Below are positions 1-64,000 of a DNA stretch of 64,000 bases, in pieces. Each line of letters opens with the position of its first letter. Positions within the stretch are counted from its first letter, which is position 1. A program made the translations under genes and the position numbers. The stretch spans positions 62,001-126,000 of the forward strand of contig CANRJC010000001.1 of assembly GCA_947630795.1 (NCBI GenBank), read 5' to 3'. The notes below the pieces were generated by a model. That model was not told the origin of the DNA. It was given only the letters and a program-made list of their open reading frames with translations, and did no database searches. This DNA comes from an uncultured Phascolarctobacterium sp. (GTDB lineage Bacteria; Bacillota; Negativicutes; Acidaminococcales; Acidaminococcaceae).

Positions 1-1
1 C

Positions 2-1381
2 AGGGATCACTACGGCCTGAAGAAGGTGAAAGAAAGGATCTTGGAGTTTTTGGCGGTGCGGGCCCTCACCAAGGACAGCAGGCAGAAGGGGGCCATCCTC
101 TGCCTCATCGGGCCCCCCGGCGTGGGCAAGACCAGTTTGGCTCACAGCGTGGCCGAAGCGGTGGGCCGCAAATTCGTGCGGGTCTCTTTGGGAGGCATAA
201 GAGACGAGGCCGAGATCCGCGGCCATCGGCGCACCTATATCGGGGCCATGCCCGGCCGCATCATCAGAGGGATGCAGGACTGCGGCTGCATGAACCCGGT
301 GTTTTTGCTGGACGAAGTGGATAAAATGGCCGCCGATTTCAGAGGCGATCCTTCCTCTGCCCTTTTGGAGGCGCTGGACCCGGAGCAAAACAGCAATTTC
401 AGCGATCATTATATAGAATATCCTTTCGACCTTTCTCATGTTTTTTGGATCGTTACCGCCAACACGGCGGACACTATACCGCCGGCTCTTTTGGACAGGA
501 TGGACGTGATAAGTCTTTCCAGTTATACGGAAGAAGAAAAGACCAAGATCGCCAAGCTCCATCTGTGGCCCAAAACTCTGCGCAGCCACGGCTTGAGCGG
601 CTACAGGATAGGCATCCGCGAGCAGGCCCTGCTGCGGGTGATCCGCGATTATACCCGCGAGGCCGGGGTGCGCAACTTGGAGCGCAAGCTGGCCGCCATC
701 TGCCGCAAGATCGCCCAGAAGATAGTTGCCGGCGAGACGAAGGGCACCGTCATCAGCGAGAAAAACTTGGAAAAATATTTGGGTCCCGTCATCTTTTTGG
801 AAGAAGACTTGCGGGCCGAGGCCCAGGTGGGCGTGTGCACCGGCTTGGCCTGGACCAGCGTGGGCGGCGAGCTCTTAAATGCAGAAGTTTTGAAATTCAG
901 AGGCAAGGGCAGCCTGAACCTGACGGGCCAATTAGGCGACGTGATGAAAGAATCGGCCCAGGCCGGCTTCACCTACATCCGCAGCCGGGCACGGGAGCTG
1001 GGGCTGGACGAAACTTTTTACGAGAATACGGATCTGCACATCCACCTGCCGGAGGGAGCGGTGCCCAAAGACGGGCCCAGCGCCGGCGTCACCATGGTCA
1101 CCGCCATGGTCTCCGCCCTTACGGGGCGAAAGGTGAAGGCAGACCTGGCCATGACCGGCGAGATCACTTTATCCGGCCGGGTGCTGCCGGTGGGAGGCAT
1201 CAAAGAAAAAGTGCTGGCCGCTCATCGTTACGGCATCAAGACCGTGCTGCTGCCCCGCCGCAACATGCAGGATCTGGAAGAATTGCCGGAGCACATCCGC
1301 AGATCCATCCGCTTCATCCCCGTGACCCACATGGATGAAGTGCTTGACCTGGCATTGGAGGGAAAAGATGACCAAGGGTAA
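2..1381 (+). CDS. lon: ATP-dependent protease Lon, C-terminal part (cut by window start)
   Basis: Lon is a cytosolic AAA+ serine protease that degrades misfolded and regulatory proteins. The reading frame is open to the window edge; codons from position 2 read [13 protein letters not shown], the usual Lon sequence just before the AAA+ domain, so the N-terminal substrate-binding domain lies outside. Counting from the codon at 26, Walker [10 protein letters not shown] is at 29-37, Walker [10 protein letters not shown] at 92-100, and the catalytic dyad is Ser352 (PKDGPSAG) and Lys393 (GGIKEK). engB starts inside its last codons, an arrangement also common in other Firmicutes. Identification is secure. 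Confidence 0.97.
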
Positions 1382-2012
1382 TTGGGATATCATCAGAGCC
1401 AAATTCATCACCTCGGCGGTGCGGGCCGCTCAATATCCCCAGCCGCCGCTTTTGGAAGCCGCTTTCATCGGCCGCAGCAATGTGGGCAAATCGTCGTTGA
1501 TCAACAGCCTGTGCCGGCAAAAAGGCCTGGCCAAAGTGAGCGCCACTCCCGGCAAGACCCAGACCATCAATTTTTACGAATTGGAGGCCAAAAGGAGCGA
1601 CGAAGGCATAGACGAAAGGCGCCCCTTCTATTTGGTGGATCTGCCCGGCTACGGCTACGCCCGCACCGGCAAGAGCAACAAAGATCAATGGAGCGCTTTC
1701 ATCGCCCGCTATCTCACCGAAGGAGAGAACATCTGCCTGGTGTGCCATTTGGTGGATATCAGGCACCAGCCCATGGACAGCGACTTAGAATGCTACAACT
1801 GGCTGCTGGAGTGCGGGCTGCCGGTGCAGTTGATCCTCACCAAAGCGGACAAGCTCTCCAAAAGCGCGGCCTCGGCGCAAAAGGCCATGTATAAAAAATT
1901 GCTGGGCCTGTATGAGGACCAGCTGCTCACTTATTCGTCCACCCAGCACGGCACCAGGAGCGAATTGATCGACAGATTGATGCTGAGCATGGAAAAAAGA
2001 GAGCGGGCTTAA
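1368..2012 (+). CDS. engB: Ribosome-biogenesis GTPase EngB/YsxC
   Basis: A 214-residue TRAFAC GTPase needed for late 50S assembly. G1 is [10 protein letters not shown]3 is DLPGYGYA and G4 is TKAD, the normal EngB set. I chose the ATG at 1368 rather than the upstream GTG at 1335, because GGAGGG lies about 7 bases before it and the protein then starts [13 protein letters not shown], the usual N-terminus. The gene overlaps lon by 14 bases, so translation is probably coupled. A 7-bp hairpin (CGGGCTT/AAGCCCG) overlaps the stop codon but has no T-run. Confidence 0.95.
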
Positions 2013-2047
2013 AAAGCCCGGCCCTCGCTGCCGGGAGGTAGAGAAGG

Positions 2048-3091
2048 ATGCTTTTGAACAGAGCTTTGCTTTTCGTTGCCGCCTTATGTTTGGGCAGCCT
2101 CTTGGTGTCGCTGCATCTGCCCATCCCCTTTTTGCTGGCGGGGATGATCTGCGGTCTGTTGTGCAAAACTTTTGCCGCCAAAGCCCAAGTGACGTGGCCT
2201 TTCAAATGGAGAGAATGCGCTCTCTTGGTGGCGGGCTACGGCATCGGCGAGAACATCGACGTGGGCACGTGGCAAAACTTTTTGAGCCAGAGCATGGGCG
2301 TCTTAGAGGCCACCCTCTCCATTTTTATCGCCAGCATCCTCATCGCCTTCATCAGCGCCAAAGTGATCCATGAAGACTTGGCCAGCTGCATGCTGGGCAT
2401 GTTCCCCGGCGGCCTCACCCTCTCTATGCTGATGGTGGAAGAAGACAAAAGCCTCGACCCCAACATCGTGACGGTGATGCAGGTGATCCGCCTCTTCGGG
2501 GTGGTGCTCTCCGTGCCTTTCATGGTGATATATCTTTTGGACGCCAAGGTGACCGGTTCTACGGTGGCGATGCCCAACTTGGGCGGCTATCACTGGCTGA
2601 TCTTCGTGCCTCTTTCCCTTTTGGGCGCTTTTCTCGCCCGCAAGCTGCATCTGCCCACGCCCACTCTTTTGGGGACGATCTTGACTACGGCCGGCTTTGC
2701 CGTAGTGTGCGGCAGAGTGCAGCCGGTGCCGGCGTGGCTGATGGCCCCGGCCCAGGTGAGCATAGGCCTCTTCATGGGGCTGCGTTTGGATGCGGAGCGG
2801 GTGCTGAAGGCCAAAAGAGCCATCCCCTGCGTGGTGCTGGGCACTGCCGCCCTCATCGCCATCAGCGTGGGCATGGCCCATCTTCTTTCTAAACGCTACG
2901 GCTTCACTCTCATCACCGCTTTTTTGGCCATGGCCCCCGGGGGCACGGCAGAGATGGCTTTGGCGGGCATGAGCATGAAGGAAGATGTGTCCATCATCTT
3001 AACTTATCAATTGGTGCGGCTCTTGATCGTAAACTTCCTGGGGCCTTCGGCGCTGCGGTGGGCCTTAAGGAGCAAATACAGGAATTTATAA
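2048..3091 (+). CDS. AbrB-type integral membrane protein (PF05145 family)
   Basis: A 347-residue polytopic membrane protein made of two similar halves, each with Gly-rich helices ending in motifs such as GMFPGGLTLSM and AMAPGGTAEMALAG. This matches the family named AbrB / 'ammonia monooxygenase-like', which is unrelated to the AbrB transcription factor. Transport has been suggested for the family, but substrates are unknown. It starts 35 bases after engB behind GGGAGG and lies 19 bases before the next gene, so the three genes may be co-transcribed. Confidence 0.8.
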   Translation: MLLNRALLFVAALCLGSLLVSLHLPIPFLLAGMICGLLCKTFAAKAQVTWPFKWRECALLVAGYGIGENIDVGTWQNFLSQSMGVLEATLSIFIASILIAFISAKVIHEDLASCMLGMFPGGLTLSMLMVEEDKSLDPNIVTVMQVIRLFGVVLSVPFMVIYLLDAKVTGSTVAMPNLGGYHWLIFVPLSLLGAFLARKLHLPTPTLLGTILTTAGFAVVCGRVQPVPAWLMAPAQVSIGLFMGLRLDAERVLKAKRAIPCVVLGTAALIAISVGMAHLLSKRYGFTLITAFLAMAPGGTAEMALAGMSMKEDVSIILTYQLVRLLIVNFLGPSALRWALRSKYRNL

Positions 3092-3110
3092 TGCAGAGGA
3101 GGCACGAACT

Positions 3111-3551
3111 ATGAGTGAAAGAAGCGAACGACTGGGCATGGCCGCAGGCAATTATTTCAAGAGCGGCTACAACTGCTGCGAGGCCATCGTAGAAACTTTC
3201 CGCAAAGAGGCGGGGGTGCCTATCGACGATAAGTCGTTTCGTCTGTGCGCGGGCTTCGGCGGCGGCATGGGCCACGCCAGAGACTTGTGCGGGGCATTGG
3301 CGGGCTGCATCATGGTGATCGGCACTTTGGTGGGGCGGGATAGGCCGGATGAAAAACCGCTGAAAGAGATCTATCCTTATTCTAAAGAATTTCACGACCG
3401 TTTCGCCGCAGAATTCGGCTCCACCAAATGCGGCAATCTGATGCCTTATGAATTCAACACCAGGGAGCATTTGAAGAACTGTTTGAAATTGACTAACAAA
3501 ATAGCCAAGTGCTTGGCAGAATATTTGGAAGAGAAGGAGCTGCTGAAATAG
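3111..3551 (+). CDS. C-GCAxxG-C-C family protein
   Basis: A 146-residue protein with the family's spaced Cys/Gly signature: GYNCCEAI near residue 21, CGALAGC near 63-69 and GSTKC near 106. The conserved cysteines suggest redox chemistry or metal/Fe-S binding; the family has no settled function and often neighbours redox or transport genes. The start has a strong RBS (GAGGAGG). A clear rho-independent terminator follows, so this ends the lon-engB group. Confidence 0.85.
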   Translation: MSERSERLGMAAGNYFKSGYNCCEAIVETFRKEAGVPIDDKSFRLCAGFGGGMGHARDLCGALAGCIMVIGTLVGRDRPDEKPLKEIYPYSKEFHDRFAAEFGSTKCGNLMPYEFNTREHLKNCLKLTNKIAKCLAEYLEEKELLK

Positions 3552-3580
3552 GCTCCGTAAAAATTAAAGGCAAAGCAACA

Positions 3581-3609
3581 AAGCGGCAAGTGCAGGCTTG
3601 CCGCTTTTT
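3581..3609 (+). terminator. Rho-independent terminator after the C-GCAxxG-C-C gene
   Basis: A ten-base-pair stem (AAGCGGCAAG with CTTGCCGCTT), a 6-base loop and a T-run. It sits 30 bases after the stop codon. Confidence 0.9.
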
Positions 3610-3754
3610 GCGTGGGGAAAAGACCTACATTAAAATTTCCAGGGTGGCCGCTCGCTCCTTCCCGGCCCAAACTATATTGCAGAGAGAGTGGGTGCAAACC
3701 ATCTCGTCAAGAGAGCGGACCTGAGTAAGGACCTGCTTCTTAAAGAAGATATTT

Positions 3755-4315
3755 TTAACCGAACCAGTGGGTCGCATAATCTCTCAAGAACGTATTTACT
3801 GTTGAAACAAATAGTTCCTTTGGAATCTTGGCGCCACCGCAAACGTAACTGAACGACACATCATCTTCTAAACCGCGGTTATCCCATGACACTTCCACAT
3901 GATCTCCTACCATCTGAAAGAACACATCTGCCAGGATAGCTCCCGAAGAGGCAGCATGCCACCTGTGCCGCAAGTTCCAGTCATACAGTTTCTGATAATA
4001 TGCTTCGAATCCATCTTCATCAGCGGGATCAAAATTTCTGGCATTATCATCTTTCTGCGCAGCATACTGACCTTCACAGTCTACAGGGTAGGGGTCTTCT
4101 TCCATTTCATCGACAAACTTACGAAGCCAAAGCGCCAATCCGTCAAGTTCCCATCGGGTAGTGAGCAGTTCTCCGTTGCGTTCATAAGAAAGAATATTTC
4201 TGCCCTCAACGTACATTGAAAGTTCCGTCACTCGGGGCTCCGGACAAAAAGCGTATTCAAGAGCAAAGACATTCTTATCACCGATCTGCCTGTGTTGTTC
4301 ATTTGCGTACTTCAT
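3755..4315 (-). CDS. Hypothetical protein, 186 aa
   Basis: I do not recognise the family. The protein is acidic and soluble, without signal peptide or membrane segment, and rich in aromatic residues (for example RWELDGLALWLRKF and WNLRHRWHA). It is translated from an excellent RBS (AGGAGG, 7 bases before ATG), which supports a real gene. It is the only minus-strand gene in the first 11 kb, stands alone, and looks richer in A+T than its neighbours, so it may be acquired. Its size and acidity would suit an immunity-type protein, but no toxin gene is adjacent and this is only a guess. Confidence 0.6.
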   Translation of the reverse strand: MKYANEQHRQIGDKNVFALEYAFCPEPRVTELSMYVEGRNILSYERNGELLTTRWELDGLALWLRKFVDEMEEDPYPVDCEGQYAAQKDDNARNFDPADEDGFEAYYQKLYDWNLRHRWHAASSGAILADVFFQMVGDHVEVSWDNRGLEDDVSFSYVCGGAKIPKELFVSTVNTFLRDYATHWFG

Positions 4316-4674
4316 GATAAACCTCCTGCTCGCTGACGGGTAGAACCTGTAGCTGCACGACTTTTGTTTGACTTCAACTGCACATTTTCCTGTGCAAAAA
4401 TTACTTCCTCAGTGTTCGATTTAAGTTTACCACTTCACGACTGTAAACGGAAATTTTCCGCATAAAAATAAAAGAGGCTTGCCCTCGCAACGACCGGGGA
4501 CAAGTCTCTTTTTGCTTTTTGCGGCAATCTTAAATTGCCTGATCCAAATTTTATGTGCTTTATATTTGCCGAAGGCGGTGATATACTGCGAGCAAAAGAG
4601 GACGGGGCCCTGCCCGAAGGGGGCGGGGAAGAGAGGCCGTCCCGAACAGTCCCTGAAAAAAGGAGGAAGAAACT
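4316..4674. other. Divergent intergenic region with orphan hairpin repeat and promoter
   Basis: The 359-base gap separates the divergent 3755-4315 gene and the CoA-transferase gene. It holds one copy of a dispersed terminator-like hairpin (4463-4520) and an extended -10 promoter (TGA-TATACT, 4579-4587) reading toward the CoA-transferase. I see no further gene in it. Confidence 0.6.
4463..4520. repeat. Dispersed terminator-like hairpin repeat, copy 1
   Basis: Nearly identical to 14479-14536: A-rich flank, AGAGGCTTGCCC, a loop carrying CTCGCAACGA, then GGGACAAGTCTCT and a T-run. It folds into a bidirectional terminator-like hairpin. Here it lies upstream of two divergent genes, so it terminates no obvious transcript. 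Confidence 0.75.
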
Positions 4675-5868
4675 ATGCAAAAAGAAGCGTTGACCGGAAT
4701 AAGAGTGCTGGATATCTCCACCGTTATCGCCGGTCCCTGGGGCGCCGGCCTTTTGGCCGACTTCGGCGCCGAGGTCATCAAAGTGGAAATGCCCGGCCGG
4801 GGCGACACCTTCAGGGCCATGGGCCCCCTGAAGGACGGCGTGAGCATCCGCTGGCCGTCTATGGGCCGCAACAAAAAGACCATCACTCTGGACTTCCACT
4901 ATGAAGAAGGAAAGAAAATATTTTTGGACTTGGTGGCCAAAAGCGACGTGATCGTGGAAAATTTCCGCACCGGCACTTTGGATAAGTGGGGCTTGGGCAT
5001 CGATGTGCTGCGCAAAGCCAACCCCGATATCATCGTGGGCCATGTCACCGGCTACGGCCAGACCGGCCCCAATGCCAAACTGGCCGGCTTGGGCGCTGCC
5101 CTGCAGGCCTTCAGCGGCTACACCTACATGCAAGGTTATCCGGACCGGCCCCCCGTCAGCCCGCCCTTCCCCTTGGCCGATTATGTGGCCGGCCTCAATT
5201 TGGTGATCGGCATCATGATCAGCCTTTATCACAGAGACTGCCTGAAAGGCAAGGCTCAGGAAGTGGACGTGAGCCTTTACGAAGGTCTCTTCCGCATGAT
5301 GGAGGCCATGGTAGCGCAATACGATATTTTCGGCACCGTGCGGGAGCGGGCCCCCATGTCTACCGGCGGCAGTTGCCCCATCGGCACCTTCCTCACCAAA
5401 GACGAACGCTTCGTGATCATCGTGTGCAGTACTAACCCGGTGTTCGAGCATTTGTGCGATGCCATGGGCAAGAGGGAAGAGTGGCTGCCTAAATATGCCA
5501 AGACTCAGGATCGTTTGGCCGATCCCAAGCCCATCATGAGCGCCGTCAGTCAATGGTGCGCCGAGCACACCTTCGCCGAATTGAAGGAACGCTGCGATAA
5601 GGCCGGCTGCCCTATCTGCACCATTTACAGCATGAAAGACATTTTCGAAGATCCTCAATACGCCGCCCGTCACGACATCGTGGAAGTGCCCTGCAAAGAG
5701 TTCGGCACGGTGAAGATGCCGGGAGTGAGCCCGGTGCTCACTGAGACCCCCGGCCGCATCAAATGGGCCGGCCCGGCCATGGGCTCTTACAACGAAGAGA
5801 TCTACAAGGGCCTGCTGGGCTTGAAAGACGAAGAACTGGCAGAACTGAAAAACAAAAAAGTCATCTGA
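4675..5868 (+). CDS. Class III (CaiB/BaiF) CoA-transferase
   Basis: A 397-residue CoA-transferase of the formyl-CoA transferase / CaiB / BaiF fold, which moves CoA between carboxylic acids through an aspartyl-CoA intermediate. The expected nucleophile is present as Asp169 in FPLADYVAG, the same number as in formyl-CoA:oxalate transferase; the N-terminus (GIRVLDISTVIAGPWGAGLLADFGAEVIKVE) is typical but is only partly listed here. It heads a cluster with an amidohydrolase, two carriers and an HMG-CoA-lyase-like enzyme, so it probably activates an imported organic acid. The substrate cannot be read from the sequence. Confidence 0.9.
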   Translation: MQKEALTGIRVLDISTVIAGPWGAGLLADFGAEVIKVEMPGRGDTFRAMGPLKDGVSIRWPSMGRNKKTITLDFHYEEGKKIFLDLVAKSDVIVENFRTGTLDKWGLGIDVLRKANPDIIVGHVTGYGQTGPNAKLAGLGAALQAFSGYTYMQGYPDRPPVSPPFPLADYVAGLNLVIGIMISLYHRDCLKGKAQEVDVSLYEGLFRMMEAMVAQYDIFGTVRERAPMSTGGSCPIGTFLTKDERFVIIVCSTNPVFEHLCDAMGKREEWLPKYAKTQDRLADPKPIMSAVSQWCAEHTFAELKERCDKAGCPICTIYSMKDIFEDPQYAARHDIVEVPCKEFGTVKMPGVSPVLTETPGRIKWAGPAMGSYNEEIYKGLLGLKDEELAELKNKKVI

Positions 5869-5940
5869 GAAACGATGATGAGCGGCCCGGTCGCCTTTGC
5901 GCCCGGGCTTGCGGCGGATATAAAGAGAGATGGAGAGAAT

Positions 5941-7074
5941 ATGAGCAAAGTTGATATTTTGATCCGCAACGGACGGGTGATAGATCCCTACAGAGGCGTG
6001 GACTGCATAGAGGATGTGGCTGTAAAGGACGGCCTCATCGTAGCGGCGGAGGGAGCGACTGCCGTTCAGACCGTAGATGCCGCCGGCTGCATCGTGACTC
6101 CCGGCCTCATCGATTATCACTGCCATTTGGGAGCCATGGTGACGGACCTGGGCCTGCACGGCGAGACCATGTGCTTTCCCACCGGCGTCACCACGGTGGT
6201 AGACCCGGGCACCACCGGCACCGCCAACTACGAAGCGTTTCGCAGTTTTACCGCTTGCAGCCGCCTGAGAGTGAAAGCCTTTCTCAACGTGTGCCCCACC
6301 GGCATGGTGACCACCGCCAGCCACGAGAACTACGACCCGGCCCTCTTTCAAAGAGGCAAGATATTGCGCTTTTTGAAAAAATATGCCGATCAGCTTTTGG
6401 GCCTGAAAGTGAGACAGAGCATAGAATTGGTGGGCGGCAGAGGCCTGGAGCCTTTGAAGGCGATGATCGACATCGCCGAAGAAGCCGGCTGCCGCGTGGC
6501 GGTGCATACCACGAACCCGCCGGTGAAGGTGGAAGAGATAGCCCGCCTGCTGCGGCCCGGCGACATCTACGTCCATGTGTACCAAGGCAAGGGCGAGAGC
6601 GTAGTGAGAGAGGGAAAAGTGGTGAGCGAATTGTTCGCCCATCAAAAGCGGGGCGTTATCTTCGATGCGGCCAACGGCACCAATCATTTCAATTTCGCCG
6701 TAGCTCGGCAGTGTTTGGCCGAAGGCCTGCTGCCGGACGTGATCAGCACCGATCTGACGGTGAAGTCGGCCTATCTGCCGCAAGTGGCCTTCTCGCTGCC
6801 CTTTGTGATGTCCAAATATTTGCTGCTGGGGCTGAGCCTGCCGCAGGTGATCGAACGCACCGTCACCACACCGGCTCGTCTGCTGGGCCAAGAGCGGGAG
6901 CTGGGCAGTTTGTGCTTGGGCACCTGCGCCGATATCGCCGTGCATCGCCTCATCAAGAAGCCGGTGCTCTTTAAAGATTCGGCCGGCGAGACCCTGTGCG
7001 GCGGCGAATTGTTGAAAACAGAAATGACCGTGAGAGACGGCGAGACCGTGTTCCGCCAGATCGATTTTCAATAA
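5941..7074 (+). CDS. Amidohydrolase/deacetylase-type metalloenzyme
   Basis: A 377-residue amidohydrolase-superfamily TIM-barrel enzyme resembling the COG3964 deacetylase-like group. Metal ligands are visible in order: HxH in DYHCHLG, a Lys in GLKVRQS that is likely carboxylated, His in VAVHTTN, His in IYVHVYQG and Asp in ISTDLT. The ATG at 5941 is preferred over 5875, since it has a GGAGAG RBS and gives the family's MSKVDILIRNGRVID start. It lies between the CoA-transferase and a carrier gene, so it probably hydrolyses an N-acyl, ester or cyclic form of the same substrate; this is inference. Confidence 0.82.
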   Translation: MSKVDILIRNGRVIDPYRGVDCIEDVAVKDGLIVAAEGATAVQTVDAAGCIVTPGLIDYHCHLGAMVTDLGLHGETMCFPTGVTTVVDPGTTGTANYEAFRSFTACSRLRVKAFLNVCPTGMVTTASHENYDPALFQRGKILRFLKKYADQLLGLKVRQSIELVGGRGLEPLKAMIDIAEEAGCRVAVHTTNPPVKVEEIARLLRPGDIYVHVYQGKGESVVREGKVVSELFAHQKRGVIFDAANGTNHFNFAVARQCLAEGLLPDVISTDLTVKSAYLPQVAFSLPFVMSKYLLLGLSLPQVIERTVTTPARLLGQERELGSLCLGTCADIAVHRLIKKPVLFKDSAGETLCGGELLKTEMTVRDGETVFRQIDFQ

Positions 7075-7091
7075 AGAAAGGAAAGAGAGCA

Positions 7092-8483
7092 ATGAGCGCC
7101 CGATCCATAGCGAAAAAATTCTCTCACATCCATGAATATCTGGTAGTTATAGCCATGCTGCTTTTGGCCTGCATCCTCACCTACGTCATCCCCGCCGGCA
7201 AATATGCCACCATGGTGAATGCGGCGGGAGCCAAGGTGGTGGACCCCAACGGCTTTTCCTTAATCCCCAACACGCCCATCAACCCGATCTACATGCTGAA
7301 CCTCATCTACAAAGGCTTCGTGAAGCAGGCCAGCTTGATCTTCACCATGTTCTTCATCGCCGGCGGCGTGCAGATGATCATCGACACCGATTCCGTTCAT
7401 GCTTTGATGCGGGTGCTGGTGACCCGCTTCACCCAAACTCCCCGTTTGGCCATCGTGGTGATGATGGTGGCCTTCGGCCTCATGAGCGTGCCCATCCAGA
7501 TGAACTACTTCATCCCCTTCAGCACCGTGGTGCTGATGCTGTGCCTGATGCTGGGCTATGACGCAGTGACGGCGGCAGCGGTTATCATCACCGCTTCTTC
7601 CTTCGGCTCCACCTGCGGCATGCTGAACATCAGCACCACCGCCATCGCCAACGAGATGGTGGGCCTGCCTCTTTATCACGGCATGGGCTTTAGGTGGATA
7701 GGCTTCGTGTGCATGATCGTCATCACTACCTGGGCCATCTGCCGTTATGCGGAGACGGTGCGGCGCGACCCCAGCAAAAGTTATTGCTACGGCATCAAAA
7801 ACGTCATCGAGCCGGGCGACCCCGCTACCCTGCCGGTGATGAGCGCAAGACACGTGGTGTGCCTAACGGTGCTGGCTTTAGGCGTAGTGGCCCTTATCAT
7901 CGGCTGCTCCAAATATAATTGGAGCTTTGAAGGCACCGCAGTGTGCTTCCTTTTGACGGGCATCATAGCTTCCGTCATCGGCCGGCGCAACGCCAACCAA
8001 ATGTGCGCCAGCTTCGTGGCCGGCGCCAAGCCCATCCTGGGCGCCTGCATCATGATAGGCATCGCCCGCTCTGTGGCCTTGGCCATGGACGCAGGCCACA
8101 TCCTCGACACCATCGTTTACTACATTTCCATGGTGCTGAATTATGCGCCGGCCATCATCCAAGGACCCATCATGTTCTGGGCCCACACCATCATCAACTT
8201 CTTCGTCACCAGCGGGTCCGGCCAAGCCAACGTCACCATGCCCATCTTCTTCCCGGTGGCTGATCTCATCGGGATGTCCAAAGAGACGGCAGTGCTGGCC
8301 TTGAACTACGGCGACGGCCTCTCCAACTACATCTATCCTCATTCTTCTTCCCTGATGGCCTTCCTCGCCGCCTGCGGCGTAGGCTACGGCACCTGGATGA
8401 AATTTATGGGCAGATTGTTCGGCCTGTGGTTCATTTTCGCCAATCTCTTCATGATGTTGGCTGTGATCGTAGGTTATTGCTGA
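7092..8483 (+). CDS. YfcC-family (DcuC/ArcD superfamily) membrane carrier
   Basis: A 463-residue polytopic inner-membrane carrier with about 11-12 hydrophobic segments and family motifs such as YVIPAGKYA near residue 33 and SGSGQANVTMPI near 380. YfcC proteins belong to the C4-dicarboxylate/arginine-ornithine carrier superfamily; specificities vary. The start at 7092 has a GGAAAGAGAG RBS and removes a charged, non-conserved extension. It begins 17 bases after the amidohydrolase stop, so the genes are an operon, and it probably imports the pathway substrate. Confidence 0.85.
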   Translation: MSARSIAKKFSHIHEYLVVIAMLLLACILTYVIPAGKYATMVNAAGAKVVDPNGFSLIPNTPINPIYMLNLIYKGFVKQASLIFTMFFIAGGVQMIIDTDSVHALMRVLVTRFTQTPRLAIVVMMVAFGLMSVPIQMNYFIPFSTVVLMLCLMLGYDAVTAAAVIITASSFGSTCGMLNISTTAIANEMVGLPLYHGMGFRWIGFVCMIVITTWAICRYAETVRRDPSKSYCYGIKNVIEPGDPATLPVMSARHVVCLTVLALGVVALIIGCSKYNWSFEGTAVCFLLTGIIASVIGRRNANQMCASFVAGAKPILGACIMIGIARSVALAMDAGHILDTIVYYISMVLNYAPAIIQGPIMFWAHTIINFFVTSGSGQANVTMPIFFPVADLIGMSKETAVLALNYGDGLSNYIYPHSSSLMAFLAACGVGYGTWMKFMGRLFGLWFIFANLFMMLAVIVGYC

Positions 8484-8508
8484 TAAAATAAAAAGGAGAA
8501 AGACAGCC

Positions 8509-9468
8509 ATGACTATGCAACTGGTAGAAAAGATCAGATTATGCGAAGTGGGCCCCAGAGACGGCCTGCAAAACGAAAGACGCTTCTTCAGCACCGCAGA
8601 AAAAACAGAATTGATCGACGCCATGGGAGAGGCGGGCTTCCCCGTGATCGAAGTGGGCAGTTTCGTCAGCCCCAAGGCCGTGCCTCAAATGGCCAACACC
8701 GACGAAGTTTTCAAAAGTTTGAAACGGGTGCCGGGGGTGGAATATCGGGCCCTCATCGCCAACGCCAAGGGCGTAGACAGAGCTGCAGCCTGCGGCTGCA
8801 CCAAGGTGAAGCTGAACGTGTCGGCCAGCGTGGCCCACAATTTGGCCAATTTGAACCGCACTCCCGCCGAGACCGTGGCCGGTTTCGCCGAGTGTGTGGC
8901 TAAGGCCGAGGCCGCCGGCATCGGCATCTCCGGCTCCATCTCCATGGCCTTCGGCTCCCCTTGGGACAGAGAGATACCCATCCGAGACGTAAAAGACATA
9001 GTGGAAGCCTATTTGGCCGTGGGCATCGGCGAGATCAGCCTCTCCGACGCTTCCGGCATGGCCTATCCCACTCAGGTCTACGATATGTGCTGCGAGATGA
9101 AACGCTGCTATCCTCAGGTGGCGTGGTGGCTGCACTTCCACAACACCCGGGGCTTGGGCATCGCCAACGTGCTGGCCGGCATGCAGGCGGGCTTCACACA
9201 ATTCGATGCCAGCTTCGCCGGTGTGGGGGGCTGCCCCTTCGTGCCCGGCGCCGCCGGCAACGTAGCCACCGAAGATCTGCTCCACATGTGCGACGAGATG
9301 GGCGTGGCCACCGGCATCGACCTCACCAAGGCCATGGCCATCAGCCGGCGAGTGGTGGAATTGGTGGGCCACAACACCGACAGCTATCTTTTGCGGGCAG
9401 GCACCTCCAAGGCCCTGTTCAGAGAATTGCCCAAGGGGCAGATCAAAAATCAAACTTTGAAGAAATAA
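8509..9468 (+). CDS. HMG-CoA-lyase-like enzyme
   Basis: A 319-residue member of the HMGL/DRE-TIM family, which cleaves 3-hydroxy-3-methylglutaryl-CoA to acetyl-CoA and acetoacetate. Catalytic features are present: Arg17-Asp18 in GPRDGLQNE, the metal-binding HFHNTRG and the Cys of the mobile loop in VGGCPFVPGAAGNVATED. The closeness to true HMG-CoA lyase (mvaB/hmgL) is strong, but related lyases act on other 3-hydroxyacyl-CoAs such as citramalyl-CoA. With the class III CoA-transferase in the same operon it would complete activation followed by cleavage to acetyl-CoA. Confidence 0.88.
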   Translation: MTMQLVEKIRLCEVGPRDGLQNERRFFSTAEKTELIDAMGEAGFPVIEVGSFVSPKAVPQMANTDEVFKSLKRVPGVEYRALIANAKGVDRAAACGCTKVKLNVSASVAHNLANLNRTPAETVAGFAECVAKAEAAGIGISGSISMAFGSPWDREIPIRDVKDIVEAYLAVGIGEISLSDASGMAYPTQVYDMCCEMKRCYPQVAWWLHFHNTRGLGIANVLAGMQAGFTQFDASFAGVGGCPFVPGAAGNVATEDLLHMCDEMGVATGIDLTKAMAISRRVVELVGHNTDSYLLRAGTSKALFRELPKGQIKNQTLKK

Positions 9469-9773
9469 AGAGGGATCTTGCCGGGCGGCTGTCCTGTGCA
9501 AAAAGCAGGTGGCCGCCCCGGGAAGCCCCCGCCGAAATAGCGGAAGAACGATAAGAAAAGTACGCGGCAAAAAAGCAGCAGCTCGAAAAGAAAAGTCCGC
9601 GATAAAAAAGCGGAAGACTCACAACGGAAAGACCGCGGCGAAAAGCGGCAGCTCGAAAAGAAAAGTCTGCGATAAAAAAGCGGGGGCTCAAAAAACTTCT
9701 GCCGTAAGAAAAGAGGAAGCACGAACAAAGTCTTCGCCGCAAAAGCAGAGACAAAAACAGGAGGATGAACGCC
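9469..9773. repeat. Intergenic purine-rich direct repeats
   Basis: The gap before the CitMHS gene is A/G-rich and low in complexity. A 35-base unit beginning CAGCTCGAAAAGAAAAGTC is present at 9579-9613 and again at 9649-9683 with one visible mismatch, a 70-base period. Its core GCTCGAAAAGAAAAG recurs in other intergenic regions of this window. No gene or clear terminator is visible. Confidence 0.75.
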
Positions 9774-11081
9774 ATGACAGCCCTGATAGGTTATTTGATG
9801 TTGTTTGCCATCATGTTCCTCTTGATGAGGAACAAGATGATGCCCATCGTTATCTTCGTCACCATTCCCGTCATAGCCGCATTGCTTTTGGGCAACGGCC
9901 CTGCCGCCATCGGCAAGATGGTGGACGCCGGTTTGGCCTCGGTGTGGAAGACTGCCGTCCTCTTCATTTTCTCTACTTCTTATTTCGGCATTATGAACGA
10001 TGCGGGGATGTTCGACCCCATCGTGGAAGGCCTGATCAAAAGAGCCAATAACAATGTAGTGCTGGTGACCGTCTTCAGCGGCATCGTAGGCATTTTGGCC
10101 CACATGGACGGCGCTACCGCCACCACCGTGCTGGTCACCATCCCGGCGATGCTGCCCCTCTACAAACGTTTGAAGATATCTCCCTACTCTCTGCTTTTGA
10201 TCACCGGCTGCGCCATGGGCGTGATGAACTTGGTGCCGTGGGGGGGCCCCATCGTGCGGGTGGCTGCGGTGCTGAACCGAGACGTGACGGAGCTGTGGCA
10301 CTATATGCTGCCCTTCCAGGGAGTGGCCTTGGTGTTCACTTTGCTGGTGGCCGCCGCCTGCGGCATAGCCGAAAAGCGCCGGGGCGCCGGACAGTTCACC
10401 GACGAAGAACTGCAGGCTCTGGCCTTGGGTGAGCAGGACGAAAAAGTGCTGGCCTTGAAGCGGCCCAAGCTCTTTCTTTTCAACATAGCTCTCACCGTTA
10501 TCTTGGTAGTGGCTCTCTGCCTGGCCGTTATGCCCACCCACGTGCTCTTCATGATCGCCTTCGGCATCGGCATCTGCGTGAATTACCCCGGCCTGAAAAC
10601 TCAGGCAGAGCGTTTTAAAGCCCACGCCAGCGAAGCTTTGAACATGTCGGCCACCTTATTGGCCGCCGCCGTCTTCATCGGCGTCATGCAAAAATCGGGC
10701 ATGCTGGATGCCATGGTGAAGGTGCTGCTGGCCGTCATTCCCGATGCCATGGGCCGCTACATGAACCTGATCGCCGGCTTCATCAGCGTGCCTGTGGGGG
10801 CGGTGCTGGGAGCAGACACTTTCTACTTCGGCGTCTTCCCCCTGCTGGGGGCCGCCGCCGCCAACTTCGGGGTGCCCCAATTGGACGTGGGCGTGGCCAT
10901 GCTCATCGGCAAGAACGTGGGCATGATCATTTCGCCTCTGCAGCCCACCACCTATTTGGCCTGCGGCCTGGCCGGCGTAGAGGTGGCCGCCCACATCAGA
11001 AAAAATTTCTTTTGGTGCTGGCTCATCAGCATCCTCCTCTGCATCGTGGCCGTCTGCATGGGCCTCATGACCATCCATTGA
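9774..11081 (+). CDS. CitMHS-family citrate/H+ (metal) symporter
   Basis: A 435-residue carrier with about 12 membrane segments. Motifs such as GILAHMDGATATTVLVT and GMIISPLQPTTYLACGL match the CitMHS family, which carries citrate or metal-citrate. The second ATG (9774) is preferred, because the AGGAGG at 9759-9764 abuts the first ATG but is correctly spaced for this one. It follows the HMGL-like gene on the same strand after a repeat-rich gap, and may supply a tricarboxylate or branched dicarboxylate to the same pathway. Confidence 0.88.
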   Translation: MTALIGYLMLFAIMFLLMRNKMMPIVIFVTIPVIAALLLGNGPAAIGKMVDAGLASVWKTAVLFIFSTSYFGIMNDAGMFDPIVEGLIKRANNNVVLVTVFSGIVGILAHMDGATATTVLVTIPAMLPLYKRLKISPYSLLLITGCAMGVMNLVPWGGPIVRVAAVLNRDVTELWHYMLPFQGVALVFTLLVAAACGIAEKRRGAGQFTDEELQALALGEQDEKVLALKRPKLFLFNIALTVILVVALCLAVMPTHVLFMIAFGIGICVNYPGLKTQAERFKAHASEALNMSATLLAAAVFIGVMQKSGMLDAMVKVLLAVIPDAMGRYMNLIAGFISVPVGAVLGADTFYFGVFPLLGAAAANFGVPQLDVGVAMLIGKNVGMIISPLQPTTYLACGLAGVEVAAHIRKNFFWCWLISILLCIVAVCMGLMTIH

Positions 11082-11115
11082 CCTGCTTCCTCCGCATCAT
11101 TCATCATATAAAAAA

Positions 11116-11144
11116 CTGCCGCCTGCTTCAGGGACGGGCGGCAG
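11116..11144 (-). terminator. Terminator for the minus-strand LysR gene
   Basis: Stem CTGCCGCC/GGCGGCAG. Read on the minus strand, the stem is followed by a run of six T, placing it just beyond the LysR stop at 11197. Confidence 0.75.
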
Positions 11145-11168
11145 CTGCGAGGATCTTTTTATGCATTT

Positions 11169-11198
11169 GCCTCTGTCTGAAGACAGGGGCGCTTTTTT
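11169..11198 (+). terminator. Terminator after the CitMHS carrier gene
   Basis: Near-perfect stem GCCTCTGTCT/AGACAGGGGC followed on the + strand by six T. It overlaps the stop codon of the convergent LysR gene. Confidence 0.85.
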
Positions 11199-12162
11199 AT
11201 TCGGGCAGAGGCAGGTCGTACTTGCCGTAGGCCCGGCATTGACGGCAGAGAAGATCGATCAAGGCCCGGGCCGGTCTGCCGAAGCTGCGGGCTTTGGCGT
11301 GGGCTATCACCACCGGGTTGGTCTCCGTGAGGCCCTTGATGGGGAAAACGTTGAGGATGCCGCCGCTTTCTTTGTTCAGCTTCAAAAGCTGGGGCAGATA
11401 CATGGTAAGGCAGAAGCTGGCGGCGTGATCCCGGGCGCTCATCATGTGATGAAGATCGGGATGAGAAGAAGTGTGGACGCAGTCCAATTCAACGCCCAGC
11501 TTGGCCAGATGGGCCTGCAGCATGCGGCTGGAATTGAATTCGGGCAGATTGAAGGCGAAAGGCACCTTGGTGAAGAGGCTCAGGTCGGCCCCTTGGACGA
11601 AAACTTTTTTGCAGGCGGGGAAGGTGTTGGGGAAGTAGCGGGCCAGCATGTTGTCGCTAATCACCAAATAGAGCCGCTCGTTCAAAACGGTGCGGTGATA
11701 GAGAGCGCTGCCGGGATTATAGTAGAGCCCCACCACCATCAGGTCCAGCTGATTGTTGAGGATCATATCCCGCAGATCCGGTGAGGAAGCGCTGAAGGTG
11801 AGCAGCCGCACATGAGGATAGGCCTTGCTGAAGGCGCTGATGACGTCGGGCATGAGGATGCGGAAGCGCCCTTCGGTGGTGCCCAGGCGCAGTTCGCCGT
11901 CTGCATTCTCCTGCAGGTCGCGGTATCGTTCTTCTAAATTCAGCTCTGCGGCCTCCACTTGGCGGAAAGTGTCCAACAACAGTTGGCCGGCGTGAGTGAG
12001 GGCGAAGACGGGCTTGCGCCGGCAGAGGGCGACGCCGCACTTTTTCTCCAAATTGGAGAGGTATTTGCTCAGGTTTTGGTGAGTGATGAAGAGCCGCTCG
12101 GCGGCGCGGGTGATATTTTTTTCTTCGCAGAGGACGAGAAAGTAGCGGTAGTTGGCAAACAT
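11197..12162 (-). CDS. LysR-family transcriptional regulator
   Basis: A 321-residue LysR regulator. The N-terminal winged helix-turn-helix reads YFLVLCEEKNITRAAERLF followed by HQNLSKYLSNLEKKCG; the rest is the periplasmic-binding-like effector domain. I start at 12162, where AGAAGG precedes ATG, rather than at the longer frame beginning 12264. It converges on the CitMHS gene instead of diverging from it, so control of the catabolic cluster is plausible but not shown by layout. The large gap upstream (12163-13279) has no divergent partner gene. Confidence 0.9.
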   Translation of the reverse strand: MFANYRYFLVLCEEKNITRAAERLFITHQNLSKYLSNLEKKCGVALCRRKPVFALTHAGQLLLDTFRQVEAAELNLEERYRDLQENADGELRLGTTEGRFRILMPDVISAFSKAYPHVRLLTFSASSPDLRDMILNNQLDLMVVGLYYNPGSALYHRTVLNERLYLVISDNMLARYFPNTFPACKKVFVQGADLSLFTKVPFAFNLPEFNSSRMLQAHLAKLGVELDCVHTSSHPDLHHMMSARDHAASFCLTMYLPQLLKLNKESGGILNVFPIKGLTETNPVVIAHAKARSFGRPARALIDLLCRQCRAYGKYDLPLPE

Positions 12163-13279
12163 GGGGCACCTTCTTTCGCAGGCAGCGGGGGATGGAGGCC
12201 TTTTCAACTTAATTATGCCACAGCCCCGGAGAAAGAGCAAATTTAATTTGCCTTTCAGCGGCAAAATGCAAAAGCAAAAATGCTCGCAACAGCAAGAGAG
12301 AAAGAAGGGGGGAGGCCTTTTAAGAGCTTGAGCAGTACTTACGATAGCTGCCTTGATGAAATTTGCCCGATCTTGCCGACTTTCACAAGCTTTTGGGAAG
12401 CGTATCGCGACGTCGGCAAGAGAAATTTTGCTTTTTCAAAAAATTTTTTAAACAGCCTCTTTGCCGTTTTCAAGGTGTTTTGCTTAAATTTTTTGCTTTC
12501 TGCGGAAATATCGAAGCAGTTCACGATGCCGGCAAAAAGAAATTTTGCTTTTTGCGGTGCGTATCCCTAGCCTTTTTACACTAAAACCTCGAAAATTCGG
12601 TGACTTTTTGCAAAAGCGTTATCCCGAAAAGGGATGATTTTGCTTTTTTGAAGGGTTTATGCAGTAATTGCGGTCATAACTGCCGCCGTTTTGCTTGATC
12701 TCACCCGATTTTGCTTATTTTTTGCAGTTTTTTTTTGAAAAGCACTACAATGCAGGCAAGAGAGAGCTTGCTTCTTAAAAGGATTTCGGGCGCGTTACCC
12801 GCCGTTTTAAGGGTGTTTTGCCTAGTTTTGTCGACTTCTGCAAATTTTTTTGCAGTGTGCTGCGAGGGAGGCGAGAGAAAAATTGCCTACTTTTGCGACT
12901 TCTGAAAATGTTATTGAGATGTGCTATGATGTGAAAGACCGAAAAAGCACTTTTGAGGGCGGGATTTTTAAGGACCCGTGACGGCTATATTGACGATTTG
13001 TCAGATCTGCAGGCATTTTAAGAAGAATGATTTGATAAAAACGGCCGGATATAGGCCCCGGAAGGTCTGCTTTTTTGTCGATCTTTTCGAAAGTGTGTTA
13101 TGACGCGCTCAAGCTGCCTTCGGTGATGAGAATTTTCGGGGCTCATGGAATTTCGGTTCTCCTGTCAGGGGTAATGGGCAAGATCGCTGGAATTTCGATC
13201 TGCTTTTGAAAGATGGTATGATAAGCTCGCAGAGTTTTTTCGAAGGCTGCTGAAGATCTTAAAAAAGAAGGAGTGAGCC
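12163..13279. repeat. 1.1-kb AT-rich non-coding block with degenerate long repeats
   Basis: I see no credible gene here. Two stretches align over about 105 bases: 12413-12520 and 12752-12855. Both begin GGCAAGAGA, continue to GCCGTTTT, then GGTGTTTTGC and end CTTTCTGC or CTTCTGCA; a partial third copy begins near 12527 (GCCGGCAAAAAG). Promoter-like boxes occur, for example TTGCAG-18-TACAAT (12723-12752) and CTGAAA-17-TATGAT (near 12902-12930). The block may be decayed duplicated sequence or an unrecognised ncRNA region. Confidence 0.55.
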
Positions 13280-13671
13280 ATGATGTCTTTTTTCAAAAAA
13301 ATTTTCGGCAAAGATCCTTTTCCGGAAGATGTCAAAACCTGCTACAGTTTGGGTTGCCGCTATATGAGGGGCGACGGGGTGGAGCAAAACTATACCAAGG
13401 CGGCCGAATTATTCAGGATAGCAGCAGAGCAAGGCTGGACGGAGAAACTTATATCCCCGAGTCGAGCATAGCAGATTTCAATTTCGATCACGACACATAT
13501 TATGTTGAGCTCGATAGAGAACTTGACTTTAAGGGCAGTTTTATCGCGATCGAAAGTAAAAAATGAGCAGGTCAAAACTATCTTAAGCTCGATGATGATG
13601 CGTACATATATATGAAAAGAACGGAGCAAGCTTCCGCCCTCGGGCAGCAAAATTCGAAAGGAGAGAAAAAT
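13280..13671 (+). pseudogene. Remnant of a Sel1-repeat protein
   Basis: The frame from the ATG at 13280, behind AAGAAGGAG, encodes a start plus one Sel1-like repeat (YSLGCRYMRGDGVEQNYTKA then AELFRIAAEQGW). It breaks at about 13440 and stops at 13471. A different frame then continues with protein-like sequence (SIADFNFDHDTYYVELDREL) to a stop at 13566, and the same frame goes on beyond it (AGQNYLKLDDDAYIYMK) to about 13614. This looks like the two ends of a larger gene joined by deletion or frameshift. Whether the short N-terminal peptide is made is unknown. Confidence 0.6.
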
Positions 13672-14400
13672 ATGTTGAAAAAAGTTTTGTGCTTAGCGGC
13701 GCTTTTGCTGGGGCTGGCTGCTTCTGCGGCAGCCGAAAGGCAGGAATGGGTGGACAGCACCTTCGATTTCGGCAAGCCACGACGCATTTACATTCAATTG
13801 GCGGTGCCGCCGGAGATCAACAACGGCATCTACGAACATCAGACCAGAGATATTTTTTACGGGAAGGTGTTCAAAGAAGTGGGGCCCAAGCTGGCGGGGA
13901 AGCAAAAGATATTCACCATCCGCGACTTTTCTCTTGCCATGCAGGCAAAAGGCATAGACCTGGCGCAGCTCTATAGGGAGCGGCCTCAGGAGGCCCAAAG
14001 GCTGGAGCAAGATTTTATAGCGGCCAATTGCGACTTGCAGCTGACTGCGGTGGTGCTGGGCTTCGGCGTGGGCACTCAGTACAGAGAGGGTTATTATCTT
14101 TCCCTGCCTGCCACCGATAATTTTCGTATGACCGATATGCGGGGCAACTTTGTTACAGGCAGCGTACAGAGCAGCAGGCAGCAATACATACCGAGCCGCA
14201 ATGTGCCCAATAACTACGCCTGCGTATTTTTCGAAGTGAAAGAGGTGGGCAGCGGCGCTAAGGTGTGGACGAGAGTGGACGACAGAGCGAGGTTGAACGC
14301 CACCGTCTTAAACAACACCAAGCCCGCCGACCTCTACGGCCGCATCGTAGGCAAATATTTTTCCGACTTCACCGGCAGATTCGGCAAAGGAGACAAGTGA
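13672..14400 (+). CDS. Exported protein of unknown function
   Basis: A 242-residue protein with a clear signal peptide (MLKKVLCLAALLLGLAAS, cleavage near AAA-ERQ) and no lipobox. The start at 13672 has an AAAGGAG RBS and puts the signal peptide at the N-terminus. The mature part is soluble, with features like IYIQLAVPPEINNG and YACVFFEVKEVGSGAKVWT that recall LpoB/CsgG-type periplasmic proteins, but I cannot assign a family. In a diderm it would be periplasmic. The repeat hairpin at 14479-14536 probably terminates its transcript. Confidence 0.72.
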   Translation: MLKKVLCLAALLLGLAASAAAERQEWVDSTFDFGKPRRIYIQLAVPPEINNGIYEHQTRDIFYGKVFKEVGPKLAGKQKIFTIRDFSLAMQAKGIDLAQLYRERPQEAQRLEQDFIAANCDLQLTAVVLGFGVGTQYREGYYLSLPATDNFRMTDMRGNFVTGSVQSSRQQYIPSRNVPNNYACVFFEVKEVGSGAKVWTRVDDRARLNATVLNNTKPADLYGRIVGKYFSDFTGRFGKGDK

Positions 14401-14478
14401 GGCCGCTTTTTACAGAAAGATAGCTGCGGAAAAATGCGAGGGGCGGTGAAGGGATCGTTTGACAGAGAGGCAAAAGGG

Positions 14479-14536
14479 TAAAAATAAAAGAGGCTTGCCC
14501 TCGCAACGACCCGGGACAAGTCTCTTTCGCTTTTTT
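14479..14536. repeat. Dispersed terminator-like hairpin repeat, copy 2
   Basis: Nearly identical to 4463-4520. The stem AAGAGGCTTGCCC/GGGACAAGTCTCTT encloses a loop with CTCGCAACGA. T-runs follow on both strands, so here it can end both the exported-protein gene (+) and the LysR gene (-). Confidence 0.8.
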
Positions 14537-14552
14537 GTTCGATAGCTCTTCC

Positions 14553-15419
14553 CTATTCTGCGGCAAAATATTTGCGGCAGAAAGCGAGGAAGTGTTTGGC
14601 CGCTTGCGAATGATAGCGGTCCGCGGCCCAAATGAGAGAAGGCGCGGCGGTGAGGGCAGGGACGGCGATGGCTCGGCAGCTGAGCTCGCCGCTTTTGACA
14701 GAAGCTGCCGCTTTGGCCGGCACCAAGGCAGTGCCCAGCCCTTCGGCGGCCCAGGCCAGCAGCACCGAGCTGTCGTCGGCCAAGCAGAAAAAGTCGGGGC
14801 TCAGGCCGGAACGGGCGAAGAGCCGCTCGATGAGGTCTTGATGCAGCCGCAGGGCCAAAAGGGGCCGCCTTGCCAATTCTTCCAAAGAGACGGGGCCTTC
14901 CCCCTGCATCGGGCCCACGGCCACCAGAGGCTCGGCAGGCAGGTCCAGCCTTCCCAGAGAAACTTCTTCGAAAGGACGGTGGATGATGCCCACTTCGATC
15001 ACGCCTTTCAGCAAAAGCTCCCGCACCGTAGAGCTGCTGCCGGTGAGCAGCCGGTAGCGCAAAAGGGGCCGCTCTTTTTGCAGCGAGGCGATGAGGCCGG
15101 GCAGCCACAGGCTGGCGGCGCTGGGCACGGCCCCCAGGCTCAGCAGCCCTTGGGCGGCGAGGCCGGTGTCCCGCACTTCTTTTAAAGAAAGATCGGTGAG
15201 GCTCAGCACTTCTTCGGCCCGGCGGGCCAATAAAAGCCCTGCCTCCGTAAGGTGCAGGCGGTGGCCGCTGCGGTCGAAAAGGGCCACGCCCAATTCTTCT
15301 TCCATGCGCTTCAGCTGCCGGCTCAAAGGAGGCTGAGCCATGTGCAAAAGTTTGGCGGCCCGGGTGACGCTGTTGGTTTGGGCTACGGCGAGAAAATAAC
15401 GCAAGTGCTGCAGATCCAT
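14553..15419 (-). CDS. LysR-family transcriptional regulator
   Basis: A 288-residue LysR regulator. The DNA-binding helix region reads YFLAVAQTNSVTRAAKLL followed by AQPPLSRQLKRMEEELG; an effector-binding domain follows. AGAGGTGG precedes the ATG at 15419. It has no divergent neighbour within 590 bases, so its target cannot be inferred from position. It is not close to the other LysR protein of the window (11197-12162), which has NLSKYLS in place of PLSRQLK in the recognition helix. Confidence 0.92.
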   Translation of the reverse strand: MDLQHLRYFLAVAQTNSVTRAAKLLHMAQPPLSRQLKRMEEELGVALFDRSGHRLHLTEAGLLLARRAEEVLSLTDLSLKEVRDTGLAAQGLLSLGAVPSAASLWLPGLIASLQKERPLLRYRLLTGSSSTVRELLLKGVIEVGIIHRPFEEVSLGRLDLPAEPLVAVGPMQGEGPVSLEELARRPLLALRLHQDLIERLFARSGLSPDFFCLADDSSVLLAWAAEGLGTALVPAKAAASVKSGELSCRAIAVPALTAAPSLIWAADRYHSQAAKHFLAFCRKYFAAE

Positions 15420-16009
15420 GCTCCACCTCTTTCATTATATGCACAGAGTATCGAGGCTATCGGCAAAAGTATTTTTAAGTATGAACAGCCGGTGCTATAA
15501 TGATATCAGGGGACAAGGAAAAATGCAAGGCCGAAAAAAGGCCGCGGTCGAGCCGGGATTATAGACCGTTTTTCCTCCGCAAAGAGCGCTTACTGTGCAT
15601 AGTAGGCGTTCTTCTTTTTTTGCGCAAAGGACGGTCCCAAAGAGCAAAGTGTTAGAGAAAAAGCAAAAAGTGTGTGCCTCACGGGAAAAAGCAAAAAGGA
15701 AAAGCCTGCGGGCCCTGCTCCGAAAAGAAAAAGCAAAGCTCAGCATCCTGCGCTCCGAAAGAAAAAAGCAAGGCCCAAACATCCTTTGCTCAAAAAGAAA
15801 AAGCAAGAGCCGCGGGCCTCGACCTTAGGAAAAACAGAAAAAAATTTTTGAGGGGAGCTGTTTCGAAAAAAGGGACGGCCTCGAGGGGAAGAGCGATTTT
15901 TCTTTTATTCTCACGGGCCATATGTTATAATTAAAAATTATATCGACGGAAAAAGCGGCGCCGCAAAAACGAGAGACAGCGGCTCTTCGGAGAAGGGGCG
16001 CCGCGGGGA
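15420..16009. repeat. Intergenic tandem repeat (35-40 bp units) between LysR and DUF512 genes
   Basis: The gap holds at least four consecutive units starting near 15678, 15718, 15753 and 15789. Each begins CTC and contains an A-rich core like GAAAAGAAAAAGCAA followed by a GC-rich tail. The core GCTCCGAAAAGAAAAAGC also appears near 9.6 and 42.1 kb. An orphan extended -10 (TGC-TATAAT, 15493-15501) precedes the array on the + strand. No coding sequence is convincing. Confidence 0.7.
15903..15931 (+). promoter_or_regulatory. Probable promoter of the DUF512-cobO-der operon
   Basis: Extended -10 TGT-TATAAT with TATAAT at 15926-15931 and a weak T-rich -35 (TTTTAT) 17 bases upstream. It lies about 80 bases before the GTG start at 16010. 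Confidence 0.5.
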
Positions 16010-17329
16010 GTGAAAGTTTTGGAAGGCTATATCTGCAAGGTGAAGCCGGGCAGCCCGGCTGCGGCGGCCGGCATACAGGCAGGCGAGCGGCTGCTGGCGG
16101 TGAACGGCGTCCCCATGCGGGACATCATCGACCTGAGCTTCGCTGCGGCCGAAGAAGAGGCAGAGCTCGCTTTGGCCGGCAACTACGCCCGCACCCGCAC
16201 GGTGCAGATCGCCAAAGAAGCAGACGAAGACTTGGGCCTGGTCTTTTCTTCCGCCGTGTTCGACGGAGTGCGCACCTGCGCCAACCGCTGCCGTTTTTGT
16301 TTCGTAGAGCAGCTGCCCCGGGGGCTGCGGCCCGGCCTCTACGTGCGGGACGACGATTACCGGCTGAGCTTCCTCTACGGCAACTTCATCACCCTTACCA
16401 ACCTGGGCCCCGCCGATCATCGCCGCATCGCAACGGAACATCTTTCGCCTCTTTATGTGTCGGTGCACGCCACCGACCCGGCAGTGCGGGCCGCTCTTTT
16501 AGGTTGCCCCAAGGGCGGGGCGCTCATGGAAGAATTGGGCAGATTGCTGGCGGCGGGGGTCACCGTCCACACCCAGGTGGTGTGCTGCCCGGGCATCAAC
16601 GACGGCGAGATCTTGCGCCGCACTTTTGAAGACCTGTACGCTCTGCGGCCCGGCGTGGCCGATATGGCCGTGGTGCCGGTGGGGCTGACGGGGCACAGAG
16701 GAGAACTTTCGCCTTTAAAAAGTTTCGATAAAGCTTCCGCCGCCGCCCTCATCGCCGAAGTGAGCAAGTGGCAGAGAAAGTGCCGCCTTCAAACGGGCCG
16801 CACCTTCGTCTATTTGGGCGACGAATTTTATCTTATGGCTCAAAAGCCCCTGCCCCAAGCAGAAAGTTACGACGGTTATCCTCAATTGGCCAACGGCATC
16901 GGCAGCAGCCGCCTTTTTATAGAAGAATGGTGCGAGGCCGAGAGGGCCGACAAAAGCAAAAGAAAAAGGAGCGCAACCTCTCCCACTGCGGTGGTGTGCG
17001 GCGAGCTGGCCCGGCCGGTGCTGGCGCCTTTGGTGAAAAAGATCAACGGCAAAACGGGCAGCAAGCATCGCCTGCTCAGCGTAAAAAATGAATTTTTCGG
17101 CGGGGGCGTCACCGTCAGCGGCCTCTTGACAGGAAGAGACATTTTGCAAGCCGCGCAGAACATCCCCGAAAAAAGGCTGCTCTTGCCGGCTCAGGTGCTG
17201 AACGACGACGGGCTCTTTTTGGACGATATGACTTTTGCGGCCTTCAAAGAAAGCTGCGCCGCCTGCGGGCTCTCCGTGCATACGGTGAAGAGCGGCGGGC
17301 ACCTCTACGAACTTTTGACGGAGGGCTGA
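16010..17329 (+). CDS. DUF512 radical-SAM-like protein with PDZ domain
   Basis: A 439-residue protein of the DUF512 (PF04459) family. An N-terminal PDZ-like domain (KPGSPAAAAGIQAGERLLAV) is followed by a CxxxCxxC cluster at Cys90/94/97 (CANRCRFCFVEQLPRG), which resembles a radical SAM iron-sulfur site, then the DUF512 domain. The function is unknown; the family is common in Firmicutes, very often next to der, as here. The start is GTG; no AUG alternative fits the conserved N-terminus. Confidence 0.88.
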   Translation: MKVLEGYICKVKPGSPAAAAGIQAGERLLAVNGVPMRDIIDLSFAAAEEEAELALAGNYARTRTVQIAKEADEDLGLVFSSAVFDGVRTCANRCRFCFVEQLPRGLRPGLYVRDDDYRLSFLYGNFITLTNLGPADHRRIATEHLSPLYVSVHATDPAVRAALLGCPKGGALMEELGRLLAAGVTVHTQVVCCPGINDGEILRRTFEDLYALRPGVADMAVVPVGLTGHRGELSPLKSFDKASAAALIAEVSKWQRKCRLQTGRTFVYLGDEFYLMAQKPLPQAESYDGYPQLANGIGSSRLFIEEWCEAERADKSKRKRSATSPTAVVCGELARPVLAPLVKKINGKTGSKHRLLSVKNEFFGGGVTVSGLLTGRDILQAAQNIPEKRLLLPAQVLNDDGLFLDDMTFAAFKESCAACGLSVHTVKSGGHLYELLTEG

Positions 17330-17330
17330 G

Positions 17331-17840
17331 ATGCTCCAAGTATACACAGGCAACGGCAAAGGCAAGACCACGGCGGCTCTGGGGCTGGCCTTCAGAGCGG
17401 CGGGCCACGGCCTCAAGACCGTGATGTTTTCTTTTTTGAAAGACGACCCCGACTACGGGGAAGTACGGGCCGCGGCTTTTTTGCCCGGCTTCAGTCTTCG
17501 CCAAGTGGGGCGCGACTGCTTCGTGGATCTTAAAAAGCCCGACCCGGAAGATCTTCGCCTCTGCCTCGAAGGTTGGCTGCAGGCCCAAGCAGCGATCGTT
17601 AAAGGCGAGGCAGACATCGTTATTTTGGACGAGCTCAACATCGTCCTCTTCGCTCGGCTCTTACCGCAAGAAGAAGTGTGCGCTTTCTTAAAAGAAAACA
17701 AAAAGAAGTGCGAGATAGTCACCACCGGGCGCTATGCTCCCCCGGAACTTATAAAGATCGCCGATCTTGTGACCGATATGCAAGAAGTCAAGCATTATTT
17801 TCATAAAGGCACAGACAGCCGCAACGGCATCGATCACTGA
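17331..17840 (+). CDS. cobO: Cob(I)alamin adenosyltransferase (CobO/BtuR type)
   Basis: A 169-residue P-loop enzyme that adenosylates corrinoids to make adenosylcobalamin. The nucleotide loop GNGKGKTTAALGLAFRA is at residues 7-23 and ILDELN near 100 matches the family Walker B. It starts 1 base after the DUF512 stop (TGAGATG), so translation is coupled. No other cobalamin genes are nearby, so this may serve salvage. Confidence 0.92.
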   Translation: MLQVYTGNGKGKTTAALGLAFRAAGHGLKTVMFSFLKDDPDYGEVRAAAFLPGFSLRQVGRDCFVDLKKPDPEDLRLCLEGWLQAQAAIVKGEADIVILDELNIVLFARLLPQEEVCAFLKENKKKCEIVTTGRYAPPELIKIADLVTDMQEVKHYFHKGTDSRNGIDH

Positions 17841-17856
17841 CAGGAGGTCAGACCTT

Positions 17857-19185
17857 ATGACCAGACCCATCGTGGCCATCGTGGGCCGGCCCAACGTAGG
17901 CAAGTCCACTCTTTTCAATATTTTCGCCAACAGCCGCATCTCCATCGTAGAAGATACCCCCGGCGTCACCAGGGATCGGCTCTACGCCGCCGCCCAATGG
18001 CTGGACAGGGAATTCATGGTGGTGGATACCGGCGGCATCGAGATCATGAACAGCGACACCATCGCCGTCAACATCCGTCAGCAGGCCAAGATCGCCATCG
18101 CCGAAGCCGACGTGATCCTCTTCGTGTGCGACGCCCGCAGCGGCATCAGCGAAGAAGACGCAGAAGTGGCCAAACTGCTGCGGCAGTCGAAAAAACCCAT
18201 CGTCCTCTGCGTGAATAAAGTGGATTCCCCCAAGCAGGAACTGAACGTGTGGGACTTTTACAATTTGGGCATCGGCGAGCCTTTGGCAGTGTCTGCAGCC
18301 AATCGGCTGGGGCTGGGGGAGCTTTTGGAAGCGGTGACGGCCGAATTCCCGCCGGAAAATGACGAAGACCTTACAGAAGACGAGGACGAGATCAAGGTGG
18401 CCCTCATCGGCCGGCCCAACGTGGGCAAGTCGTCCATCTTCAACGCTTTGGTGGGGCAGGAGCGCTCTATCGTCAGCGATGTGGCCGGCACCACCCGGGA
18501 CGCCATCGATACGCCGGTGGTGAAAAACGGCCGGCGCTACCTTTTCATCGATACGGCGGGGATGCGCCGCAAAGGCAAGGTGGACGAGCCCATCGAAAAA
18601 TACAGCGTGATGCGCTCCCTGCGGGCGGTGGACCGCTCTGATGTGGTGCTGGCGGTGATCGATGCCACAGCCGGCGTCACCGAGCAGGACAAAAAGATCG
18701 TGGGCTATGTCCACGAAGCGGGCAAAGGCCTCATCTTGGTGGTGAACAAGTGGGACCTCTACGAGAAGGACACGAATTCTACCTTAAGATATACGGAAGA
18801 CTTGCGCAAAGAATTGATCTTCACTCAATATGCTCCGGTGGCCTATGTTTCGGCTCTCACCAAACAGCGGCTGCACCGTTTGCCCGAGCTCATCTTCTAC
18901 GTGGCGGAGCAAAGCTCTCAGCGCATCACCACTGCTCTGTTGAACCAATTGCTGGAAGATGCGGCGGCCACCAACCCGCCCCCTACCGACAAGGGGAAGC
19001 GGTTGAAGCTCCTCTACGCCACCCAAGTGAAGGTCAAACCGCCCACCTTCGTCATCTTCGTCAACGAACCGGAGCTGATGCATTTTTCCTATCAGCGCTA
19101 CATCGAGAACAAACTGCGGGAAGCCTTCGGCTTCGAAGGCACCCCCATCCGCCTCATCATCCGGGGCAAAGAGGAAGAAGAGTGA
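17857..19185 (+). CDS. der: Double GTPase Der/EngA
   Basis: A 442-residue protein with two tandem GTPase domains and a KH-like C-terminus, acting in 50S ribosome assembly. G1 motifs are GRPNVGKSTLF (residues 8-18) and GRPNVGKSSIF (about 187-197); each domain has its DTxG and NKxD elements (NKVD, NKWD). CAGGAGG precedes the start. The DUF512-cobO-der-plsY order is consistent with one operon. Confidence 0.97.
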   Translation: MTRPIVAIVGRPNVGKSTLFNIFANSRISIVEDTPGVTRDRLYAAAQWLDREFMVVDTGGIEIMNSDTIAVNIRQQAKIAIAEADVILFVCDARSGISEEDAEVAKLLRQSKKPIVLCVNKVDSPKQELNVWDFYNLGIGEPLAVSAANRLGLGELLEAVTAEFPPENDEDLTEDEDEIKVALIGRPNVGKSSIFNALVGQERSIVSDVAGTTRDAIDTPVVKNGRRYLFIDTAGMRRKGKVDEPIEKYSVMRSLRAVDRSDVVLAVIDATAGVTEQDKKIVGYVHEAGKGLILVVNKWDLYEKDTNSTLRYTEDLRKELIFTQYAPVAYVSALTKQRLHRLPELIFYVAEQSSQRITTALLNQLLEDAAATNPPPTDKGKRLKLLYATQVKVKPPTFVIFVNEPELMHFSYQRYIENKLREAFGFEGTPIRLIIRGKEEEE

Positions 19186-19254
19186 GGCCGAGGTAAAAAA
19201 GCTCAGGGCTCACGCCTTCCCCGAAAATATTTTTCCGCCGCGAAGGAGGTCTTC

Positions 19255-19887
19255 ATGCTCACTGTTTGCGACACCGATATCTATGCGATCGTGCTGTGCT
19301 TCATCGCCGGCCATCTTTGCGGCTCTGTCCCCAGCGGGCTGTGGCTGTGCAAGGCTCTTTACGGCATCGACATCAGGAGCGTAGGCAGCCGCAATATCGG
19401 CACCACCAATGTGTTCCGCACCGCGGGGCCTCTGCCTGCCGCTCTGGTGCTTTTCTGCGACATCGCCAAGGGCGTCATCGCCGTGGCCGCGGTCCGCTGG
19501 CTGTTCGCCGCCCCCGTTTTAGAAGCGGTGTGCGCCCTCGGCGCTTTTTTGGGCCACAATTTTTCTGCGTTTTTGGGGCTGAAAGGAGGCAAGGGAGTGG
19601 CCACCGGCGTGGGCTTGCTCCTCTTTTTGATGCCCAAGGCCGCCGCTGTGGCGGTGGCGGTGTGGCTGGCTTTGGTGCTCACCACCCGCTACGTTTCTTT
19701 GGGCAGCATCATCGCCGGCTGTGCCGCTCCTGCGGCTGCGTGGTATTTTTCTTATCCGCCCCCTTATCTGGCCTTCGCTTTTTTTGCGGCCTTCATCGTG
19801 GTGCTGCGGCATAAAGCCAATATAGAGCGTCTTTTGGCAGGCAGCGAGCCCAAGATCAAGGCCGGGCATTTGGAAAAGAAGTCTTAG
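19255..19887 (+). CDS. plsY: Acyl-phosphate:glycerol-3-phosphate acyltransferase PlsY
   Basis: A 210-residue membrane enzyme with about five membrane segments, catalysing the first acyl transfer in phospholipid synthesis. Conserved motifs are GSVPSG (residue 23 on), SRNIGTTNVFR (near 43) and GHNFSAFLGLKGGKGVATG. AAGGAGG precedes the ATG. It follows der by 69 bases, and this der-plsY pairing is usual in Firmicutes. Confidence 0.95.
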   Translation: MLTVCDTDIYAIVLCFIAGHLCGSVPSGLWLCKALYGIDIRSVGSRNIGTTNVFRTAGPLPAALVLFCDIAKGVIAVAAVRWLFAAPVLEAVCALGAFLGHNFSAFLGLKGGKGVATGVGLLLFLMPKAAAVAVAVWLALVLTTRYVSLGSIIAGCAAPAAAWYFSYPPPYLAFAFFAAFIVVLRHKANIERLLAGSEPKIKAGHLEKKS

Positions 19888-19946
19888 AAAAAATGCTTTG
19901 CCCTTCAGGCGGGGACGACGGCTCGTTCAATTGAAAGAAAAAAATA

Positions 19947-19976
19947 TTGTCTTTTGACGAAAGACGATGATAGAAT
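19947..19976 (+). promoter_or_regulatory. Promoter of the ACT protein-hom-thrB group
   Basis: TTGTCT, 18-base spacer, TAGAAT. It lies about 55 bases before the ATG at 20030 and gives the threonine genes their own transcription start. Confidence 0.5.
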
Positions 19977-20029
19977 AAGTTATGACCTGTGACGACCTAC
20001 ATGAGGATAAAAACAAGGAGGAAAAGATC

Positions 20030-20473
20030 ATGGCCGAGAACAGAGAACTTTTTCTGGTGAGCGCGGCAGTGCTGCCGGAAGCGGTGAAGAAAACTATCAG
20101 AGGCAAAGAGATGCTGCGCATGGGCCGAGTGAGGACCATCAACGAAGCGGTGAAAAAGGTGAACGTGAGCCGCAGTGCCTTCTATAAATATAAGGACGAT
20201 GTGTTCCCCTACGATAAGGCGGGGCTGGAGCGGATCATCACCCTCTATTTTTCCATGGACCAAGATCTGCAGAGCATGTGCAACGTGATCGCTTATCTGG
20301 CGGCCGAAGGAGCTCAATTGGAATTCATCAACCAGGGGCTGCCGGTGCAGGGGCAGGTAGGCGTGGCCATGGCCGTAGACATGAGCGACGTGAAAAAAGA
20401 AACGGAGCTTTTTTTGGACGAACTGCGCAAGATCGACGGGGTGACCCGCCTGCAGGTGCTGGACCGGCGCTGA
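20030..20473 (+). CDS. ACT-domain protein of the PheB/UPF0735 family
   Basis: A 147-residue protein with an N-terminal helix-turn-helix-like segment (VRTINEAVKKVNVSRSAFYK) and a C-terminal ACT domain (residues 70-145) that would bind an amino acid. Family members usually sit directly before hom and thrB, as here, so a regulatory role in threonine/homoserine synthesis is likely but unproven. The ATG at 20030 has a strong AAGGAGG RBS; the frame open from 19982 is not used. Confidence 0.9.
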   Translation: MAENRELFLVSAAVLPEAVKKTIRGKEMLRMGRVRTINEAVKKVNVSRSAFYKYKDDVFPYDKAGLERIITLYFSMDQDLQSMCNVIAYLAAEGAQLEFINQGLPVQGQVGVAMAVDMSDVKKETELFLDELRKIDGVTRLQVLDRR

Positions 20474-20562
20474 GCGGCGCTCCTTTGCCGCCGTTTTGAA
20501 ATAACGAAGGGCAACGGTCGCGAGAGCCCCGGGCCTTATCGATCCCTAAACGAGGTATGAAG

Positions 20563-21867
20563 ATGAAAGACTGTATCAATGTGGGCCTGTTGGGCGCCGG
20601 CACCGTAGGGGGCGGCGTGCTGCAGGTGATGGAAAGAAATGCTTCCGATATCGCCAAAAAGGTGGGGCTGCCGGTGCGGGTGCTGAAAATTTGCGACCGC
20701 CAGTTGGAGGCCATGAAAAAAGAATTCGGCGACGGCTACGAATATACTGCCGAGGCAGACGATGTGCTGACCGATCCCCGTATCGACATCGTGGCAGAGC
20801 TCATCGGCCGGGAGCATCCCGCCAAAGAATTCATCCAAAAAGCTTTAGAGCAGGGCAAGAACGTAGTCACCGCCAATAAAGACGTCATCGCCAAATTCGG
20901 CGGCGAACTGCTGGAGCTGGCCCAAGCCAAAGGGCTGGACCTGCTCTTCGAGGCCAGCGTGTGCGGAGGCATACCCATCATCAGTCCTCTGAAAACTTCC
21001 ATGGCGGCCAACAAGATCAAGTCCATCATGGGCATCGTCAACGGCACCACCAACTACATGCTCAGCAAGATGCAAGACGAGCATCTGGATTACGATGCCG
21101 TTTTGAAAGAAGCTCAGGCCAAAGGTTATGCCGAATCGGATCCCACTGCCGACGTGGGCGGCCTGGACGCAGCCCGCAAGATCGTCATCCTCTCTTCCAT
21201 CGCCTTCAACACGCGGGTCTCTTTGGAAGACGTGCACATCGAGGGCATAGAAAAGATCGAAGCCTGCGATATCAAATACGCTCAGGACATGGGCTATGTG
21301 GTGAAGCTTTTGGCTTTGGCCAAAAACGGGCCCAAGTACGGCGTCAGCGTGGCGGTGCAGCCCACCATGCTGCCTATGGATCATCCTTTGGCCTCGGTGA
21401 ACGGCGTCTTCAACGCTGTCTTCATCCAAGGGGACGCCATCGGCGAAGCCATGTTCTTGGGCCTGGGGGCAGGCCGTTATCCCACCGCCAGCAGCGTCTG
21501 CGGCGACATCATCGAAACGGCCCGCAACATCCTTCGTCACAGCACCGGCCGCATCGGCTGCGGCTGCTTTGAAGAAAAACGGCTCTGCCCGCCGGATAAG
21601 ATGCACTATCCCACCTACATCCGCATGAAGGTGGCCGATCAGCCCGGCGCTCTGGCCGCCATCGCCGCCGCCTTCGGCGCGCAAAATGTCAGCCTGCGCA
21701 ATGTTCTGCAAAAAAATCGCAAGGGCGACGAATTCGCCGAAGTGGTGGTCATCACCCACAGCGTGCCCGAGACCAATTTGGCCACGGCTGTGCAGGTTCT
21801 CTCTGTTCTGCCCATGGTGAAGAAAGTGTGCACTGTGATCAGAGTAGAAGACAGAACTTTAGATTGA
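20563..21867 (+). CDS. hom: Homoserine dehydrogenase
   Basis: A 434-residue NAD(P)-dependent enzyme reducing aspartate semialdehyde to homoserine. The Rossmann motif GLLGAGTVGGGV is near the N-terminus, the substrate region includes GIVNGTTNYML and KGYAESDPTADVGGLDAARK, and the last about 80 residues form an ACT domain (VADQPGALAAIAAAF) for feedback by threonine. I prefer the second ATG (20563), since the GAGG box almost touches the first. It is followed by thrB in the same operon. Confidence 0.95.
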   Translation: MKDCINVGLLGAGTVGGGVLQVMERNASDIAKKVGLPVRVLKICDRQLEAMKKEFGDGYEYTAEADDVLTDPRIDIVAELIGREHPAKEFIQKALEQGKNVVTANKDVIAKFGGELLELAQAKGLDLLFEASVCGGIPIISPLKTSMAANKIKSIMGIVNGTTNYMLSKMQDEHLDYDAVLKEAQAKGYAESDPTADVGGLDAARKIVILSSIAFNTRVSLEDVHIEGIEKIEACDIKYAQDMGYVVKLLALAKNGPKYGVSVAVQPTMLPMDHPLASVNGVFNAVFIQGDAIGEAMFLGLGAGRYPTASSVCGDIIETARNILRHSTGRIGCGCFEEKRLCPPDKMHYPTYIRMKVADQPGALAAIAAAFGAQNVSLRNVLQKNRKGDEFAEVVVITHSVPETNLATAVQVLSVLPMVKKVCTVIRVEDRTLD

Positions 21868-21877
21868 GGAGAAAAGA

Positions 21878-22828
21878 ATGGAAGGAGCTTATCAGGCGGC
21901 GCTGCCTGCCAAAAAGATCACAGTCAGAGTGCCGGCCACTTCTGCCAACTGCGGGCCCGGCTTCGACTGCATGGGCTTGGCTCTGACTTATTACAACATC
22001 ACCACCTACGAAGTCACAGACGAGCCCGGCTTCAAACTGCAGGTGCGGGGCGAAGGGGCCGACACCTTGAAGCCTCACGGCCGCAATTTGGCCTTTGCCT
22101 CTTTCCTGCGCTTGTGGAATAAATACACCGGCGGAGAAAGGATCGGCCTCAAGGCAGAGATGGTGAACAACATCCCTCTCTCCCGCGGCCTCGGCTCCAG
22201 TTCCAGCGCCATCGTGGCCGGTCTTTATGCCGCAAATAAAATTTTGGGCTCACCTTATGATAAAGAAACTCTTTTGGCCATGGCCACCGAGATCGAAGGG
22301 CACCCGGACAACGTGGCCCCCGCTCTTTACGGCGGCTTCGTAGTGGGCTATAAGGACGCAGAGGGCGAGGTGCACAGCCTTAAATTGAAGATTGCGGCGC
22401 CGCTCAAGTTCATCGCCGCGGTGCCCGAGCGTAAATTGAGCACCGCTTTGGCTCGGCAGGCCCTGCCCAAAACAGTGCCTCACGCCGATGCCGTTTTCAA
22501 CAGTTCTCACGCTGCTCTTTTGACGGCGGCCCTGCTTTCGGGCAGAGGGGAGCTCTTGGGAGAAGCTTTAAAAGATAAATTGCATCAGCCCTACCGGGCC
22601 CACCTCATCCCGGGGCTGCAAAAAGTTTTCGACGCCGCTCAAAAGGCCGGAGCCTATCAAGCCATCATCAGCGGCGCCGGCAGCACCGTCTTGGCCTACG
22701 CACCGGCGGCTGCGGACGGAGCGGCTATCGGCGAGGCTATGTGCGCCGCCTTCCGAGCAGAAGGAGAAGCATGCCGCTATCATGTCCTCTCTTTGGATGA
22801 AGAAGGGGCCAAAGCCATAGAGCCGTGA
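21878..22828 (+). CDS. thrB: Homoserine kinase
   Basis: A 316-residue GHMP kinase phosphorylating homoserine. Motif 1 PATSANCGPGFDCMG and the phosphate loop PLSRGLGSSSSAIVAG are intact. It starts 10 bases after hom behind GAGGAG. Threonine synthase is not in the window, so the pathway is completed elsewhere. Confidence 0.95.
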   Translation: MEGAYQAALPAKKITVRVPATSANCGPGFDCMGLALTYYNITTYEVTDEPGFKLQVRGEGADTLKPHGRNLAFASFLRLWNKYTGGERIGLKAEMVNNIPLSRGLGSSSSAIVAGLYAANKILGSPYDKETLLAMATEIEGHPDNVAPALYGGFVVGYKDAEGEVHSLKLKIAAPLKFIAAVPERKLSTALARQALPKTVPHADAVFNSSHAALLTAALLSGRGELLGEALKDKLHQPYRAHLIPGLQKVFDAAQKAGAYQAIISGAGSTVLAYAPAAADGAAIGEAMCAAFRAEGEACRYHVLSLDEEGAKAIEP

Positions 22829-22859
22829 AGCTTTGGGCGCGAAAAAATAAGGCGAGCTC

Positions 22860-23000
22860 AGCTATCTTTCTAAAAAGATCCGACTCAAGGCTCAAAATAA
22901 AAAGTGCAAAGCTCAAAACTCGAAGTCGAAAACTCAAGGCTAAAACTCCAAAGCTTAAAACTCCGAGTTCCACTCTCCAAACCCCAAACTGAAAGCGCAC
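22860..23000. repeat. Intergenic A/C-rich degenerate repeat
   Basis: Two imperfect units of about 45 bases, starting near 22882 and 22930. Both contain ACTCAAGGCT, then CAAAGCT, then AAAACTC and GAGT or AAGT. The second unit continues into sequence resembling the reverse complement of 42064-42085. No gene is evident between thrB and the 6S RNA. Confidence 0.5.
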
Positions 23001-23018
23001 AATTTTAAACGGGGGGCG

Positions 23019-23047
23019 TTGAAAAATGCCTTCCGTTTTGTTATGAT
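23019..23047 (+). promoter_or_regulatory. Promoter of 6S RNA
   Basis: TTGAAA, 17-base spacer, TATGAT: a near-consensus sigma-70 promoter about 24 bases before the closing stem of the 6S RNA. Confidence 0.8.
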
Positions 23048-23070
23048 ATAAGCAGATCGCGAAAGCGTAT

Positions 23071-23260
23071 ATTAGTCCCTGCGGTGTTCGTTACGGCACC
23101 CCATAGGTTTTGAGCCAACACACTGACCTAGGGAACCTGATGCTCCGGCGTCCAAAAACAGGCCTCACGCTTTTCAGTGGAAGTTTGCGCGCGCCGGGAA
23201 GGTACCCACCTGCACAAGCAGGTTCAAAACACGGGGAAGGACGGCATTGTGGGGTTTAAT
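23071..23260 (+). ncRNA. ssrS: 6S RNA
   Basis: 6S RNA binds the housekeeping RNA polymerase holoenzyme by mimicking an open promoter. The 5' end (ATTAGTCCCTGCGGTG) pairs with the 3' end (GGCATTGTGGGGTTTAAT) through a long stem using several G-U pairs. Internal landmarks match Firmicute 6S RNAs: GAGCCAACACACTGA, ACCTAGGGAACCT on the 5' side of the bubble, and ACCTGCACAAGCAGGTTCAA near the 3' side. I identify it from these motifs and pairing; a covariance-model search would settle the ends. Confidence 0.88.
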
Positions 23261-23676
23261 ATTTTTTCGAGAGGGATCGATATGGAACACAGAGCGCTCC
23301 CGGAAGAGATCTGCCGTCGCATCGCCGAGATCGAGCTCTTTTTAAGAGCCTGCAGAGCAGTCGTTGCCAAAAATAAAAATAGACGCAAGACCAAAAGCTC
23401 GAAGGCCTCGCCGAAAAAGAAGGGCGGCTCGTTTCGGTATAGCGGTGAAAAAAAGGAAGAAGCTCTCTTCCTTTTTTCTTTGAAAATTTTTCGAAAGGGA
23501 GAAGCCTCACGCTCCGCTCTTTTATAAAAAAGCCGAAAAGACGGGAACGTCGCTGTTTTGCTTTCGGCGGCGAGAGAGGCAAAGCGCCTTTTCCTTTGCT
23601 CTTTTCTGTGATATAATGGCCTTAACTTGAAAATATATTTCTTTAATTCATTCTGCCGTTTTCGGGAGGGAAAAAC
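23261..23676. other. Region between 6S RNA and the flavoprotein gene
   Basis: It contains a terminator-like hairpin (AAAAAAAGGAAGA/TCTTCCTTTTTT, 23448-23477) and, at 23607-23617, an extended -10 (TGTGATATAAT) serving the next gene. A short frame from 23282 (MEHRALPEEICRR...) has a possible RBS but runs through the hairpin, so I do not call it a gene. Confidence 0.5.
23448..23480 (+). terminator. Probable terminator downstream of 6S RNA
   Basis: Stem AAAAAAGGAAGA/TCTTCCTTTTTT with a 5-base loop and a T-rich tail, about 190 bases after the 6S closing stem. Confidence 0.65.
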
Positions 23677-24534
23677 ATGGATTACGATATCGCCGTGATC
23701 GGCGGCGGTCCCGCGGGGATCAGCGCAGCCATCACCGCTCAAAGCAAAGGAAGAAAGGTCATCCTCTTCGAAGCTCACGGCTTCAGCCCCCGGCTGCGGA
23801 GCGTGGCCAAAATAACCGACTATCTGGGCCTGCCCGATCTGTCGGGAGACGAATTGATGGACACTTTCGTGGCGCATCTTAAGCAAACGGATGTGAAGGT
23901 GGTGGAAGAAAAGATCGTCGCACTGGAGGAAACGGAGGATGGTTTCCTGTTGGGCACCCCCACCGGTCAATACAGTGCCGATGCGGTGATCTTGGCCACC
24001 GGCATCTCCCGCAGCGATCTGCTGCCGGGCGAGACGGAATTTTTGGGCAAGGGCGTCAGCTACTGCGCCACCAGAGACGGGGCAGCTTTCAAAGGGAAAA
24101 AAGTGGCGGCGGTGGCCACGGTGCCCGATGCCACGGCGGAGATCGAATATCTGGCGCAGATCTGCGAGCATGTTTATCTCTTCCCCCGCTACAACGATTT
24201 CCAGCAGCCCCACGGGAAAAACGTGAGCGTGATCTTGGAGCCGCCCACGGAGATCACCGGCACCGACTCGGTGACCGGCATCTACACCAACAGCGAATAT
24301 TTCAACGTGGCGGCGGTCTTCATGTTCAGAGCCAGCGATCCCCCCAGCAGTTTCCTCCCCGAGCTGCAGATAAGAGGCCGCAGCATTTTGGTGGACGATC
24401 AGGCTCAGACCAACATCGAAGGCGTCTTCGCCGGGGGCGACTGCACCGGTCAGCCTTGGCAGTGCAACCGGGCCGCAGGCCAGGGGCAGAAGGCGGCCAT
24501 CTCCGCCATCCGTTATCTGTCCGTGAAAGATTGA
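23677..24534 (+). CDS. Thioredoxin-reductase-like flavoprotein lacking the CxxC and NADPH motifs
   Basis: A 285-residue FAD protein of the thioredoxin reductase fold. The N-terminal FAD loop IGGGPAGISAA and the C-terminal FAD motif GVFAGGDCTGQPWQ are good. The redox site that normally reads CATCDG is CATRDG (Cys130, Arg133), so the disulfide cannot form, and the expected GxGxxA NADPH loop is replaced by VATVPDATAE. It is therefore not a normal TrxB; it may be a ferredoxin-type or otherwise repurposed flavoprotein. It lies 30 bases before serS and is probably co-transcribed with it. Confidence 0.8.
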   Translation: MDYDIAVIGGGPAGISAAITAQSKGRKVILFEAHGFSPRLRSVAKITDYLGLPDLSGDELMDTFVAHLKQTDVKVVEEKIVALEETEDGFLLGTPTGQYSADAVILATGISRSDLLPGETEFLGKGVSYCATRDGAAFKGKKVAAVATVPDATAEIEYLAQICEHVYLFPRYNDFQQPHGKNVSVILEPPTEITGTDSVTGIYTNSEYFNVAAVFMFRASDPPSSFLPELQIRGRSILVDDQAQTNIEGVFAGGDCTGQPWQCNRAAGQGQKAAISAIRYLSVKD

Positions 24535-24564
24535 GAAAAGAGCCGAAAGATCGGAGGACACAGC

Positions 24565-25845
24565 ATGTTAGATATGAAATTTGTGCGGGATAATCCCGAA
24601 CTGGTGATCGCAGCGGTAAAAAAACGCAACGGCACTCTGGACCTCGGCGAATTTCTCGCCCTGGACAAAGAACGCAGAGAACTCACTCAGCAGGTGGAAG
24701 CCCTGAAAAAAGAGCGCAACGACGCCTCTATGGCCATCGGCCGTTTGAAAAAGGCCGGGCAGGACGCCACAGAGCAGCAGCTGGCAGTGAGGGCCATCGG
24801 CGATAAGATCGCCGCCGACGATAAGGCTTTGAAAGAGATCGGAGAGCGGCTGAAAGAGATCCTCCTCCTCATCCCCAACATCCCGGCGGAAGATACCCCG
24901 GTGGGGAAGGACGACAGCGCCAATCCTGTCATCAGGACGTGGTCTGCGCCGAGAAAATTTTCTTTCGCACCCAAACCCCATTGGGAGATCGGCGAAGCTT
25001 TGGGCATTTTGGATTTCGAACGGGGCGTGAAGGTGAGCGGGGCCCGCTACGTCTTCTATAAAGGGCTGGGCTCCCGTTTGGAGAGGTCGGTCTTCAATTT
25101 CTTCCTCGATACTCACACCCAAGAGCACGGGTACACGGAATTTTTCCCGCCTTTCATCGTCAACGGCGCCAGCATGCAGGGCACCGGGCAATTGCCGAAG
25201 TTCGCCGAAGATATGTATAAATTAGAGAACGGCGACAGTTATCTGATCCCCACGGCGGAAGTGCCGGTGACCAATTATCATCGGGACGAGATCTTGGACG
25301 GGGCAGCTCTGCCTTTGAAGTATACCGCTTACAGCGCCTGCTTCAGGGCCGAGGCCGGGGCCGCCGGCAAAGACACCCGCGGGCTGATCAGGATGCACCA
25401 GTTCAACAAAGTGGAGCTGGTGAAATTCACCAAGCCGGAAGAATCGTGGGACGCTTTGGAGAGCCTCACCAGGGATGCGGAAGACGTTTTGCAAAAATTG
25501 GGCCTGCCCTATCACGTGGTGCGCCTTTGCACCGGCGACTTAGGCTTCAGCAGCGCCACCACTTACGACTTGGAAGTGTGGCTGCCGGCAGCCAATTGCT
25601 ACAGAGAGATCTCCAGCTGCTCCAACTTTTTGGATTTCCAGGCCAGAAGAGCCAACATCCGTTTCAGAAGAGAGCCGAAGGCCAAGCCCGAGTTCGTCCA
25701 CACCCTGAACGGATCCGGTGTGGCCGTGGGCCGCACGGTGGCCGCCATTTTGGAAAACTATCAGCAGGAAGACGGCAGCGTGATCGTGCCGGAGGTGTTG
25801 CGGCCTTATATGGGCTGCGATGTGATCGGACCCGTAAAGAAATAA
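24565..25845 (+). CDS. serS: Seryl-tRNA synthetase
   Basis: A 426-residue class II synthetase. The N-terminal coiled-coil arm (residues about 30-100), motif 2 ([20 protein letters not shown]) and motif 3 ([20 protein letters not shown]) are intact. GGAGG-like sequence precedes the ATG. I found no T-box leader upstream; transcription probably comes from the flavoprotein promoter. A good terminator follows. Confidence 0.97.
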
Positions 25846-25878
25846 GAAGCTTAAAAATCCAAAAGAAAAATTTTTCGA

Positions 25879-25907
25879 GGCAGTCGTTGCGAGCGGCTGC
25901 CTTTTTT
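25879..25907 (+). terminator. Terminator after serS
   Basis: Eight-base-pair stem (GGCAGTCG/CGGCTGCC with one G-U pair), loop TTGCGAG, then six T. Its loop arm TCGTTGCGAG is the complement of the loop of the dispersed hairpin repeats at 4463 and 14479. Confidence 0.88.
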
Positions 25908-26000
25908 CTGCGCTTTTCGGCAAAAAACAGCCGCAAAACCCCATGGCGGCCGTTGGCTCCCTTTCTTCTCAAAAAAATCGCGATGCAAGCCCTTTTCCTC

Positions 26001-26028
26001 TTGTACTTTCAAAATTTTATGGTACAAT
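26001..26028 (+). promoter_or_regulatory. Promoter of the lysine/ornithine decarboxylase gene
   Basis: TTGTAC, 16-base spacer, TACAAT, ending about 40 bases before the ATG at 26070. Confidence 0.6.
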
Positions 26029-26069
26029 CATATGAGCAATAAAAATAACGGACGGGAAGGGGGTAAGCA

Positions 26070-27221
26070 ATGAGAACAGCGGAGTCTTTCCAGATCGGCC
26101 GCGAGGCCGTGGAAAAATTGGCGGCAGCCTACGGCTCGCCCCTCCTGGTGCTTTCGGTCGATCAGATCAAACGCAACTATGCTCTCTTGCACAAGTACCT
26201 GCCCAAAGTGAAGGTACATTATGCCATCAAGGCCAACCCACATCCTGCTATTTTGCAAACTTTGAAAGAAGCGGGCTCCTGCTTCGACGTGGCCAGCGAC
26301 GGCGAGATCCGCACGTTGGCGGCCATGGGCATCGAAGGGGAGCGGCTCATCTACGCCAACCCGGTGAAGACGGAAGCGGGCCTTGCGGCCTGTTGCGACT
26401 GTTCGGTGCGGAAGATGACCTTCGACAGCGCCTCCGAGATCGCCAAGATCAAAAAGGTCTGCCCCGGGGCCACCGTGCTTCTGCGTCTGCGTATCGACAA
26501 TTCTTCCGCCCACGTGGACCTCAACAAAAAATTCGGCGCTTCCAAAGAACAAGCCTTGGGCCTGATGCTGCAGGCGAAAGAAGCGGGGCTGGACATGGCC
26601 GGCATCGCCTTTCACGTCGGCAGTCAGACCATCACCGCCGATCCCTATCTGCAGGGGATGGATCTGGCCGCTCAGCTTTTCGAAGAAGCGGAGGAAGCGG
26701 GCCTGCCCCTGCGGGTGTTGGATATAGGCGGCGGCTTCCCCATCCCCGAGCACAAGGTGCGTTTCAATCTCAGGGAGATGCTGCGCCAGATACGCGCCCG
26801 TTTAGACGAAGATTTTTCGCGGGCGGAGGTGTGGTGTGAGCCCGGCCGCTACATTTGCGGCACCGCCGTCAATCTCATCTGCTCTGTCATCGGCAGCAAC
26901 GAACGGGGCGGGCAGCCTTGGTACTTTTTGGACGAAGGCCTCTACGGAACTTTCTCCGGCGTGCTCTTCGACCAGTGGGACTTCAAGCTCCTCAGCTTCA
27001 AAGAAGGACGCAACCGAGTGGCCGCCACTTTCGCCGGCCCCAGCTGCGATTCTTTGGACATCATGTTCAGAGGGCGGATGACCGCTCCTTTGGAAGTGGG
27101 CGACAAACTTTTGGTGCCGGAGTGCGGTGCCTACACTTCCGCCTCCGCCACTACCTTCAACGGTTTTTCCAAGGCTCGCTTCGTGGTGTGGGAAGAAGCA
27201 GCCCCCGGCTTGGGCCTGTGA
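26070..27221 (+). CDS. ldc: Selenomonas-type lysine/ornithine decarboxylase (PLP fold III)
   Basis: A 383-residue alanine-racemase-fold decarboxylase. The PLP lysine is Lys54 in YAIKANPHPA, the glycine-rich phosphate loop is DIGGGFP, and the second-subunit site reads GPSCDSLD (Cys326, Asp327) as in ornithine decarboxylases. Long stretches (for example EPGRYICGTAVNL and FHVGSQ) follow the Selenomonas ruminantium lysine/ornithine decarboxylase as I remember it, rather than diaminopimelate decarboxylase. In Selenomonas the product cadaverine is linked to peptidoglycan and held by the SLH domain of the porin; this window also encodes such a porin (42850-44091). Confidence 0.87.
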   Translation: MRTAESFQIGREAVEKLAAAYGSPLLVLSVDQIKRNYALLHKYLPKVKVHYAIKANPHPAILQTLKEAGSCFDVASDGEIRTLAAMGIEGERLIYANPVKTEAGLAACCDCSVRKMTFDSASEIAKIKKVCPGATVLLRLRIDNSSAHVDLNKKFGASKEQALGLMLQAKEAGLDMAGIAFHVGSQTITADPYLQGMDLAAQLFEEAEEAGLPLRVLDIGGGFPIPEHKVRFNLREMLRQIRARLDEDFSRAEVWCEPGRYICGTAVNLICSVIGSNERGGQPWYFLDEGLYGTFSGVLFDQWDFKLLSFKEGRNRVAATFAGPSCDSLDIMFRGRMTAPLEVGDKLLVPECGAYTSASATTFNGFSKARFVVWEEAAPGLGL

Positions 27222-27247
27222 GCCTTAGTCTTTTAAAAAAATATTTT

Positions 27248-27285
27248 CTCCGGGAGGCCCTGCGGTCCCCGGAGTTTTCTTTTTG
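27248..27285 (+). terminator. Terminator after the lysine/ornithine decarboxylase gene
   Basis: Seven-base-pair stem CTCCGGG/CCCGGAG with a 13-base loop, then TTTTCTTTTT. Confidence 0.85.
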
Positions 27286-27325
27286 CCGCAGATGAGAAAG
27301 TTCGGGGAAGGCAGCCTTCATCTTT

Positions 27326-27337
27326 TTGTGATATAAT
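27326..27337 (+). promoter_or_regulatory. Extended -10 promoter of the fold-I decarboxylase
   Basis: TGTGATATAAT with TATAAT at 27332-27337 and no good -35. A start near 27344 means the frame opening at 27342 cannot be the translation start, supporting the ATG at 27399. Confidence 0.55.
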
Positions 27338-27398
27338 AAAAGTGATACGTTCAAAAAAATCCTTGCAAAAATTTTTAAAGAGAGAGGTCGCAGAGAGG

Positions 27399-28841
27399 AT
27401 GACAGAAGAGCCGAGCCTGCTGGAGGCCATGGAGCGCTATAAAAAAGAAGAGGTCTATCCCTTCCACACTCCCGGCCACAAGGGAGGGCGGGGCGCCTCT
27501 CCTTCGCTGCGCCGTCTCTTAGGCTCCGCTCTCGCCGTCGACGTTTCTTTGACGGACGAATTGGACGACATCCACAGCCCCGCGAGCTATTTGGCCGCCG
27601 GTCAAAAATTAGCAGCTAAAGTGTACGGGGCCGATGCCGCTTTCTTTTCTCCCAACGGCACTACCCAGGCCATCGAAGCCATGCTGTTGGGAGCCTTCGA
27701 GCCGGGCGAAAAAATTTTATTGCCTCGCAATGCCCACCGCAGCGTAGCGGCCGGGCTCATCTTGGCGGGCTTGCAGCCGGTCTATGTGCAGCCGGGATTT
27801 CTCGCTTCTTTTTCTCTGCCCGCCCAGGTGAAGGCAGAGACCGTCGCCGCCGCTTTGGCCGCCGATAAAAAGATCAAAGGAGTGCTGGTGACCAGCCCTT
27901 CTTATTACGGTCTGGCCGCCGATCTCAGGGCCATCGCCGCTTGTTGTCATCGTCACGGCGCTTTGCTTTTAGCGGACGAGGCCCACGGCGCTCATCTCGG
28001 CTTCAGCCCCAAGCTGCCCCCTTCGGCTTTGGCTTGCGGCGCCGACATCAGCGCTCAAAGCACCCATAAGTCGCTATCGGCCCTCACTCAGGCCAGCCTG
28101 CTCTTGGTGAAAAAGGGACGGGCGGACGTGAACAGAGTGGCTGCGGCCATGAGCCTTTTAGGCACCACCAGTCCCAATTATTATCTTTTGGCATCGTTGG
28201 ACGAAGCAGTGCGGCAAGCGGCGCAAAAAGGCAGAGCCATGGCAGAGGCGGCGGTAGAGGCAGCCGAGAGTTTGCGGCAAAGTTTGGCGGCTCTGCCGGG
28301 CGTGAAAGTGCTGACGAAAGAGGCGGCCGCGCCCTTTGCCTTAGATGTCACCAAAGTGACGGTGAACTGCGCCGCCTTAGGCTACACCGGCCCCGAAGCA
28401 GCTGCCGCTTTGCGTAAAGAGAAAGTGGCAGTAGAATTGGCCGACAGAGAAAATGTTTTATTTTGGGTCACCGCCGGCGATGTAGGCCCGGCCTTTGCAG
28501 CCGCTGTGGAGCGGATCGTCGCCTGCTTCAAAAATTTGGCTGCCGCAGGCAGAGCTCATCTGCCCCCGGCGGGAGCAGAATGGCAGCTGCCGCAGCCGGA
28601 AGTGTTGCTGTCGCCCCGAGAAGCTTTTTATGCTCCTCAGGAGAGCCTGCCTTGGGAGAAAGTTAGCGGCCGCATCAGCGGCGAAGCCGTAAGCTTCTAT
28701 CCCCCGGGCATCCCGGTGCTGCTGCCGGGAGAAAAGGTCACCGGCGAAGTGGCGGCTTATTGTGAAAAACACTTGGCTCTGGGCCTGAAGGTGAGCGGCC
28801 CGCGGGATGCGAGCCTCGCCACGCTGCGGGTGATAAGGTGA
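27399..28841 (+). CDS. Orn/Lys/Arg decarboxylase family protein (PLP fold I)
   Basis: A 480-residue member of the fold-I Orn/Lys/Arg decarboxylase group (SpeA/YaaO-like). Key sites are FHTPGHKGG near residue 23, the PLP-binding DEAHGAHLGF, and the Schiff-base lysine in STHKSLSALTQ. The C-terminal domain is present but short, as in Firmicute versions. Its place directly before tmk and holB is the classic Firmicute position of YaaO-type genes. The specific substrate (arginine, lysine or ornithine) is not decidable here. Confidence 0.87.
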   Translation: MTEEPSLLEAMERYKKEEVYPFHTPGHKGGRGASPSLRRLLGSALAVDVSLTDELDDIHSPASYLAAGQKLAAKVYGADAAFFSPNGTTQAIEAMLLGAFEPGEKILLPRNAHRSVAAGLILAGLQPVYVQPGFLASFSLPAQVKAETVAAALAADKKIKGVLVTSPSYYGLAADLRAIAACCHRHGALLLADEAHGAHLGFSPKLPPSALACGADISAQSTHKSLSALTQASLLLVKKGRADVNRVAAAMSLLGTTSPNYYLLASLDEAVRQAAQKGRAMAEAAVEAAESLRQSLAALPGVKVLTKEAAAPFALDVTKVTVNCAALGYTGPEAAAALRKEKVAVELADRENVLFWVTAGDVGPAFAAAVERIVACFKNLAAAGRAHLPPAGAEWQLPQPEVLLSPREAFYAPQESLPWEKVSGRISGEAVSFYPPGIPVLLPGEKVTGEVAAYCEKHLALGLKVSGPRDASLATLRVIR

Positions 28842-28865
28842 GAGGAAAAACAGAAAGGTCATGCC

Positions 28866-29501
28866 ATGAAAAAAGGCCTGTTCATCGCCTTAGAGGGCAT
28901 AGACGGCACGGGAAAATCGACCCAGGCCGCCCTTTTGAAAAAAACTTTGGAGCAGAGAGGCTATAAAGTGCTGCTCACTCGGGAGCCGGGGGGCACGAAT
29001 TTTGCCGAAAAAGTGCGGCAGTTGGTGCTGGATGCAACATTGCCTCTCAACACCGCCACTCAGGCCCTTTTATATCTTGCCGCCCGCAGCGAGCATGTGG
29101 AAAAATTACTGAGGCCGGCTTTGGACGAGGGGCAGATAGTGATCTGCGATCGCTTCAGCGCTTCCACTTTAGTTTATCAAGGCTATGCCGCAGGCAAGAG
29201 CCCGGCGGAGATCGAACAGCTGGCCGCCCTCAATGCTTATGCCACAGGCGGCTTGGCCCCCGATATCACCCTTATTTTGGACGCACCTCCCGCCGCTCTT
29301 TTGGAAAGAAGGAAGAAGAGGGGCCTCAGCGACCGCTACGAGGACGCCGGTCTAAAATTGCAGCTGGCTTTACGCAAAGGCTTTCTTGCTCTTGCCGAAG
29401 GTAAAAAAGATCATTGCATCGTGGATGCCTTGGCGGCCGAAGAAGAAGTGAAGACGAGGCTGCTCGAAGTGTTGGAGCCGCTGCTGCCTCCCGAGGCTTA
29501 G
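28866..29501 (+). CDS. tmk: Thymidylate kinase
   Basis: A 211-residue P-loop kinase phosphorylating dTMP. The P-loop is EGIDGTGKST, the substrate motif is DRFSASTLVYQGYA and the lid segment includes KKRGLSDRYE. AGAAAGG precedes the ATG. It is followed 3 bases later by holB. Confidence 0.96.
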   Translation: MKKGLFIALEGIDGTGKSTQAALLKKTLEQRGYKVLLTREPGGTNFAEKVRQLVLDATLPLNTATQALLYLAARSEHVEKLLRPALDEGQIVICDRFSASTLVYQGYAAGKSPAEIEQLAALNAYATGGLAPDITLILDAPPAALLERRKKRGLSDRYEDAGLKLQLALRKGFLALAEGKKDHCIVDALAAEEEVKTRLLEVLEPLLPPEA

Positions 29502-29504
29502 ACC

Positions 29505-30578
29505 ATGTGGCGGAAAGTTTTGGGGCAGGAGCCTGTAAAAAAATTTTTGGAAGCTTTTTTGGATAGACAAGAGCGGCCTCACGCTCTGCTTTTTGCCGGG
29601 CCCGCCGGCGTGGGCAAGCGGCTGTTGGCGGGAGAATTCGCCCGCAGCGTGCTGTGTCTGAACGGGGGCAGAGACGAGGACTGCCGCTGTGCTTCCTGCC
29701 GTTTGCTGAATTTTGCCGACGGAAATTACAGCAAAGCCCATCCCGATCTTATCTATATGGACATAGGTGTCTTTGGCGACTCCAAAGCCACCACGGAGAT
29801 CAGCATCGTGCAGATCGATGCCCTGAAAGATCAGGGGAGCTTCGCTCCCGCTCTTTCTCCCGCCAAGGTGTGCATCATCAACAACGCCGACAAAATGTCC
29901 CGGGAGGCGGGAGGAGCGCTGCTGAAACTTTTGGAAGAACCGGCGGCGGGCTGGCTCTTCGTTTTGGTGGCGGAAAGGCCCAGCCGTCTGCTGAGCACCG
30001 TAAGGAGCAGGGCCGTGCAGCTCAACTTCGCTCCTCTTCCCGAAGAGGTGCTGATAGAGGAACTGATCGCCAAAAAGATCCCGGCGGAAGAGGCCCGCAT
30101 CGTGGCGCCCTTGGCCGAGGGCTCTCTCGGCTTGGCATTGGAGTTGTACAGCCCGAGTATTTTTGCAGACGGCGGGAAGGAAGGAGCAGAAGAAAAGAGA
30201 GGCGGACCCAACGGTCCGGCTCTGCGGGAAACGGCCCTCGCTTATTTGGAAGAGCTGCCTCTGCGCTACCCTTTCAGCCAAATGGCGGCTTTTCGCTTGG
30301 GCGATCACAAGCGGCCCCAGGGCCTGCTTTTGGCCCTCACTTTTTGTCAGCTTTTCCACGATGTCTTGCTGCTGCAGGATGGGGCAGCTGCCTGCATCTA
30401 CAATAAAGATCAAAAAGGGAGACTGGACGCTTTGGCCCGGCGTTTCTCCCGAGCTGCCGTGCGGCGGGCTTACGGGGCGGCTTTTGAGCTGGGAGAAAAG
30501 CTGGCGGGGAGCGTAGGCGTGAGGCTGGCTTTGGAACAAATGTTTTTACGCATAGATCAATGCTTGAAGGAGGGATAA
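29505..30578 (+). CDS. holB: DNA polymerase III, delta' subunit
   Basis: A 357-residue clamp-loader subunit with an AAA+ fold. The P-loop is GPAGVGKRLLAG, zinc-binding cysteines are grouped in CRCASC, and KLLEEPAAGWLFVLV plus SRAVQLNF match the family sensor region. It overlaps nothing and starts 3 bases after tmk; ricT starts 1 base after its stop. Confidence 0.93.
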   Translation: MWRKVLGQEPVKKFLEAFLDRQERPHALLFAGPAGVGKRLLAGEFARSVLCLNGGRDEDCRCASCRLLNFADGNYSKAHPDLIYMDIGVFGDSKATTEISIVQIDALKDQGSFAPALSPAKVCIINNADKMSREAGGALLKLLEEPAAGWLFVLVAERPSRLLSTVRSRAVQLNFAPLPEEVLIEELIAKKIPAEEARIVAPLAEGSLGLALELYSPSIFADGGKEGAEEKRGGPNGPALRETALAYLEELPLRYPFSQMAAFRLGDHKRPQGLLLALTFCQLFHDVLLLQDGAAACIYNKDQKGRLDALARRFSRAAVRRAYGAAFELGEKLAGSVGVRLALEQMFLRIDQCLKEG

Positions 30579-30579
30579 C

Positions 30580-31416
30580 ATGCCTGCCGTAGTGGGAGTG
30601 CGCTTTAAAAGAGCATGCAAGATATATTATTTCGATCCCGGCGACACCGGCGTGGTAGCGGGAGATCCGGTGATAGTGGAGACAGCAAGGGGCGTTGAAT
30701 ACGGCTGGGTGGCGCTGGGCCCCAAAGAGGTGGAAGAGAGCAGCATCACAAGTCCGTTGAAGCAGGTGATCCGCAAGGCCACGGCCGAAGACGATCAACA
30801 ACTGGAAGACAATAAAGTGCGGGAGAAAGAAGCCTTCAACATCTGCTTGCGCAAGATCAAAAATTTGGGCTTGGGCATGAGACTGGTGGATGTGGACTTC
30901 ACCTTCGACGTGAACAAGATCACTTTTTTCTATACCGCCGACGGCCGGGTGGATTTCAGAGAATTGGTGAAAAATTTGGCCGCTGTCTTTCGCACCCGCA
31001 TCGAGCTAAGGCAGATAGGGGTACGGGACGAGGCGAAAATGCTGGGAGGAATCGGCTGCTGCGGCAGACCTCTTTGCTGCGCCACTTTTTTGAGCGACTT
31101 CGAACCTGTGTCCATCCGCATGGCCAAAGAACAAAATCTCAGTCTCAACCCCACAAAAATTTCCGGCATCTGCGGCCGCCTGCTGTGCTGCTTGAAGTAC
31201 GAGAGCGAAAATTACAGCAAGGCCAATGCGGCCAAAGGGCGCAGAGATAAAGCTGAAGCTCCCCGCTTGGGGGCTATGGTGGCCACACCTTTGGGCGAGG
31301 GCAAGGTGGTGGGCGTGAACAGAGCAGGCCATACCGCCAGCGTGCAGCTGTCACCCAACAATGTGATCCAAGTAGAATGGGACGAAGTGGTGGCGGCCGA
31401 ACAAGCGGGAGTTTAG
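30580..31416 (+). CDS. ricT: PSP1-domain protein RicT/YaaT
   Basis: A 278-residue PSP1-domain protein. In Bacillus, RicT with RicA and RicF forms a complex with Fe-S clusters that affects mRNA processing by RNase Y and phosphorelay signalling. The cysteine motifs GCCGRPLCC and CGRLLCC (near residues 158-206) that hold iron-sulfur are intact. AAGGAGG precedes the ATG. The position between holB and trmN6 is conserved in Firmicutes. Confidence 0.92.
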   Translation: MPAVVGVRFKRACKIYYFDPGDTGVVAGDPVIVETARGVEYGWVALGPKEVEESSITSPLKQVIRKATAEDDQQLEDNKVREKEAFNICLRKIKNLGLGMRLVDVDFTFDVNKITFFYTADGRVDFRELVKNLAAVFRTRIELRQIGVRDEAKMLGGIGCCGRPLCCATFLSDFEPVSIRMAKEQNLSLNPTKISGICGRLLCCLKYESENYSKANAAKGRRDKAEAPRLGAMVATPLGEGKVVGVNRAGHTASVQLSPNNVIQVEWDEVVAAEQAGV

Positions 31417-31419
31417 TCC

Positions 31420-32109
31420 ATGACCGAAGAAGGGTTGCGTCTGGATTATTTGCCCGGCTGTGGATATAAAATTTTTCAAAGCAGCGCCGAATTTCCTTTC
31501 ACCACCGATTCGGTGCTGCTGGCCCGCTTCGCTCACCTGGTGCACGGAGCCAAAGTGTTGGAGCTGGGCTGCGGCACTGCCGCCGTTTCGCTGCTGCTTT
31601 TGGCTAGAGGGGCAGCCCACGTTACAGGATTGGACATCAACCCTCGGGTGTTGGACTTGGCTCGTCGCAGTGCCGAGCTCAACGGATTGACAGAACAAAC
31701 ACTGTTCATAGAGGGCGATGTGGCCGCTTATCGAGAGCTGCTGCCTCCGGAAAGTTTCGATCTGGCGGTGGCCAATCCGCCCTATCGAAAAGCAGGGCGG
31801 CAGCGACAGATAGGCGCCGCCGCCTGTCACGAAGTGCGGGGCAATTTGGCGGACTTCATAGCTGCGGCGGCGTGGGCAGTGCGTTTCAGAGGACGCTTCG
31901 CTCTTTGTCAATTGCCGGAGCGGCTGCTGGAAACTTTGGAACTGCTGCGGGAGCAGGGGCTGATGCCTAAAAGGCTGCGCTTTCTGCACAGCGATGTGAA
32001 GAAGCCGGCTTGGCTCTTTTTGCTGGAGGCAGTGAAGGGAGGCGGCATGGGCCTCGAAGTGTTGCCGCCGCTGGTGCTTTACGAAGAAGGAGCAAGGCAA
32101 AAAAACTAA
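31420..32109 (+). CDS. tRNA1(Val) A37 N6-methyltransferase-like enzyme (TrmN6/YabB)
   Basis: A 229-residue SAM-dependent methyltransferase with the SAM loop LELGCGTAAVSL, the acidic DINPRVLDLA and the catalytic NPPY motif typical of N6-adenine methylation. Similar proteins follow ricT/yabA in other Firmicutes. An RBS is weak, but the 3-base gap from ricT suggests coupling. The exact RNA target is inferred from the family. Confidence 0.85.
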   Translation: MTEEGLRLDYLPGCGYKIFQSSAEFPFTTDSVLLARFAHLVHGAKVLELGCGTAAVSLLLLARGAAHVTGLDINPRVLDLARRSAELNGLTEQTLFIEGDVAAYRELLPPESFDLAVANPPYRKAGRQRQIGAAACHEVRGNLADFIAAAAWAVRFRGRFALCQLPERLLETLELLREQGLMPKRLRFLHSDVKKPAWLFLLEAVKGGGMGLEVLPPLVLYEEGARQKN

Positions 32110-32117
32110 TTTTACTG

Positions 32118-32146
32118 TTGACAAGCCAGGGGTTATACGTTATAAT
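32118..32146 (+). promoter_or_regulatory. Consensus promoter of tRNA cluster 1
   Basis: TTGACA, 17-base spacer, TATAAT: a perfect sigma-70 promoter, 16 bases before tRNA-Tyr. Confidence 0.95.
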
Positions 32147-32162
32147 TGACTCTGTTGTTGAC

Positions 32163-32247
32163 GGAGAGGTTCCCGAGTGGCTAAAGGGAGCAGACTGTAA
32201 ATCTGCCGCGTTTCGCTTCGTTGGTTCGAATCCAACCCTCTCCACCA
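32163..32247 (+). tRNA. tRNA-Tyr (GTA)
   Basis: An 85-base class II tRNA with a long variable arm, anticodon GTA in ACTGTAAATCT, GGTTCGAATCC T-arm and encoded CCA. First gene of a four-gene cluster. Confidence 0.95.
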
Positions 32248-32256
32248 AATAAACAT

Positions 32257-32332
<76 letters not shown>

Positions 32333-32335
32333 TTT

Positions 32336-32411
32336 GCTGATGTAGCTCAGTCGGCAGAGCGTATCCTTGGTAAGGATAAGGTCACCAGTTCAATCCTGGT
32401 CATCAGCTCCA
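32336..32411 (+). tRNA. tRNA-Thr (GGT)
   Basis: A 76-base tRNA with acceptor GCTGATG/CATCAGC, anticodon loop TTGGTAA (GGT) and encoded CCA. Confidence 0.94.
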
Positions 32412-32414
32412 TGT

Positions 32415-32491
32415 GGCGGCGTAGCTCAGGTGGCTAGAGCATGCGGTTCATACCCGCAGTGTCCGCGGTTCAAATCCGTGCGCCGCCACCA
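32415..32491 (+). tRNA. Elongator tRNA-Met (CAT)
   Basis: A 77-base tRNA with acceptor GGCGGCG/CGCCGCC, anticodon loop TTCATAC (CAT) and encoded CCA. The paired first position separates it from the initiator. Confidence 0.92.
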
Positions 32492-32497
32492 AAAATC

Positions 32498-32526
32498 ATC
32501 GACCTCTCGGGGGTCGTATTTTTTTG
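32498..32526 (+). terminator. Terminator of tRNA cluster 1
   Basis: Stem CGACC/GGTCG followed by TATTTTTTT, 8 bases after the last tRNA. Confidence 0.85.
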
Positions 32527-32718
32527 TGCAAAAAGAGCAGTCGCTATCAGTGATGTGTAATTCAAAAGCTGACTTCTTTTGGATGTGCTTCATGTCTGAT
32601 GAGGCGGTGTTTTTGCTTGCGCAAAACTTGTGAACGTAACATACAGCCTCACTATCCCACAGCTTTTGAACTTTTAAAAAGACAACGAGAAAACGTACTT
32701 AAAGAAAGTAAAAAAATC
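32527..32718. other. Gap between tRNA cluster and peptide promoter P1
   Basis: About 190 AT-rich bases. I see no gene, tRNA fragment or att-like duplication here. It marks the left edge of the putative RiPP locus. Confidence 0.4.
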
Positions 32719-32746
32719 TTGCGGGGGGGTAATTATGTGATAGAAT
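32719..32746 (+). promoter_or_regulatory. G7-tract promoter P1 (peptide 1)
   Basis: TTGCGG, 16-base spacer, TAGAAT. Seven consecutive G (32723-32729) start in the last bases of the -35 box and run into the spacer. The same design is found at 33311 and 42572. Transcription from it gives a leader of about 260 bases before peptide 1. Confidence 0.7.
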
Positions 32747-32921
32747 ATAGACACAAAGCCCGTTGAGCGCGTGATCTTGCAGTAAGTATTCACGAGCAGC
32801 GGCAAGAGGAGAACGAAAGTTTCCTGTCGCGTAGAGCAGCACTTAGTGAAGTTATTTCTGTTTATTTGCACGTCCGAGCTGCAAGAAGGAAATCGCAGGA
32901 CAGCGGGGACGGCGACTTACA

Positions 32922-32973
32922 TCAAAGGTCCGTGCTTTGAAACAGGCGGAGTGTTGCGCCTATCGTTTCAAAG
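32922..32973 (+). promoter_or_regulatory. Alternative-hairpin element upstream of peptide 1
   Basis: Three segments: A TCAAAG (32922-32927), B CTTTGAAAC (32935-32943) and C GTTTCAAAG (32965-32973). B pairs with A (loop GTCCGTG) or with C, the latter extended by AGGCG/CGCCT and capped by GAGTGTTG. Peptide 2 has the same architecture with compensatory changes at 34200-34255. It may be an RNA attenuator-type switch or a DNA operator. Confidence 0.65.
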
Positions 32974-33012
32974 GAGTAAAGATAACAAGGTATAGAATAG
33001 GAGGGGCGGATC

Positions 33013-33132
33013 GTGGAAAACGAAAAAGAAAAGTATGAAAAACCGGAGATGGAGATCATCTATATCGAAGCCAACGATATCATCTTTGCCAGCGGCGGCG
33101 ATACAGCTGACGACGCGGCTGAATGTCCTTGA
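33013..33132 (+). CDS. Putative RiPP precursor peptide 1 (39 aa)
   Basis: A 39-residue peptide from GTG behind GGAGGGGCGGATC, the same 16 bases as before peptide 2. The leader KEKYEKPEMEII.IE.NDII then FASGGD is shared with peptide 2; the C-terminal part after Gly28-Gly29 is DTADDAAECP. The single Cys38 sits four residues after Asp34. Leader conservation, core variation, and a neighbouring PqqD-like chaperone and radical SAM/SPASM enzyme make a modified-peptide precursor the best reading. It has its own promoter and terminator. No product is known to me. Confidence 0.8.
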   Translation: MENEKEKYEKPEMEIIYIEANDIIFASGGDTADDAAECP

Positions 33133-33157
33133 AGAGCGAGAAATGAGAGTTTGCGTG

Positions 33158-33191
33158 AGGAGCAGGGAGCGACCCTGCTCCTTTGTCGTTT
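33158..33191 (+). terminator. Terminator after peptide 1
   Basis: Ten-base-pair stem AGGAGCAGGG/CCCTGCTCCT, 5-base loop, then TTGTCGTTTTT. The paralogous position after peptide 2 keeps the stem but not the T-run. Confidence 0.75.
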
Positions 33192-33491
33192 TTAACTCGA
33201 CCCCGCAAGCAGAAAAAAGCAGAGTAAAACAGATCACCGTTTCATTGTGGCAGTTTTTTTCGGGAAAAGGGCTGAGAGATTGAAGGATAAAAAATAAAAA
33301 TATAAAAAACTTGTGGGGGGGACAATTGTGTGCTAAAATGTAAACATAAAGCGCACACTGCTCAAAAGAAGAAAACATCCTTTTGTTTTAGGGCCCTGCG
33401 ATGGGAGCAGCTGACAAAGGTCTATGTTTTTACAGGCAGCAGAGGCACGCTCGTCTGTGTTGCTGTGAGCAAATAAAGTGAGGAGCATACT
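33192..33491. other. Gap with promoter P2 and leader of the RiPP operon
   Basis: An AT-rich stretch, promoter P2 (33311-33339), and then an approximately 150-base untranslated leader up to the pqqD-like gene. I found no third precursor peptide in it. Confidence 0.5.
33311..33339 (+). promoter_or_regulatory. G7-tract promoter P2 (pqqD-peptidase-peptide 2-rSAM-NTP operon)
   Basis: TTGTGG, 17-base spacer, TAAAAT preceded by TGC. Seven G at 33315-33321. Very similar to P1 (32719) and P3 (42572); the sequence after the -10 also resembles P1 (ACATAAAGC here, ACACAAAGC there). Confidence 0.72.
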
Positions 33492-33752
33492 ATGAAGTTG
33501 AAAGAATCCTTCGTCACCTATGCGGCCGACGGTCAGCATACTATGGTGGCAACGGAGGGCTTTTCCGGAATAGTGCGGAGCAACGGCACTGCCGCCTTTA
33601 TCATAGAAGCATTGAAGTCGCCCACTACTATAGAAGCCATCGTCGCAGCTATGGCAAAAAAATACGATGCACCGCAAGAAACGATCGCCGCAGATGTGGT
33701 CGAGATTATCGCCAAATTGCGCAGCATAGGCGCCATCGAGGAAGGCGATTGA
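33492..33752 (+). CDS. PqqD-like peptide chaperone (RiPP recognition element)
   Basis: An 86-residue protein of the PqqD fold, a small winged-helix domain that binds RiPP leader peptides and presents them to radical SAM enzymes. Family features are DGQHTMVATEGFSGIVRSNG at the start and EIIAKLRSIGAIEEG at the end. AGTGAGGAG precedes the ATG. It overlaps the next gene by 4 bases. The partner leaders are presumably the KEKYEKPEMEII peptides. Confidence 0.85.
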   Translation: MKLKESFVTYAADGQHTMVATEGFSGIVRSNGTAAFIIEALKSPTTIEAIVAAMAKKYDAPQETIAADVVEIIAKLRSIGAIEEGD

Positions 33753-34207
33753 ACCTTAGCTTTGAAGCAGTACTGGCTCGGGAAGGGCAGTTGGTGTACA
33801 CCTGCGTAGGAGCCAGTATGTTGCCTTTATTGCGGCAGCGGCGGGATCTGATCGTGATCGAGAAGCCGAGCAAACCTTTGCAACGCTATGATGTACCTCT
33901 TTATAGGCGGGCAGACGGAAAATATGTGTTGCACCGGATACTGGCGGTGCGAAAGGATGGGTATGTCCTTTGCGGCGACAACCAGTGGCGGCGGGAGCGC
34001 AGAGTTACCGACGAACAGGTGATAGGAGTGATGACCGCCGTCGTGCGAGATGGCGAGACCATCTTTGTGACCGATAAGCGCTATCGGCTCTATGTACATC
34101 TGTGGTGCGATCTCTTTTGGCTGCGGGCCGCTTTGTTGTGGTGCCTCAGCCTGCCCGGGCGCATCAAAAGGAAAATGCAGGGGAGCAAAGACAGCGACTC
34201 ATTTTAA
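33749..34207 (+). CDS. S24/S26-like small peptidase of the RiPP locus
   Basis: A 152-residue protein starting at TTG that overlaps the pqqD-like stop. The serine motif GASMLPLL (Ser23) followed by DLIVI and later YVLHRILAV (His62) and GDNQ resemble signal peptidase-type boxes. With His in the place of the bacterial Lys it is closer to the ER/SipW-type Ser-His arrangement. A hydrophobic C-terminal stretch (LWCDLFWLRAALLWCLSL) could anchor it to the membrane. A role in removing the leader of the two peptides is a reasonable inference, not shown. Confidence 0.72.
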   Translation: MNLSFEAVLAREGQLVYTCVGASMLPLLRQRRDLIVIEKPSKPLQRYDVPLYRRADGKYVLHRILAVRKDGYVLCGDNQWRRERRVTDEQVIGVMTAVVRDGETIFVTDKRYRLYVHLWCDLFWLRAALLWCLSLPGRIKRKMQGSKDSDSF

Positions 34208-34255
34208 AGGTCTGTGCTTTAAAATGGACAGGGTGTTGCGCTGTTCGTTTTAAAG
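34200..34255 (+). promoter_or_regulatory. Alternative-hairpin element upstream of peptide 2
   Basis: A CATTTTAAAG (34200-34209), B CTTTAAAATG (34217-34226), C from 34246 ending TTTTAAAG (34255). A-B form 10 pairs with loop GTCTGTG; B-C form an unbroken 15-bp stem with loop GGTGTTGCG. Segment A overlaps the peptidase stop codon. Compared with 32922-32973 the G-C pair changes to A-T in all three segments, keeping both pairings. Confidence 0.68.
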
Positions 34256-34293
34256 AATATAGATAATCGAAGAAAAAGCAGGAGGGGCGGATC

Positions 34294-34422
34294 GTGAAAA
34301 ATATCAAAGAAAAGTACGAAAAACCGGAGATGGAGATCATTTCTATCGAGGTAAACGATATCATCTTTGCCAGCGGCGGAGATCCGGGCGATGGCAGCGG
34401 TTGTGTGGGTGAGTGCCCTTGA
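34294..34422 (+). CDS. Putative RiPP precursor peptide 2 (42 aa)
   Basis: A 42-residue paralogue of peptide 1 from GTG with the identical GGAGGGGCGGATC RBS. Leader: MKNIKEKYEKPEMEIISIEV then NDIIFASGG; core: DPGDGSGCVGECP with Cys37 and Cys41. Asp33 lies four residues before Cys37, the same spacing as Asp34-Cys38 in peptide 1. It lies inside the operon between the peptidase and the radical SAM enzyme, so the enzyme and this substrate are co-expressed. Confidence 0.82.
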   Translation: MKNIKEKYEKPEMEIISIEVNDIIFASGGDPGDGSGCVGECP

Positions 34423-34447
34423 GGAGCGAGAAACGAGCGTTCGCCTG

Positions 34448-34476
34448 AGGAGCGGGGGGAGTATCCTCGCTCCTTT
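34448..34476 (+). promoter_or_regulatory. Read-through hairpin (attenuator-like) after peptide 2
   Basis: Stem AGGAGCGGGG/CCTCGCTCCT (one G-U pair) homologous to the terminator after peptide 1, but followed by TTGTCGTTGAG instead of a T-run. It should stabilise or partly terminate the peptide mRNA while letting polymerase reach the radical SAM gene. Confidence 0.55.
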
Positions 34477-34517
34477 GTCGTTGAGACGGAAAATATTTGA
34501 AGGGAGGAAGAGAAGAT

Positions 34518-35891
34518 ATGCGGCAACTGACCGAGCCTTACAAAATGGCCGAAAAAATTTTGGGGAAGCAGGAGACGGACGGATGCGATCTGTGGAGACT
34601 TACCACTCACTGCTTGCAGTCGGAAGAGGAAGAGGGAGTTCTGTTTTATAATTCTTTGACCGGCGAACTGTTGCTGTTGACTCGTGAGGAAGCGGCCATG
34701 CTGAAGGAATTACCGGGGCCTTTGCCGGAGGGAACGAAATATTTGGCTGAGCGGTGGTTTTTGCGGCCGCTGCAGGGGGATGATATGGCCTTGGCGATCC
34801 ACCTGCGGGAGATCGTGAAACAGTTGGCAAAACGTGCGGCACAAAAAAGATCGGCACTGACGAAGTATTTGATATTCACTACCACGGCCTGCAATGCCCG
34901 TTGCTTTTATTGTTTCGAAGCCGGGATGAAAAAACTTTCCATGACAGAAGAGACCGCAAGGGCGGCGGGGGACTACATCGCAGCTCATTGCGGCGGCAAG
35001 CAGGTGCAGTTGCGGTGGTTCGGAGGCGAGCCGACTTTGAACACGCGGGCCATAGACATCATCACTGCCCGCCTGCGTCAGAAAAATGTGAGATTCGCTT
35101 CTACGATGGTGAGTAACGGCTATTTGTTGGATGCCGCCTTGGCCCGAAGAGCCAAGGAGGAATGGAACATGGAGTGGGTGCAGATTACCCTCGACGGCAC
35201 AGAAGAGATCTACAATCAACGAAAAGCTTATGTGAGCGTTCAGGGCAGTCCCTTCCGCAAAGTGCTGGATAATATCGACTTATTGTTGGCGTCCGACGTC
35301 GAAGTTTGTGTGCGTTTGAATATGGACGAAGAAAACGAGCGAGATCTTTATGCGCTGTGCGATCAACTGGAAGAGCGATTCGGAGGAAAGCAGGGTTTCG
35401 GTATCTACGTGCGGGCCATCATCGACGATGCTCAGACGAGAAGGAGCGGTCGCATAGAAGAAACTCAGCAGGCTCTTGTGAGGAAGGTGCAGGCTCTGGT
35501 CGATCACATCCGACGCAAAGGCTTAGGGGTGAAAGAGAGACTCGGAAGCGGAGTAGTTACCCATTCGTGCAGGGCCGATAACGACAGCGAAGCCACCATC
35601 GCTCCCGACGGTGGACTGGGTAGCTGCGAATGCAAGATCGAAGATGGTATCTGGGGCAGCGTCTTTTCCGAAGAGAGAAACGAAGAAGTTTTGCAAAAAT
35701 GGAAGGAGCAAAGACCTACTGAAGAAATATGCAAAACTTGTTGGCTCTTCCCCCGCTGCGTTCGCTTAAAAAAGTGTTGGGTGCATTTGGAGCAGTGCTT
35801 GCCTACCGAACGATCGGATAGGGAGATCAAGACCAAACGCGGTATCCTAACGATTTATGACGATTGGAAAAGAAAACAGGCAGAGCAATGA
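34518..35891 (+). CDS. Radical SAM/SPASM peptide-maturation enzyme
   Basis: A 457-residue enzyme. Residues 1-110 form a leader-binding-like N-terminus; the radical SAM core has CNARCFYC (Cys125/129/132) and the glycine-rich FGGEPTLN; the C-terminal SPASM region has Cys351, 370, 372, 405, 408, 414, 420 and 427 for auxiliary iron-sulfur clusters. Such enzymes form thioether or C-C crosslinks in peptides. The ATG at 34518 has GGGAGG upstream; the longer frame from 34497 starts within the RBS. With two Cys-ending precursors and a PqqD-like protein nearby, crosslinking of those peptides is the likely job. Confidence 0.9.
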   Translation: MRQLTEPYKMAEKILGKQETDGCDLWRLTTHCLQSEEEEGVLFYNSLTGELLLLTREEAAMLKELPGPLPEGTKYLAERWFLRPLQGDDMALAIHLREIVKQLAKRAAQKRSALTKYLIFTTTACNARCFYCFEAGMKKLSMTEETARAAGDYIAAHCGGKQVQLRWFGGEPTLNTRAIDIITARLRQKNVRFASTMVSNGYLLDAALARRAKEEWNMEWVQITLDGTEEIYNQRKAYVSVQGSPFRKVLDNIDLLLASDVEVCVRLNMDEENERDLYALCDQLEERFGGKQGFGIYVRAIIDDAQTRRSGRIEETQQALVRKVQALVDHIRRKGLGVKERLGSGVVTHSCRADNDSEATIAPDGGLGSCECKIEDGIWGSVFSEERNEEVLQKWKEQRPTEEICKTCWLFPRCVRLKKCWVHLEQCLPTERSDREIKTKRGILTIYDDWKRKQAEQ

Positions 35892-37072
35892 GAGAAGAAG
35901 GCACAGGGGCCGCATACAAAAATTTATACGGTTTATTGGGGGCCTGGTGCAACGGCGTAAAGTGGGAAGAGAAAGAAGTGCCGGACTTCAGAGCACTCTT
36001 TTATGTTGCGAAACGGCATAAATTGACAGCAGCTCTTTATTTGGCCTTGGAACAGGCGCAGCTTTTGGACAGCTGCCCTCCCGAACTCGCTGCCCGTATG
36101 AAGGAAGTAAAGCTGCTCGCAGAGCGGCGAGCGATACTGATGGATGCAGAGCGTCGGCATTTGTCGGACTTTATGGAAGAGAAGGGCATTTGGCATCTTC
36201 CTTTGAAAGGCATCATCCTTAAAAATTTTTGGCCTTTCTCCTCTGCGCGGGAGATGGCGGACAACGACATCCTCTTCGATTGTGAGGCTTGGAAGACAAT
36301 CCGTTCTTACATGAGGGGGCGGGGCTACTGGGAAGATCGGGATCCAATAGCGAAGGGGGCCCACGATACTTACATCAAGCCGCCCTGCTATCGTTTCGAG
36401 ATGCATCCATTTCTCTTTGCCAAATCTCAGGGTACCTTGGCCGTTTATTATGAAAATGTAAAGGAGCGGCTGCGGCCGGATCCGGGCAAAGTTTTTGCTT
36501 TTCGTTTCGGCGATGAAGATTTTTATGTATATTTTTTAGCTCACGCCTACAAACATTATCGGCGCGGCGGTATCGGGGTGCGCACTCTGCTGGATATTTA
36601 TCTCTATCGTCGCCAAAAGACGAATATGGATGAAACATATATCGCCGCCGAAGCGGCCAAGTTGGGGATCGGCAGCTTTGAACCTGTGTGCCGTTCTCTC
36701 GCTTGCAAATTATTTTCTTCACACACGCAAACTGCGGAATTGACGGAGGAGGAAGCCGATACTTTGGCCTATATGGAAGAAGCCGGCGCTTACGGCACTT
36801 TGGCCCAAAAAGCGGCAGCGAAGCTGAACGAATTGCGGGAAGAAGGAGAAAAGGTCGGAACACGATTGAAGCTGCGCTATGTTTTTCGCAGGCTCTTCCC
36901 GAAACAGGAGTGGTATCGGGCATATGTCCCTTTCGTATACCGCCATCGCTGGGCTCTGCCTTTTTATTGGCTGTATCGGTTGTTCAGAGGTGTCGTCCTC
37001 AACGGCGAGCGCAATCGAAAAATGTTGCGGGCCGTTTTGGCCGTCTCCGACAGATCCGGCATAAATAAGTGA
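35888..37072 (+). CDS. NTP_transf_5 family protein of the RiPP locus
   Basis: A 394-residue member of the nucleotidyltransferase-like family PF14907. The defining block runs from Pro105: PLKGIILKNFWPF, then Arg121 and DNDILFD (Asp126-Asp131). Similar proteins recur in lasso-peptide and other RiPP clusters, where their reaction is mostly unknown. The ATG at 35888 overlaps the radical SAM stop (ATGA); a TTG at 35864 is an alternative. A weak hairpin (37086-37104) follows. Confidence 0.8.
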   Translation: MREEGTGAAYKNLYGLLGAWCNGVKWEEKEVPDFRALFYVAKRHKLTAALYLALEQAQLLDSCPPELAARMKEVKLLAERRAILMDAERRHLSDFMEEKGIWHLPLKGIILKNFWPFSSAREMADNDILFDCEAWKTIRSYMRGRGYWEDRDPIAKGAHDTYIKPPCYRFEMHPFLFAKSQGTLAVYYENVKERLRPDPGKVFAFRFGDEDFYVYFLAHAYKHYRRGGIGVRTLLDIYLYRRQKTNMDETYIAAEAAKLGIGSFEPVCRSLACKLFSSHTQTAELTEEEADTLAYMEEAGAYGTLAQKAAAKLNELREEGEKVGTRLKLRYVFRRLFPKQEWYRAYVPFVYRHRWALPFYWLYRLFRGVVLNGERNRKMLRAVLAVSDRSGINK

Positions 37073-37153
37073 AGAAGAAATGATCACCCCCGGAAACTTT
37101 CGGGGAAGGGCCTGCCCGCAAAGCGCTGCGCTTCTTAGGTCGGCCCGTTTTCT

Positions 37154-37182
37154 TTGCTTTTGTGCCTTTACTGTGCTAGAAT
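37154..37182 (+). promoter_or_regulatory. Promoter of the ABC exporter gene
   Basis: TTGCTT, 17-base spacer, TAGAAT with upstream TGC. It lacks the G7 tract of P1 and P2, so the exporter may be expressed separately. Confidence 0.6.
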
Positions 37183-37215
37183 AAAAACAAATCTTGCAGT
37201 CTGGGGGGCTGGGCC

Positions 37216-38925
37216 GTGTTCAAGACCATTTGCGCTTTGATCGGCAAAAAAAGAAAACGGCAGATGTTGACACGCCTGCCTGCTATGCTGTTGGCCTCTC
37301 TTTTGGAGATGGCGGGCTTGGCCCTTATCGCCTCGGTGTGTGCGGCTTTGGTCAGCGGAGCTTGGGCCAAGGAAAATTCCCCCATCATGGTGCTTTACAA
37401 CTATTTCGGCTTTCAGTCCAAGGGAGAGTTCATCACGGCTATCTTGTCGGTGATGATTGCTGTCTATGTGTTCAAACTGTTTTATCTCTCTTGGGAAAAT
37501 TACATGGCGGCCAAGTTCGTCCGCATTGTTCGAGGGGAGATGGCAACGGCTCTGTGTCGGCGCATAATCCGTAGTCCTTACGATTTTTATATCAAACACA
37601 GCACCGCTCAGATGCAAAATTTACTGGGGCAGGATACCCTGCAGTTTTCCGTAGGCTTGGATGCTTATATGCAGCTCTTTATGGAATTGCCTGTGGCTCT
37701 GGGCATGGTGGCCTGCCTTTTTTGGATCGATCCCATGATGACTGCCTTTGCCACCGGCGGCCTCGTAGTGCTGATGATCGTCATCCGCATCGTTTTAAAG
37801 CGGCCCATCAAAAGCGCCTCGCGACGGCAGCGAAAGTCCGGCAGGTCGCGGTGGAAGTGGCTCCACTATATAGCGGGTGGCGTTAAAGATATCAAGGTGG
37901 GCGGGCACGAGGACCTCTTTGAGAAAAAATTTGCCGAAGCCGAAGCCGATTTCGACCGCTCCGACTATTTGAGCCGCTTCTGGAATAAAATGCCCACGCT
38001 CTTCATCGAAAGCGTCATGGTGCTGTCGGTGCTGTTTTACATCCTCTACTTGAACCTCAGCGACAGAAACATGCTGCTCTATCTGCCGGGCCTTTCCGCC
38101 TTGGCTTGGACAGCGGTGCGCCTCTTGCCGGCCTGCAGCAGGATCAACAACAGCCTTACCCAAATAAGTTACAGCAGAGCATCCGTGGAAGCTGTGGCCG
38201 CTGTCTTTAAAGAGACAGCGGAGGCCGAGCTGGTCATCGATGAAAAAGCAGCATCGGTAAGCGATGGCATCGAGTTGCGTGATCTCACCTTTACTTATGA
38301 AGGAAAGAACGAAGCAGTGTTAAAAGATGTGAGCATGAAGATACCCGCAGGCTCCGCTGTGGGGCTGGTGGGCCTTTCCGGAGCGGGAAAGACCACGCTG
38401 CTGGACATCATGCTGGGCCTTTTGCATCCGCAACATGGGGAAGTGTTGATCGGCGGTGTCCCCATCGACGAGTGCCGTAGAAATTTTTGGCGGCAAACAG
38501 CTTATGTGCCCCAAAATACTTTTCTTTTGAACGATACGGTGCGCAGCAATGTGGCCATGGGCGTTCCTTCCGAAGAGATAGACGATGAGCGGGTGTGGGG
38601 GGCACTGAAAAAAGCGGCTTTAGCCGAGGCCGTCGGCCACCTGCCCGGAGGGCTGGATACGCAAGTGGGCGAGCGGGGCCTTCGTCTCTCCGGCGGTGAG
38701 CGTCAGCGGCTGGGGATAGCACGAGCCCTGTATCGAGATTGCCCCGTACTGGTCTTCGATGAGCCCACTTCCGCTTTAGATGCCCAAACGGAAGCGGAGG
38801 TAGTGAAAGTCATCGGCAATCTAAAAGGAGAGAGGACGCTCATCCTCGTTTCTCACAGCGAGGCGGCCGTTTCTGTTTGCGACCGCATCTATCGGCTCAG
38901 CAGTGGCAGAGCTCAACTGCAATGA
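37216..38925 (+). CDS. ABC exporter (fused membrane and ATPase domains) of the RiPP locus
   Basis: A 569-residue half-transporter: membrane domain (residues about 15-310, six predicted helices) and ATPase domain with Walker A GLSGAGKTT, signature LSGGERQR and Walker B VLVFDEPTSALD. It has no N-terminal C39 peptidase, so leader removal must be done by another protein, possibly the S24/S26-like one. The GTG start follows a G-rich RBS. Export of the mature peptide is inferred from position. Confidence 0.88.
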   Translation: MFKTICALIGKKRKRQMLTRLPAMLLASLLEMAGLALIASVCAALVSGAWAKENSPIMVLYNYFGFQSKGEFITAILSVMIAVYVFKLFYLSWENYMAAKFVRIVRGEMATALCRRIIRSPYDFYIKHSTAQMQNLLGQDTLQFSVGLDAYMQLFMELPVALGMVACLFWIDPMMTAFATGGLVVLMIVIRIVLKRPIKSASRRQRKSGRSRWKWLHYIAGGVKDIKVGGHEDLFEKKFAEAEADFDRSDYLSRFWNKMPTLFIESVMVLSVLFYILYLNLSDRNMLLYLPGLSALAWTAVRLLPACSRINNSLTQISYSRASVEAVAAVFKETAEAELVIDEKAASVSDGIELRDLTFTYEGKNEAVLKDVSMKIPAGSAVGLVGLSGAGKTTLLDIMLGLLHPQHGEVLIGGVPIDECRRNFWRQTAYVPQNTFLLNDTVRSNVAMGVPSEEIDDERVWGALKKAALAEAVGHLPGGLDTQVGERGLRLSGGERQRLGIARALYRDCPVLVFDEPTSALDAQTEAEVVKVIGNLKGERTLILVSHSEAAVSVCDRIYRLSSGRAQLQ

Positions 38926-38992
38926 AAGTGAGCAAGCTATTGCCTGCACGGACTGAAAGGATCTAAAGGCTCTGCTTTCAAGGTCGCTTCTC

Positions 38993-39017
38993 GCCCCCTT
39001 GCGAGCGGGGCTTTTTC
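38993..39017 (+). terminator. Terminator after the ABC exporter gene
   Basis: Stem GCCCC/GGGGC with a 9-base loop, then five T and a T-rich tail. It closes the RiPP locus. Confidence 0.8.
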
Positions 39018-39123
39018 TTTACCTTGGTCCCTGCCTGTGTTAAAATAAAAGCGGCGGCCGCTGAAAGAGCGCACAGTCATCGGCCCTTATTTCAAAAAAG
39101 AAAAGACAGCGGGAGGAACGGGC

Positions 39124-39714
39124 ATGAAGCTGTTGGAAGAAAAAATTTTGCATGACGGCAACATCCGCGCGGGGAACGTGCTGAAGGTGGACAGTTTTTT
39201 GAATCATCAGATCGATGTTCCCTTCATCGAAATGCTGGGAAAAGAATTTTACCGCCGCTTCGGCAACGAAAAAGTGGATAAGATCCTCACCATCGAGACC
39301 AGCGGCATCGGCATCGCCGCCGTCACCGCCACCTATTTCAAAGTGCCGGTGCTCTTCGCCAAGAAAAGCAGCGGCAGCAACATGGATAAGGATGTATACT
39401 TCACTCAGATCTATTCTTATACTCACAACAAGACCAACACCGTCACCATCGCCAAAAGATTTTTGCAGGCAGGGGACCGGGTGCTGATCATCGACGATTT
39501 TTTGGCCAACGGCTGTGCTTTGGAAGGCCTTTTGGATATGGTGAGACAGGCGGGGGCCCAAGTGGCGGGCATCGGCATCGTCATCGAGAAGGGCTTTCAG
39601 GGCGGCGGCGATAAACTGCGGGCCAAGGGCCTGCCTTTGGTCTCCCTGGCCATCGTGGATGCCATGGACAGCGCCACCGGCAAGATCAGTTTTCGCAAGG
39701 AAGCAAGGGAATGA
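39124..39714 (+). CDS. xpt: Xanthine phosphoribosyltransferase
   Basis: A 196-residue type I phosphoribosyltransferase salvaging xanthine to XMP. The PRPP-binding loop is VLIIDDFLANGCAL, and the N-terminus (MKLLEEKILHDGNIRAGNVL) is typical of Xpt. GGGAGG precedes the ATG, and TTTACC-17-TAAAAT (39018-39046) may be its promoter. I found no purine riboswitch in the short leader. Confidence 0.95.
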   Translation: MKLLEEKILHDGNIRAGNVLKVDSFLNHQIDVPFIEMLGKEFYRRFGNEKVDKILTIETSGIGIAAVTATYFKVPVLFAKKSSGSNMDKDVYFTQIYSYTHNKTNTVTIAKRFLQAGDRVLIIDDFLANGCALEGLLDMVRQAGAQVAGIGIVIEKGFQGGGDKLRAKGLPLVSLAIVDAMDSATGKISFRKEARE

Positions 39715-39747
39715 AAGGACAAAGCAAAGCCTGAGGTGAAAAAGATC

Positions 39748-40677
39748 ATGACTGTTCCGGGCATCATCGATGCTCACATGCACTATTTCGATGTGGAAGG
39801 TTTTCGGGAAACGGCGCTGGCTGCCGGGCACGAGAACAGCGCCGCCTGCTGGCGGAAAATTTGCCGAGAGAACGGCATCGTTTTCGCCGTGGCCATGGGC
39901 AACACCATGGACGAGCCTTCTTTTTACGGCGGCGTTCCTCCTCGCCTCATAGATCTGGCCGGGCCTTTCGACCGCGAGCATTATAATCAGCCCGACGACA
40001 TAGGCTACTGCTTGGGAGTGATGAGCGAAGAGATAGGGGAAGGGCAGGCGGAAGCCACGGCTCGGGAGTTCGAGCCCTATCTGCGAGAGCCCCACTGCTT
40101 GGGCATCAAGCTTTACCCCGGCTATAACAAAGTTTACGCCAACGACAGAAGGCACTGGCCTCTTTTCGAACTGGCCCGGGCCTACGATGTGCCGGTGGCG
40201 ATCCATTGCGGCGACACCGCTCGGCCCCAGGGCCTTTTGAAATACAGCCACCCCTTGAACGTAGACGAAGCGGCGGTGACCTTTCCCGATGTGACCTTCG
40301 TCATTTGCCACGTGGGCAATCCTTGGATATTGGACGCTTGTGAAGTGGCGGCGAAAGATCCCAACGTGGCTTTGGATCTGTCAGGCCTTCTGGCAGGCAA
40401 CGTGAAGCCTCTTTTGATCTACGACGACAATAGGGGCTACATCCGCTATCTGCGCACTTGGCTCAATTATCTGGGCGACTACGGGCGGGTGATGTACGGC
40501 AGCGATTGGCCCTTGGTGAATATCCCCGCTTACATCCGCTTCATCGCCCACACGGTGCCGGAAGAATATCACGAAGACGTGTTTTACCGCAGCGCTTTGC
40601 GCATTTATAAAAGGATAGGCCCGCTGCTCAAGGCGCAGAATGAAGGCTCGCCCCTTCCCTCATACGCCCGCAAATAA
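39748..40677 (+). CDS. Amidohydrolase-2 family metal-dependent hydrolase
   Basis: A 309-residue TIM-barrel enzyme of the amidohydrolase-2 (PF04909) group, which includes decarboxylases and lactonases. Metal-site residues are visible as IDAHMHYFD at the N-terminus, AIHCGD near residue 148 and YGSDWPL near 247. I start at ATG 39748; a GTG at 39736 is within the RBS region. It follows xpt by 33 bases, but no purine link is evident. Confidence 0.8.
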   Translation: MTVPGIIDAHMHYFDVEGFRETALAAGHENSAACWRKICRENGIVFAVAMGNTMDEPSFYGGVPPRLIDLAGPFDREHYNQPDDIGYCLGVMSEEIGEGQAEATAREFEPYLREPHCLGIKLYPGYNKVYANDRRHWPLFELARAYDVPVAIHCGDTARPQGLLKYSHPLNVDEAAVTFPDVTFVICHVGNPWILDACEVAAKDPNVALDLSGLLAGNVKPLLIYDDNRGYIRYLRTWLNYLGDYGRVMYGSDWPLVNIPAYIRFIAHTVPEEYHEDVFYRSALRIYKRIGPLLKAQNEGSPLPSYARK

Positions 40678-40718
40678 AAAGACGAGCCGCTGGCGGGCCC
40701 AAGTCCAAAGGAGAGATA

Positions 40719-41423
40719 ATGGCTAAAGAAGATCGCAGCGTGGAAGAGATACAGGCAGCCCTGCCCGCATGGGAACTGTGGCAGCACCTCCCCGAGCGGG
40801 TGGGGAGCTACATTTTGCGGAGGGAGAGCAGCGTAAAAGGCTTGGAGCTCACCCTCGCTTCTTATGAAGACGCCGCCGCTCATCGGGCCCTGCGGCTCAT
40901 CTACAGCCGCGAGACCGGCGACTATGTGCCGGTAAAAGAAGTGGGGCTGCACAGCTGCCGCGCCGACGAATATTTCAGCAGAGAGCCGGAAGTTTTTGCC
41001 GCCGGCCTCCCGGCGGCCCTGCCTAAGCTGCTGGCAAGTTTGAACGGGCAAGAGGCACCGAACTGCGAGATGCGGCGCTTCGCTCTGAGCAGCTGGGCCT
41101 ACACCGAAAAACTGCCTCTGAAGGCAGAAGGCTTCGAACTTTTTATCTCGCCCCGCAAACCGCTGCCCTATATCAACGGCTCTCACATCATTTTAGATTA
41201 CAGCGATTTTGCGGCAGGTGATCAACTCTGTGTTCTCTACAACAGTTTTCGCGACGAATTTTTCGCCGAATACCGCAAAAATTTCGTGCCTTTGGCCGTT
41301 TTGCCCCGCTATGACATCAACGGGCCCGAAGGCAGCCCGCCCATTAAAGAATTGAAAGACTTGGAGCAGCGGCTGGACGAGTGCCTGCTCCCCGCCTTAA
41401 AAGAATTGGCGCGCAAGATCTGA
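40719..41423 (+). CDS. Hypothetical protein, 234 aa
   Basis: I do not recognise the family. It is a soluble protein without signal peptide, cysteine motif or nucleotide loop; charged helices dominate the C-terminus (ELKDLEQRLDECLLPALKEL). AAAGGAGAG precedes the ATG and codon use matches its neighbours, so it is a real gene. It ends the xpt group, 44 bases before the promoter of the second tRNA cluster. Confidence 0.7.
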   Translation: MAKEDRSVEEIQAALPAWELWQHLPERVGSYILRRESSVKGLELTLASYEDAAAHRALRLIYSRETGDYVPVKEVGLHSCRADEYFSREPEVFAAGLPAALPKLLASLNGQEAPNCEMRRFALSSWAYTEKLPLKAEGFELFISPRKPLPYINGSHIILDYSDFAAGDQLCVLYNSFRDEFFAEYRKNFVPLAVLPRYDINGPEGSPPIKELKDLEQRLDECLLPALKELARKI

Positions 41424-41466
41424 AAGCCGGCTGTGGGGAAGTGAGCGGGAAAATCGCCGAAAGCTA

Positions 41467-41495
41467 TTGACAGCGATAGGTAAAATTAGTATAAT
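41467..41495 (+). promoter_or_regulatory. Consensus promoter of tRNA cluster 2
   Basis: TTGACA, 17-base spacer, TATAAT, ending 17 bases before tRNA-Asp. Confidence 0.95.
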
Positions 41496-41512
41496 GTAGT
41501 TCGTGGTTGCAT

Positions 41513-41589
41513 GGCCCGGTGGTTCAGTTGGTTAGAATGCCGCCCTGTCACGGCGGAGGTCGTGGGTTCGAGTCCCATCCGGGTCGCCA
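41513..41589 (+). tRNA. tRNA-Asp (GTC)
   Basis: A 77-base tRNA; anticodon GTC in CCTGTCACG, acceptor GGCCCGG/CCGGGTC, encoded CCA. Confidence 0.95.
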
Positions 41590-41594
41590 ACTAT

Positions 41595-41670
41595 GCCTCG
41601 GTAGCTCAGTTGGTAGAGCAAAGGACTGAAAATCCTTGTGTCCGCAGTTCGATTCTGCGCTGAGGCACCA
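41595..41670 (+). tRNA. tRNA-Phe (GAA)
   Basis: A 76-base tRNA; anticodon GAA in ACTGAAAAT, acceptor GCCTCGG/CTGAGGC, encoded CCA. Confidence 0.95.
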
Positions 41671-41673
41671 AAA

Positions 41674-41748
41674 GCGGAAGTAGCTCAGTGGTAGAGCACC
41701 ACCTTGCCAAGGTGGGGGTCGCGAGTTCGAGCCTCGTTTTCCGCTCCA
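41674..41748 (+). tRNA. tRNA-Gly (GCC)
   Basis: A 75-base tRNA; anticodon GCC in CTTGCCAAG, acceptor GCGGAAG closing with TTTCCGC, encoded CCA. Confidence 0.95.
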
Positions 41749-41782
41749 GCACTACGGCAGCGCAAGCTGATCCGATAGAAGA

Positions 41783-41856
41783 GGCGACATAGCCAAGAGG
41801 TAAGGCAGAGGTCTGCAAAACCTTTATCCCCAGTTCGATTCTGGGTGTCGCCTCCA
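41783..41856 (+). tRNA. tRNA-Cys (GCA)
   Basis: A 74-base tRNA; anticodon GCA in TCTGCAAAA, acceptor GGCGACA/TGTCGCC, encoded CCA. Confidence 0.94.
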
Positions 41857-41900
41857 AATTTTTTGAAATTTTTCGGCCAGAGGCCTTTGAAGACAGAACT

Positions 41901-41989
41901 GCCGCGGTGGCGGAACTGGCAGACGCAAGGGACTTAAAATCCCTCGGTCAGAGATGACCGTACCGGTTCGATCCCGGTCCGCGGCACCA
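41901..41989 (+). tRNA. tRNA-Leu (TAA)
   Basis: An 89-base class II tRNA with a long variable arm; anticodon TAA in ACTTAAAAT, acceptor GCCGCGG/CCGCGGC, encoded CCA. Confidence 0.95.
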
Positions 41990-42005
41990 AGATCATCAAT
42001 ACGAA

Positions 42006-42034
42006 CCTGAGCTTAAGACGCTCAGGTCTTTTTG
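42006..42034 (+). terminator. Terminator of tRNA cluster 2
   Basis: Stem CCTGAGC/GCTCAGG with a 7-base loop, then TCTTTTTG. Confidence 0.9.
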
Positions 42035-42119
42035 TTTGCAAAATTTTGCGGGAGGGGCATAGGCAGTTTGGAGTGTGGAGTTTAGATCTTAGGGGTTTTG
42101 AGAAAGTCAAAGACGCACA

Positions 42120-42368
42120 GCCTTCAACGAAAAAATGTAAAGTCGAGCTCAAAAAGAAAAAGCCGATCGCAAAAACGAGCGGCGCTCAGCCTTCAGCGTA
42201 AAAAAGCACAGTCGATTGTAAAAAGAAAAAGCAGAACCGAAAAGGCGAGAGGCGAGGGTAAAATGCGAGTGTTGCTCGACATTCAACGAAAAAATGTAGA
42301 GTCGAGCTCAAAAGGGAAAAGCAGATCTTAAAAAGGGAGGGCAGGCGACCGTAAACATAAAAATGTAA
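42120..42368. repeat. Longer degenerate repeats upstream of the 20-bp array
   Basis: The segment CTTCAACGAAAAAATGTAAAG (broken here by one base for display: first 20 are CTTCAACGAAAAAATGTAAA) at about 42122 recurs at 42282 as ATTCAACGAAAAAATGTAGA, each followed by GTCGAGCTCAAAA and an A-rich GAAAAAGC or GAAAAGC core. The period is about 160 bases. No gene is visible. Confidence 0.65.
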
Positions 42369-42490
42369 GGTCGAACTAAAAAATCAAAGTCGATCGCAAA
42401 AAGCGAAAGTCGATCGTAAAAAAGGAGAGTCGAACTTAAAAAGCAAAAGTCGATCTTAAAAAAAGCGAGAGTCGATCGTAAAAAACAAGG
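42369..42490. repeat. 20-bp tandem repeat array upstream of the porin
   Basis: Six units of exactly 20 bp (the last step is 21): the hexamer GTCGA with one preceding base (A or G) starts at 42369, 42389, 42409, 42429, 42449 and 42470. Consensus is AGTCGATC, two variable bases, then an A-rich tail with one or two G. It ends about 80 bases before the porin promoter. Units are contiguous, so it is not a CRISPR array. Confidence 0.85.
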
Positions 42491-42519
42491 GGCGCGAGAG
42501 CGCCTCTTAAAATTTTTGC
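42488..42519 (+). terminator. Terminator-like hairpin after the tandem repeat
   Basis: Stem AGGGGCGC/GCGCCTCT with loop GAGA, then TAAAATTTTT. No gene precedes it, so it either isolates the porin promoter or ends an unknown transcript through the repeat. Confidence 0.5.
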
Positions 42520-42571
42520 GCGAAAACTTACGGAAATTCACAAAAAATTTTCAGTTCCGACCGAAAAAGTC

Positions 42572-42599
42572 TTGTGGGGGGGTTCAACTATGCTACAAT
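42572..42599 (+). promoter_or_regulatory. G7-tract promoter P3 (porin)
   Basis: TTGTGG, 16-base spacer, TACAAT with upstream TGC. Seven G at 42576-42582, as in P1 and P2 of the RiPP locus. Confidence 0.75.
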
Positions 42600-42849
42600 A
42601 AAAGCGATGATGCGAAGGGTGGGAAAGTTCGGGAGTAGTTTCAAGGATTTCTTCTCCCGTGCTTTTTCTCGCAAGCCGCCGGAAACATCGTCGAGGGCGT
42701 GGGCGCTGAGGCGAGCGCCCGGGCCCATAAGAAAAGTTTATGAACTCCGTCGCTGCCGGGCGATACGCAAAGGAAACAAGGATACTTTGGTGGGGACCGG
42801 CCGCCTCGGGAGTTTGTAAAATACATTTATTCCTGAGGAGGAATGCAAA
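42600..42849 (+). promoter_or_regulatory. Long structured 5' leader of the porin mRNA
   Basis: About 240 untranslated bases with clear hairpins, including CGGGAG/CTCCCG (42639-42668) and GGGCGC/GCGCCC (about 42700-42721). The leader ends with a very strong RBS (GAGGAGG). A long leader is compatible with sRNA or stability control, but I recognise no known riboswitch. Confidence 0.5.
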
Positions 42850-44091
42850 ATGAAAAAGTCTCTTATCTTTGCCATGGCTATGGCTCTGGGCGTAACTGCC
42901 AGCGCTTATGCCGCCAACCCGTTCAGCGACGTGCCTGCAGGCCATTGGGCTTATGACAGCATCGAGAAACTGGCTGCTGCCGGCGTTATCGACGGCTACG
43001 GCGACGGCACCTTCGGCGGCGACAAACTGATGACCCGCTATGAGATGGCTCAGATCGTTGCCCGTGCTATGGCCAACGGCGCCAATGTGGACAAACTGGC
43101 TGCCGAGTTTGCAGATGAGCTGGACGCCCTTGGTGTTCGCGTCGCCAACTTGGAGAAGAAGGCCGACGCCGTTAAGATCACCGGCCAGATCCGTACCCAC
43201 TATGCAAGCTATCACTCTCTTAAGAACCAAGGAACTGATAGGCAGGATACTGTAATGCGTTCTCGTCTGTGGTTCGCAGGCCAGATCAACGACGACTGGA
43301 CATACACCGGTATGATTCAGAACGAGCAAAAGTTTGAGAGTGCAGGTGGCGATGAGGACACTAACTTCCAGCGTGCTTTTGTAAACGGCAAACTGGGCGG
43401 CGTAGCTGTTGAGGCTGGCCGTAACAACCTTGGTCTGTTGGGCACTGGCGGTCAGGTATATAGCAACCGTGTTGACTATGTAAAAGCCTCCTATGGTAAA
43501 GACGTAAAACTTACCGGCATGATAGGTAAGATGGCTAGTGGTAATGGTAAGAATATTGGCGGTGATTTCTGGGCAGCTTCTTTGAGCGGTAAGATCGGCG
43601 TAGTCAATGCTGAGGTAACTTATGTTGATGTAAAGGATCAAAACCCCAGTGTAACCAATAAAGTTAATACGCGGGGTGCGTTCGATAACAGCATCCTTGG
43701 TATCGATGTAAAATTCCCCATCGTAAAGAATCTGACCTTGGAAGGCCTGTGGCTGAAGGCTGAGGAAGACGACTTGGACGGTAATGATCAGGGTGTATTC
43801 GCAATGCTGAAATACGGTGGAGCGAAAGCTAACAAACCAGGTAGCTGGGGCGTATTCGCTAAGTATTGGAACATGGCAGGCACCACTATGATCTCTGAAG
43901 GTGATGACAACGCCTATGAAAACAACTTCTTAGATGCAGGCTTCACCGGTTACGGCGTAGGCGCTGAATATGCAGTTGCCAAGAACATGATCGCTTATAT
44001 CGATTATGTTGATTTGGAGAGCAAAGGCTCCGGCGCTCGGGACAAAGGGGATGGCTCTGCTTTGTGGACCCATCTGATGATCACTTTCTAA
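42850..44091 (+). CDS. ompM: OmpM-type outer-membrane porin with SLH domain
   Basis: A 413-residue outer-membrane protein. Signal peptide MKKSLIFAMAMALGVTASAYA, one SLH domain (residues 23-80, NPFSDVPAGHWAYDSIEKL...), a short coiled coil (about 82-107, ELDALGVRVANLEKKADA) and a C-terminal beta-barrel ending in aromatic LMITF. This is the Negativicutes OmpM/Mep45 plan: the SLH domain holds peptidoglycan, in Selenomonas by its cadaverine, and ties the outer membrane to the wall. Codon use shifts to highly expressed codons and the RBS is strong, so this is an abundant protein. Confidence 0.93.
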   Translation: MKKSLIFAMAMALGVTASAYAANPFSDVPAGHWAYDSIEKLAAAGVIDGYGDGTFGGDKLMTRYEMAQIVARAMANGANVDKLAAEFADELDALGVRVANLEKKADAVKITGQIRTHYASYHSLKNQGTDRQDTVMRSRLWFAGQINDDWTYTGMIQNEQKFESAGGDEDTNFQRAFVNGKLGGVAVEAGRNNLGLLGTGGQVYSNRVDYVKASYGKDVKLTGMIGKMASGNGKNIGGDFWAASLSGKIGVVNAEVTYVDVKDQNPSVTNKVNTRGAFDNSILGIDVKFPIVKNLTLEGLWLKAEEDDLDGNDQGVFAMLKYGGAKANKPGSWGVFAKYWNMAGTTMISEGDDNAYENNFLDAGFTGYGVGAEYAVAKNMIAYIDYVDLESKGSGARDKGDGSALWTHLMITF

Positions 44092-44135
44092 GAAAAATTC
44101 GTCACAGCGGCAACTGCGCAAGTTGCAAAAAAACG

Positions 44136-44161
44136 GAGGGGCACGCAAGTGCCCCTCTTTT
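44136..44161 (+). terminator. Terminator after the porin gene
   Basis: Nine-base-pair stem GAGGGGCAC/GTGCCCCTC with loop GCAA, then TTTTAT. The whole module, including the downstream GTGAAGA..., is partly repeated at 45104-45160. Confidence 0.92.
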
Positions 44162-44233
44162 ATGTTGTGAAGAAAAGAAAAAAGCGGGAGAGTTTTCGGC
44201 TCTCACCGCCCGTTTTGCTTATAGCGACAAAAC

Positions 44234-44581
44234 TCATGCTTCTCCGGCCATAAGTTCCTTCAATTGCGTTATCAAGATCGGCAACTCTTCGAAGACCACA
44301 TCTGCTATGATATTCCAGTTGGTCCCATCATAGTTATGGACTAACCTATGCCTGACTCCGGCTATCATGGCCCAAGGGATCTGCGGCTGTCCCTTTTTAT
44401 ATTCGTCCGACAGTCGGTAAACATGCTCGCCGATATTGTAGAGCGGGGTAGTGACGAGCCATTGCAGAGGTCGCTCTTGCAACAGAGACTCTCTGCTCAC
44501 AGCGTTTTCAGCGATGTATTCGTGCAACTGCACGGCATTCTCGTAAATTTTGATGATGCGCTGCCGATCGGTGAACTTCAT
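44234..44581 (-). CDS. hepT: HepT-like HEPN ribonuclease toxin
   Basis: A 115-residue DUF86/HEPN protein. The catalytic RNase motif R-x4-H-x-Y is present as RHRLVHNY near residue 77. HepT toxins cleave or are regulated by AMPylation in type VII toxin-antitoxin systems with the MntA nucleotidyltransferase, which is encoded directly upstream with a 4-base overlap. The overlap and order (antitoxin first) fit a classic module. Confidence 0.9.
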   Translation of the reverse strand: MKFTDRQRIIKIYENAVQLHEYIAENAVSRESLLQERPLQWLVTTPLYNIGEHVYRLSDEYKKGQPQIPWAMIAGVRHRLVHNYDGTNWNIIADVVFEELPILITQLKELMAGEA

Positions 44582-44910
44582 GCTACCAACAGCCTTTCTT
44601 TCATAACGGCAGTATAAAAATCGCTGCCACTGTTTATCTCGCTGATCTCGAATACATCCACTTTTTTCTTCAACACTTCTCGTAATTCTTCCGCTAAAGC
44701 AAAAACAGAAACAGGTTTGAACCCTTCGCCGCCATAAACGAGAAAGTCCAGATCGCTGTCGGCATCAGCTTCTCCCCGAGCGTAGGAGCCGAAGAGATAG
44801 ATCGCCCGCAACTTGTATTTTTCAGCAAGAGGCTTCACGATGCAGCTGATAGTTTCTATGGTAAGAGCATTTTCAGACACGGCGATCTTCCCTTCCTCCG
44901 GTTCGTTCAC
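44578..44910 (-). CDS. mntA: MntA-like nucleotidyltransferase antitoxin
   Basis: A 110-residue minimal nucleotidyltransferase with the motif GS-x10-DxD (GSYARGEADADSDLDFLV near residue 41). In MntA/HepT pairs it AMPylates HepT and blocks its RNase activity. The frame starts at GTG 44910, immediately downstream of an inverted repeat and promoter. A shorter start is possible, but no better RBS is visible. Confidence 0.87.
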   Translation of the reverse strand: MNEPEEGKIAVSENALTIETISCIVKPLAEKYKLRAIYLFGSYARGEADADSDLDFLVYGGEGFKPVSVFALAEELREVLKKKVDVFEISEINSGSDFYTAVMKERLLVA

Positions 44911-44919
44911 ACAACATGT

Positions 44920-44942
44920 AAAGCAGAAATATGTTCTGCTTT
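44920..44942 (-). promoter_or_regulatory. Inverted repeat at the mntA-hepT start site (putative operator)
   Basis: Perfect 9-base arms AAAGCAGAA and TTCTGCTTT around ATATG. It covers the expected transcription start, 10 bases before the GTG, and would suit autoregulation or a 5' hairpin. Confidence 0.6.
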
Positions 44943-44943
44943 G

Positions 44944-44972
44944 ATTCTATCATAATAAAAAACTTTTTTCAA
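44944..44972 (-). promoter_or_regulatory. Promoter of mntA-hepT
   Basis: On the minus strand: TTGAAA, 17-base spacer, TAGAAT. Confidence 0.72.
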
Positions 44973-45103
44973 TGAAGGGCAAAAGGAGAGGACAGTGTCG
45001 ACAGTGTCAAGTGATCGTTGGCAAAAATTTGCAAAAAGCAAAGGCCCCCAGCGGCGGCGAAAGCGGAGCAATATCGGAACTGACGAAAACAAAATGAGAA
45101 AGC

Positions 45104-45160
45104 AAAAACGTAGGGACGCTCAGGCGTCCCTCTTCTATCGTGAAGAGAAAAAATTTTCGC
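45104..45160 (+). repeat. Partial copy of the porin terminator module
   Basis: AAAAACG, stem AGGGACGC/GCGTCCCT with loop TCAG, then CTTCTATCGTGAAGAGAAAAAA. It matches 44128-44185 in layout and flanks, with compensatory stem changes. No gene ends here, so it may be the remnant of a lost gene end. Confidence 0.55.
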
Positions 45161-45351
45161 GGCTCGCGCAACGGGGGCCGCAGTCTTTTTTTGCAAAGGA
45201 AAAAGAAAAGACGAGACGAAAAACGAATGAGCGCTTTGTAAAAAGCAGGCTTTTCCTTCGAGAGGCCGAAGTTTTTCGAGAGCAAGAGAAATTTCGAAAG
45301 ATGAGCGGCTTTTCGGCCCTTTGCTTTTCGCTTGCATAGGGCCGGTCATTA

Positions 45352-45381
45352 TTGCATACTATACAAGGGCTGTGCTATAAT
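45352..45381 (+). promoter_or_regulatory. Promoter of the asp23-to-nudF operon
   Basis: TTGCAT, 18-base spacer, TATAAT with upstream TGC, about 125 bases before asp23. Confidence 0.65.
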
Positions 45382-45505
45382 TAACGGCAAAGAGAGAGGA
45401 GCTCTCGGCGCCGGCAAAAAAACGGCCGCAGCCCGCGGCCGCAAAGGAAAAGAAAAAGGCGCCGCTCTCGCTTTCACCGGCGGGAGCAAGAGGCGGAGGC
45501 TGAAG

Positions 45506-46006
45506 ATGGCTGCCCAAAAACCAACTGCTCAAACCAACGAAGATGACATCGGCGCCGTTAGGGTGACCGATGAAGTGATACGCATCATGGCCGCGCTGGC
45601 CGCTCAGGAAGTGCCGGGGGTCCTCGGCATGAGCGGCGGCTTGGCAGAAGACTTGAGCAGGATGCTGGGCAAAGACACGGCCTCCGAAGGCGTGCGCTTT
45701 AAGGTGAACGGCAGCCTTTTGCAGCTCAGCGTTTATCTGAACATGGAATACGGTTACTGCCTGCCGGAGGTGGCCTTGGCGGTGCAGGAAAAAGTCAAAA
45801 AGGCCATCGAAGAGATGACCGGCTATCAGGTGAAGAGCGTGGATGTGCACGTTGAAGGCGTGGGGCGGAGAAAAGACCCCTCGCTTTTGCCGGAGCACCC
45901 CGGCGAGGCGGAGACCCTTATGGAAAAAAGCATCGCCGACGGTGAAGGGGCGGAGCCGGAAGAGGAACTGGACAAAAGACGCGCCATGTTTTTTGAGGAG
46001 GAATGA
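45506..46006 (+). CDS. Asp23/Gls24 envelope stress protein
   Basis: A 166-residue Asp23/Gls24-family protein (core residues about 12-115: GAVRVTDEVIRIMAALAAQEVPG). Such proteins bind the membrane through AmaP and respond to envelope or alkaline stress. The ATG at 45506 behind GGAGG is chosen over the upstream frame from 45332, whose extra 58 residues are basic and unlike the family. AmaP and a DUF2273 protein follow, the usual trio. Confidence 0.92.
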   Translation: MAAQKPTAQTNEDDIGAVRVTDEVIRIMAALAAQEVPGVLGMSGGLAEDLSRMLGKDTASEGVRFKVNGSLLQLSVYLNMEYGYCLPEVALAVQEKVKKAIEEMTGYQVKSVDVHVEGVGRRKDPSLLPEHPGEAETLMEKSIADGEGAEPEEELDKRRAMFFEEE

Positions 46007-46008
46007 AA

Positions 46009-46527
46009 ATGAATTTGGCGGATAGGATAATCCTTACCTTATATACACTGATCATGCTGGCCATCTCGGCGGCTGTGGTGCTGGTGAGCTTGGGCATGGT
46101 GGGCTACCACAACCTGTCCATCTTCATGGATCTTATCAACGGCAACTGGGCCTTTGCTCTGGGGGGCGTCGTCATGTTCCTCGTCAGCCTGCATCTTTTG
46201 ATCACCGGCATAGGCATCGGCGGCGGTTCTTTGAAACTGGCTGACGGCGCCGGCGGCAAAGTGACCGTGAGCCGCAGAGCTTTGGAACACTACATCGAAG
46301 ATCTGGCGGAAGAGATCTACGGCATCCATCACACCAAGGTCGTGATCAAACTGCAGGAAGAAGCCATCGGCGTGCGCATCAACGCCACCATCGAGCCGGG
46401 CATCAACATCCCCGAGGCCACCAAAGACGTGCGGGACAATATCAAGGAGAGCGTAAAGAAGGCCATAGGGGCCGAAGTGCGGGAAGTGGAACTGTTCGTA
46501 AAACAGATCAAGGCCAAGGAAGAATAG
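46009..46527 (+). CDS. amaP: Asp23 membrane anchor AmaP
   Basis: A 172-residue protein with two N-terminal membrane helices (about 8-32 and 48-72) and a cytosolic Asp23-like domain. It anchors Asp23 at the membrane. The RBS GAGGAGG fits the second ATG (46009) better than the first (46003). Confidence 0.88.
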   Translation: MNLADRIILTLYTLIMLAISAAVVLVSLGMVGYHNLSIFMDLINGNWAFALGGVVMFLVSLHLLITGIGIGGGSLKLADGAGGKVTVSRRALEHYIEDLAEEIYGIHHTKVVIKLQEEAIGVRINATIEPGINIPEATKDVRDNIKESVKKAIGAEVREVELFVKQIKAKEE

Positions 46528-46537
46528 GAGACCGGTC

Positions 46538-46765
46538 ATGCTTAACGAGATCTTAGCCGATATCTGGCACCACTACCGAGGCAGAGTGCTGTGCTCTCTG
46601 GCAGGGTTGTTCGTAGGGAGCCTGTTTTTGTGGCTGGGCTTCTTCGCCGCCCTCTTTCTCCTCGTGTGCATCGCCTGCGGTTTTTATTTGGGCTACAAGC
46701 TGGATATGAAAGAAGATATTTTGGAATGGCTGGACAGGATGCTCCCGCCCGGCTATCACCGTTGA
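46538..46765 (+). CDS. DUF2273 small membrane protein
   Basis: A 75-residue protein with two close membrane helices (GRVLCSLAGLFVGSLFLWLG and LFLLVCIACGFYLGYKLD). It belongs to the DUF2273 family found with Asp23 and AmaP. Start ATG behind AGGAGA. Confidence 0.85.
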   Translation: MLNEILADIWHHYRGRVLCSLAGLFVGSLFLWLGFFAALFLLVCIACGFYLGYKLDMKEDILEWLDRMLPPGYHR

Positions 46766-46792
46766 TCTTTTACAAGGAGCAGGAGGAAAGAG

Positions 46793-47200
46793 ATGAGTCG
46801 TCGTACAGCCCGGGAACTGGTTTTGCAAAGTCTCTTCCAGATCGATCTGGCCGGGGCAGAGCCGAAGGCCGCTTTGGCAGCCGCCAAGGCCGAACACAGC
46901 GGCGGGCAGATAGAAGAAGCCGCCGTTTATGCGGAAGAGCTGCTGCAGGGAGTGCTGGCCAAATATAAAGAAATCGATGCCAAATTGGCGGCCGCTTCCA
47001 TAGGCTGGCCTCTGTGGCGGATGCCGGCCACCGACCGCAACATCATGCGGCTGGCGGCCTACGAATTGCTCTACGCTCCCGTGCCCTTGTCGCCGCCCAT
47101 AGCGATCAACGAAGCGGTGGAGCTGGCCAAAGTTTACGGCACCGACGATTCTCCCCGGTTCATCAACGGCGTGTTGGGCCGCTTGACCAGAGAAAAATAA
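46793..47200 (+). CDS. nusB: Transcription antitermination factor NusB
   Basis: A 135-residue all-helical protein (SRRTARELVLQSLFQIDLAG at the N-terminus; PIAINEAVELAKVYGTDDSP near the C-terminus). NusB binds boxA RNA with NusE/S10 in rRNA antitermination. AGGAGG precedes the ATG. Confidence 0.96.
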   Translation: MSRRTARELVLQSLFQIDLAGAEPKAALAAAKAEHSGGQIEEAAVYAEELLQGVLAKYKEIDAKLAAASIGWPLWRMPATDRNIMRLAAYELLYAPVPLSPPIAINEAVELAKVYGTDDSPRFINGVLGRLTREK

Positions 47201-47204
47201 AACG

Positions 47205-48173
47205 ATGGAGATCTTTTTAGGCATAGACACCAGCTGCTACACCACCAGCCTGGCCGTTATGGACAAAGAAGGCAGGCTGCTGGCCGAAGCCCGCAGGCCC
47301 CTCACCGTGAAGGAGGGAGGACGAGGGCTGGCCCAAAGGGACATGGTGTTTCAACATGTTAAGAATCTGCCTCTATTGGCGGAAGGATCGTTAGAGGGGA
47401 AAGACTATCACCTCTTGGCCGTAGGGGTCAGCGCCAAGCCGCGCCCGTCGGCGGAGTCCTATATGCCGGCTTTTCTGCCCGGCTTGAGTTTGGGACGTTC
47501 GTTGGCTGCGGCCTGCGGCTGTCCCCTTTATACTTTGAGCCATCAGGAAGGGCATGTGGCCGCCGTGCTGTGGCACTTGGGGGACGATTTCAAGGCAGAA
47601 AAATTTTTGACTCTGCACATCTCAGGCGGCACTACCGATCTGCTTTTGGTGACTGCGAGAGACGACGGCAGTCATGCCTTGTCTCTTTTGGGAGGAAGCA
47701 GCGACCTGCAGGCCGGTCAGTTCGTCGATAGAGTGGGGCAGGCCTTGGGCTTGGGCTTTCCCGCCGGCCCGGCTTTGGAAAAATTGGCCGGCACCGCCGC
47801 CGCTCCTTTGGAACTGCCGGTGGCCTACAGCGGCTATCACATCAGCCTGGCCGGCCCCTGCACGGCGGCTTTGAGAGCTTTGGCCAAGGGTGCCGAGCCT
47901 GCTGCTTTGGCCTTAGGGGTCGAAAGGGTGCTGGCCCTCAGTTTGGGCCGCCTGGCCCGCAGGGCCGCCGCCGACCATGGTTGCAAAGAGCTGCTTTTGG
48001 TAGGTGGCGTGGCCGGCAATCTCTACATCAGAGAAGAAATGGAAAAATTGCTGCGTCCTCGGGGCATAACTTTGCATACCGCGCCGCCTCTTTTCAGCAG
48101 AGACAATGCCGTGGGCTGCGCCGCCGTGGCCAGAGCCCGTTATATTTTTCAAAAAGAACAAGAAAATGGATAG
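47205..48173 (+). CDS. TsaD/Kae1 paralogue (not TsaD itself)
   Basis: A 322-residue ASKHA-fold protein of the TsaD/Kae1 family. The metal site HxxxH is kept (HQEGH), and GFPAGPALEKLA, GGVAGNLYIREEM and RDNAVGCAAV match. The TsaD phosphate motif SGGHT is SGGTT, and the family's catalytic-region GEAFDKV is QFVDRV, so the t6A function is doubtful. Similar paralogues occur between nusB and xseA in other Firmicutes. Its true role is unknown to me. Confidence 0.82.
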   Translation: MEIFLGIDTSCYTTSLAVMDKEGRLLAEARRPLTVKEGGRGLAQRDMVFQHVKNLPLLAEGSLEGKDYHLLAVGVSAKPRPSAESYMPAFLPGLSLGRSLAAACGCPLYTLSHQEGHVAAVLWHLGDDFKAEKFLTLHISGGTTDLLLVTARDDGSHALSLLGGSSDLQAGQFVDRVGQALGLGFPAGPALEKLAGTAAAPLELPVAYSGYHISLAGPCTAALRALAKGAEPAALALGVERVLALSLGRLARRAAADHGCKELLLVGGVAGNLYIREEMEKLLRPRGITLHTAPPLFSRDNAVGCAAVARARYIFQKEQENG

Positions 48174-49404
48174 AGCCTTCACCGTAACGGAGCTTACCGC
48201 TCACATCAAAAAGCTGTTGGCTAAAGACGAAGAACTGCAGAACGTCATCGTCTCCGGCGAGGTCAGCAATTATAAACGCTATCCCAGCGGCCACGCCTAC
48301 TTTACTTTAAAGGACGCAGGGGCCCAGTTGAAGTGCGTCATGTTCAAAGGCAGCGCCGCCCGTTTGAGCTTCACGCCCCAAAACGGCGATAAGGTGCTGG
48401 CCATCGGCCGCATCGCCGTGTACGAAAGAGACGGAGCCTATCAGCTTTACGTCGACATCTTGCAGCAGCAGGGCCTGGGCGCTTTGATGCAGGCCTTTGA
48501 AAAATTGAAGAAGAAACTGGAGGGAGAGGGCCTATTCGCGGCAGAGAGAAAGCAGCCTCTGCCCTTCTTCCCGGCGGCGGTGGGAGTCATAACCTCTCCC
48601 AGCGGCGCCGCAGTGCGAGACATCATCACCGTCGCCCGCCGCCGCGACCCTGCCGTCAAGCTCCTCCTTTACCCGGTGCAGGTGCAGGGGGAAGAGGCGG
48701 GAGGCGAGATAGTTCGTGCTTTGAGATTTTTCGCCGCCCACAAAGGCTTGGCCGATGTGCTCATCGTGGGGCGAGGCGGCGGCAGCATCGAAGACCTGTG
48801 GGCCTTCAACGAAGAAAAAGTGGTGCGAGCCGTGGCGGCCTGTCCTTTGCCTGTGATCAGCGCCGTGGGCCACGAGACCGATTTCACTTTGACAGACTTC
48901 GCCGCCGATCAAAGAGCAGCCACTCCGTCTCAGGCAGCGGAGCTGGCAGTGCCGGACACGGCGGCCCTGAGACAGCGGCTGGAGCAATCGCATCGTCGTT
49001 TGGCTTTTTTGCTGCAGGCGCGGGCCGAAAAAGCCGAGGCCGCATGGGAACGGCTGCGAGGAGCATGGGCTTTGCGGCAACCTCTGCACCTTTTGGAGGA
49101 AAGGGCTTTGCCTGTAGATGCTGCTTTAGACGGAGCCCGTCGAGCTTTGAACAGTCGTTTGACTGCCGACGGTCAACGCTTGGCAGTGGGGCTGACCGCT
49201 TTGGGCGGGCTCAATCCTTTGAGCGTTTTGGCTCGAGGCTACAGCATCACCGCCTGCGAAGGGCACTTGGTGCGCAGCATCGAGGATGTGCGTTGGGGAG
49301 CGGAGTTGGAGACGACGGTGGCCGGCGGCCGGGAAAAGATCGTTTCCGTCGTGCAAGATGTGCAAGTTTTAGAGGAGCGAAAAAATAATGGGGACCAGAT
49401 CTAA
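48166..49404 (+). CDS. xseA: Exonuclease VII, large subunit
   Basis: A 412-residue subunit with an N-terminal OB fold (VSGEVSNYKRYPSGHAYFTLKD), the catalytic core (GRGGGSIEDLWAFNEEKV and GHETDFTLTDFAADQRAATPS) and a coiled-coil C-terminus. The ATG at 48166 overlaps the TsaD-paralogue stop by 8 bases, which fixes the start. It degrades single-stranded DNA with XseB. Confidence 0.96.
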   Translation: MDRAFTVTELTAHIKKLLAKDEELQNVIVSGEVSNYKRYPSGHAYFTLKDAGAQLKCVMFKGSAARLSFTPQNGDKVLAIGRIAVYERDGAYQLYVDILQQQGLGALMQAFEKLKKKLEGEGLFAAERKQPLPFFPAAVGVITSPSGAAVRDIITVARRRDPAVKLLLYPVQVQGEEAGGEIVRALRFFAAHKGLADVLIVGRGGGSIEDLWAFNEEKVVRAVAACPLPVISAVGHETDFTLTDFAADQRAATPSQAAELAVPDTAALRQRLEQSHRRLAFLLQARAEKAEAAWERLRGAWALRQPLHLLEERALPVDAALDGARRALNSRLTADGQRLAVGLTALGGLNPLSVLARGYSITACEGHLVRSIEDVRWGAELETTVAGGREKIVSVVQDVQVLEERKNNGDQI

Positions 49405-49645
49405 CCGAAAAGCAGCGAAGAACATCACTTTCGAAGGGGCGTTGGCAGCCTTGGAGGAGCAGGTGAAACTGCTGGAAGAGGGGCAGCTGACCTTGGAAGA
49501 AAGTTTGGAAGTTTATAAATATGCCATGGAACTGGGGGCGATCTGCCGGAAAAAACTGGAAGGAGCCAAACAGGAAGTGGAGAAGATCGTAGCAGCCGGC
49601 GGCGAAGACTACAAAACGGAGACCTTCGCGCCCCGGGAGGATTGA
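49388..49645 (+). CDS. xseB: Exonuclease VII, small subunit
   Basis: An 85-residue helical protein with the XseB signature FEGALAALEEQVKLLEEGQL then TLEESLEVYKYAMEL. It overlaps xseA by 17 bases and forms the exonuclease VII complex. Confidence 0.94.
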   Translation: MGTRSNRKAAKNITFEGALAALEEQVKLLEEGQLTLEESLEVYKYAMELGAICRKKLEGAKQEVEKIVAAGGEDYKTETFAPRED

Positions 49646-49647
49646 AC

Positions 49648-50532
49648 ATGGATAAGACGGCCTTTAAAGCTTATTACGATAAACAGAGAAAATTGGTGGA
49701 CGGTTTTTTGGCGGCGCGGATGGAGAAAAAAGGAATTTCTTCCGTGGACGAGGCCATGGCCTACAGCCTTTTGGCCGGAGGCAAAAGATTGCGGCCCGTC
49801 ATCTTGATGGCCACCGCCGAAGCTCTGGGGCAAAAAGGCTACAATTATCTGCCCATGGCCTGCGGCTTGGAGATGATCCACACCTATTCCCTCATCCACG
49901 ACGATCTGCCTTGCATGGACGACGACGACTACCGGCGGGGGCGCCTCACCAACCACAAAGTGTACGGCGAGGCCATGGCTCTTTTGGCGGGGGACGGGCT
50001 GCTGACTCTGGCCTTTGAAGTGATGCTGGAGCAGAAGAACGTGCCGCCGTCGGCCCTCATCCAAGCGGTGAGAGAGACTGCCATGTGCGCAGGCAACTTC
50101 GGCATGGTAGGCGGGCAGGCTCTGGACCTCACCTATGCCGACAGAGCCGTGAACGCCGAAGAACTGCGCAAGATGCATCAGGGAAAGACCGGCGCTCTCT
50201 TCATCGCCGCCGTGAGAGGCGGCGCCGTTTTGGCGGGAGCGAGCAGCGAGCAGTTGCTGGCCCTCACCAAATATGCGGATCTTTTGGGCTTGGCTTTTCA
50301 GATCACCGACGATATTTTGGACGTGACCGGCACCGCCGCAGAATTAGGCAAACCCATCGGCAGCGATGCCAAAAATCATAAGTCCACCTATGTCAGCCTC
50401 TACGGCTTGGAAGCCGCGGAAAAATTGGCGGAGAAGACCTGTGAAGAGGCTCTTTCTTGTTTAGACTCTTTTGACGAAGGAGCCGATCCTCTGCGCCATA
50501 TCACGCAGATGCTGTGCAACAAACGGAGCTAG
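49648..50532 (+). CDS. ispA: Farnesyl (geranyl) diphosphate synthase
   Basis: A 294-residue prenyl synthase. The first aspartate-rich motif DDLPCMDDDDYRRG and the second DDILD are intact. ATG 49648 follows GGGAGG. With dxs next, the segment supplies isoprenoids for undecaprenyl carriers or quinones. Confidence 0.95.
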   Translation: MDKTAFKAYYDKQRKLVDGFLAARMEKKGISSVDEAMAYSLLAGGKRLRPVILMATAEALGQKGYNYLPMACGLEMIHTYSLIHDDLPCMDDDDYRRGRLTNHKVYGEAMALLAGDGLLTLAFEVMLEQKNVPPSALIQAVRETAMCAGNFGMVGGQALDLTYADRAVNAEELRKMHQGKTGALFIAAVRGGAVLAGASSEQLLALTKYADLLGLAFQITDDILDVTGTAAELGKPIGSDAKNHKSTYVSLYGLEAAEKLAEKTCEEALSCLDSFDEGADPLRHITQMLCNKRS

Positions 50533-50534
50533 CT

Positions 50535-52436
50535 ATGACAGCGACTTCTTTATTGGAAAATATCGACAGCCCCCGGGATCTTAAGGGATTGGACACGGAA
50601 CAATTGGAGCAGCTGGCGAAAGAACTGCGGCAGTATATGCTCAAAGTAGTGAGCCGCACCGGCGGGCATTTGGCTCCCAACCTGGGCGTGGTAGAGCTTA
50701 CTTTGGCTCTCCACTTTGTTTTCGACAGCCCGGCGGACAAAATAGTTTTCGACGTGGGCCATCAATCTTATGTCCACAAAATTTTGACCGGCCGCAGAGA
50801 AGCATTTGCCACTCTCAGACAGTACGGGGGCCTGAGCGGTTTCCCCAAACCGACGGAAAGCCCTCACGACGCTTTCGGCACCGGCCACAGCAGCACATCT
50901 GTTTCGGCCGCTCTGGGCTTGGCCATCGCCCGAGATCTGCAAGGCGAAGACTATAATGTGGTGGCGGTGATAGGCGACGGCTCCATGACCGGCGGTCTGG
51001 CCTATGAAGCTCTCAACAATGCCGGCAATTTGAAAAAGCGGCTCATCGTCATCCTCAACGACAACGAGATGTCCATCTCCAAAAACGTGGGGGCCATGAG
51101 CGAATATCTGGATAAACTGCGCACCGGCGAGACCTACAACTGGCTGAAGGAAAATTTCGAAGAATGGCTGCAGGGCATGGAGGCCGGCAAAGATGTGCTG
51201 GCGGCTGTGAACCGGGTAAAGGGCAGCTTGAAATATTTGGTGACGCCGGGCACCGTTTTCGAAGAATTGGGTTTCAAATACTTCGGGCCCGTGGACGGAC
51301 ACGATCTGAAAGCTCTCATCGGTATCTTGAGCGCCGCTAAAAAGATCAAGGGACCGGTGCTCATCCATGTTTTGACCAAAAAAGGGAAGGGCTATGCCCC
51401 GGCGGAAGAAAATCCGGATAAATTCCACGGCATCGGCGCCTTCGATCTCGCAACGGGCAAAAAAACGGCGGCTCCTGCGGCGCCTGTCACTTATACGGAA
51501 GTTTTCGGCCGTACTTTAACGGCTTTGGCGGATCGAAACGAAAAGATCGTGGCCATCACTGCGGCCATGCCCGACGGTACGGGCCTCAGTTATTTTGCCG
51601 CCGCTCATCAAGACCGCTTTCTGGACGTGGGCATCGCCGAGCAGCACGCTGTTACCTGCGCCGCAGGGCTGGCCATGGCCGGGGCGAAGCCGGTGTGCGC
51701 CGTCTATTCCACTTTTGCCCAAAGAGCTTACGACAATATCCTCCACGATGTCTGCCTGCAAAATTTGCCGGTAGTCCTTTGCTTGGACAGAGCAGGTTTA
51801 GTGGGCGACGACGGGCCCACTCATCACGGGGTCTTCGATCTCGCTTATTTAAGCAGCCTCCCCAACATGACGGTGATGGCGCCCAAAGACGAAGATGAGT
51901 TGCGCCACATGCTCTACACGGCGCTGCAGATGGAGAGCCCGGCGGCTATTCGCTATCCTCGGGGCAGCGGCTTGGGCGTCCCTTTGAGCGAAGAGCTTCG
52001 CAATTTGCCGCTGGGTAAGGCCGAGGTGCTTTCTCGGGGCCGCAACGTGATGATCTGGGCCATAGGAAGCATGGTGACTACAGCCTGTCAGGCGGCGAAC
52101 TTGCTGCGGGCCCGCAACATCGACTCCGGCGTAGTGAACATGCGTTTTGCCAAACCTTTGGATAAAGAGCTCCTCTTTCGTCAGGCCGAGGAAGTCGGCC
52201 GCATAGTAACTTTGGAAGAAGGTGTGTCGGCCGGGGGAGCGGGCAGCAGAGTTTTGGCTGCTCTCAACGAAGCAGGTCTTTTAGAAAAATGCCGAGTGCT
52301 CAATTTGGGCATCGGGGACAATTTCGTGCCTCACGGTGACAGAGCCCTGTTGCTGCGGGATCTGGGCCTTGATGCCGAGGGCGTGGCCCTTAGCATCGAG
52401 AAACATTTCTTTGCCAAGGAGAGCTGCTGTGGTTAA
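50535..52436 (+). CDS. dxs: 1-deoxy-D-xylulose-5-phosphate synthase
   Basis: A 633-residue thiamine-diphosphate enzyme, first step of the MEP pathway. Features: FDVGHQSYVHKILTGR near residue 73, ThDP/Mg2+ motif GDGSMTGGLAYEALNN, then transketolase domains with DRAGLVGDDGPTHHG. ATG 50535 overlaps nothing and follows GGAG. Confidence 0.97.
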   Translation: MTATSLLENIDSPRDLKGLDTEQLEQLAKELRQYMLKVVSRTGGHLAPNLGVVELTLALHFVFDSPADKIVFDVGHQSYVHKILTGRREAFATLRQYGGLSGFPKPTESPHDAFGTGHSSTSVSAALGLAIARDLQGEDYNVVAVIGDGSMTGGLAYEALNNAGNLKKRLIVILNDNEMSISKNVGAMSEYLDKLRTGETYNWLKENFEEWLQGMEAGKDVLAAVNRVKGSLKYLVTPGTVFEELGFKYFGPVDGHDLKALIGILSAAKKIKGPVLIHVLTKKGKGYAPAEENPDKFHGIGAFDLATGKKTAAPAAPVTYTEVFGRTLTALADRNEKIVAITAAMPDGTGLSYFAAAHQDRFLDVGIAEQHAVTCAAGLAMAGAKPVCAVYSTFAQRAYDNILHDVCLQNLPVVLCLDRAGLVGDDGPTHHGVFDLAYLSSLPNMTVMAPKDEDELRHMLYTALQMESPAAIRYPRGSGLGVPLSEELRNLPLGKAEVLSRGRNVMIWAIGSMVTTACQAANLLRARNIDSGVVNMRFAKPLDKELLFRQAEEVGRIVTLEEGVSAGGAGSRVLAALNEAGLLEKCRVLNLGIGDNFVPHGDRALLLRDLGLDAEGVALSIEKHFFAKESCCG

Positions 52437-53295
52437 AGAGGGCAGGGCCGGCAGGGAGAGGCTGGATCAACTTTTGACGGGGCTGGGCCTTTTTACCAGC
52501 AGAGCCAGAGCTCAGGCCGCCATCATGGCCGGGCAGGTGCTGGTGAACGGCACAAAAATAGATAAGCCGGGGACGGCAGTGGACCCGGCGGCCGAGATCC
52601 GTCTGCTGGGAGAAAAGCTGCCTTTCGTCTCCCGCGGAGGTTTGAAACTGGCCAAGGCTCTGGACAGTTTTCAGCTCGACCTGCGGGGACTGACCGTGGC
52701 AGACATCGGCGCCTCCACCGGCGGCTTCACCGATTGCGCTCTGCAAAGGGGAGCGAAGAAAGTTTACGCCGTTGATGTGGGTTACGGCCAATTGGCTTGG
52801 TCCTTGCGCAGCGACCCCAGAGTGTGCTGCTTGGAGCGGATCAACGCCCGCTATTTGGAACCGCAGCAGTTGGGAGAAGCGGTGGACCTGGCGACCATGG
52901 ATCTTTCCTTCATCAGTTTGACCAAAGTGCTGCCGGCGGTCAAAAAATTGCTGAAGCCCGAGGGGACCATCATCGCTTTGGTGAAGCCTCAGTTCGAGGT
53001 AGGCCGTGAGCAAGTGGGAAAGAAAGGCATAGTGAGAGAGGCGGCGGCCCAAAAAGAGGCCGTCCTCAAAGTGATGGCGGCGGCGGAGGAGCTGGGCCTC
53101 AATGCCATGGGGCTCACTTATTCGCCCATCACCGGCCATGACGGCAACATCGAATTTTTACTGCACTTGGGTTTTGCAAAAGCCCGCATCGATGAAAAAG
53201 AAGCAGCACAGGTGGTGGCAGACAGTCGCAGGCTGGTGCTCAAAGGTGGCAATAGCAATGAAGAAACGGCTGGGCATTTTTCCCAATCTGAATAA
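52429..53295 (+). CDS. tlyA: TlyA-family rRNA 2'-O-methyltransferase / hemolysin-like protein
   Basis: A 288-residue protein with an N-terminal S4 domain (RLDQLLTGLGLFTSRARAQA) and a FtsJ-type methyltransferase (ADIGASTGGFTDC, then VDVGYGQLAW). The GTG at 52429 has AAGGAG seven bases upstream and overlaps dxs by 8 bases; the frame open from 52336 is shadow. Known TlyA proteins methylate 16S and 23S rRNA. Confidence 0.93.
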   Translation: MVKEGRAGRERLDQLLTGLGLFTSRARAQAAIMAGQVLVNGTKIDKPGTAVDPAAEIRLLGEKLPFVSRGGLKLAKALDSFQLDLRGLTVADIGASTGGFTDCALQRGAKKVYAVDVGYGQLAWSLRSDPRVCCLERINARYLEPQQLGEAVDLATMDLSFISLTKVLPAVKKLLKPEGTIIALVKPQFEVGREQVGKKGIVREAAAQKEAVLKVMAAAEELGLNAMGLTYSPITGHDGNIEFLLHLGFAKARIDEKEAAQVVADSRRLVLKGGNSNEETAGHFSQSE

Positions 53296-54115
53296 AGAAC
53301 AGGTGCGCTCCTCGCTGCCGGCATTTTTAAAACTTTCCCAAGGCGCGGATCTTGAGCCGCTGTTATTGAAAGAGTGGAGCGGCGATTTTGACGAACCTAC
53401 TTTCGATAGCAAGTCGTCTGTTGAACTGGAGAGTTTGGATTACGCTGTAAGTTTGGGAGGAGACGGCACTCTTTTGAAAATGGCGAGGATACTCGCTCCC
53501 TATAAAGTGCCCATCTTCGGCATCAATTTCGGCCACTTGGGCTTTTTGGCAGAAGTGGAAGACGGGGACAGTGAAGAAGCGCTCCGCCGTTTAGCTTCTG
53601 GCTCTTTCGATCTTGAACGACGAGCCATGCTGCAGGCCACAGTGTTTGACGGTGAAGACGAGCAAATGACCTGCCACGCTCTCAACGATTTTGTCCTTTA
53701 CAGAGGACCGCTCGGCAAAATGGCCCGCTTGCATTTTTACATCAACGGCCGTCTTTCGGGCCGTTTGACGGCCGACGGCTTGGTAGCGGCTACGGCCACA
53801 GGTTCCACCGCTTATTCTTTGAGCACCGGCGGTCCTTTGATACAGCCGGAGCTGGAGGTCACTGTCCTCTCGCCTATTTGCGCTCATTCTCTCACTGCCC
53901 GCACTTTGGTGATACCCAACAGCGAAACGGTGGACTTAGCGGTGGAAGAAGGCAGCGAGAGCCTTTTATTGGCGGCGGACGGAGAGCAGGTGGCCACAGT
54001 GACCGATCGTTTGCGAGTGCGTCTCACCAAAAGCCCATACAGTTTAGAGTTCATCAAGCTCACCGGTAGGGACTACTATCAGACTTGGCAGAGCAAATTG
54101 TTGCGCCACATTTAA
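53258..54115 (+). CDS. nadK: NAD kinase
   Basis: A 285-residue NAD(H) kinase. The GGDG motif (LGGDGTLLKMARI), NFGHLGFLAE and the second substrate motif ATATGSTAYSLSTGGP are intact. ATG 53258 (RBS AGGTGG) overlaps tlyA by 38 bases in another frame. The order tlyA-nadK-argR-recN is conserved in Firmicutes. Confidence 0.96.
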   Translation: MKKRLGIFPNLNKEQVRSSLPAFLKLSQGADLEPLLLKEWSGDFDEPTFDSKSSVELESLDYAVSLGGDGTLLKMARILAPYKVPIFGINFGHLGFLAEVEDGDSEEALRRLASGSFDLERRAMLQATVFDGEDEQMTCHALNDFVLYRGPLGKMARLHFYINGRLSGRLTADGLVAATATGSTAYSLSTGGPLIQPELEVTVLSPICAHSLTARTLVIPNSETVDLAVEEGSESLLLAADGEQVATVTDRLRVRLTKSPYSLEFIKLTGRDYYQTWQSKLLRHI

Positions 54116-54128
54116 GAGAAGGGCAGGG

Positions 54129-54581
54129 ATGATGCCGGTGAAAGCCAAAAGATTGGAAAAGATCAAGGAGCTCATCGAAAAATTCCCCATAGGAACACAG
54201 GCAGAGCTGACCGCGGCTCTCAGGGATTACGGTATCGAGGTCACTCAGGCCACGGTCTCCCGTGATATCAAAGAGCTGGGGCTGGTGAAGACTCGCACCG
54301 AAAAAGGACGCAGTCATTACGCCGTGCCCAAGGCTCACGGCGAGATGCTGTCGCCGGAGCGGCTGTTGCGCACCATCAAAGACTGCGTCATCAGCGTGCA
54401 AAGCGGCGACGATCTGGTAGTGGTGCGCACTCTGCCGGGCACCGCTCAGGCAGTGGGCTATGCCATCGACAGTCTCAACTGGCCCGAAGTGCTGGGCACC
54501 ATAGGGGGAGACGATACCCTCTTTATCGCTCCCGTGGGCCGGCGCTTGCTGGGACAATTGATGAAACGGTTGCAGATCTGA
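54129..54581 (+). CDS. argR: Arginine repressor ArgR/AhrC
   Basis: A 150-residue regulator. The N-terminal winged helix has TQATVSRDIKELGLVKTR; the C-terminal oligomer/arginine domain has GTIGGDDTLFIAP. No arginine genes are in the window; here it is part of the conserved DNA-repair/isoprenoid operon. Start 54129 or the ATG 3 bases later. Confidence 0.94.
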   Translation: MMPVKAKRLEKIKELIEKFPIGTQAELTAALRDYGIEVTQATVSRDIKELGLVKTRTEKGRSHYAVPKAHGEMLSPERLLRTIKDCVISVQSGDDLVVVRTLPGTAQAVGYAIDSLNWPEVLGTIGGDDTLFIAPVGRRLLGQLMKRLQI

Positions 54582-54595
54582 GGACGGGGACGGCT

Positions 54596-56284
54596 ATGTT
54601 GAGGGGATTACATGTCCATAATTTCGCTTTGATCGAAGATGCGGCGGTGGAGTTCAGCCCCGGGTTCAATGTTTTCAGCGGTGAGACCGGCGCAGGCAAG
54701 TCCATCCTCATCGATGCCTTCGGCGTGGCCCTGGGGGCCCGAGCTTCTTCGGACTATCTTCGTCAGGGAGCAAATAGTTATTGGGTGCAGGCGGTCTTTG
54801 CTTCGGAAGAAGAGGGACCGGTGCGGGAGCTTTTGGCAGAGCAGGGCATAGAAGCAGAAGAAGGCGAGCTGCTCTTGCGTCGGCAGGTAGACGCCGGCGG
54901 CCGGGGCAGAGCCTTCGTGAACGGAGTGCAGGTGCCGGTAGCTTTTTTGAAAAGCTTGGGAAGTTTGTTGGTGGATATCCACGGTCAGCACGAAAATCAG
55001 GCTTTGCTGCAAAAAGACAGTCCCCTGCTGTGCTTGGATGCGGCGGGCGGAGAGACCGTTGCCGCTCTTTCGGGCGCTTATAAAAAGGCATACAGCCGTT
55101 ATCAAGAACTCAAAAAACAACTCTTGACTTTGGAAAAAGACGGGGCAGCGAGAGAAAGACTGTTAGACAGCTGCCGCTGGGAGATCGGCGAGATCAAGGC
55201 CGCCGCCTTAAAGGTCGGCGAAGAAGAGGCGCTGGAAAAAGAAGCCCGCCTGTGGCAGAACAGGGAAAGGATCGCCACGGCCTGCGGCACAGCCCACGCT
55301 CATTTGGATAGAGAAGGAACTTGCTTGGCCCATTTGGCGGCAGCCAAACAGGCTCTCACAGCCGCCGCTCGTTACGACGCCGCTTTGGAGCCCCATGTCC
55401 AAAGCATGGAAGAAGCGTGGCTGACTTTGGAAGATGTGCGGCAGGAACTGGGGGCTTATCTGGAAGAACTGGATATGGACGAGGGCCGTGCTCAGCAGGT
55501 GCAGAGCAGGCTGGATCTCATCTATCGTTTGCAAAAAAAATACGGCGGCTCCACCGAAGCGGTGCTGGCCTATTTAAAAGCAGCCGAAGACCGCTGCGAA
55601 AAATTGGAGAAATCAGAAGAGACCATCGCCGCCGTAAAAAAAGAGCTGGCTCTTTGCGAGGCCGACTTGCTGAACAAGGGGAAGGCTCTCGGCGAGGCCA
55701 GACGAAAAACGGCGGCAGTTTTCAGCCGACAGGTGCTGAAAGAGATCGCCGACTTGGCCTTAGCTCAGGCTCGTTTTGAAGTGGAGCTCGAAGACGCGGG
55801 AACTTTTTTGCCCACGGGCATGGATAAAGCTGTCTTCAAATTCAGCGCCAATTTGGGCGAACCCTTGGGCGAATTGGAGAAAGTGGCCAGCGGCGGTGAA
55901 TTGAGCCGTTTGGCGTTGGCCATAAAAACTTGTCTGCGCTCCGTGAAGGGAGCGGCCACCATGGTCTTCGACGAGATCGACAGCGGTGTGGGCGGCCGCA
56001 CTGCTTTGAGCATGGCGGAAAAACTTTCCCTGTTGGCCGGGCACGGTCAGGTGGTGTGCGTCACCCATTTGAGCCAGATCGCAGCCTTCGCCGACAGACA
56101 CATCTTCATCGCCAAAGAAGCGCGGGGCGGACGCACCGTCACCACTCTCAAAGTTTTAGAGCGGGACGAGAGGATAGCCGAGCTGGCCCGCATGGCAGCG
56201 GGCAGCGAAGACAGCCGGGCCGCAAGAGAGACCGCCGCAGAACTTTTACAGCGGGCCGATAAATTCAAGGAGGCCGAAAAATGA
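54596..56284 (+). CDS. recN: DNA repair protein RecN
   Basis: A 562-residue SMC-like ATPase for double-strand-break repair. Walker A FSGETGAGKSILIDA near residue 26, a long central coiled coil, signature VASGGELSRLALAIK and Walker B VFDEIDSGVGG. It overlaps the nudF start by four bases (ATGA). Confidence 0.96.
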   Translation: MLRGLHVHNFALIEDAAVEFSPGFNVFSGETGAGKSILIDAFGVALGARASSDYLRQGANSYWVQAVFASEEEGPVRELLAEQGIEAEEGELLLRRQVDAGGRGRAFVNGVQVPVAFLKSLGSLLVDIHGQHENQALLQKDSPLLCLDAAGGETVAALSGAYKKAYSRYQELKKQLLTLEKDGAARERLLDSCRWEIGEIKAAALKVGEEEALEKEARLWQNRERIATACGTAHAHLDREGTCLAHLAAAKQALTAAARYDAALEPHVQSMEEAWLTLEDVRQELGAYLEELDMDEGRAQQVQSRLDLIYRLQKKYGGSTEAVLAYLKAAEDRCEKLEKSEETIAAVKKELALCEADLLNKGKALGEARRKTAAVFSRQVLKEIADLALAQARFEVELEDAGTFLPTGMDKAVFKFSANLGEPLGELEKVASGGELSRLALAIKTCLRSVKGAATMVFDEIDSGVGGRTALSMAEKLSLLAGHGQVVCVTHLSQIAAFADRHIFIAKEARGGRTVTTLKVLERDERIAELARMAAGSEDSRAARETAAELLQRADKFKEAEK

Positions 56285-56862
56285 TCAAGAAGATGAGCGA
56301 CCCGTCTTTAGACGAAAAATATATAGAAGGCAGCGGCAAACTTTGTTTTGACGGCTCTCTTTTAAAAGTGAGGCTGGATCGAGTGCAGCTGCCCGGGGGC
56401 CGGCAGGCGGCGAGAGAATGGATCCATCATTCCGGCGCCGTGGCCATCGTCCCCGTTTTGCCCGACGGACGCATCGTGCTGGTGAAGCAGTGCCGTTATC
56501 CCATGGGCACGGTGATGTGGGAGATACCGGCGGGAAAATTGGACCACGGGCCGAAGGAAGAGCCCGAGGCCTGCGCCCGCCGCGAGTTGAGCGAAGAGAC
56601 CGGTTATGAGGCCGCCTCTTGGCAATATCTTCTCACCATCGCCACCACTCCCGGCTTTTCCGACGAAGTGATCCATTTATATAAGGCTTGGGACTTGGTG
56701 CAGACGGGGCAGCACTGCGATGAAGACGAATTCATAACGGTGGCCGCCTTCACCGTCGAGGAATTGGCTGCCATGGCGAGAGAGGGCAGTCTTTTCGACG
56801 GCAAGACCCTCGCCGCCCTCTATGCCGCAGGCATCATGGCTCAAGAAAAAAGCAGGACGTAA
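56281..56862 (+). CDS. nudF: ADP-ribose pyrophosphatase (NUDIX)
   Basis: A 193-residue NUDIX hydrolase resembling NudF. The box reads AGKLDHGPKEEPEACARREL then SEETGYE, with a loop about two residues longer than the standard spacing between the first Gly and Glu. It begins at ATG overlapping the recN stop and ends the operon; no clear terminator follows directly. Confidence 0.88.
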   Translation: MIKKMSDPSLDEKYIEGSGKLCFDGSLLKVRLDRVQLPGGRQAAREWIHHSGAVAIVPVLPDGRIVLVKQCRYPMGTVMWEIPAGKLDHGPKEEPEACARRELSEETGYEAASWQYLLTIATTPGFSDEVIHLYKAWDLVQTGQHCDEDEFITVAAFTVEELAAMAREGSLFDGKTLAALYAAGIMAQEKSRT

Positions 56863-56928
56863 AATTTCTGCGAGAGCTTTTTCTCTTCGGCACTTTAAGA
56901 TAAAATGAGATGAAATGAGGTGACGGAC

Positions 56929-57228
56929 GTGAAGAAAAATATTTTGTTGTGGGGCCTGTGTTTCTTTCTTTACGGCGGCACGGTCTTCGCCGCTGCAACA
57001 GAGGAAGCGACGACGAAAACTTTCGGCCGGGAGTTGGAGGCTCCCGCCCTCTGCGACACGGCCTATCATTGTTGCGGCGCTCCTTATGATGAGCCCTATT
57101 ATCATCATCCCAAGAGGCACCGCCGCCCTCACTATGACGATCATTATCTTCCTCCGCCTCCTCCTCATCGGGGACATTACAGAGGAGAGGGCCGCCCTCA
57201 TCGGCGGCCGCATCACGGCTATCTGTAA
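56929..57228 (+). CDS. Small His/Pro/Tyr-rich exported protein
   Basis: A 99-residue protein with a signal peptide (VKKNILLWGLCFFLYGGTVF, cleaved near AFA-AAT). The mature part is dominated by His, Pro, Tyr and Arg (YYHHPKRHRRPHYDDHY, PPPPPHRGHYRGEGRPHRRP) plus three Cys (CDTAYHCC). Such composition suits metal binding in the periplasm, but I know of no named family. The GTG at 56929 has GAGGTG six bases upstream. A TAAAAT-type -10 at about 56900 gives it a promoter of its own. Confidence 0.65.
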   Translation: MKKNILLWGLCFFLYGGTVFAAATEEATTKTFGRELEAPALCDTAYHCCGAPYDEPYYHHPKRHRRPHYDDHYLPPPPPHRGHYRGEGRPHRRPHHGYL

Positions 57229-57245
57229 ATAAAACCGAAAGAAAA

Positions 57246-57291
57246 ACTCCCGCTCTCCGACCGCAAGGCCGAAGGGCGGGAGTCGTCGTTT
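57246..57291. terminator. Bidirectional terminator between the His-rich gene and the ABC importer
   Basis: Stem ACTCCCGC/GCGGGAGT. Read on the minus strand it is followed by TTTTTCTTT, serving the importer operon; on the + strand the T-tract is weaker. Confidence 0.8.
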
Positions 57292-57310
57292 TGCAAAACA
57301 GATCGGCGGT

Positions 57311-58117
57311 CTATTGCTTCCAGGGCACGGCTTTTCTCTCTAAATACTGCAGCAGCAGATTGAAGATGAGACCCAAAAGGGAGAGGACGATGACCCCGGC
57401 CATGAGGCGGTCGGTGATCATCAGGTCGCCGTAGTGGAGGATGAGGGCGCCGATGCCCACCTGAGCGGCGATCATCTCTGCCGCCACCAAAAGCAAGAGG
57501 GAAGTGCCGGCCGCCAGCCGCAGGCCGGCGAAGATCATGGGCAGAGCATTGGGCAGCACCACGCTGCCCATTATTTTTCCCCAAGTGGCGTTGAAGCTGA
57601 CCGCCACTTTGATCAAAAGGGTGTCCACGTTCTTGACGCCGGAATAAGTGTTCATGGCCACGGGGAAGAAAACGCCCATGGCGATCATGGTGACTTTGGA
57701 AAGTTCGCCGATGCCCAGCCACAGGATGAAGAGGGGCAAGAGGGCGATCTTGGGGATGGGGTAGAGGGCGTTGACCAGGGGGCTGCCGACCCTGTCTGCC
57801 AAAGCGGAGGTGCCGGTGACCAAACCCACGGCCAAGCCTAAAAGGCTGCCGCAGACGAAGCCCAGGAAAATGCGGTAAAGGCTGGCCACGAGAGAGAGGC
57901 CCACTTCGCCGTCGGCTATCATGATGAAGAGAGCGGTCAAAATTTGCGTGGGCGCCGGCAAAAAGAGGGTAGAGACCAGACCGGCGCGGCAGATGAGCTC
58001 CCAGAGCAAAAGCAGGCAGCCGATGGAGACGACGCTGATGTAGCGGGGATAAGTTTTCTGCCAAGAGCTCATGCGGCTGGGCACGTTGTAGACGACTGTC
58101 TTCTGCTGTTCTGTCAT
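57311..58117 (-). CDS. ABC importer permease (SsuC/TauC/ThiX type)
   Basis: A 268-residue permease with six membrane segments and the EAA loop region (SFNATWGKIMGSVVLPNALP). It belongs to the family serving sulfonates, taurine, nitrate or thiamine precursors. It overlaps the ATPase gene by four bases. Confidence 0.88.
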   Translation of the reverse strand: MTEQQKTVVYNVPSRMSSWQKTYPRYISVVSIGCLLLLWELICRAGLVSTLFLPAPTQILTALFIMIADGEVGLSLVASLYRIFLGFVCGSLLGLAVGLVTGTSALADRVGSPLVNALYPIPKIALLPLFILWLGIGELSKVTMIAMGVFFPVAMNTYSGVKNVDTLLIKVAVSFNATWGKIMGSVVLPNALPMIFAGLRLAAGTSLLLLVAAEMIAAQVGIGALILHYGDLMITDRLMAGVIVLSLLGLIFNLLLQYLERKAVPWKQ

Positions 58118-58896
58118 TCTTCCACCTCCAAGAGAGCGGCCCGGGCATCCTTGGCGATGTGCTCCCAGATCTCACGGATGAATTCGGCGATGGTCTCGGC
58201 ATAACAGGGAAGCTCCCGCTCGGAGCGGGGGATGTCGATGGTGACGATCTTGCTCACTTTGCCGGGGCGGCGGGAGAGCAGCACCACTCGATCCGCCAGC
58301 ATCACCGCTTCTTGGATGTTATGAGTGACGTAGAGGGTGGAGAGACGGGTCTTCTCCCACAGGGTCACCAATTCTTCCTGCATGATGGTGCGGGTCTGAG
58401 CGTCGAGGGCAGAGAAGGGCTCGTCCATCAAGAGCAGGTCGGGCTCGATGGCCAAGGCCCGGGCGATGCCCACTCTTTGCCGCATGCCCCCCGACAACTG
58501 ATGGGGGAAGGAAGTTTCGAAGCCCCGCAGGCCCACCAGTTCGATAAAATGCTTCACTCTTTCTTTTTTCTCCGCCTTCTCCATGCCCAAGCACTCCAAC
58601 CCGAAGGCGATGTTGTCTTCCACGCTGCGCCAGGGGAAGAGCCCCGTCTCCTGAAAGACGATGGCATGACGGGGGATGCAGCCGGGCGCCACATCCAAGA
58701 AGCGGACGCTGCCCCTCGTGGGCTCTAAAAGTCCGGCAGTGATGTTCAGCAGCGTCGATTTGCCGCAGCCGGAGGGTCCTACCAAAGCTACAAATTCTTC
58801 TTCGTTGACCGTCAGGTCGATATCTTCCAGCACCGACAGGCTCTTGCCCCGTTGGTTGACGAAAGTTTTGCTGACGGCTTCTATGGTCAATTTCAT
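58114..58896 (-). CDS. ABC importer ATPase (SsuB/TauB type)
   Basis: A 260-residue ATPase with Walker A GPSGCGKST, signature LSGGMRQRVGIARAL and Walker B LLLMDEPFSALD. FQETGLFPWRSVEDN is typical of the SsuB/TauB/ThiZ group. Encoded between the permease and the solute-binding protein. Confidence 0.9.
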   Translation of the reverse strand: MKLTIEAVSKTFVNQRGKSLSVLEDIDLTVNEEEFVALVGPSGCGKSTLLNITAGLLEPTRGSVRFLDVAPGCIPRHAIVFQETGLFPWRSVEDNIAFGLECLGMEKAEKKERVKHFIELVGLRGFETSFPHQLSGGMRQRVGIARALAIEPDLLLMDEPFSALDAQTRTIMQEELVTLWEKTRLSTLYVTHNIQEAVMLADRVVLLSRRPGKVSKIVTIDIPRSERELPCYAETIAEFIREIWEHIAKDARAALLEVEE

Positions 58897-58977
58897 TACT
58901 GTCCTACCATGCTTTCCGCTGTGCCGCCGGGCACAGAAGGCTTCGGTCCTCCGAGGCCTTTTTGTTTTGATGTCCTC

Positions 58978-59016
58978 TTAAAAAAGGGAAAGGCTCCCCT
59001 TATTAGAGAAGAGCCT
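58978..59016 (-). terminator. Intercistronic terminator/attenuator between binding protein and ATPase genes
   Basis: On the minus strand: stem AGGCTC/GAGCCT followed by TTCCCTTTTTT. It should reduce ATPase and permease mRNA relative to the binding protein. Confidence 0.6.
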
Positions 59017-59088
59017 CAGCACCGCCACCGGGACCGAAGTTCGGCTGCGGCGTGAGGCTCCGTTTTCTTGAGCAGACCGAAAATTATT

Positions 59089-60108
59089 TTATTTGGCCAT
59101 GGCCTTTTCCAAGAAGCTGTTGTTCACCACTTGCTTGGCTTCCAGCTTGCCGCTCATCATCTTGTTGGCGCTGTACCATTTGATCTGGGTATCGATGTCG
59201 CTGGCCAGCAGTTTGCCGTCCCTGTCGATGTAGGGCAGGCCCAGCTTGATGTCTTCGGCGGGGGCCTTCACGTATTTGGAGGCGATGGCTACCACCTCAT
59301 CCAACTGCTTGGCATCTTTCTTGGCGATGCAGGCATCGTAATATACGTGGCAGGCTTTGTTGTAGGCCCGCATGAAGCGAACGGCCACATCTTCCTTCTT
59401 CATGAATTCGGGAGAGTAGAAGATAGCGGAGGTCTGGTAGGGGATGACGTCGCCTACCTGCACGATGGCCTTGCCGTAGCCGGCCTTCTCTACTTTGGTG
59501 ATGTTGGGCTCGTTGAGGATGCAGGCGTCGATCTGTTTGGATTCCAAAGCGGCCATCACGGCGCCCAATTTGCCCAAGGGAACGATCTCGATGTCGTCCA
59601 GTTTCAGGCCCTGAGTCTCCAGCATCCTGCCGATCATATAATGGAAGGTGGAGCCTTTTTGGGTGAGGCCGATCCGTTTGCCTTTCAGATCTTTCAGACC
59701 TTTCACGCCTTTGTTGAAATTATCGGCGGTTACCAAAAGGGCAGAAGAAATGAAGCCTTTTTCTTCCCGGCCCTTGTCGGCCACGATGCCCAATTGCTGA
59801 CCGTTGGCGGCCATGTTGTAAAGGCTGGCGGTGATGCCGGTAGCGCCTACGTCTACTTTATTGCTGGCGGTGGCCACGGCGATGGGATGGGCGGCGTCGA
59901 ACCACTGAGCTTCGATCTCGATGCCTTCTTCGGCGAAGTAGCCCTTATCGATGGCTAAAAAGAGGGGAGCGCTGGATGTGAGGCGCAGCATGCCCAAGCT
60001 GACTTTCGTTTTTTCTTTGGGAGCTTCTTTTTTCGCGGGGGCATCGCCGCCGCAGCCGGCCACCAACAACAGGGCGGAGGCCAGAAGCATCGCTAAAAGT
60101 TTTTTCAT
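59089..60108 (-). CDS. Solute-binding lipoprotein (NMT1/THI5 or SsuA type)
   Basis: A 339-residue lipoprotein: signal peptide with lipobox VAGC (Cys19), then a type II binding-protein fold (GMLRLTSSAPLFLAIDKGYF, KVDVGATGITASLYNMAA). The family carries thiamine pyrimidine precursors, sulfonates or nitrate; the ligand cannot be decided and no riboswitch is visible. A TACAAT -10 (60155-60160 region, minus strand) and a GGAAGGAAG RBS precede it. Confidence 0.87.
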   Translation of the reverse strand: MKKLLAMLLASALLLVAGCGGDAPAKKEAPKEKTKVSLGMLRLTSSAPLFLAIDKGYFAEEGIEIEAQWFDAAHPIAVATASNKVDVGATGITASLYNMAANGQQLGIVADKGREEKGFISSALLVTADNFNKGVKGLKDLKGKRIGLTQKGSTFHYMIGRMLETQGLKLDDIEIVPLGKLGAVMAALESKQIDACILNEPNITKVEKAGYGKAIVQVGDVIPYQTSAIFYSPEFMKKEDVAVRFMRAYNKACHVYYDACIAKKDAKQLDEVVAIASKYVKAPAEDIKLGLPYIDRDGKLLASDIDTQIKWYSANKMMSGKLEAKQVVNNSFLEKAMAK

Positions 60109-60572
60109 GTTCGTTCTTCCTTCCTTAAAAAGTAGTGCAGATATAACTAGTTGTATTGTACACTATTTCCGCAAAAAATTCACTAGCAATTTAAACTTTC
60201 GCTTAAACTTTTTTGAGCCGCTGCCCCCATGGCGGCCGTAAGATGAAGAAAGGCGAGGAAAAATTTTGCGGCAAAAATTTTATCGGTCGCTCTTCTATCG
60301 CTAAGTCTTTTCTTAAAATTTTTATTCGTCGAACTCACACATTTTTCGCTCTCCCTCGGGGCGCTCTGCCGTTCGTCTTCGTCGGCGAGGGTCGCCGACG
60401 TTTCCCTGACTTTGAAAAAGAGCGACGTGCGCTTCGGCTTTCGCAAAAAAAAGATCTTTCGGCGAAGATCGGCGCCCTTTCGTTGAAGCTGCATTTGTTT
60501 TTACGAGGGGGCCGCCGCTGTGATATACTATATAATAAGGTAGATGAAGAAAGCCGGAAAGAAGGATGAAAG
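60109..60572. other. Divergent gap between importer and DUF3298-like gene
   Basis: It carries the minus-strand promoter of the binding protein (extended -10 TGTACAAT) and on the + strand TTACGA-17-TATACT (60501-60529). The middle part is low-complexity with F/K-like codons in all frames; I see no gene. Confidence 0.5.
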
Positions 60573-61994
60573 ATGAGATCGAGCCGAAAGATCTTCGCCG
60601 CCTGCTGCCTCGCCTGGGCCGCAGGCTGCGCTCTCGCTTTCGCTCAGCCGCAACTTTTGGCCGAGCGGGAACTGAAATGCGGCGGTAAGATATGCAATGC
60701 TCAACTCTGGGGAGAAGTGATGACGGGGAATTATGCCACCGAGCTTTTGCTCCTGTTGAAAGATAAAGAGAAGGGACAGCTGGTCACAGCCTATCGCCCC
60801 GACATCACCGGCGGTTACGGCTGCCGTTTGGAAGCAGTGACGGTTACCGGGCAGGGAGAGCAGTTGCTGGTGACGGTGCAGCAGGGCAATTGGCGGCGGC
60901 CCCGGGCAGTGCGGCTTTATGATCTTTCCCGCCCCGAAAAGGTGCGGGTGCTCTTCGATGCCCGCTGCAACCTGGGCCTCACCCGCAGGATCTTTTTGAA
61001 CAAAGCCAAAAGTTTATTGACCGTCGTCACAGCAAGCGGCGATGAAGCGGGCACAGCCGTGGAAAAAGCGGAGTGGGAAGGCGGGCTCGAGCAAGCGGCA
61101 CAGTGGAGCGGCTTAGACAGCGCAGTGCCGCTGGATACGGACGGGGACGGCATGGCCGAGCTGGTGACCGCAGAAACGATCTCTTACGGCGATAAAGCCA
61201 TCGCCAAACTGGGAGCGGTGTGGCATTTTTCGAAAGAGAGCGAAGCGGCAGCTGTCTCTCCGAAAGAAGGGAGCTCTGCCGAGAGAAAAAAAGACGAAGC
61301 TGCAGTCGAGCCTCAAAAAGGAACACAAGAGCCGGCAGCCGAGGCTGTTGCGGAAAAAGCTGAGCCGCCGCAGGAGGCGCTCCTTTTGTGGCAGCGGGAG
61401 AATGTGCGCTTGGCGCCCGCAGAGCCCAAGAAGAGAGACGATAGGAGCGGCGAAGGCTGCAAGACAAAATTTTACAGGGTCTGGCCCGACACTGTCATCT
61501 TGCCCGTAGCCGAGGTCACGCTGCCTGTCATCACCGCCGCCGATGCGGCTTTGCAAAATAAGCTCAATGCCGCTTTAGGCAAGCACACGCAAAAACTGCG
61601 GCAGCGATCGGCCGAGGGCAAAGAAATGAAGGCCACCTTCCAAGTGTTGACGGCGACCCCTGCGGTGCTGAGCATAGAGCTGAGCCGAAGCGACGGTGAG
61701 AAAGTCAGCCGTCATTACGTGAACCTCGATCCTCAAAAAGGCGGCGAACTGTCTCTTAAGGCTTTTTTGAAAACAGAAGATAAAAAGCTGCTCCCTCATT
61801 TGGCCGCTCTTTCTGCCGACAGCACCGTCGATCTTTCCCGAGGGCTGCCGGCAAAATGGTTCATCGCCGAGGGCGATAAGCTTTGTTTCGTCGCCGCCGC
61901 TGCCGACGGCGAGGAAGAAGCGGTCTGCTTCACCCGCGAGCAGCTGGGCAAATTTTTGCGGCCGGGCTTTTTCGACGCCGAGCAAAAACAGTGA
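60573..61994 (+). CDS. Exported protein with C-terminal DUF3298-like domain
   Basis: A 473-residue exported protein. Signal peptide (RKIFAACCLAWAAGCALAFA), an N-terminal domain ending with VPLDTDGDGMAELVTAE (a short Ca2+-binding-like repeat), a low-complexity Glu/Ala/Lys linker (about 220-270) and a C-terminal domain (about 300-465) resembling DUF3298/RsiV (LPVITAADAALQNKLNAAL). It probably acts in the periplasm; the ligand is unknown. The start codon follows AGAAAGATG with a GGAAAGAAGG RBS. Confidence 0.65.
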   Translation: MRSSRKIFAACCLAWAAGCALAFAQPQLLAERELKCGGKICNAQLWGEVMTGNYATELLLLLKDKEKGQLVTAYRPDITGGYGCRLEAVTVTGQGEQLLVTVQQGNWRRPRAVRLYDLSRPEKVRVLFDARCNLGLTRRIFLNKAKSLLTVVTASGDEAGTAVEKAEWEGGLEQAAQWSGLDSAVPLDTDGDGMAELVTAETISYGDKAIAKLGAVWHFSKESEAAAVSPKEGSSAERKKDEAAVEPQKGTQEPAAEAVAEKAEPPQEALLLWQRENVRLAPAEPKKRDDRSGEGCKTKFYRVWPDTVILPVAEVTLPVITAADAALQNKLNAALGKHTQKLRQRSAEGKEMKATFQVLTATPAVLSIELSRSDGEKVSRHYVNLDPQKGGELSLKAFLKTEDKKLLPHLAALSADSTVDLSRGLPAKWFIAEGDKLCFVAAAADGEEEAVCFTREQLGKFLRPGFFDAEQKQ

Positions 61995-62101
61995 CGCCTT
62001 CGCCGCGAACCCAGGTCCGTTGCCTGCTCTTTTTTGCGAAAAAAAGCGAGAGAGAGAAACGGCGTGAGCGATGCGAACAAAGACCCTCGGCAAGATAAAT
62101 C

Positions 62102-62140
62102 TTGATTTTCTTTTCCGCTTAATCTATAATTATCATGATA
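62102..62140 (+). promoter_or_regulatory. Promoter and palindrome before the RND operon
   Basis: TTGATT, 17-base spacer, TATAAT (62125-62130), immediately followed by the perfect palindrome TATCATGATA (62131-62140), a possible operator at the start site. No regulator gene is adjacent in the window. Confidence 0.6.
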
Positions 62141-62219
62141 CTTTGGCGAAAAAAGCAATGTTTCGGATAAAGGCCTCGGCCGCACAAGACGGGCGGAGGC
62201 GAAGGAGGAGTTCCTTAAG

Positions 62220-63386
62220 ATGATTGGTTTTTCCTTGAACCGTGGCGGAAAACTGTTGGCGGTCGCCGTGGCGCTGGGCCTTGCGGCAGGGCTGGGCGGC
62301 TGTAAGAAACAGACACAGAACCAGCAGGCCGCCGTCGTACCGGTAAGATCCATGCAGGTGATCAAGCGGGATACTCCCATGCTTTACGATTATACCGGCT
62401 TTATCGAAGCCCGGCAGGAAATGAATCTGGTGGCTCAAGTCAGCGGCCAGATCACCGGCAAATATTTCAACGGCGGCGATACGGTGCAGGCAGGGCAAGT
62501 CCTCTACACCGTAGATTCCCGTACATATGAGGCCGCACTGCTCAATGCTCAGGCCAATTTGGCCAACGCCCGGGCCGCTTTGGCCAACGCTTCCATCGAT
62601 GCCGAGCGTTACATCAAACTTTACGAGCAAAACGCCGTGTCCAAACAAATGATGGACAACGCTGTGATGCAAAGAGATCAGGCTCGGGCCAGCGCCGGGG
62701 CCATGGAGGCTCTTTTGCGCAGCGCTCAAGTGAATATGGAAGAAACTCGTGTGAAGGCGCCTTTCAACGGACGCATCGACACCACGGCTTTAGAAGTGGG
62801 CAACTACGCAGTGGCCGGGCAGACCGTGCTGGGCAAGATCTCCGACACCGACCCGGTGTTCGTGAAGTTCAGCATCGCCGAGCCCGAGTATCTGCAATTG
62901 AGCGCAGCTAACAGCGGCGGCGGGGCAGCCCTCGACGATCTCAGCATCATCCTCAGCGACGGCAGCACTTACGAATTGAAAGGCAGAGTGGCCGAAGTCA
63001 ACAGAGGCATGAGCGACAACACCGGCACTTTGACCGTCAAAGCTTTGTTCGATAATCCCAAACGGCGGCTCTTGCCCGGCATGTTCGCCCATCTGCAGGC
63101 TCAGGGAGGCATCAAAAAAGATGCGCTCCTCATCCCTCAGCGGGCAGTGACGGAGATGATGTATAAACGTTTCGTGTACGTCATCGGCGCCGATAATAAA
63201 GTATCGATGAAAGAAATAACTTTGGGACCGACAGTCGGCCGTCTCTATATGGTCAACAGCGGGCTGGACGGCAGCGAAACTTTGGTGGTGGAAGGCACCG
63301 GTCATTTGCGTCAAGGAATGCAGGTGAAAGCCGAGCCCATGACCGAAGCCGATCTGGATACTACCGGTAAGGCAGCACAGCAGTAA
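62220..63386 (+). CDS. RND efflux periplasmic adaptor (AcrA/MexA type)
   Basis: A 388-residue lipoprotein adaptor: lipobox GLGGC (Cys28), lipoyl halves (GDTVQAGQVLYTVD and VKAPFNGRIDTTALEVGNYV-like), a helical hairpin (AALLNAQANLANARAALANA) and beta-barrel domains. It links an inner-membrane RND pump to an outer-membrane channel and so implies a diderm envelope. Starts behind GGAGGAG. Confidence 0.93.
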   Translation: MIGFSLNRGGKLLAVAVALGLAAGLGGCKKQTQNQQAAVVPVRSMQVIKRDTPMLYDYTGFIEARQEMNLVAQVSGQITGKYFNGGDTVQAGQVLYTVDSRTYEAALLNAQANLANARAALANASIDAERYIKLYEQNAVSKQMMDNAVMQRDQARASAGAMEALLRSAQVNMEETRVKAPFNGRIDTTALEVGNYAVAGQTVLGKISDTDPVFVKFSIAEPEYLQLSAANSGGGAALDDLSIILSDGSTYELKGRVAEVNRGMSDNTGTLTVKALFDNPKRRLLPGMFAHLQAQGGIKKDALLIPQRAVTEMMYKRFVYVIGADNKVSMKEITLGPTVGRLYMVNSGLDGSETLVVEGTGHLRQGMQVKAEPMTEADLDTTGKAAQQ

Positions 63387-63398
63387 GGAGACAGTTTA

Positions 63399-64000
63399 AT
63401 GGCAAGATTCTTCATTGACCGTCCGGTATTCGCCATAGTGCTGGCCATCCTCATCACCCTTTTGGGCACCTTGGCGGGCCTCAGTCTGCCTATAGCTCAG
63501 TATCCTCAGATCACCAAGCCCCGTATCAGCGTGGAGACCTACTATGTAGGTGCCAGCGCCGATATCGTAGAAGAGTCGGTGGCCCAGGCTATCGAGCAAA
63601 AAGTGATGGGCGTGGAGAACATGTTGGACATGAACTCCACCAGCACCAGCTCCGGGCAGTACAGCCTGAACGTTCAGTTCAATTTGGAAAAAAATGCGGA
63701 CATCGCTTCGGTAGAAGTTCAGAACCGCGTTTCTCAGGCCAACTCGTCCATGCCGACGGAGGTAATGAACTACGGCATAACCACAGCCAAAGAATCGGCG
63801 GAGACCATCATGTACTTCGCCCTCTATTCTCCCAATAAAACTTACGACGCCATGTTCCTGCGCACTTACGCCGACGCCAACTTCTTGGATGCGGTGAAGA
63901 GAGTAAAGGGCGTATCTACCGTAGAAGAATACGGCCCCGAATATTCCATGCGCATTTGGCTGGACCCGGAGAAGATGGCTCAACTGGGCGTCAGTGTCGA
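63399..64000 (+). CDS. RND efflux pump (AcrB/HAE1 type), N-terminal part (cut by window end)
   Basis: The frame is open to the window edge, 200 codons. MARFFIDRPVFAIVLAILIT is the classic RND N-terminus with the first membrane helix, followed by the porter domain (YPQITKPRISVETYYVGAS, ENMLDMNSTSTSSGQ). AAGGAG precedes the ATG, 12 bases after the adaptor stop. The proton-relay helices lie beyond the window. Confidence 0.95.
   Translation, partial: MARFFIDRPVFAIVLAILITLLGTLAGLSLPIAQYPQITKPRISVETYYVGASADIVEESVAQAIEQKVMGVENMLDMNSTSTSSGQYSLNVQFNLEKNADIASVEVQNRVSQANSSMPTEVMNYGITTAKESAETIMYFALYSPNKTYDAMFLRTYADANFLDAVKRVKGVSTVEEYGPEYSMRIWLDPEKMAQLGVSV

Follow-up and report, generated by a model that had tools for sequence, protein, structure and literature searches.

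What do seven unbroken genes, all on the plus strand and lying between a tRNA cluster on one side and xpt on the other (positions 32719–38925 of the window, the 64,000-nucleotide stretch of DNA analysed), do for an uncultured Phascolarctobacterium sp.? The host genome is a near-complete draft of 1.9 Mb (51 contigs, completeness 100), and the locus (Table 1) encodes two precursor peptides, a PqqD-like RRE, an S24/S26 peptidase, a radical-SAM/SPASM enzyme, an NTP_transf_5 protein and an ABC exporter. Very probably, the products of this cluster are two tiny peptides, which it also modifies, trims and exports. We consider it likely that it is a RiPP cluster on the chassis of the linear polyphosphorylated peptides (LPP), which has lost the HprK-like kinase and gained a radical-SAM/SPASM maturase. 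The RiPP reading holds because the gene set recurs in other genomes, and the preliminary description, which had proposed a RiPP-type cluster with the five proteins acting as one functional set, is supported on both points by these conserved combinations.

Table 1. Features of the locus, with positions in the window.
Feature	Position	Strand	Details
Promoter-like element, copy 1	32723..32746	+	upstream of A1, GGGGGGGTAATTATGTGATAGAAT
Duplication scar	32886..32934	+	degenerate copy of peptidase gene 3' end, in front of A1
5'-leader hairpin	32935..32973	+	upstream of A1, fold z -2.5
Precursor A1	33013..33132	+	39 aa, MENEKEKYEKPEMEIIYIEANDIIFA-SGGDTADDAAECP, YxxP leader; predicted core after dash, putative cleavage site
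Terminator-like hairpin	33157..33183	+	3' of A1
Promoter-like element, copy 2	33316..33339	+	upstream of RRE gene
Discrete RRE, PqqD-like, LppB/lasso-B1-like	33492..33752	+	Pfam PqqD E 2.7e-16
SipW/LppS-like leader peptidase, S24/S26 clan	33749..34207	+	TTGA overlap with RRE gene
Matching 5'-leader hairpin	34217..34255	+	upstream of A2, fold z -6.5
Precursor A2	34294..34422	+	42 aa, MKNIKEKYEKPEMEIISIEVNDIIFA-SGGDPGDGSGCVGECP, paralogue of A1
Terminator-like hairpin	34447..34475	+	3' of A2; weaker; attenuator before radical-SAM gene
Radical SAM/SPASM maturase, RRE-like N-terminal region	34518..35891	+	Radical_SAM E 1.7e-13
NTP_transf_5 nucleotidyltransferase, LppN/PsmN-like by context	35888..37072	+	Pfam E 1.2e-35
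MsbA/PglK-type ABC exporter, LppD-like, without peptidase domain	37216..38925	+	Pfam ABC_membrane and ABC_tran

Both precursor genes start with GTG, each preceded by AGGAGGGGCGG (the A1 frame has a strong SD), and belong to a 104-nt repeat with 88% identity. Their leaders carry the motif YEKPEM, which conforms to the YxxPx[hydrophobic] pattern of LPP precursors, and a degenerate pattern of this leader has just two matches in the whole 1.9 Mb genome, A1 and A2 themselves. A sister genome (97% nucleotide identity) retains A1 unchanged and A2 with one synonymous and one non-synonymous change; with both kept there, the short frames are more than chance. The pair of short peptides with a common leader noticed earlier is thereby confirmed, and the suggested search for such a leader beside homologous genes elsewhere was successful as well: the A1 leader is homologous to the precursor leaders of five loci in distant Bacillota (L038, L113, L156, L034 and L049). 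The serine of the [A/T/S]-SG motif is retained in both peptides, and the predicted cores contain one cysteine in A1 and two in A2. The A1 core lacks aromatic residues, lysine and histidine, a composition that speaks against chemistry of the aromatic cyclophane or Lys-Trp type.

The PqqD-like protein, recognized as such in the preliminary description, is confirmed by its Pfam match and by profile searches that retrieve TbiB1 (5v1u), LppB (9x8z) and TfuB1 (6jx3). Residues N31 and D68, present in 64 and 57 of 69 homologues, respectively, align with the leader-binding N33 and D70 of LppB in an HMM alignment to 9x8z. The putative leader peptidase matches Peptidase_S24 at E 0.019, under the Pfam cut-off, and sequence searches for solved relatives returned none that was meaningful. 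Its AlphaFold2 model (pLDDT 92) adopts the fold shared by UmuD, LexA and signal peptidases, with Foldseek matches to UmuD', SPC-A, SipA, SpsB and LexA, and S23, H62, D77 and E83 are invariant among 73 homologues, D77 and E83 both being candidates for the counterpart of LppS D93. The predicted fold and these serine, histidine and acidic residues agree with the Ser-type S24/S26 peptidase first proposed. The enzyme is 60–68% identical to the SpI proteins of loci that have an RRE and a kinase, and 112 of the 394 genomes sampled from a single order encode it.

The two distal genes are likewise what they had been taken for, according to the Pfam matches in Table 1. The ATG of the NTP_transf_5 gene at 35888 overlaps the stop codon of the radical-SAM gene (ATGA), and its product has G116, R129, D133 and D135 invariant and K115 conserved in 22 of 23 homologues; sequence searches yielded no meaningful solved relatives. 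For the exporter, the MsbA and PglK models are among the best NCBIfam matches, and an exporter with 57% identity occupies the equal position in L038.

The claim that this gene set was undescribed did not survive, as the RRE, SipW-like peptidase, NTP_transf_5 protein, MsbA-like exporter and YxxP precursor are the core of the LPP system, reported in 2026 from the lpp locus of Paenibacillus alginolyticus (PMC13381572). Every component here other than the radical-SAM enzyme matches an experimentally studied LPP component described in that report: the two systems share a YxxP leader, a discrete RRE with conserved Asn/Asp contacts, a SipW-like serine leader peptidase, an NTP transferase and an MsbA-like exporter, and both lack a macrolactam cyclase. 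In contrast to LPP, the locus has no HprK-like kinase, an added radical-SAM/SPASM enzyme and cysteine in the core, its leader ends in NDIIFA-SG instead of FET, and loci of its type are found in Negativicutes and Oscillospirales. The main text of the LPP report presents polyphosphorylation as the defining step, does not describe the final product and nowhere mentions a radical-SAM/SPASM enzyme (PMC13381572). What is new compared with that main text would be the radical-SAM branch, here in a kinase-free form; the remainder of the gene set has been described already.

An earlier RiPP precedent for NTP_transf_5-type proteins is PsmN of pseudomycoidin (PMC9266682), and such proteins, found in lasso clusters, might together with the YxxP leader and the lasso-B1-like RRE suggest a lasso peptide cluster. 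Paeninodin- and pseudomycoidin-type lasso systems do resemble the locus in combining a Y/WxxP leader and a B1-type RRE with a nucleotidyltransferase-like tailoring protein and an ABC exporter, but have a B2 cysteine peptidase, a macrolactam synthetase and a kinase, in place of which there is a serine peptidase here. The B2 transglutaminase-like peptidase (PF13471) is absent from the genome, and Asn_synthase-like matches (PF00733) lie on other contigs only and are partial or weak. With both B2 and the cyclase missing from it, the locus is not a lasso cluster, a reading to which we assign almost no probability.

The absence of the kinase has a bearing on a closer alternative, namely that the LPP pathway proper operates, with a kinase encoded elsewhere phosphorylating the conserved serine, the NTP_transf_5 protein acting on phosphoserine and the radical-SAM enzyme being accessory. 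The LPP chassis is present, that serine is retained in A1 and A2, and related radical-SAM loci (L038, L113, L156, L157, L172, L174 and L175) do have the kinase. LPP cleavage is weak without phosphorylation (PMC13381572, main text), which counts against a kinase-free explanation. However, searches with a protein query and PF07475 detected no HprK-like kinase in the locus or anywhere in this near-complete genome, and the locus of the sister genome likewise lacks one. We therefore regard the complete LPP pathway as improbable in this organism, and favour a kinase-free cluster with the radical-SAM enzyme as its maturase.

The radical-SAM/SPASM identity of that enzyme, proposed at the outset, is borne out by Pfam and by the cluster cysteines: the CX3CX2C motif and seven SPASM cysteines (C351, C370, C405, C408, C414, C420 and C427) are invariant among 25 homologues. 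ATG 34518 is a better start than TTG 34497. Searches against NCBIfam reached no equivalog cut-off, the best being TIGR04463 (139 of 525 bits), with PapB at 84 of 340 and SCIFF at 51.5 of 425. The AlphaFold2 model (pLDDT 90) has CteB (5why/5wgg) as its top fold matches and TigE next. The enzyme thus shares the CX3CX2C and SPASM cysteine pattern and the cysteine-bearing cores with CteB/SCIFF, the PapB ranthipeptides and TIGR04463, CteB being the closest fold, but scores far under their curated cut-offs and differs in its leader and in having a discrete RRE and a SipW-like peptidase as partners.

The cores themselves suggest that the radical-SAM enzyme probably acts on cysteine. A core cysteine was found in 19 of 20 precursors at radical-SAM loci versus none of 10 at loci without the enzyme (Fisher 3.7e-7), counts that are non-independent owing to shared genera and include one radical-SAM-free candidate (L112) that looks spurious; the latter sample is small because most radical-SAM-free SpI loci yielded no precursor under the filters used. 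The first precursor of L038 has no cysteine in its core. The association is seen in two unrelated radical-SAM lineages. The possibility of a PapB-like fixed Cys-X3-Asp/Glu motif was considered and rejected: the Cys-to-acidic spacing occurred in 20 of 23 cores versus 18.2 expected in shuffled ones (p 0.27), and as there is no excess, a PapB-like acceptor lacks sequence support. The modification is most likely a thioether from the core cysteine to a nearby residue. SPASM enzymes are chemically diverse, however, and given the missed equivalog cut-offs and the unconserved acceptor spacing, another reaction (epimerisation, decarboxylation or a backbone change), with the cysteine serving for a disulfide or metal binding, is an unlikely but serious contender; that the core cysteine follows the radical-SAM enzyme in two lineages and that the nearest fold is thioether-forming CteB speak for the thioether.

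The combination of LPP chassis and radical SAM recurs in L038, L113, L156, L157 and others in Oscillospirales. The closest relatives are the tandem-radical-SAM, LPP-like loci of Oscillospiraceae-type MAGs (L038 and L156): L038 has the same gene order (RRE-peptidase-A-rSAM-NTP5-ABC), with leader, RRE, peptidase and radical-SAM enzyme 47–70% identical, L156 is similarly arranged, but both retain the kinase and two radical-SAM copies. L113 and L157 follow the order A-rSAM-RRE-NTP5-kinase-peptidase, and in L051–L055 an unrelated radical-SAM lineage adjoins LPP genes. About 8 of 22 loci of this radical-SAM subfamily have a SipW-like peptidase inside the examined stretch, so the enzyme occurs in other settings too. 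A wide family of identical loci in close relatives was not borne out, since among 100 relatives the sister genome alone has the locus; radical-SAM matches in the others are unrelated (20–36% identity). Searches for plasmid or virus carriage gave distant matches only, and the xpt neighbourhoods of relatives were too dissimilar for a clean empty site.

The losses relative to L038 and L156 and the duplication scar 5' of A1, an 88-nt repeat 74% identical to 34168–34255 (spanning the peptidase gene end), could mark a degenerating transferred cluster that makes no product in this host, having lost the kinase and one radical-SAM copy and duplicated its precursor by accident. Yet every frame is open, catalytic residues are intact, both precursors persist in a genome 3% diverged, and the doubled promoters and 5' hairpins are retained, which makes decay quite improbable. 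The promoter-like pattern has two matches genome-wide, both within the locus, and the stems of the two 5'-leader hairpins differ in their letters with pairing preserved; comparison of the 5' leaders with known RNA families gave no match.

For a functional kinase-free cluster, we propose the following route. The RRE protein would capture the YxxPxM leader of A1 and A2 through the conserved contact residues, and the SPASM enzyme, aided by its own RRE-like N-terminus, would modify the cores SGGDTADDAAECP and SGGDPGDGSGCVGECP at cysteine, most likely joining it through a thioether to a residue close by, so that the product may be crosslinked. After this modification, the SipW-like peptidase, to which the RRE presents the leader, would cut beside the conserved [A/T/S]-SG; the NTP_transf_5 protein might add some secondary group, and the ABC pump would export the product; any role for it in competition or signalling would be guesswork. 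It is conceivable, though we propose it tentatively, that radical-SAM LPP-type peptides form a RiPP class of their own, with a YxxP leader, SipW processing, a SPASM-made cysteine thioether as the primary modification and an NTP_transf_5 step without prior phosphorylation, and that this class has passed horizontally between Bacillota of the gut.

Such a branch would mean that the chassis of YxxP leader, RRE and SipW-like peptidase, which is common in gut bacteria, can carry a primary modification other than polyphosphorylation. The compact seven-gene, kinase-free version would be a handy object for testing whether NTP_transf_5 proteins need phosphoserine and whether radical-SAM modification may license SipW-like cleavage in place of phosphorylation.

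All genes named in the preliminary description were found in the window, each intact, in the order A1, RRE (the PqqD-like protein), peptidase, A2, radical SAM (rSAM), NTP_transf_5 and ABC on the + strand. Start and stop codon overlaps at the NTP_transf_5/rSAM and peptidase/RRE junctions suggest translational coupling. The cluster is a chassis resembling that of the linear polyphosphorylated peptides (LPPs), described in 2026 (PMC13381572), joined to a radical-SAM/SPASM maturase and devoid of a kinase. As reported there, the LPP parts are LppA (with its YxxP leader), the HprK-like kinase LppK, which phosphorylates a core serine, the RRE LppB, the SipW-like peptidase LppS, the exporter LppD and the NTP transferase LppN, whose deletion caused no detectable change. 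In contrast, no HprK-like kinase was found in the window locus or the whole genome (a 1.9 Mb draft), which is why the cluster was not classified as an LPP system; the main text of the LPP paper contains no occurrence of "radical SAM" (PMC13381572). The set had been put forward as a candidate undescribed system: its chassis is already known from LPPs, but its kinase-free combination with a radical-SAM maturase differs from them.

Recognition and cleavage are putatively LPP-like. The proposed role of the PqqD-like protein as an RRE agrees with a profile search against the PDB, which matched TbiB1, LppB (9x8z) and TfuB1; its N31 and D68, aligned to LppB N33 and D70, are conserved in 64/69 and 57/69 homologues, respectively. 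Cleavage by LppS, which falls after T-1, requires LppB as well as the LppS residues S29, H68 and D93 (PMC13381572). The confident model of the window peptidase (pLDDT 92) has the UmuD'/LexA/signal-peptidase fold (SPC-A, SipA, SpsB), and S23, H62, D77 and E83 are invariant across 73 homologues, D77 and E83 being candidate counterparts of LppS D93.

Three types of sequence evidence identify A1 and A2 as real precursors, as had been proposed from their shared leader. Both are retained in the sister genome G001, an uncultured Phascolarctobacterium MAG from rabbit gut that carries the entire locus at ~97% nucleotide identity; the leader pattern has no further occurrence in the 1.9 Mb draft genome that holds the window; and the same leader type adjoins homologous genes in distant Bacillota (L038, with two such precursors, L113, L156, L157, L034 and L049). 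The approximate consensus, with variation, is [YF]-x-x-P-x-[hydrophobic] ... [DN]-[IV]-I-x-[A/T/S]-S-G. Because a small residue precedes S-G in the same leader region (alanine in both A1 and A2, threonine and alanine in L038, serine in L034) and LppS requires conserved residues at -3 to -1 (PMC13381572), a cut before S-G is suggested, which would release SGGDTADDAAECP and SGGDPGDGSGCVGECP.

The 457-aa rSAM enzyme carries a CX3CX2C motif and seven SPASM cysteines, invariant in 25 homologues. Among the curated families shown, it scores far under each cut-off (top, TIGR04463, 139/525 bits); its model (pLDDT 90) best matches the thioether-forming CteB, followed by TigE. Its target is probably the core cysteine, judging from precursor sequences. 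Among leader-type precursors from one filter set, a core Cys occurs in 15/16 adjoining this rSAM, 4/4 adjoining a second rSAM lineage and 0/10 where rSAM is absent (Fisher p 3.7e-7). This p-value overstates the evidence, since genera recur among the precursors counted and, of the ten ORFs from rSAM-free loci, one is doubtful. The direction of the association is consistent over several genera and two enzyme lineages. The A1 core consists solely of S, G, D, T, A, E, C and P, so neither an aromatic residue nor a Lys is available as partner. PapB links Cys with Asp/Glu, tolerating Cys-Xn-Asp with n = 0-6 (PMC9413430); the precursors studied here showed no excess of such spacing over shuffled cores.

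A tree of the rSAM proteins places the one from the window in a five-member clade (SH-aLRT 99) together with the tandem pairs found in L038 and L156. The simplest reading would thus be transfer from a donor of Oscillospiraceae type and loss of one rSAM copy. The order in those two loci is kinase-RRE-peptidase-A-rSAM-rSAM-NTP5, whereas in the window A1 occupies the kinase position. The sequence ahead of A1 copies the 3' end of the peptidase gene (an 88 nt repeat, 74%), and A1 would thus have arisen by duplication of the peptidase-end/A segment, with the repeat as its scar, perhaps in the same rearrangement that deleted the kinase.

The promoter-like element occurs twice genome-wide, both times in this locus. 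The two 5' hairpins differ in stem letters but retain pairing, a terminator-like hairpin lies downstream of each precursor, and no Rfam family matched the precursor hairpins. This arrangement would yield more precursor than enzyme.

Features of the window locus and of related loci in other genomes
Feature	Position	Strand	Remark
rSAM gene start	ATG 34518	+	most likely start
NTP_transf_5 start	ATG 35888	+	overlaps rSAM stop (ATGA)
Peptidase start	TTG 33749	+	overlaps RRE stop (TTGA)
Promoter-like G-run element, two copies	32723-32746, 33316-33339		ahead of A1 and of RRE gene
5' hairpin	32935-32973, 34217-34255		one ahead of each precursor
Repeat	32886-32973, 34168-34255		
Second LPP-like type	L051 3-12 kb, L052 2-10 kb, L053 10-14 kb, L054 5-10 kb, L055 2-8 kb		
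FibroRumin-type radical SAM gene	L056 12344-13789		TIGR04136 244/400 bits

The SpI-like (S24/S26-type) peptidase was detected in 112/394 genomes, in one clostridial order; the 60 fetched loci include RRE in 52, kinase in 40 and this rSAM in one (L113). Among genomes of one family, a search with the rSAM profile was positive in 20/395. Within the stretches fetched for 22 loci (L038, L113, L156-L175), several ending at contig ends, kinase is present in 13 and the SpI-like peptidase in 8, so this rSAM subfamily is not bound to that peptidase alone. The radical SAM loci L165 and L167-L170, most of which include the kinase, have MKYxxPxAELxxLE leaders and Cys/Asp/Glu-rich cores; no SipW-like peptidase was detected at them. 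In L051-L055, a second, unrelated rSAM, PqqE/AhbD-like by the NCBIfam scores of L054, adjoins RRE, kinase and SpI-like peptidase; the L051-L054 precursors have two core Cys, e.g. ...FENVFTKCNKGNDGPQKCSFIPGW... In L056, a canonical LPP locus has the radical SAM gene ~6 kb upstream of it. Between the two lie large genes for surface proteins, one of which has Cadherin-like and F5/8C domains.

The window NTP_transf_5 protein retains the conserved K/G/R/DxD residues. A precedent for this protein type is pseudomycoidin, in which hexose addition to phosphorylated Ser needs PsmN (PMC9266682). In SpI-like loci L097, L107, L122, L132, L134, L137 and L138, NTP_transf_5 occurs with no kinase detected within ~8 kb, so that its requirement for phospho-Ser may not be universal.

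Follow-up and report, generated by a model that had tools for sequence, protein, structure and literature searches.

The window, by which we mean the whole 64,000-nucleotide stretch of DNA that was analysed, belongs to a genome of 1.9 Mb in 51 contigs. It contains a RiPP cluster with two precursor genes, genes for a PqqD-like and an S26-like protein, a radical SAM maturase, a PF14907 nucleotidyltransferase and an ABC exporter; radical-SAM peptide clusters are common in gut bacteria. The copies of the element described here lie inside this cluster, whose genes and neighbouring signals are as follows:

32719..32746, + strand: promoter-like sequence P1 (TTGCGG, 16 nt, TAGAAT), about 155-180 nt 5' of element copy 1
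33013..33132, + strand: precursor peptide 1 (39 aa, GTG start, ending ...DIIFASGGDTADDAAECP)
33157..33193, + strand: terminator-like hairpin 3' of precursor 1 (terminator scan)
33311..33339, + strand: promoter-like sequence P2 (TTGTGG, 17 nt, TAAAAT), resembling P1 at the G-run and the -10
33492..33752, + strand: PqqD-like RiPP recognition protein (PF05402, 2.7e-16)
33749..34207, + strand: S26/signal-peptidase-like protein (TIGR02228 below cut-off; 69% identical to its homologue at L012, a locus of an Oscillospiraceae MAG)
34294..34422, + strand: precursor peptide 2 (42 aa)
34518..35891, + strand: radical SAM peptide maturase (PF04055, 1.6e-13; nearest NCBIfam TIGR04463, below cut-off)
35885..37072, + strand: nucleotidyltransferase-like protein (PF14907, 1.1e-35)
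37216..38925, + strand: ABC exporter (PF00005, PF00664)

Neither precursor matched a Pfam or NCBIfam family, and a domain search of the cluster's proteins found no regulator gene within it. P1 lies 5' of precursor 1 and of element copy 1, and P2 lies 5' of pqqD and of copy 3; both were called by reading and aligning the sequence and are absent from the strict consensus promoter scan. In both, a run of seven G overlaps the -35, and TGTG precedes the -10. A terminator-like hairpin is also found 3' of precursor 2 (34440-34482); it is weaker than that of precursor 1 and could allow partial read-through into the maturase gene. Elsewhere in the window, at 23073-23259, is a 6S RNA (Rfam RF00013, 86.5 bits).

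Copies of the element and their distribution

The preliminary description had placed a duplicated element upstream of each precursor gene. Copies 1 and 2 are indeed found there, but a third copy precedes pqqD, and the element is therefore not confined to precursor genes. All three copies lie roughly 23-40 nt upstream of a start codon. Their parts, including the segments A, B and C and the short helix S1 that are discussed below, are:

32901..32983, + strand: element copy 1, leader of precursor 1 (repeat search; covariance models R1 and R2)
32909..32912, + strand: copy 1 S1 5' strand ACGG, which pairs with the loop at 32930-32933 (CCGT)
32922..32927, + strand: copy 1 segment A (TCAAAG; pairing analysis)
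32935..32948, + strand: copy 1 segment B (CTTTGAAAC + AGGCG; pairing analysis)
32957..32973, + strand: copy 1 segment C (CGCCT-ATC-GTTTCAAAG; pairing analysis)
33393..33468, + strand: element copy 3, before pqqD (core match, hairpin, model R2)
33401-33404 with 33422-33425, + strand: copy 3 S1 (pairing analysis)
33411-33419 with 33427-33435, + strand: copy 3 A:B, interrupted (pairing analysis)
33416-33430, + strand: copy 3 core AAAGGTCTATGTTTT (core pattern search)
33430-33468, + strand: copy 3 B:C hairpin (folding)
34183..34265, + strand: element copy 2, between the S26-like gene and precursor 2 (repeat search; models R1 and R2)
34200..34209, + strand: copy 2 segment A (CATTTTAAAG), holding the S26-like stop codon (34205-34207)
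34217..34231, + strand: copy 2 segment B (CTTTAAAAT + GGACAG; pairing analysis)
34241..34255, + strand: copy 2 segment C (CTGTTC + GTTTTAAAG; pairing analysis)

The core pattern AAAGGTCYRTGYTTT has three sites in the window and no other exact site in the genome; when one mismatch is allowed, the forward count in this genome exceeds the control, and the full core is matched by the three copies only. The pattern was widened to admit copy 3, and the fair measure of that copy is its identity with copy 2 (13 of 15 core positions) together with its spacing, the distance from the upstream GAYRG being equal in the two. Copy 3 was missed by model R1, which was made from copies 1 and 2; the match of R2 to copy 3 is by construction because R2 was built with that copy.

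Copies 1 and 2 sit within a longer duplication, which starts at the end of the S26-like gene and takes in the precursor together with its terminator-like hairpin. Positions 32886-32973 and 34168-34255 share 74% identity without gaps, and 17 of the 21 differences between the copies (over 75 ungapped positions) are transitions. The duplication appears to have gone from copy 2 to copy 1, with copy 2 as the likely source, because the sequence that precedes copy 1 is similar to the last part of the S26 gene. At L012 the S26 stop codon likewise overlaps the upstream arm of a hairpin, GCCTG-AAAG-CAGGC.

The nearest relative, and the sole close one among the genomes compared, is a rabbit-gut MAG named Phascolarctobacterium (G001, locus L011). 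The element was found in this genus only, with three copies in each of two genomes, all in one radical-SAM peptide cluster. Rfam gave no match over the element region at the gathering score, and when E was relaxed to 10 its sole match was a chance microRNA. The searches with models R1 and R2 covered the other 59 relatives, 379 members of the class and 300 of the L012 family; no copy turned up, and the matches there were at chance level. The searches across more than 40 genomes used strict filters, by which weak copies could be lost. Those R2 matches beyond the genus that were inspected lay in or beside unrelated genes, were plain palindromes or lacked the rest of the element, and an R1 match at 6346 fell inside a gene. 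Among 61 genomes, the core pattern had three matches outside this cluster, all coding and without the rest of the element, which we ascribe to chance. A pattern containing S1 was absent from viral contigs, the element DNA from plasmids and phages, and the maturase from plasmids. The regions upstream of precursors in four distant clusters (L056, L058, L060 and L061) contain hairpins, none of them alike. The preliminary description had looked to a covariance model search of relatives for covariation; that test covered copy 3 and the sister alleles, the three paralogues and these alleles lend some support to a structure kept by covariation, and the search brought no further homologues.

A stable hairpin and a competing upstream pairing

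Segment B had been described as able to pair either with the upstream segment A or with the downstream segment C, and both pairings are present in copies 1 and 2. The B:C hairpin comprises 14 pairs in copy 1 (9 + 5) and 15 continuous pairs in copy 2, with nearest-neighbour energies of -16.6 and -18.7 kcal/mol and z-scores, against hairpin-only shuffles, of -4.2 and -8.0, respectively. It lies just upstream of the ribosome-binding site, which is itself outside B and C. When the 21 substitutions seen between the copies were placed at random on copy 1, the B:C stability of copy 2 was equalled in 1 of 5000 trials (0.02%), an A:B pairing as stable as that of copy 2 arose in 1.1%, and the two were never reached jointly (5000 trials). 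By this test, B:C is under selection, since its stability is so rarely met by random substitution. Copy 3 has a different B:C hairpin of equal stability (-18.0 kcal/mol, z -2.8). The sister copies show three point differences, of which two fall in unpaired bases and one converts a G-C pair to G-U.

The pattern of change between copies 1 and 2 agrees in most respects with the preliminary description. That C-G-C gives way to T-A-T jointly, at homologous positions in all three segments, is confirmed, and one further pair changes from C-G to a T-G wobble; the loops GTC(C/T)GTG and GTGTTG are conserved between the two copies. The reported compensation in the inner stem (AGGCG/CGCCT to GGACAG/CTGTTC), in contrast, does not hold position by position. 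Counted from 32901 and 34183, columns 44-48 pair with 57-61 in copy 1 and columns 44-49 with 59-64 in copy 2, and the stem of copy 1 has a three-base bulge that copy 2 lacks. Since different columns are paired, the inner helix has been rebuilt in another register. B:C is the firmest part of the element and, judged from a small set of sequences (three paralogues and near-identical orthologues, which furnish all the sequence evidence), a real and conserved RNA hairpin of the sense strand.

The competing A:B pairing joins 32922-32927 to 32935-32940 in copy 1 (6 bp) and 34200-34209 to 34217-34226 in copy 2 (10 bp), where it is a perfect dyad; in copy 3 it has 7 pairs, interrupted by two mismatches. 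Its energies of -4.9 (copy 1) and -7.3 kcal/mol (copy 2) are 11-12 kcal/mol weaker than those of B:C, so that B:C wins in both copies unless a stabiliser intervenes. The z-scores, again from hairpin-only shuffles, are -1.9 and -5.2. With B and C held fixed, the observed A:B was reached in 0.075% of randomisations that started from copy 1 and aimed at copy 2, but in 34% of those in the opposite direction; the support for A:B is one-sided, and is weaker evidence than that for B:C.

The loop enclosed by A:B can in turn pair with the upstream strand of S1 (ACGG/CCGT, ACAG/CTGT and ATGG/CTAT), and A:B would therefore be part of a pseudoknot. This 4-bp helix is kept in all five sequences; two of its pairs are doubly changed, and the two variable loop bases covary with S1. 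The covariation score of S1 and A:B together is 0.369, against a shuffled mean of 0.198 (0/500), and is at most 0.108 when the helix is slid. S1 was first picked out by eye, after inspection, and a helix equal to or better than it occurs in 5% of column permutations, so S1 is suggestive only. A:B and S1 may thus form an H-type pseudoknot that excludes B:C, a possibility that the sequences suggest. Another helix, AGCR.RGAC/GTCY.GTGCT (AGCG.GGAC/GTCC.GTGCT), is good and competing in copies 1 and 2 and is broken in copy 3.

A plain stabilising stem-loop, with no switching, remains the main rival to this picture, and is a real possibility though not the probable one. B:C would then be a 5' stabiliser, a processing site or a spacer that raises or evens out the mRNA of the genes 3' of it, and A:B would be a by-product of the likeness between A and C. 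No other fold comes close to B:C in stability or conservation, each precursor is preceded by a hairpin and followed by a terminator-like one, and at L012 a strong hairpin of unrelated sequence (-18.8 kcal/mol) separates the S26-like gene from the first precursor, all of which fits a constitutive role. Such a role leaves unexplained that conservation extends to the loop GTCYRTG and to the S1 strand, which stand outside B:C, that the A:B dyad of copy 2 is perfect over 10 bp, and that A covaries with both B and C. Known 5' stabilising or processing stem-loops of polycistronic mRNAs resemble the element in being strong stem-loops 5' of a ribosome site in operons whose parts are needed unequally, but the conserved loop, the upstream partner and the alternative pairing would be superfluous for that function.

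RNA structure or DNA signal

The preliminary description had allowed for a DNA operator at the same place, since TTGCGC is followed 16-17 nt later by TAWAGATAA in copies 1 and 2, which would also fit a promoter. In favour of such a reading, the three segments repeat a single motif, which a regulator might bind as inverted repeats. The folding energies of the two strands bear directly on this reading. B:C has energies (sense/antisense, kcal/mol) of -16.6/-15.1 in copy 1, -18.7/-6.8 in copy 2, -18.0/-6.7 in copy 3 and -15.4/-3.2 and -16.7/-5.1 in the sister alleles. Copy 1 is near strand-symmetric, whereas in copies 2 and 3 and the sister alleles the hairpin is strong on the sense strand only, because several of its pairs are G-U. 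An operator requires equal symmetry on both strands, which is nearly present in copy 1 and absent from the others; an RNA does not, and the sense-only stability therefore points to RNA.

The promoter variant is also disfavoured. A sigma-70 promoter should have near-consensus hexamers 16-18 nt apart that are kept in relatives, and TTGCGC/TAWAGATAA does not: the consensus scan did not report TTGCGC...TA(A/T)AGAT, copy 3 lacks the pair altogether, and copy 2 of the sister genome has lost 7 nt (gttttaaagaatatagataa to gttttatagataa), a deletion that destroys the spacing while B:C persists at -15.4 kcal/mol. As the cluster also lacks a regulator gene, we regard a DNA signal as improbable.

Still less credible is a functional leader peptide or short upstream reading frame (KG(P/L)CF, or GTG CTT TGA / GTG CTT TAA or ATG TTT... 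in another frame) with incidental pairing: the loop of copies 1 and 2 does contain GTG-CTT-stop and copy 3 an ATG with an upstream AGGG, but no start is common to a frame in all three, that of copy 2 runs across part of the S26-like gene in a different reading frame, and copies 1 and 2 have no fitting ribosome site. The ATG of copy 3 opens a 26-codon frame, MGAADKGLCFYRQQRHARLCCCEQIK (33393-33494), which starts within S1, ends at the pqqD ribosome site and could encode a leader peptide.

Possible control of the cluster's genes

That the element is a cis-acting RNA is well supported by its sequence. Of the earlier proposal of an RNA that switches structure, the first half is supported by the sense-strand hairpin, by a structure that survives substitutions and by the promoter-like P1 and P2 upstream of copies 1 and 3; the switching is plausible only, and that the element is a switch is a reasonable hypothesis for which the evidence is partial. 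Since the fold is kept while the letters have changed, and stands 5' of genes of the cluster, it probably helps to control those genes. The explanation we prefer, and consider moderately likely, is a cis-acting structured RNA, present three times in the leader and intergenic regions of one radical-SAM peptide cluster, with a proposed switch as a part of it.

On the sense strand, B and C form the stable hairpin just 5' of the ribosome-binding site. Before C is transcribed, B could form a helix with A that encloses the loop GUC(C/U)(G/A)UG, the middle of which may pair with the upstream strand of S1 to give an H-type pseudoknot that excludes B:C. If the pseudoknot persists, C would be free to pair with the ribosome-binding site and translation would be lowered; if C displaces A, B:C would form and the site would be open. 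In copies 1 and 2 A:B is the weaker pairing, so that the closed state would depend on a stabiliser or be co-transcriptional only. Candidates for what might hold the pseudoknot are a ligand, a protein, the peptide product, the transit of a ribosome or folding kinetics alone.

Constrained folds suggest which state is which. In copy 1, the openness of the Shine-Dalgarno sequence is 0.80 with B:C allowed versus 0.43 with A:B imposed and 0.32 with B single-stranded, because the freed downstream region pairs with the Shine-Dalgarno bases. The corresponding values for copy 2 (0.57 versus 0.41 and 0.48) form a weak trend, and in copy 3, where the free fold masks the site, the effect is not clear. These folds suggest that the site may be open when B:C forms and closed in the A:B pseudoknot.

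The element shares with transcription attenuators and terminator-antiterminator switches a set of three segments in which B can pair with A or C in mutually exclusive fashion. It differs from them in that C is not followed by a U-tract in any copy and the terminator scan has no entry at this place; the element is therefore not a terminator switch. Another architectural parallel might be drawn with preQ1-I, preQ1-II and SAM-II, which are riboswitches built on an H-type pseudoknot. Like these, the element could form a small pseudoknot 5' of a ribosome-binding site, with a 3' strand shared with a downstream helix; unlike them, it has no Rfam match or phylogenetic spread, its S1 has only 4 bp, and metabolic genes do not adjoin it. 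It is doubtful that the element is a small, riboswitch-like pseudoknot RNA that senses the product of the cluster or a related signal and thereby sets the translation of the precursors and pqqD.

A limited literature search found no described RNA-level control of radical-SAM peptide clusters and no matching element. A compact element before each transcribed part of one cluster would show how the output of precursors and enzymes is balanced; the candidate is small and lineage-restricted, and its weight is therefore moderate.

The Oscillospiraceae MAG that contains L012 (G380) is also from rabbit, and its locus (4890-11650) is a near-complete relative of the peptide cluster, with identities of 70% for PqqD, 69% for S26 and 55% for the maturase. 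L012 contains two tandem maturases, and a third lies elsewhere in that genome (L056), beside a serine-resolvase-like gene. The occurrence of related clusters in the two genomes suggests transfer between distant lineages.
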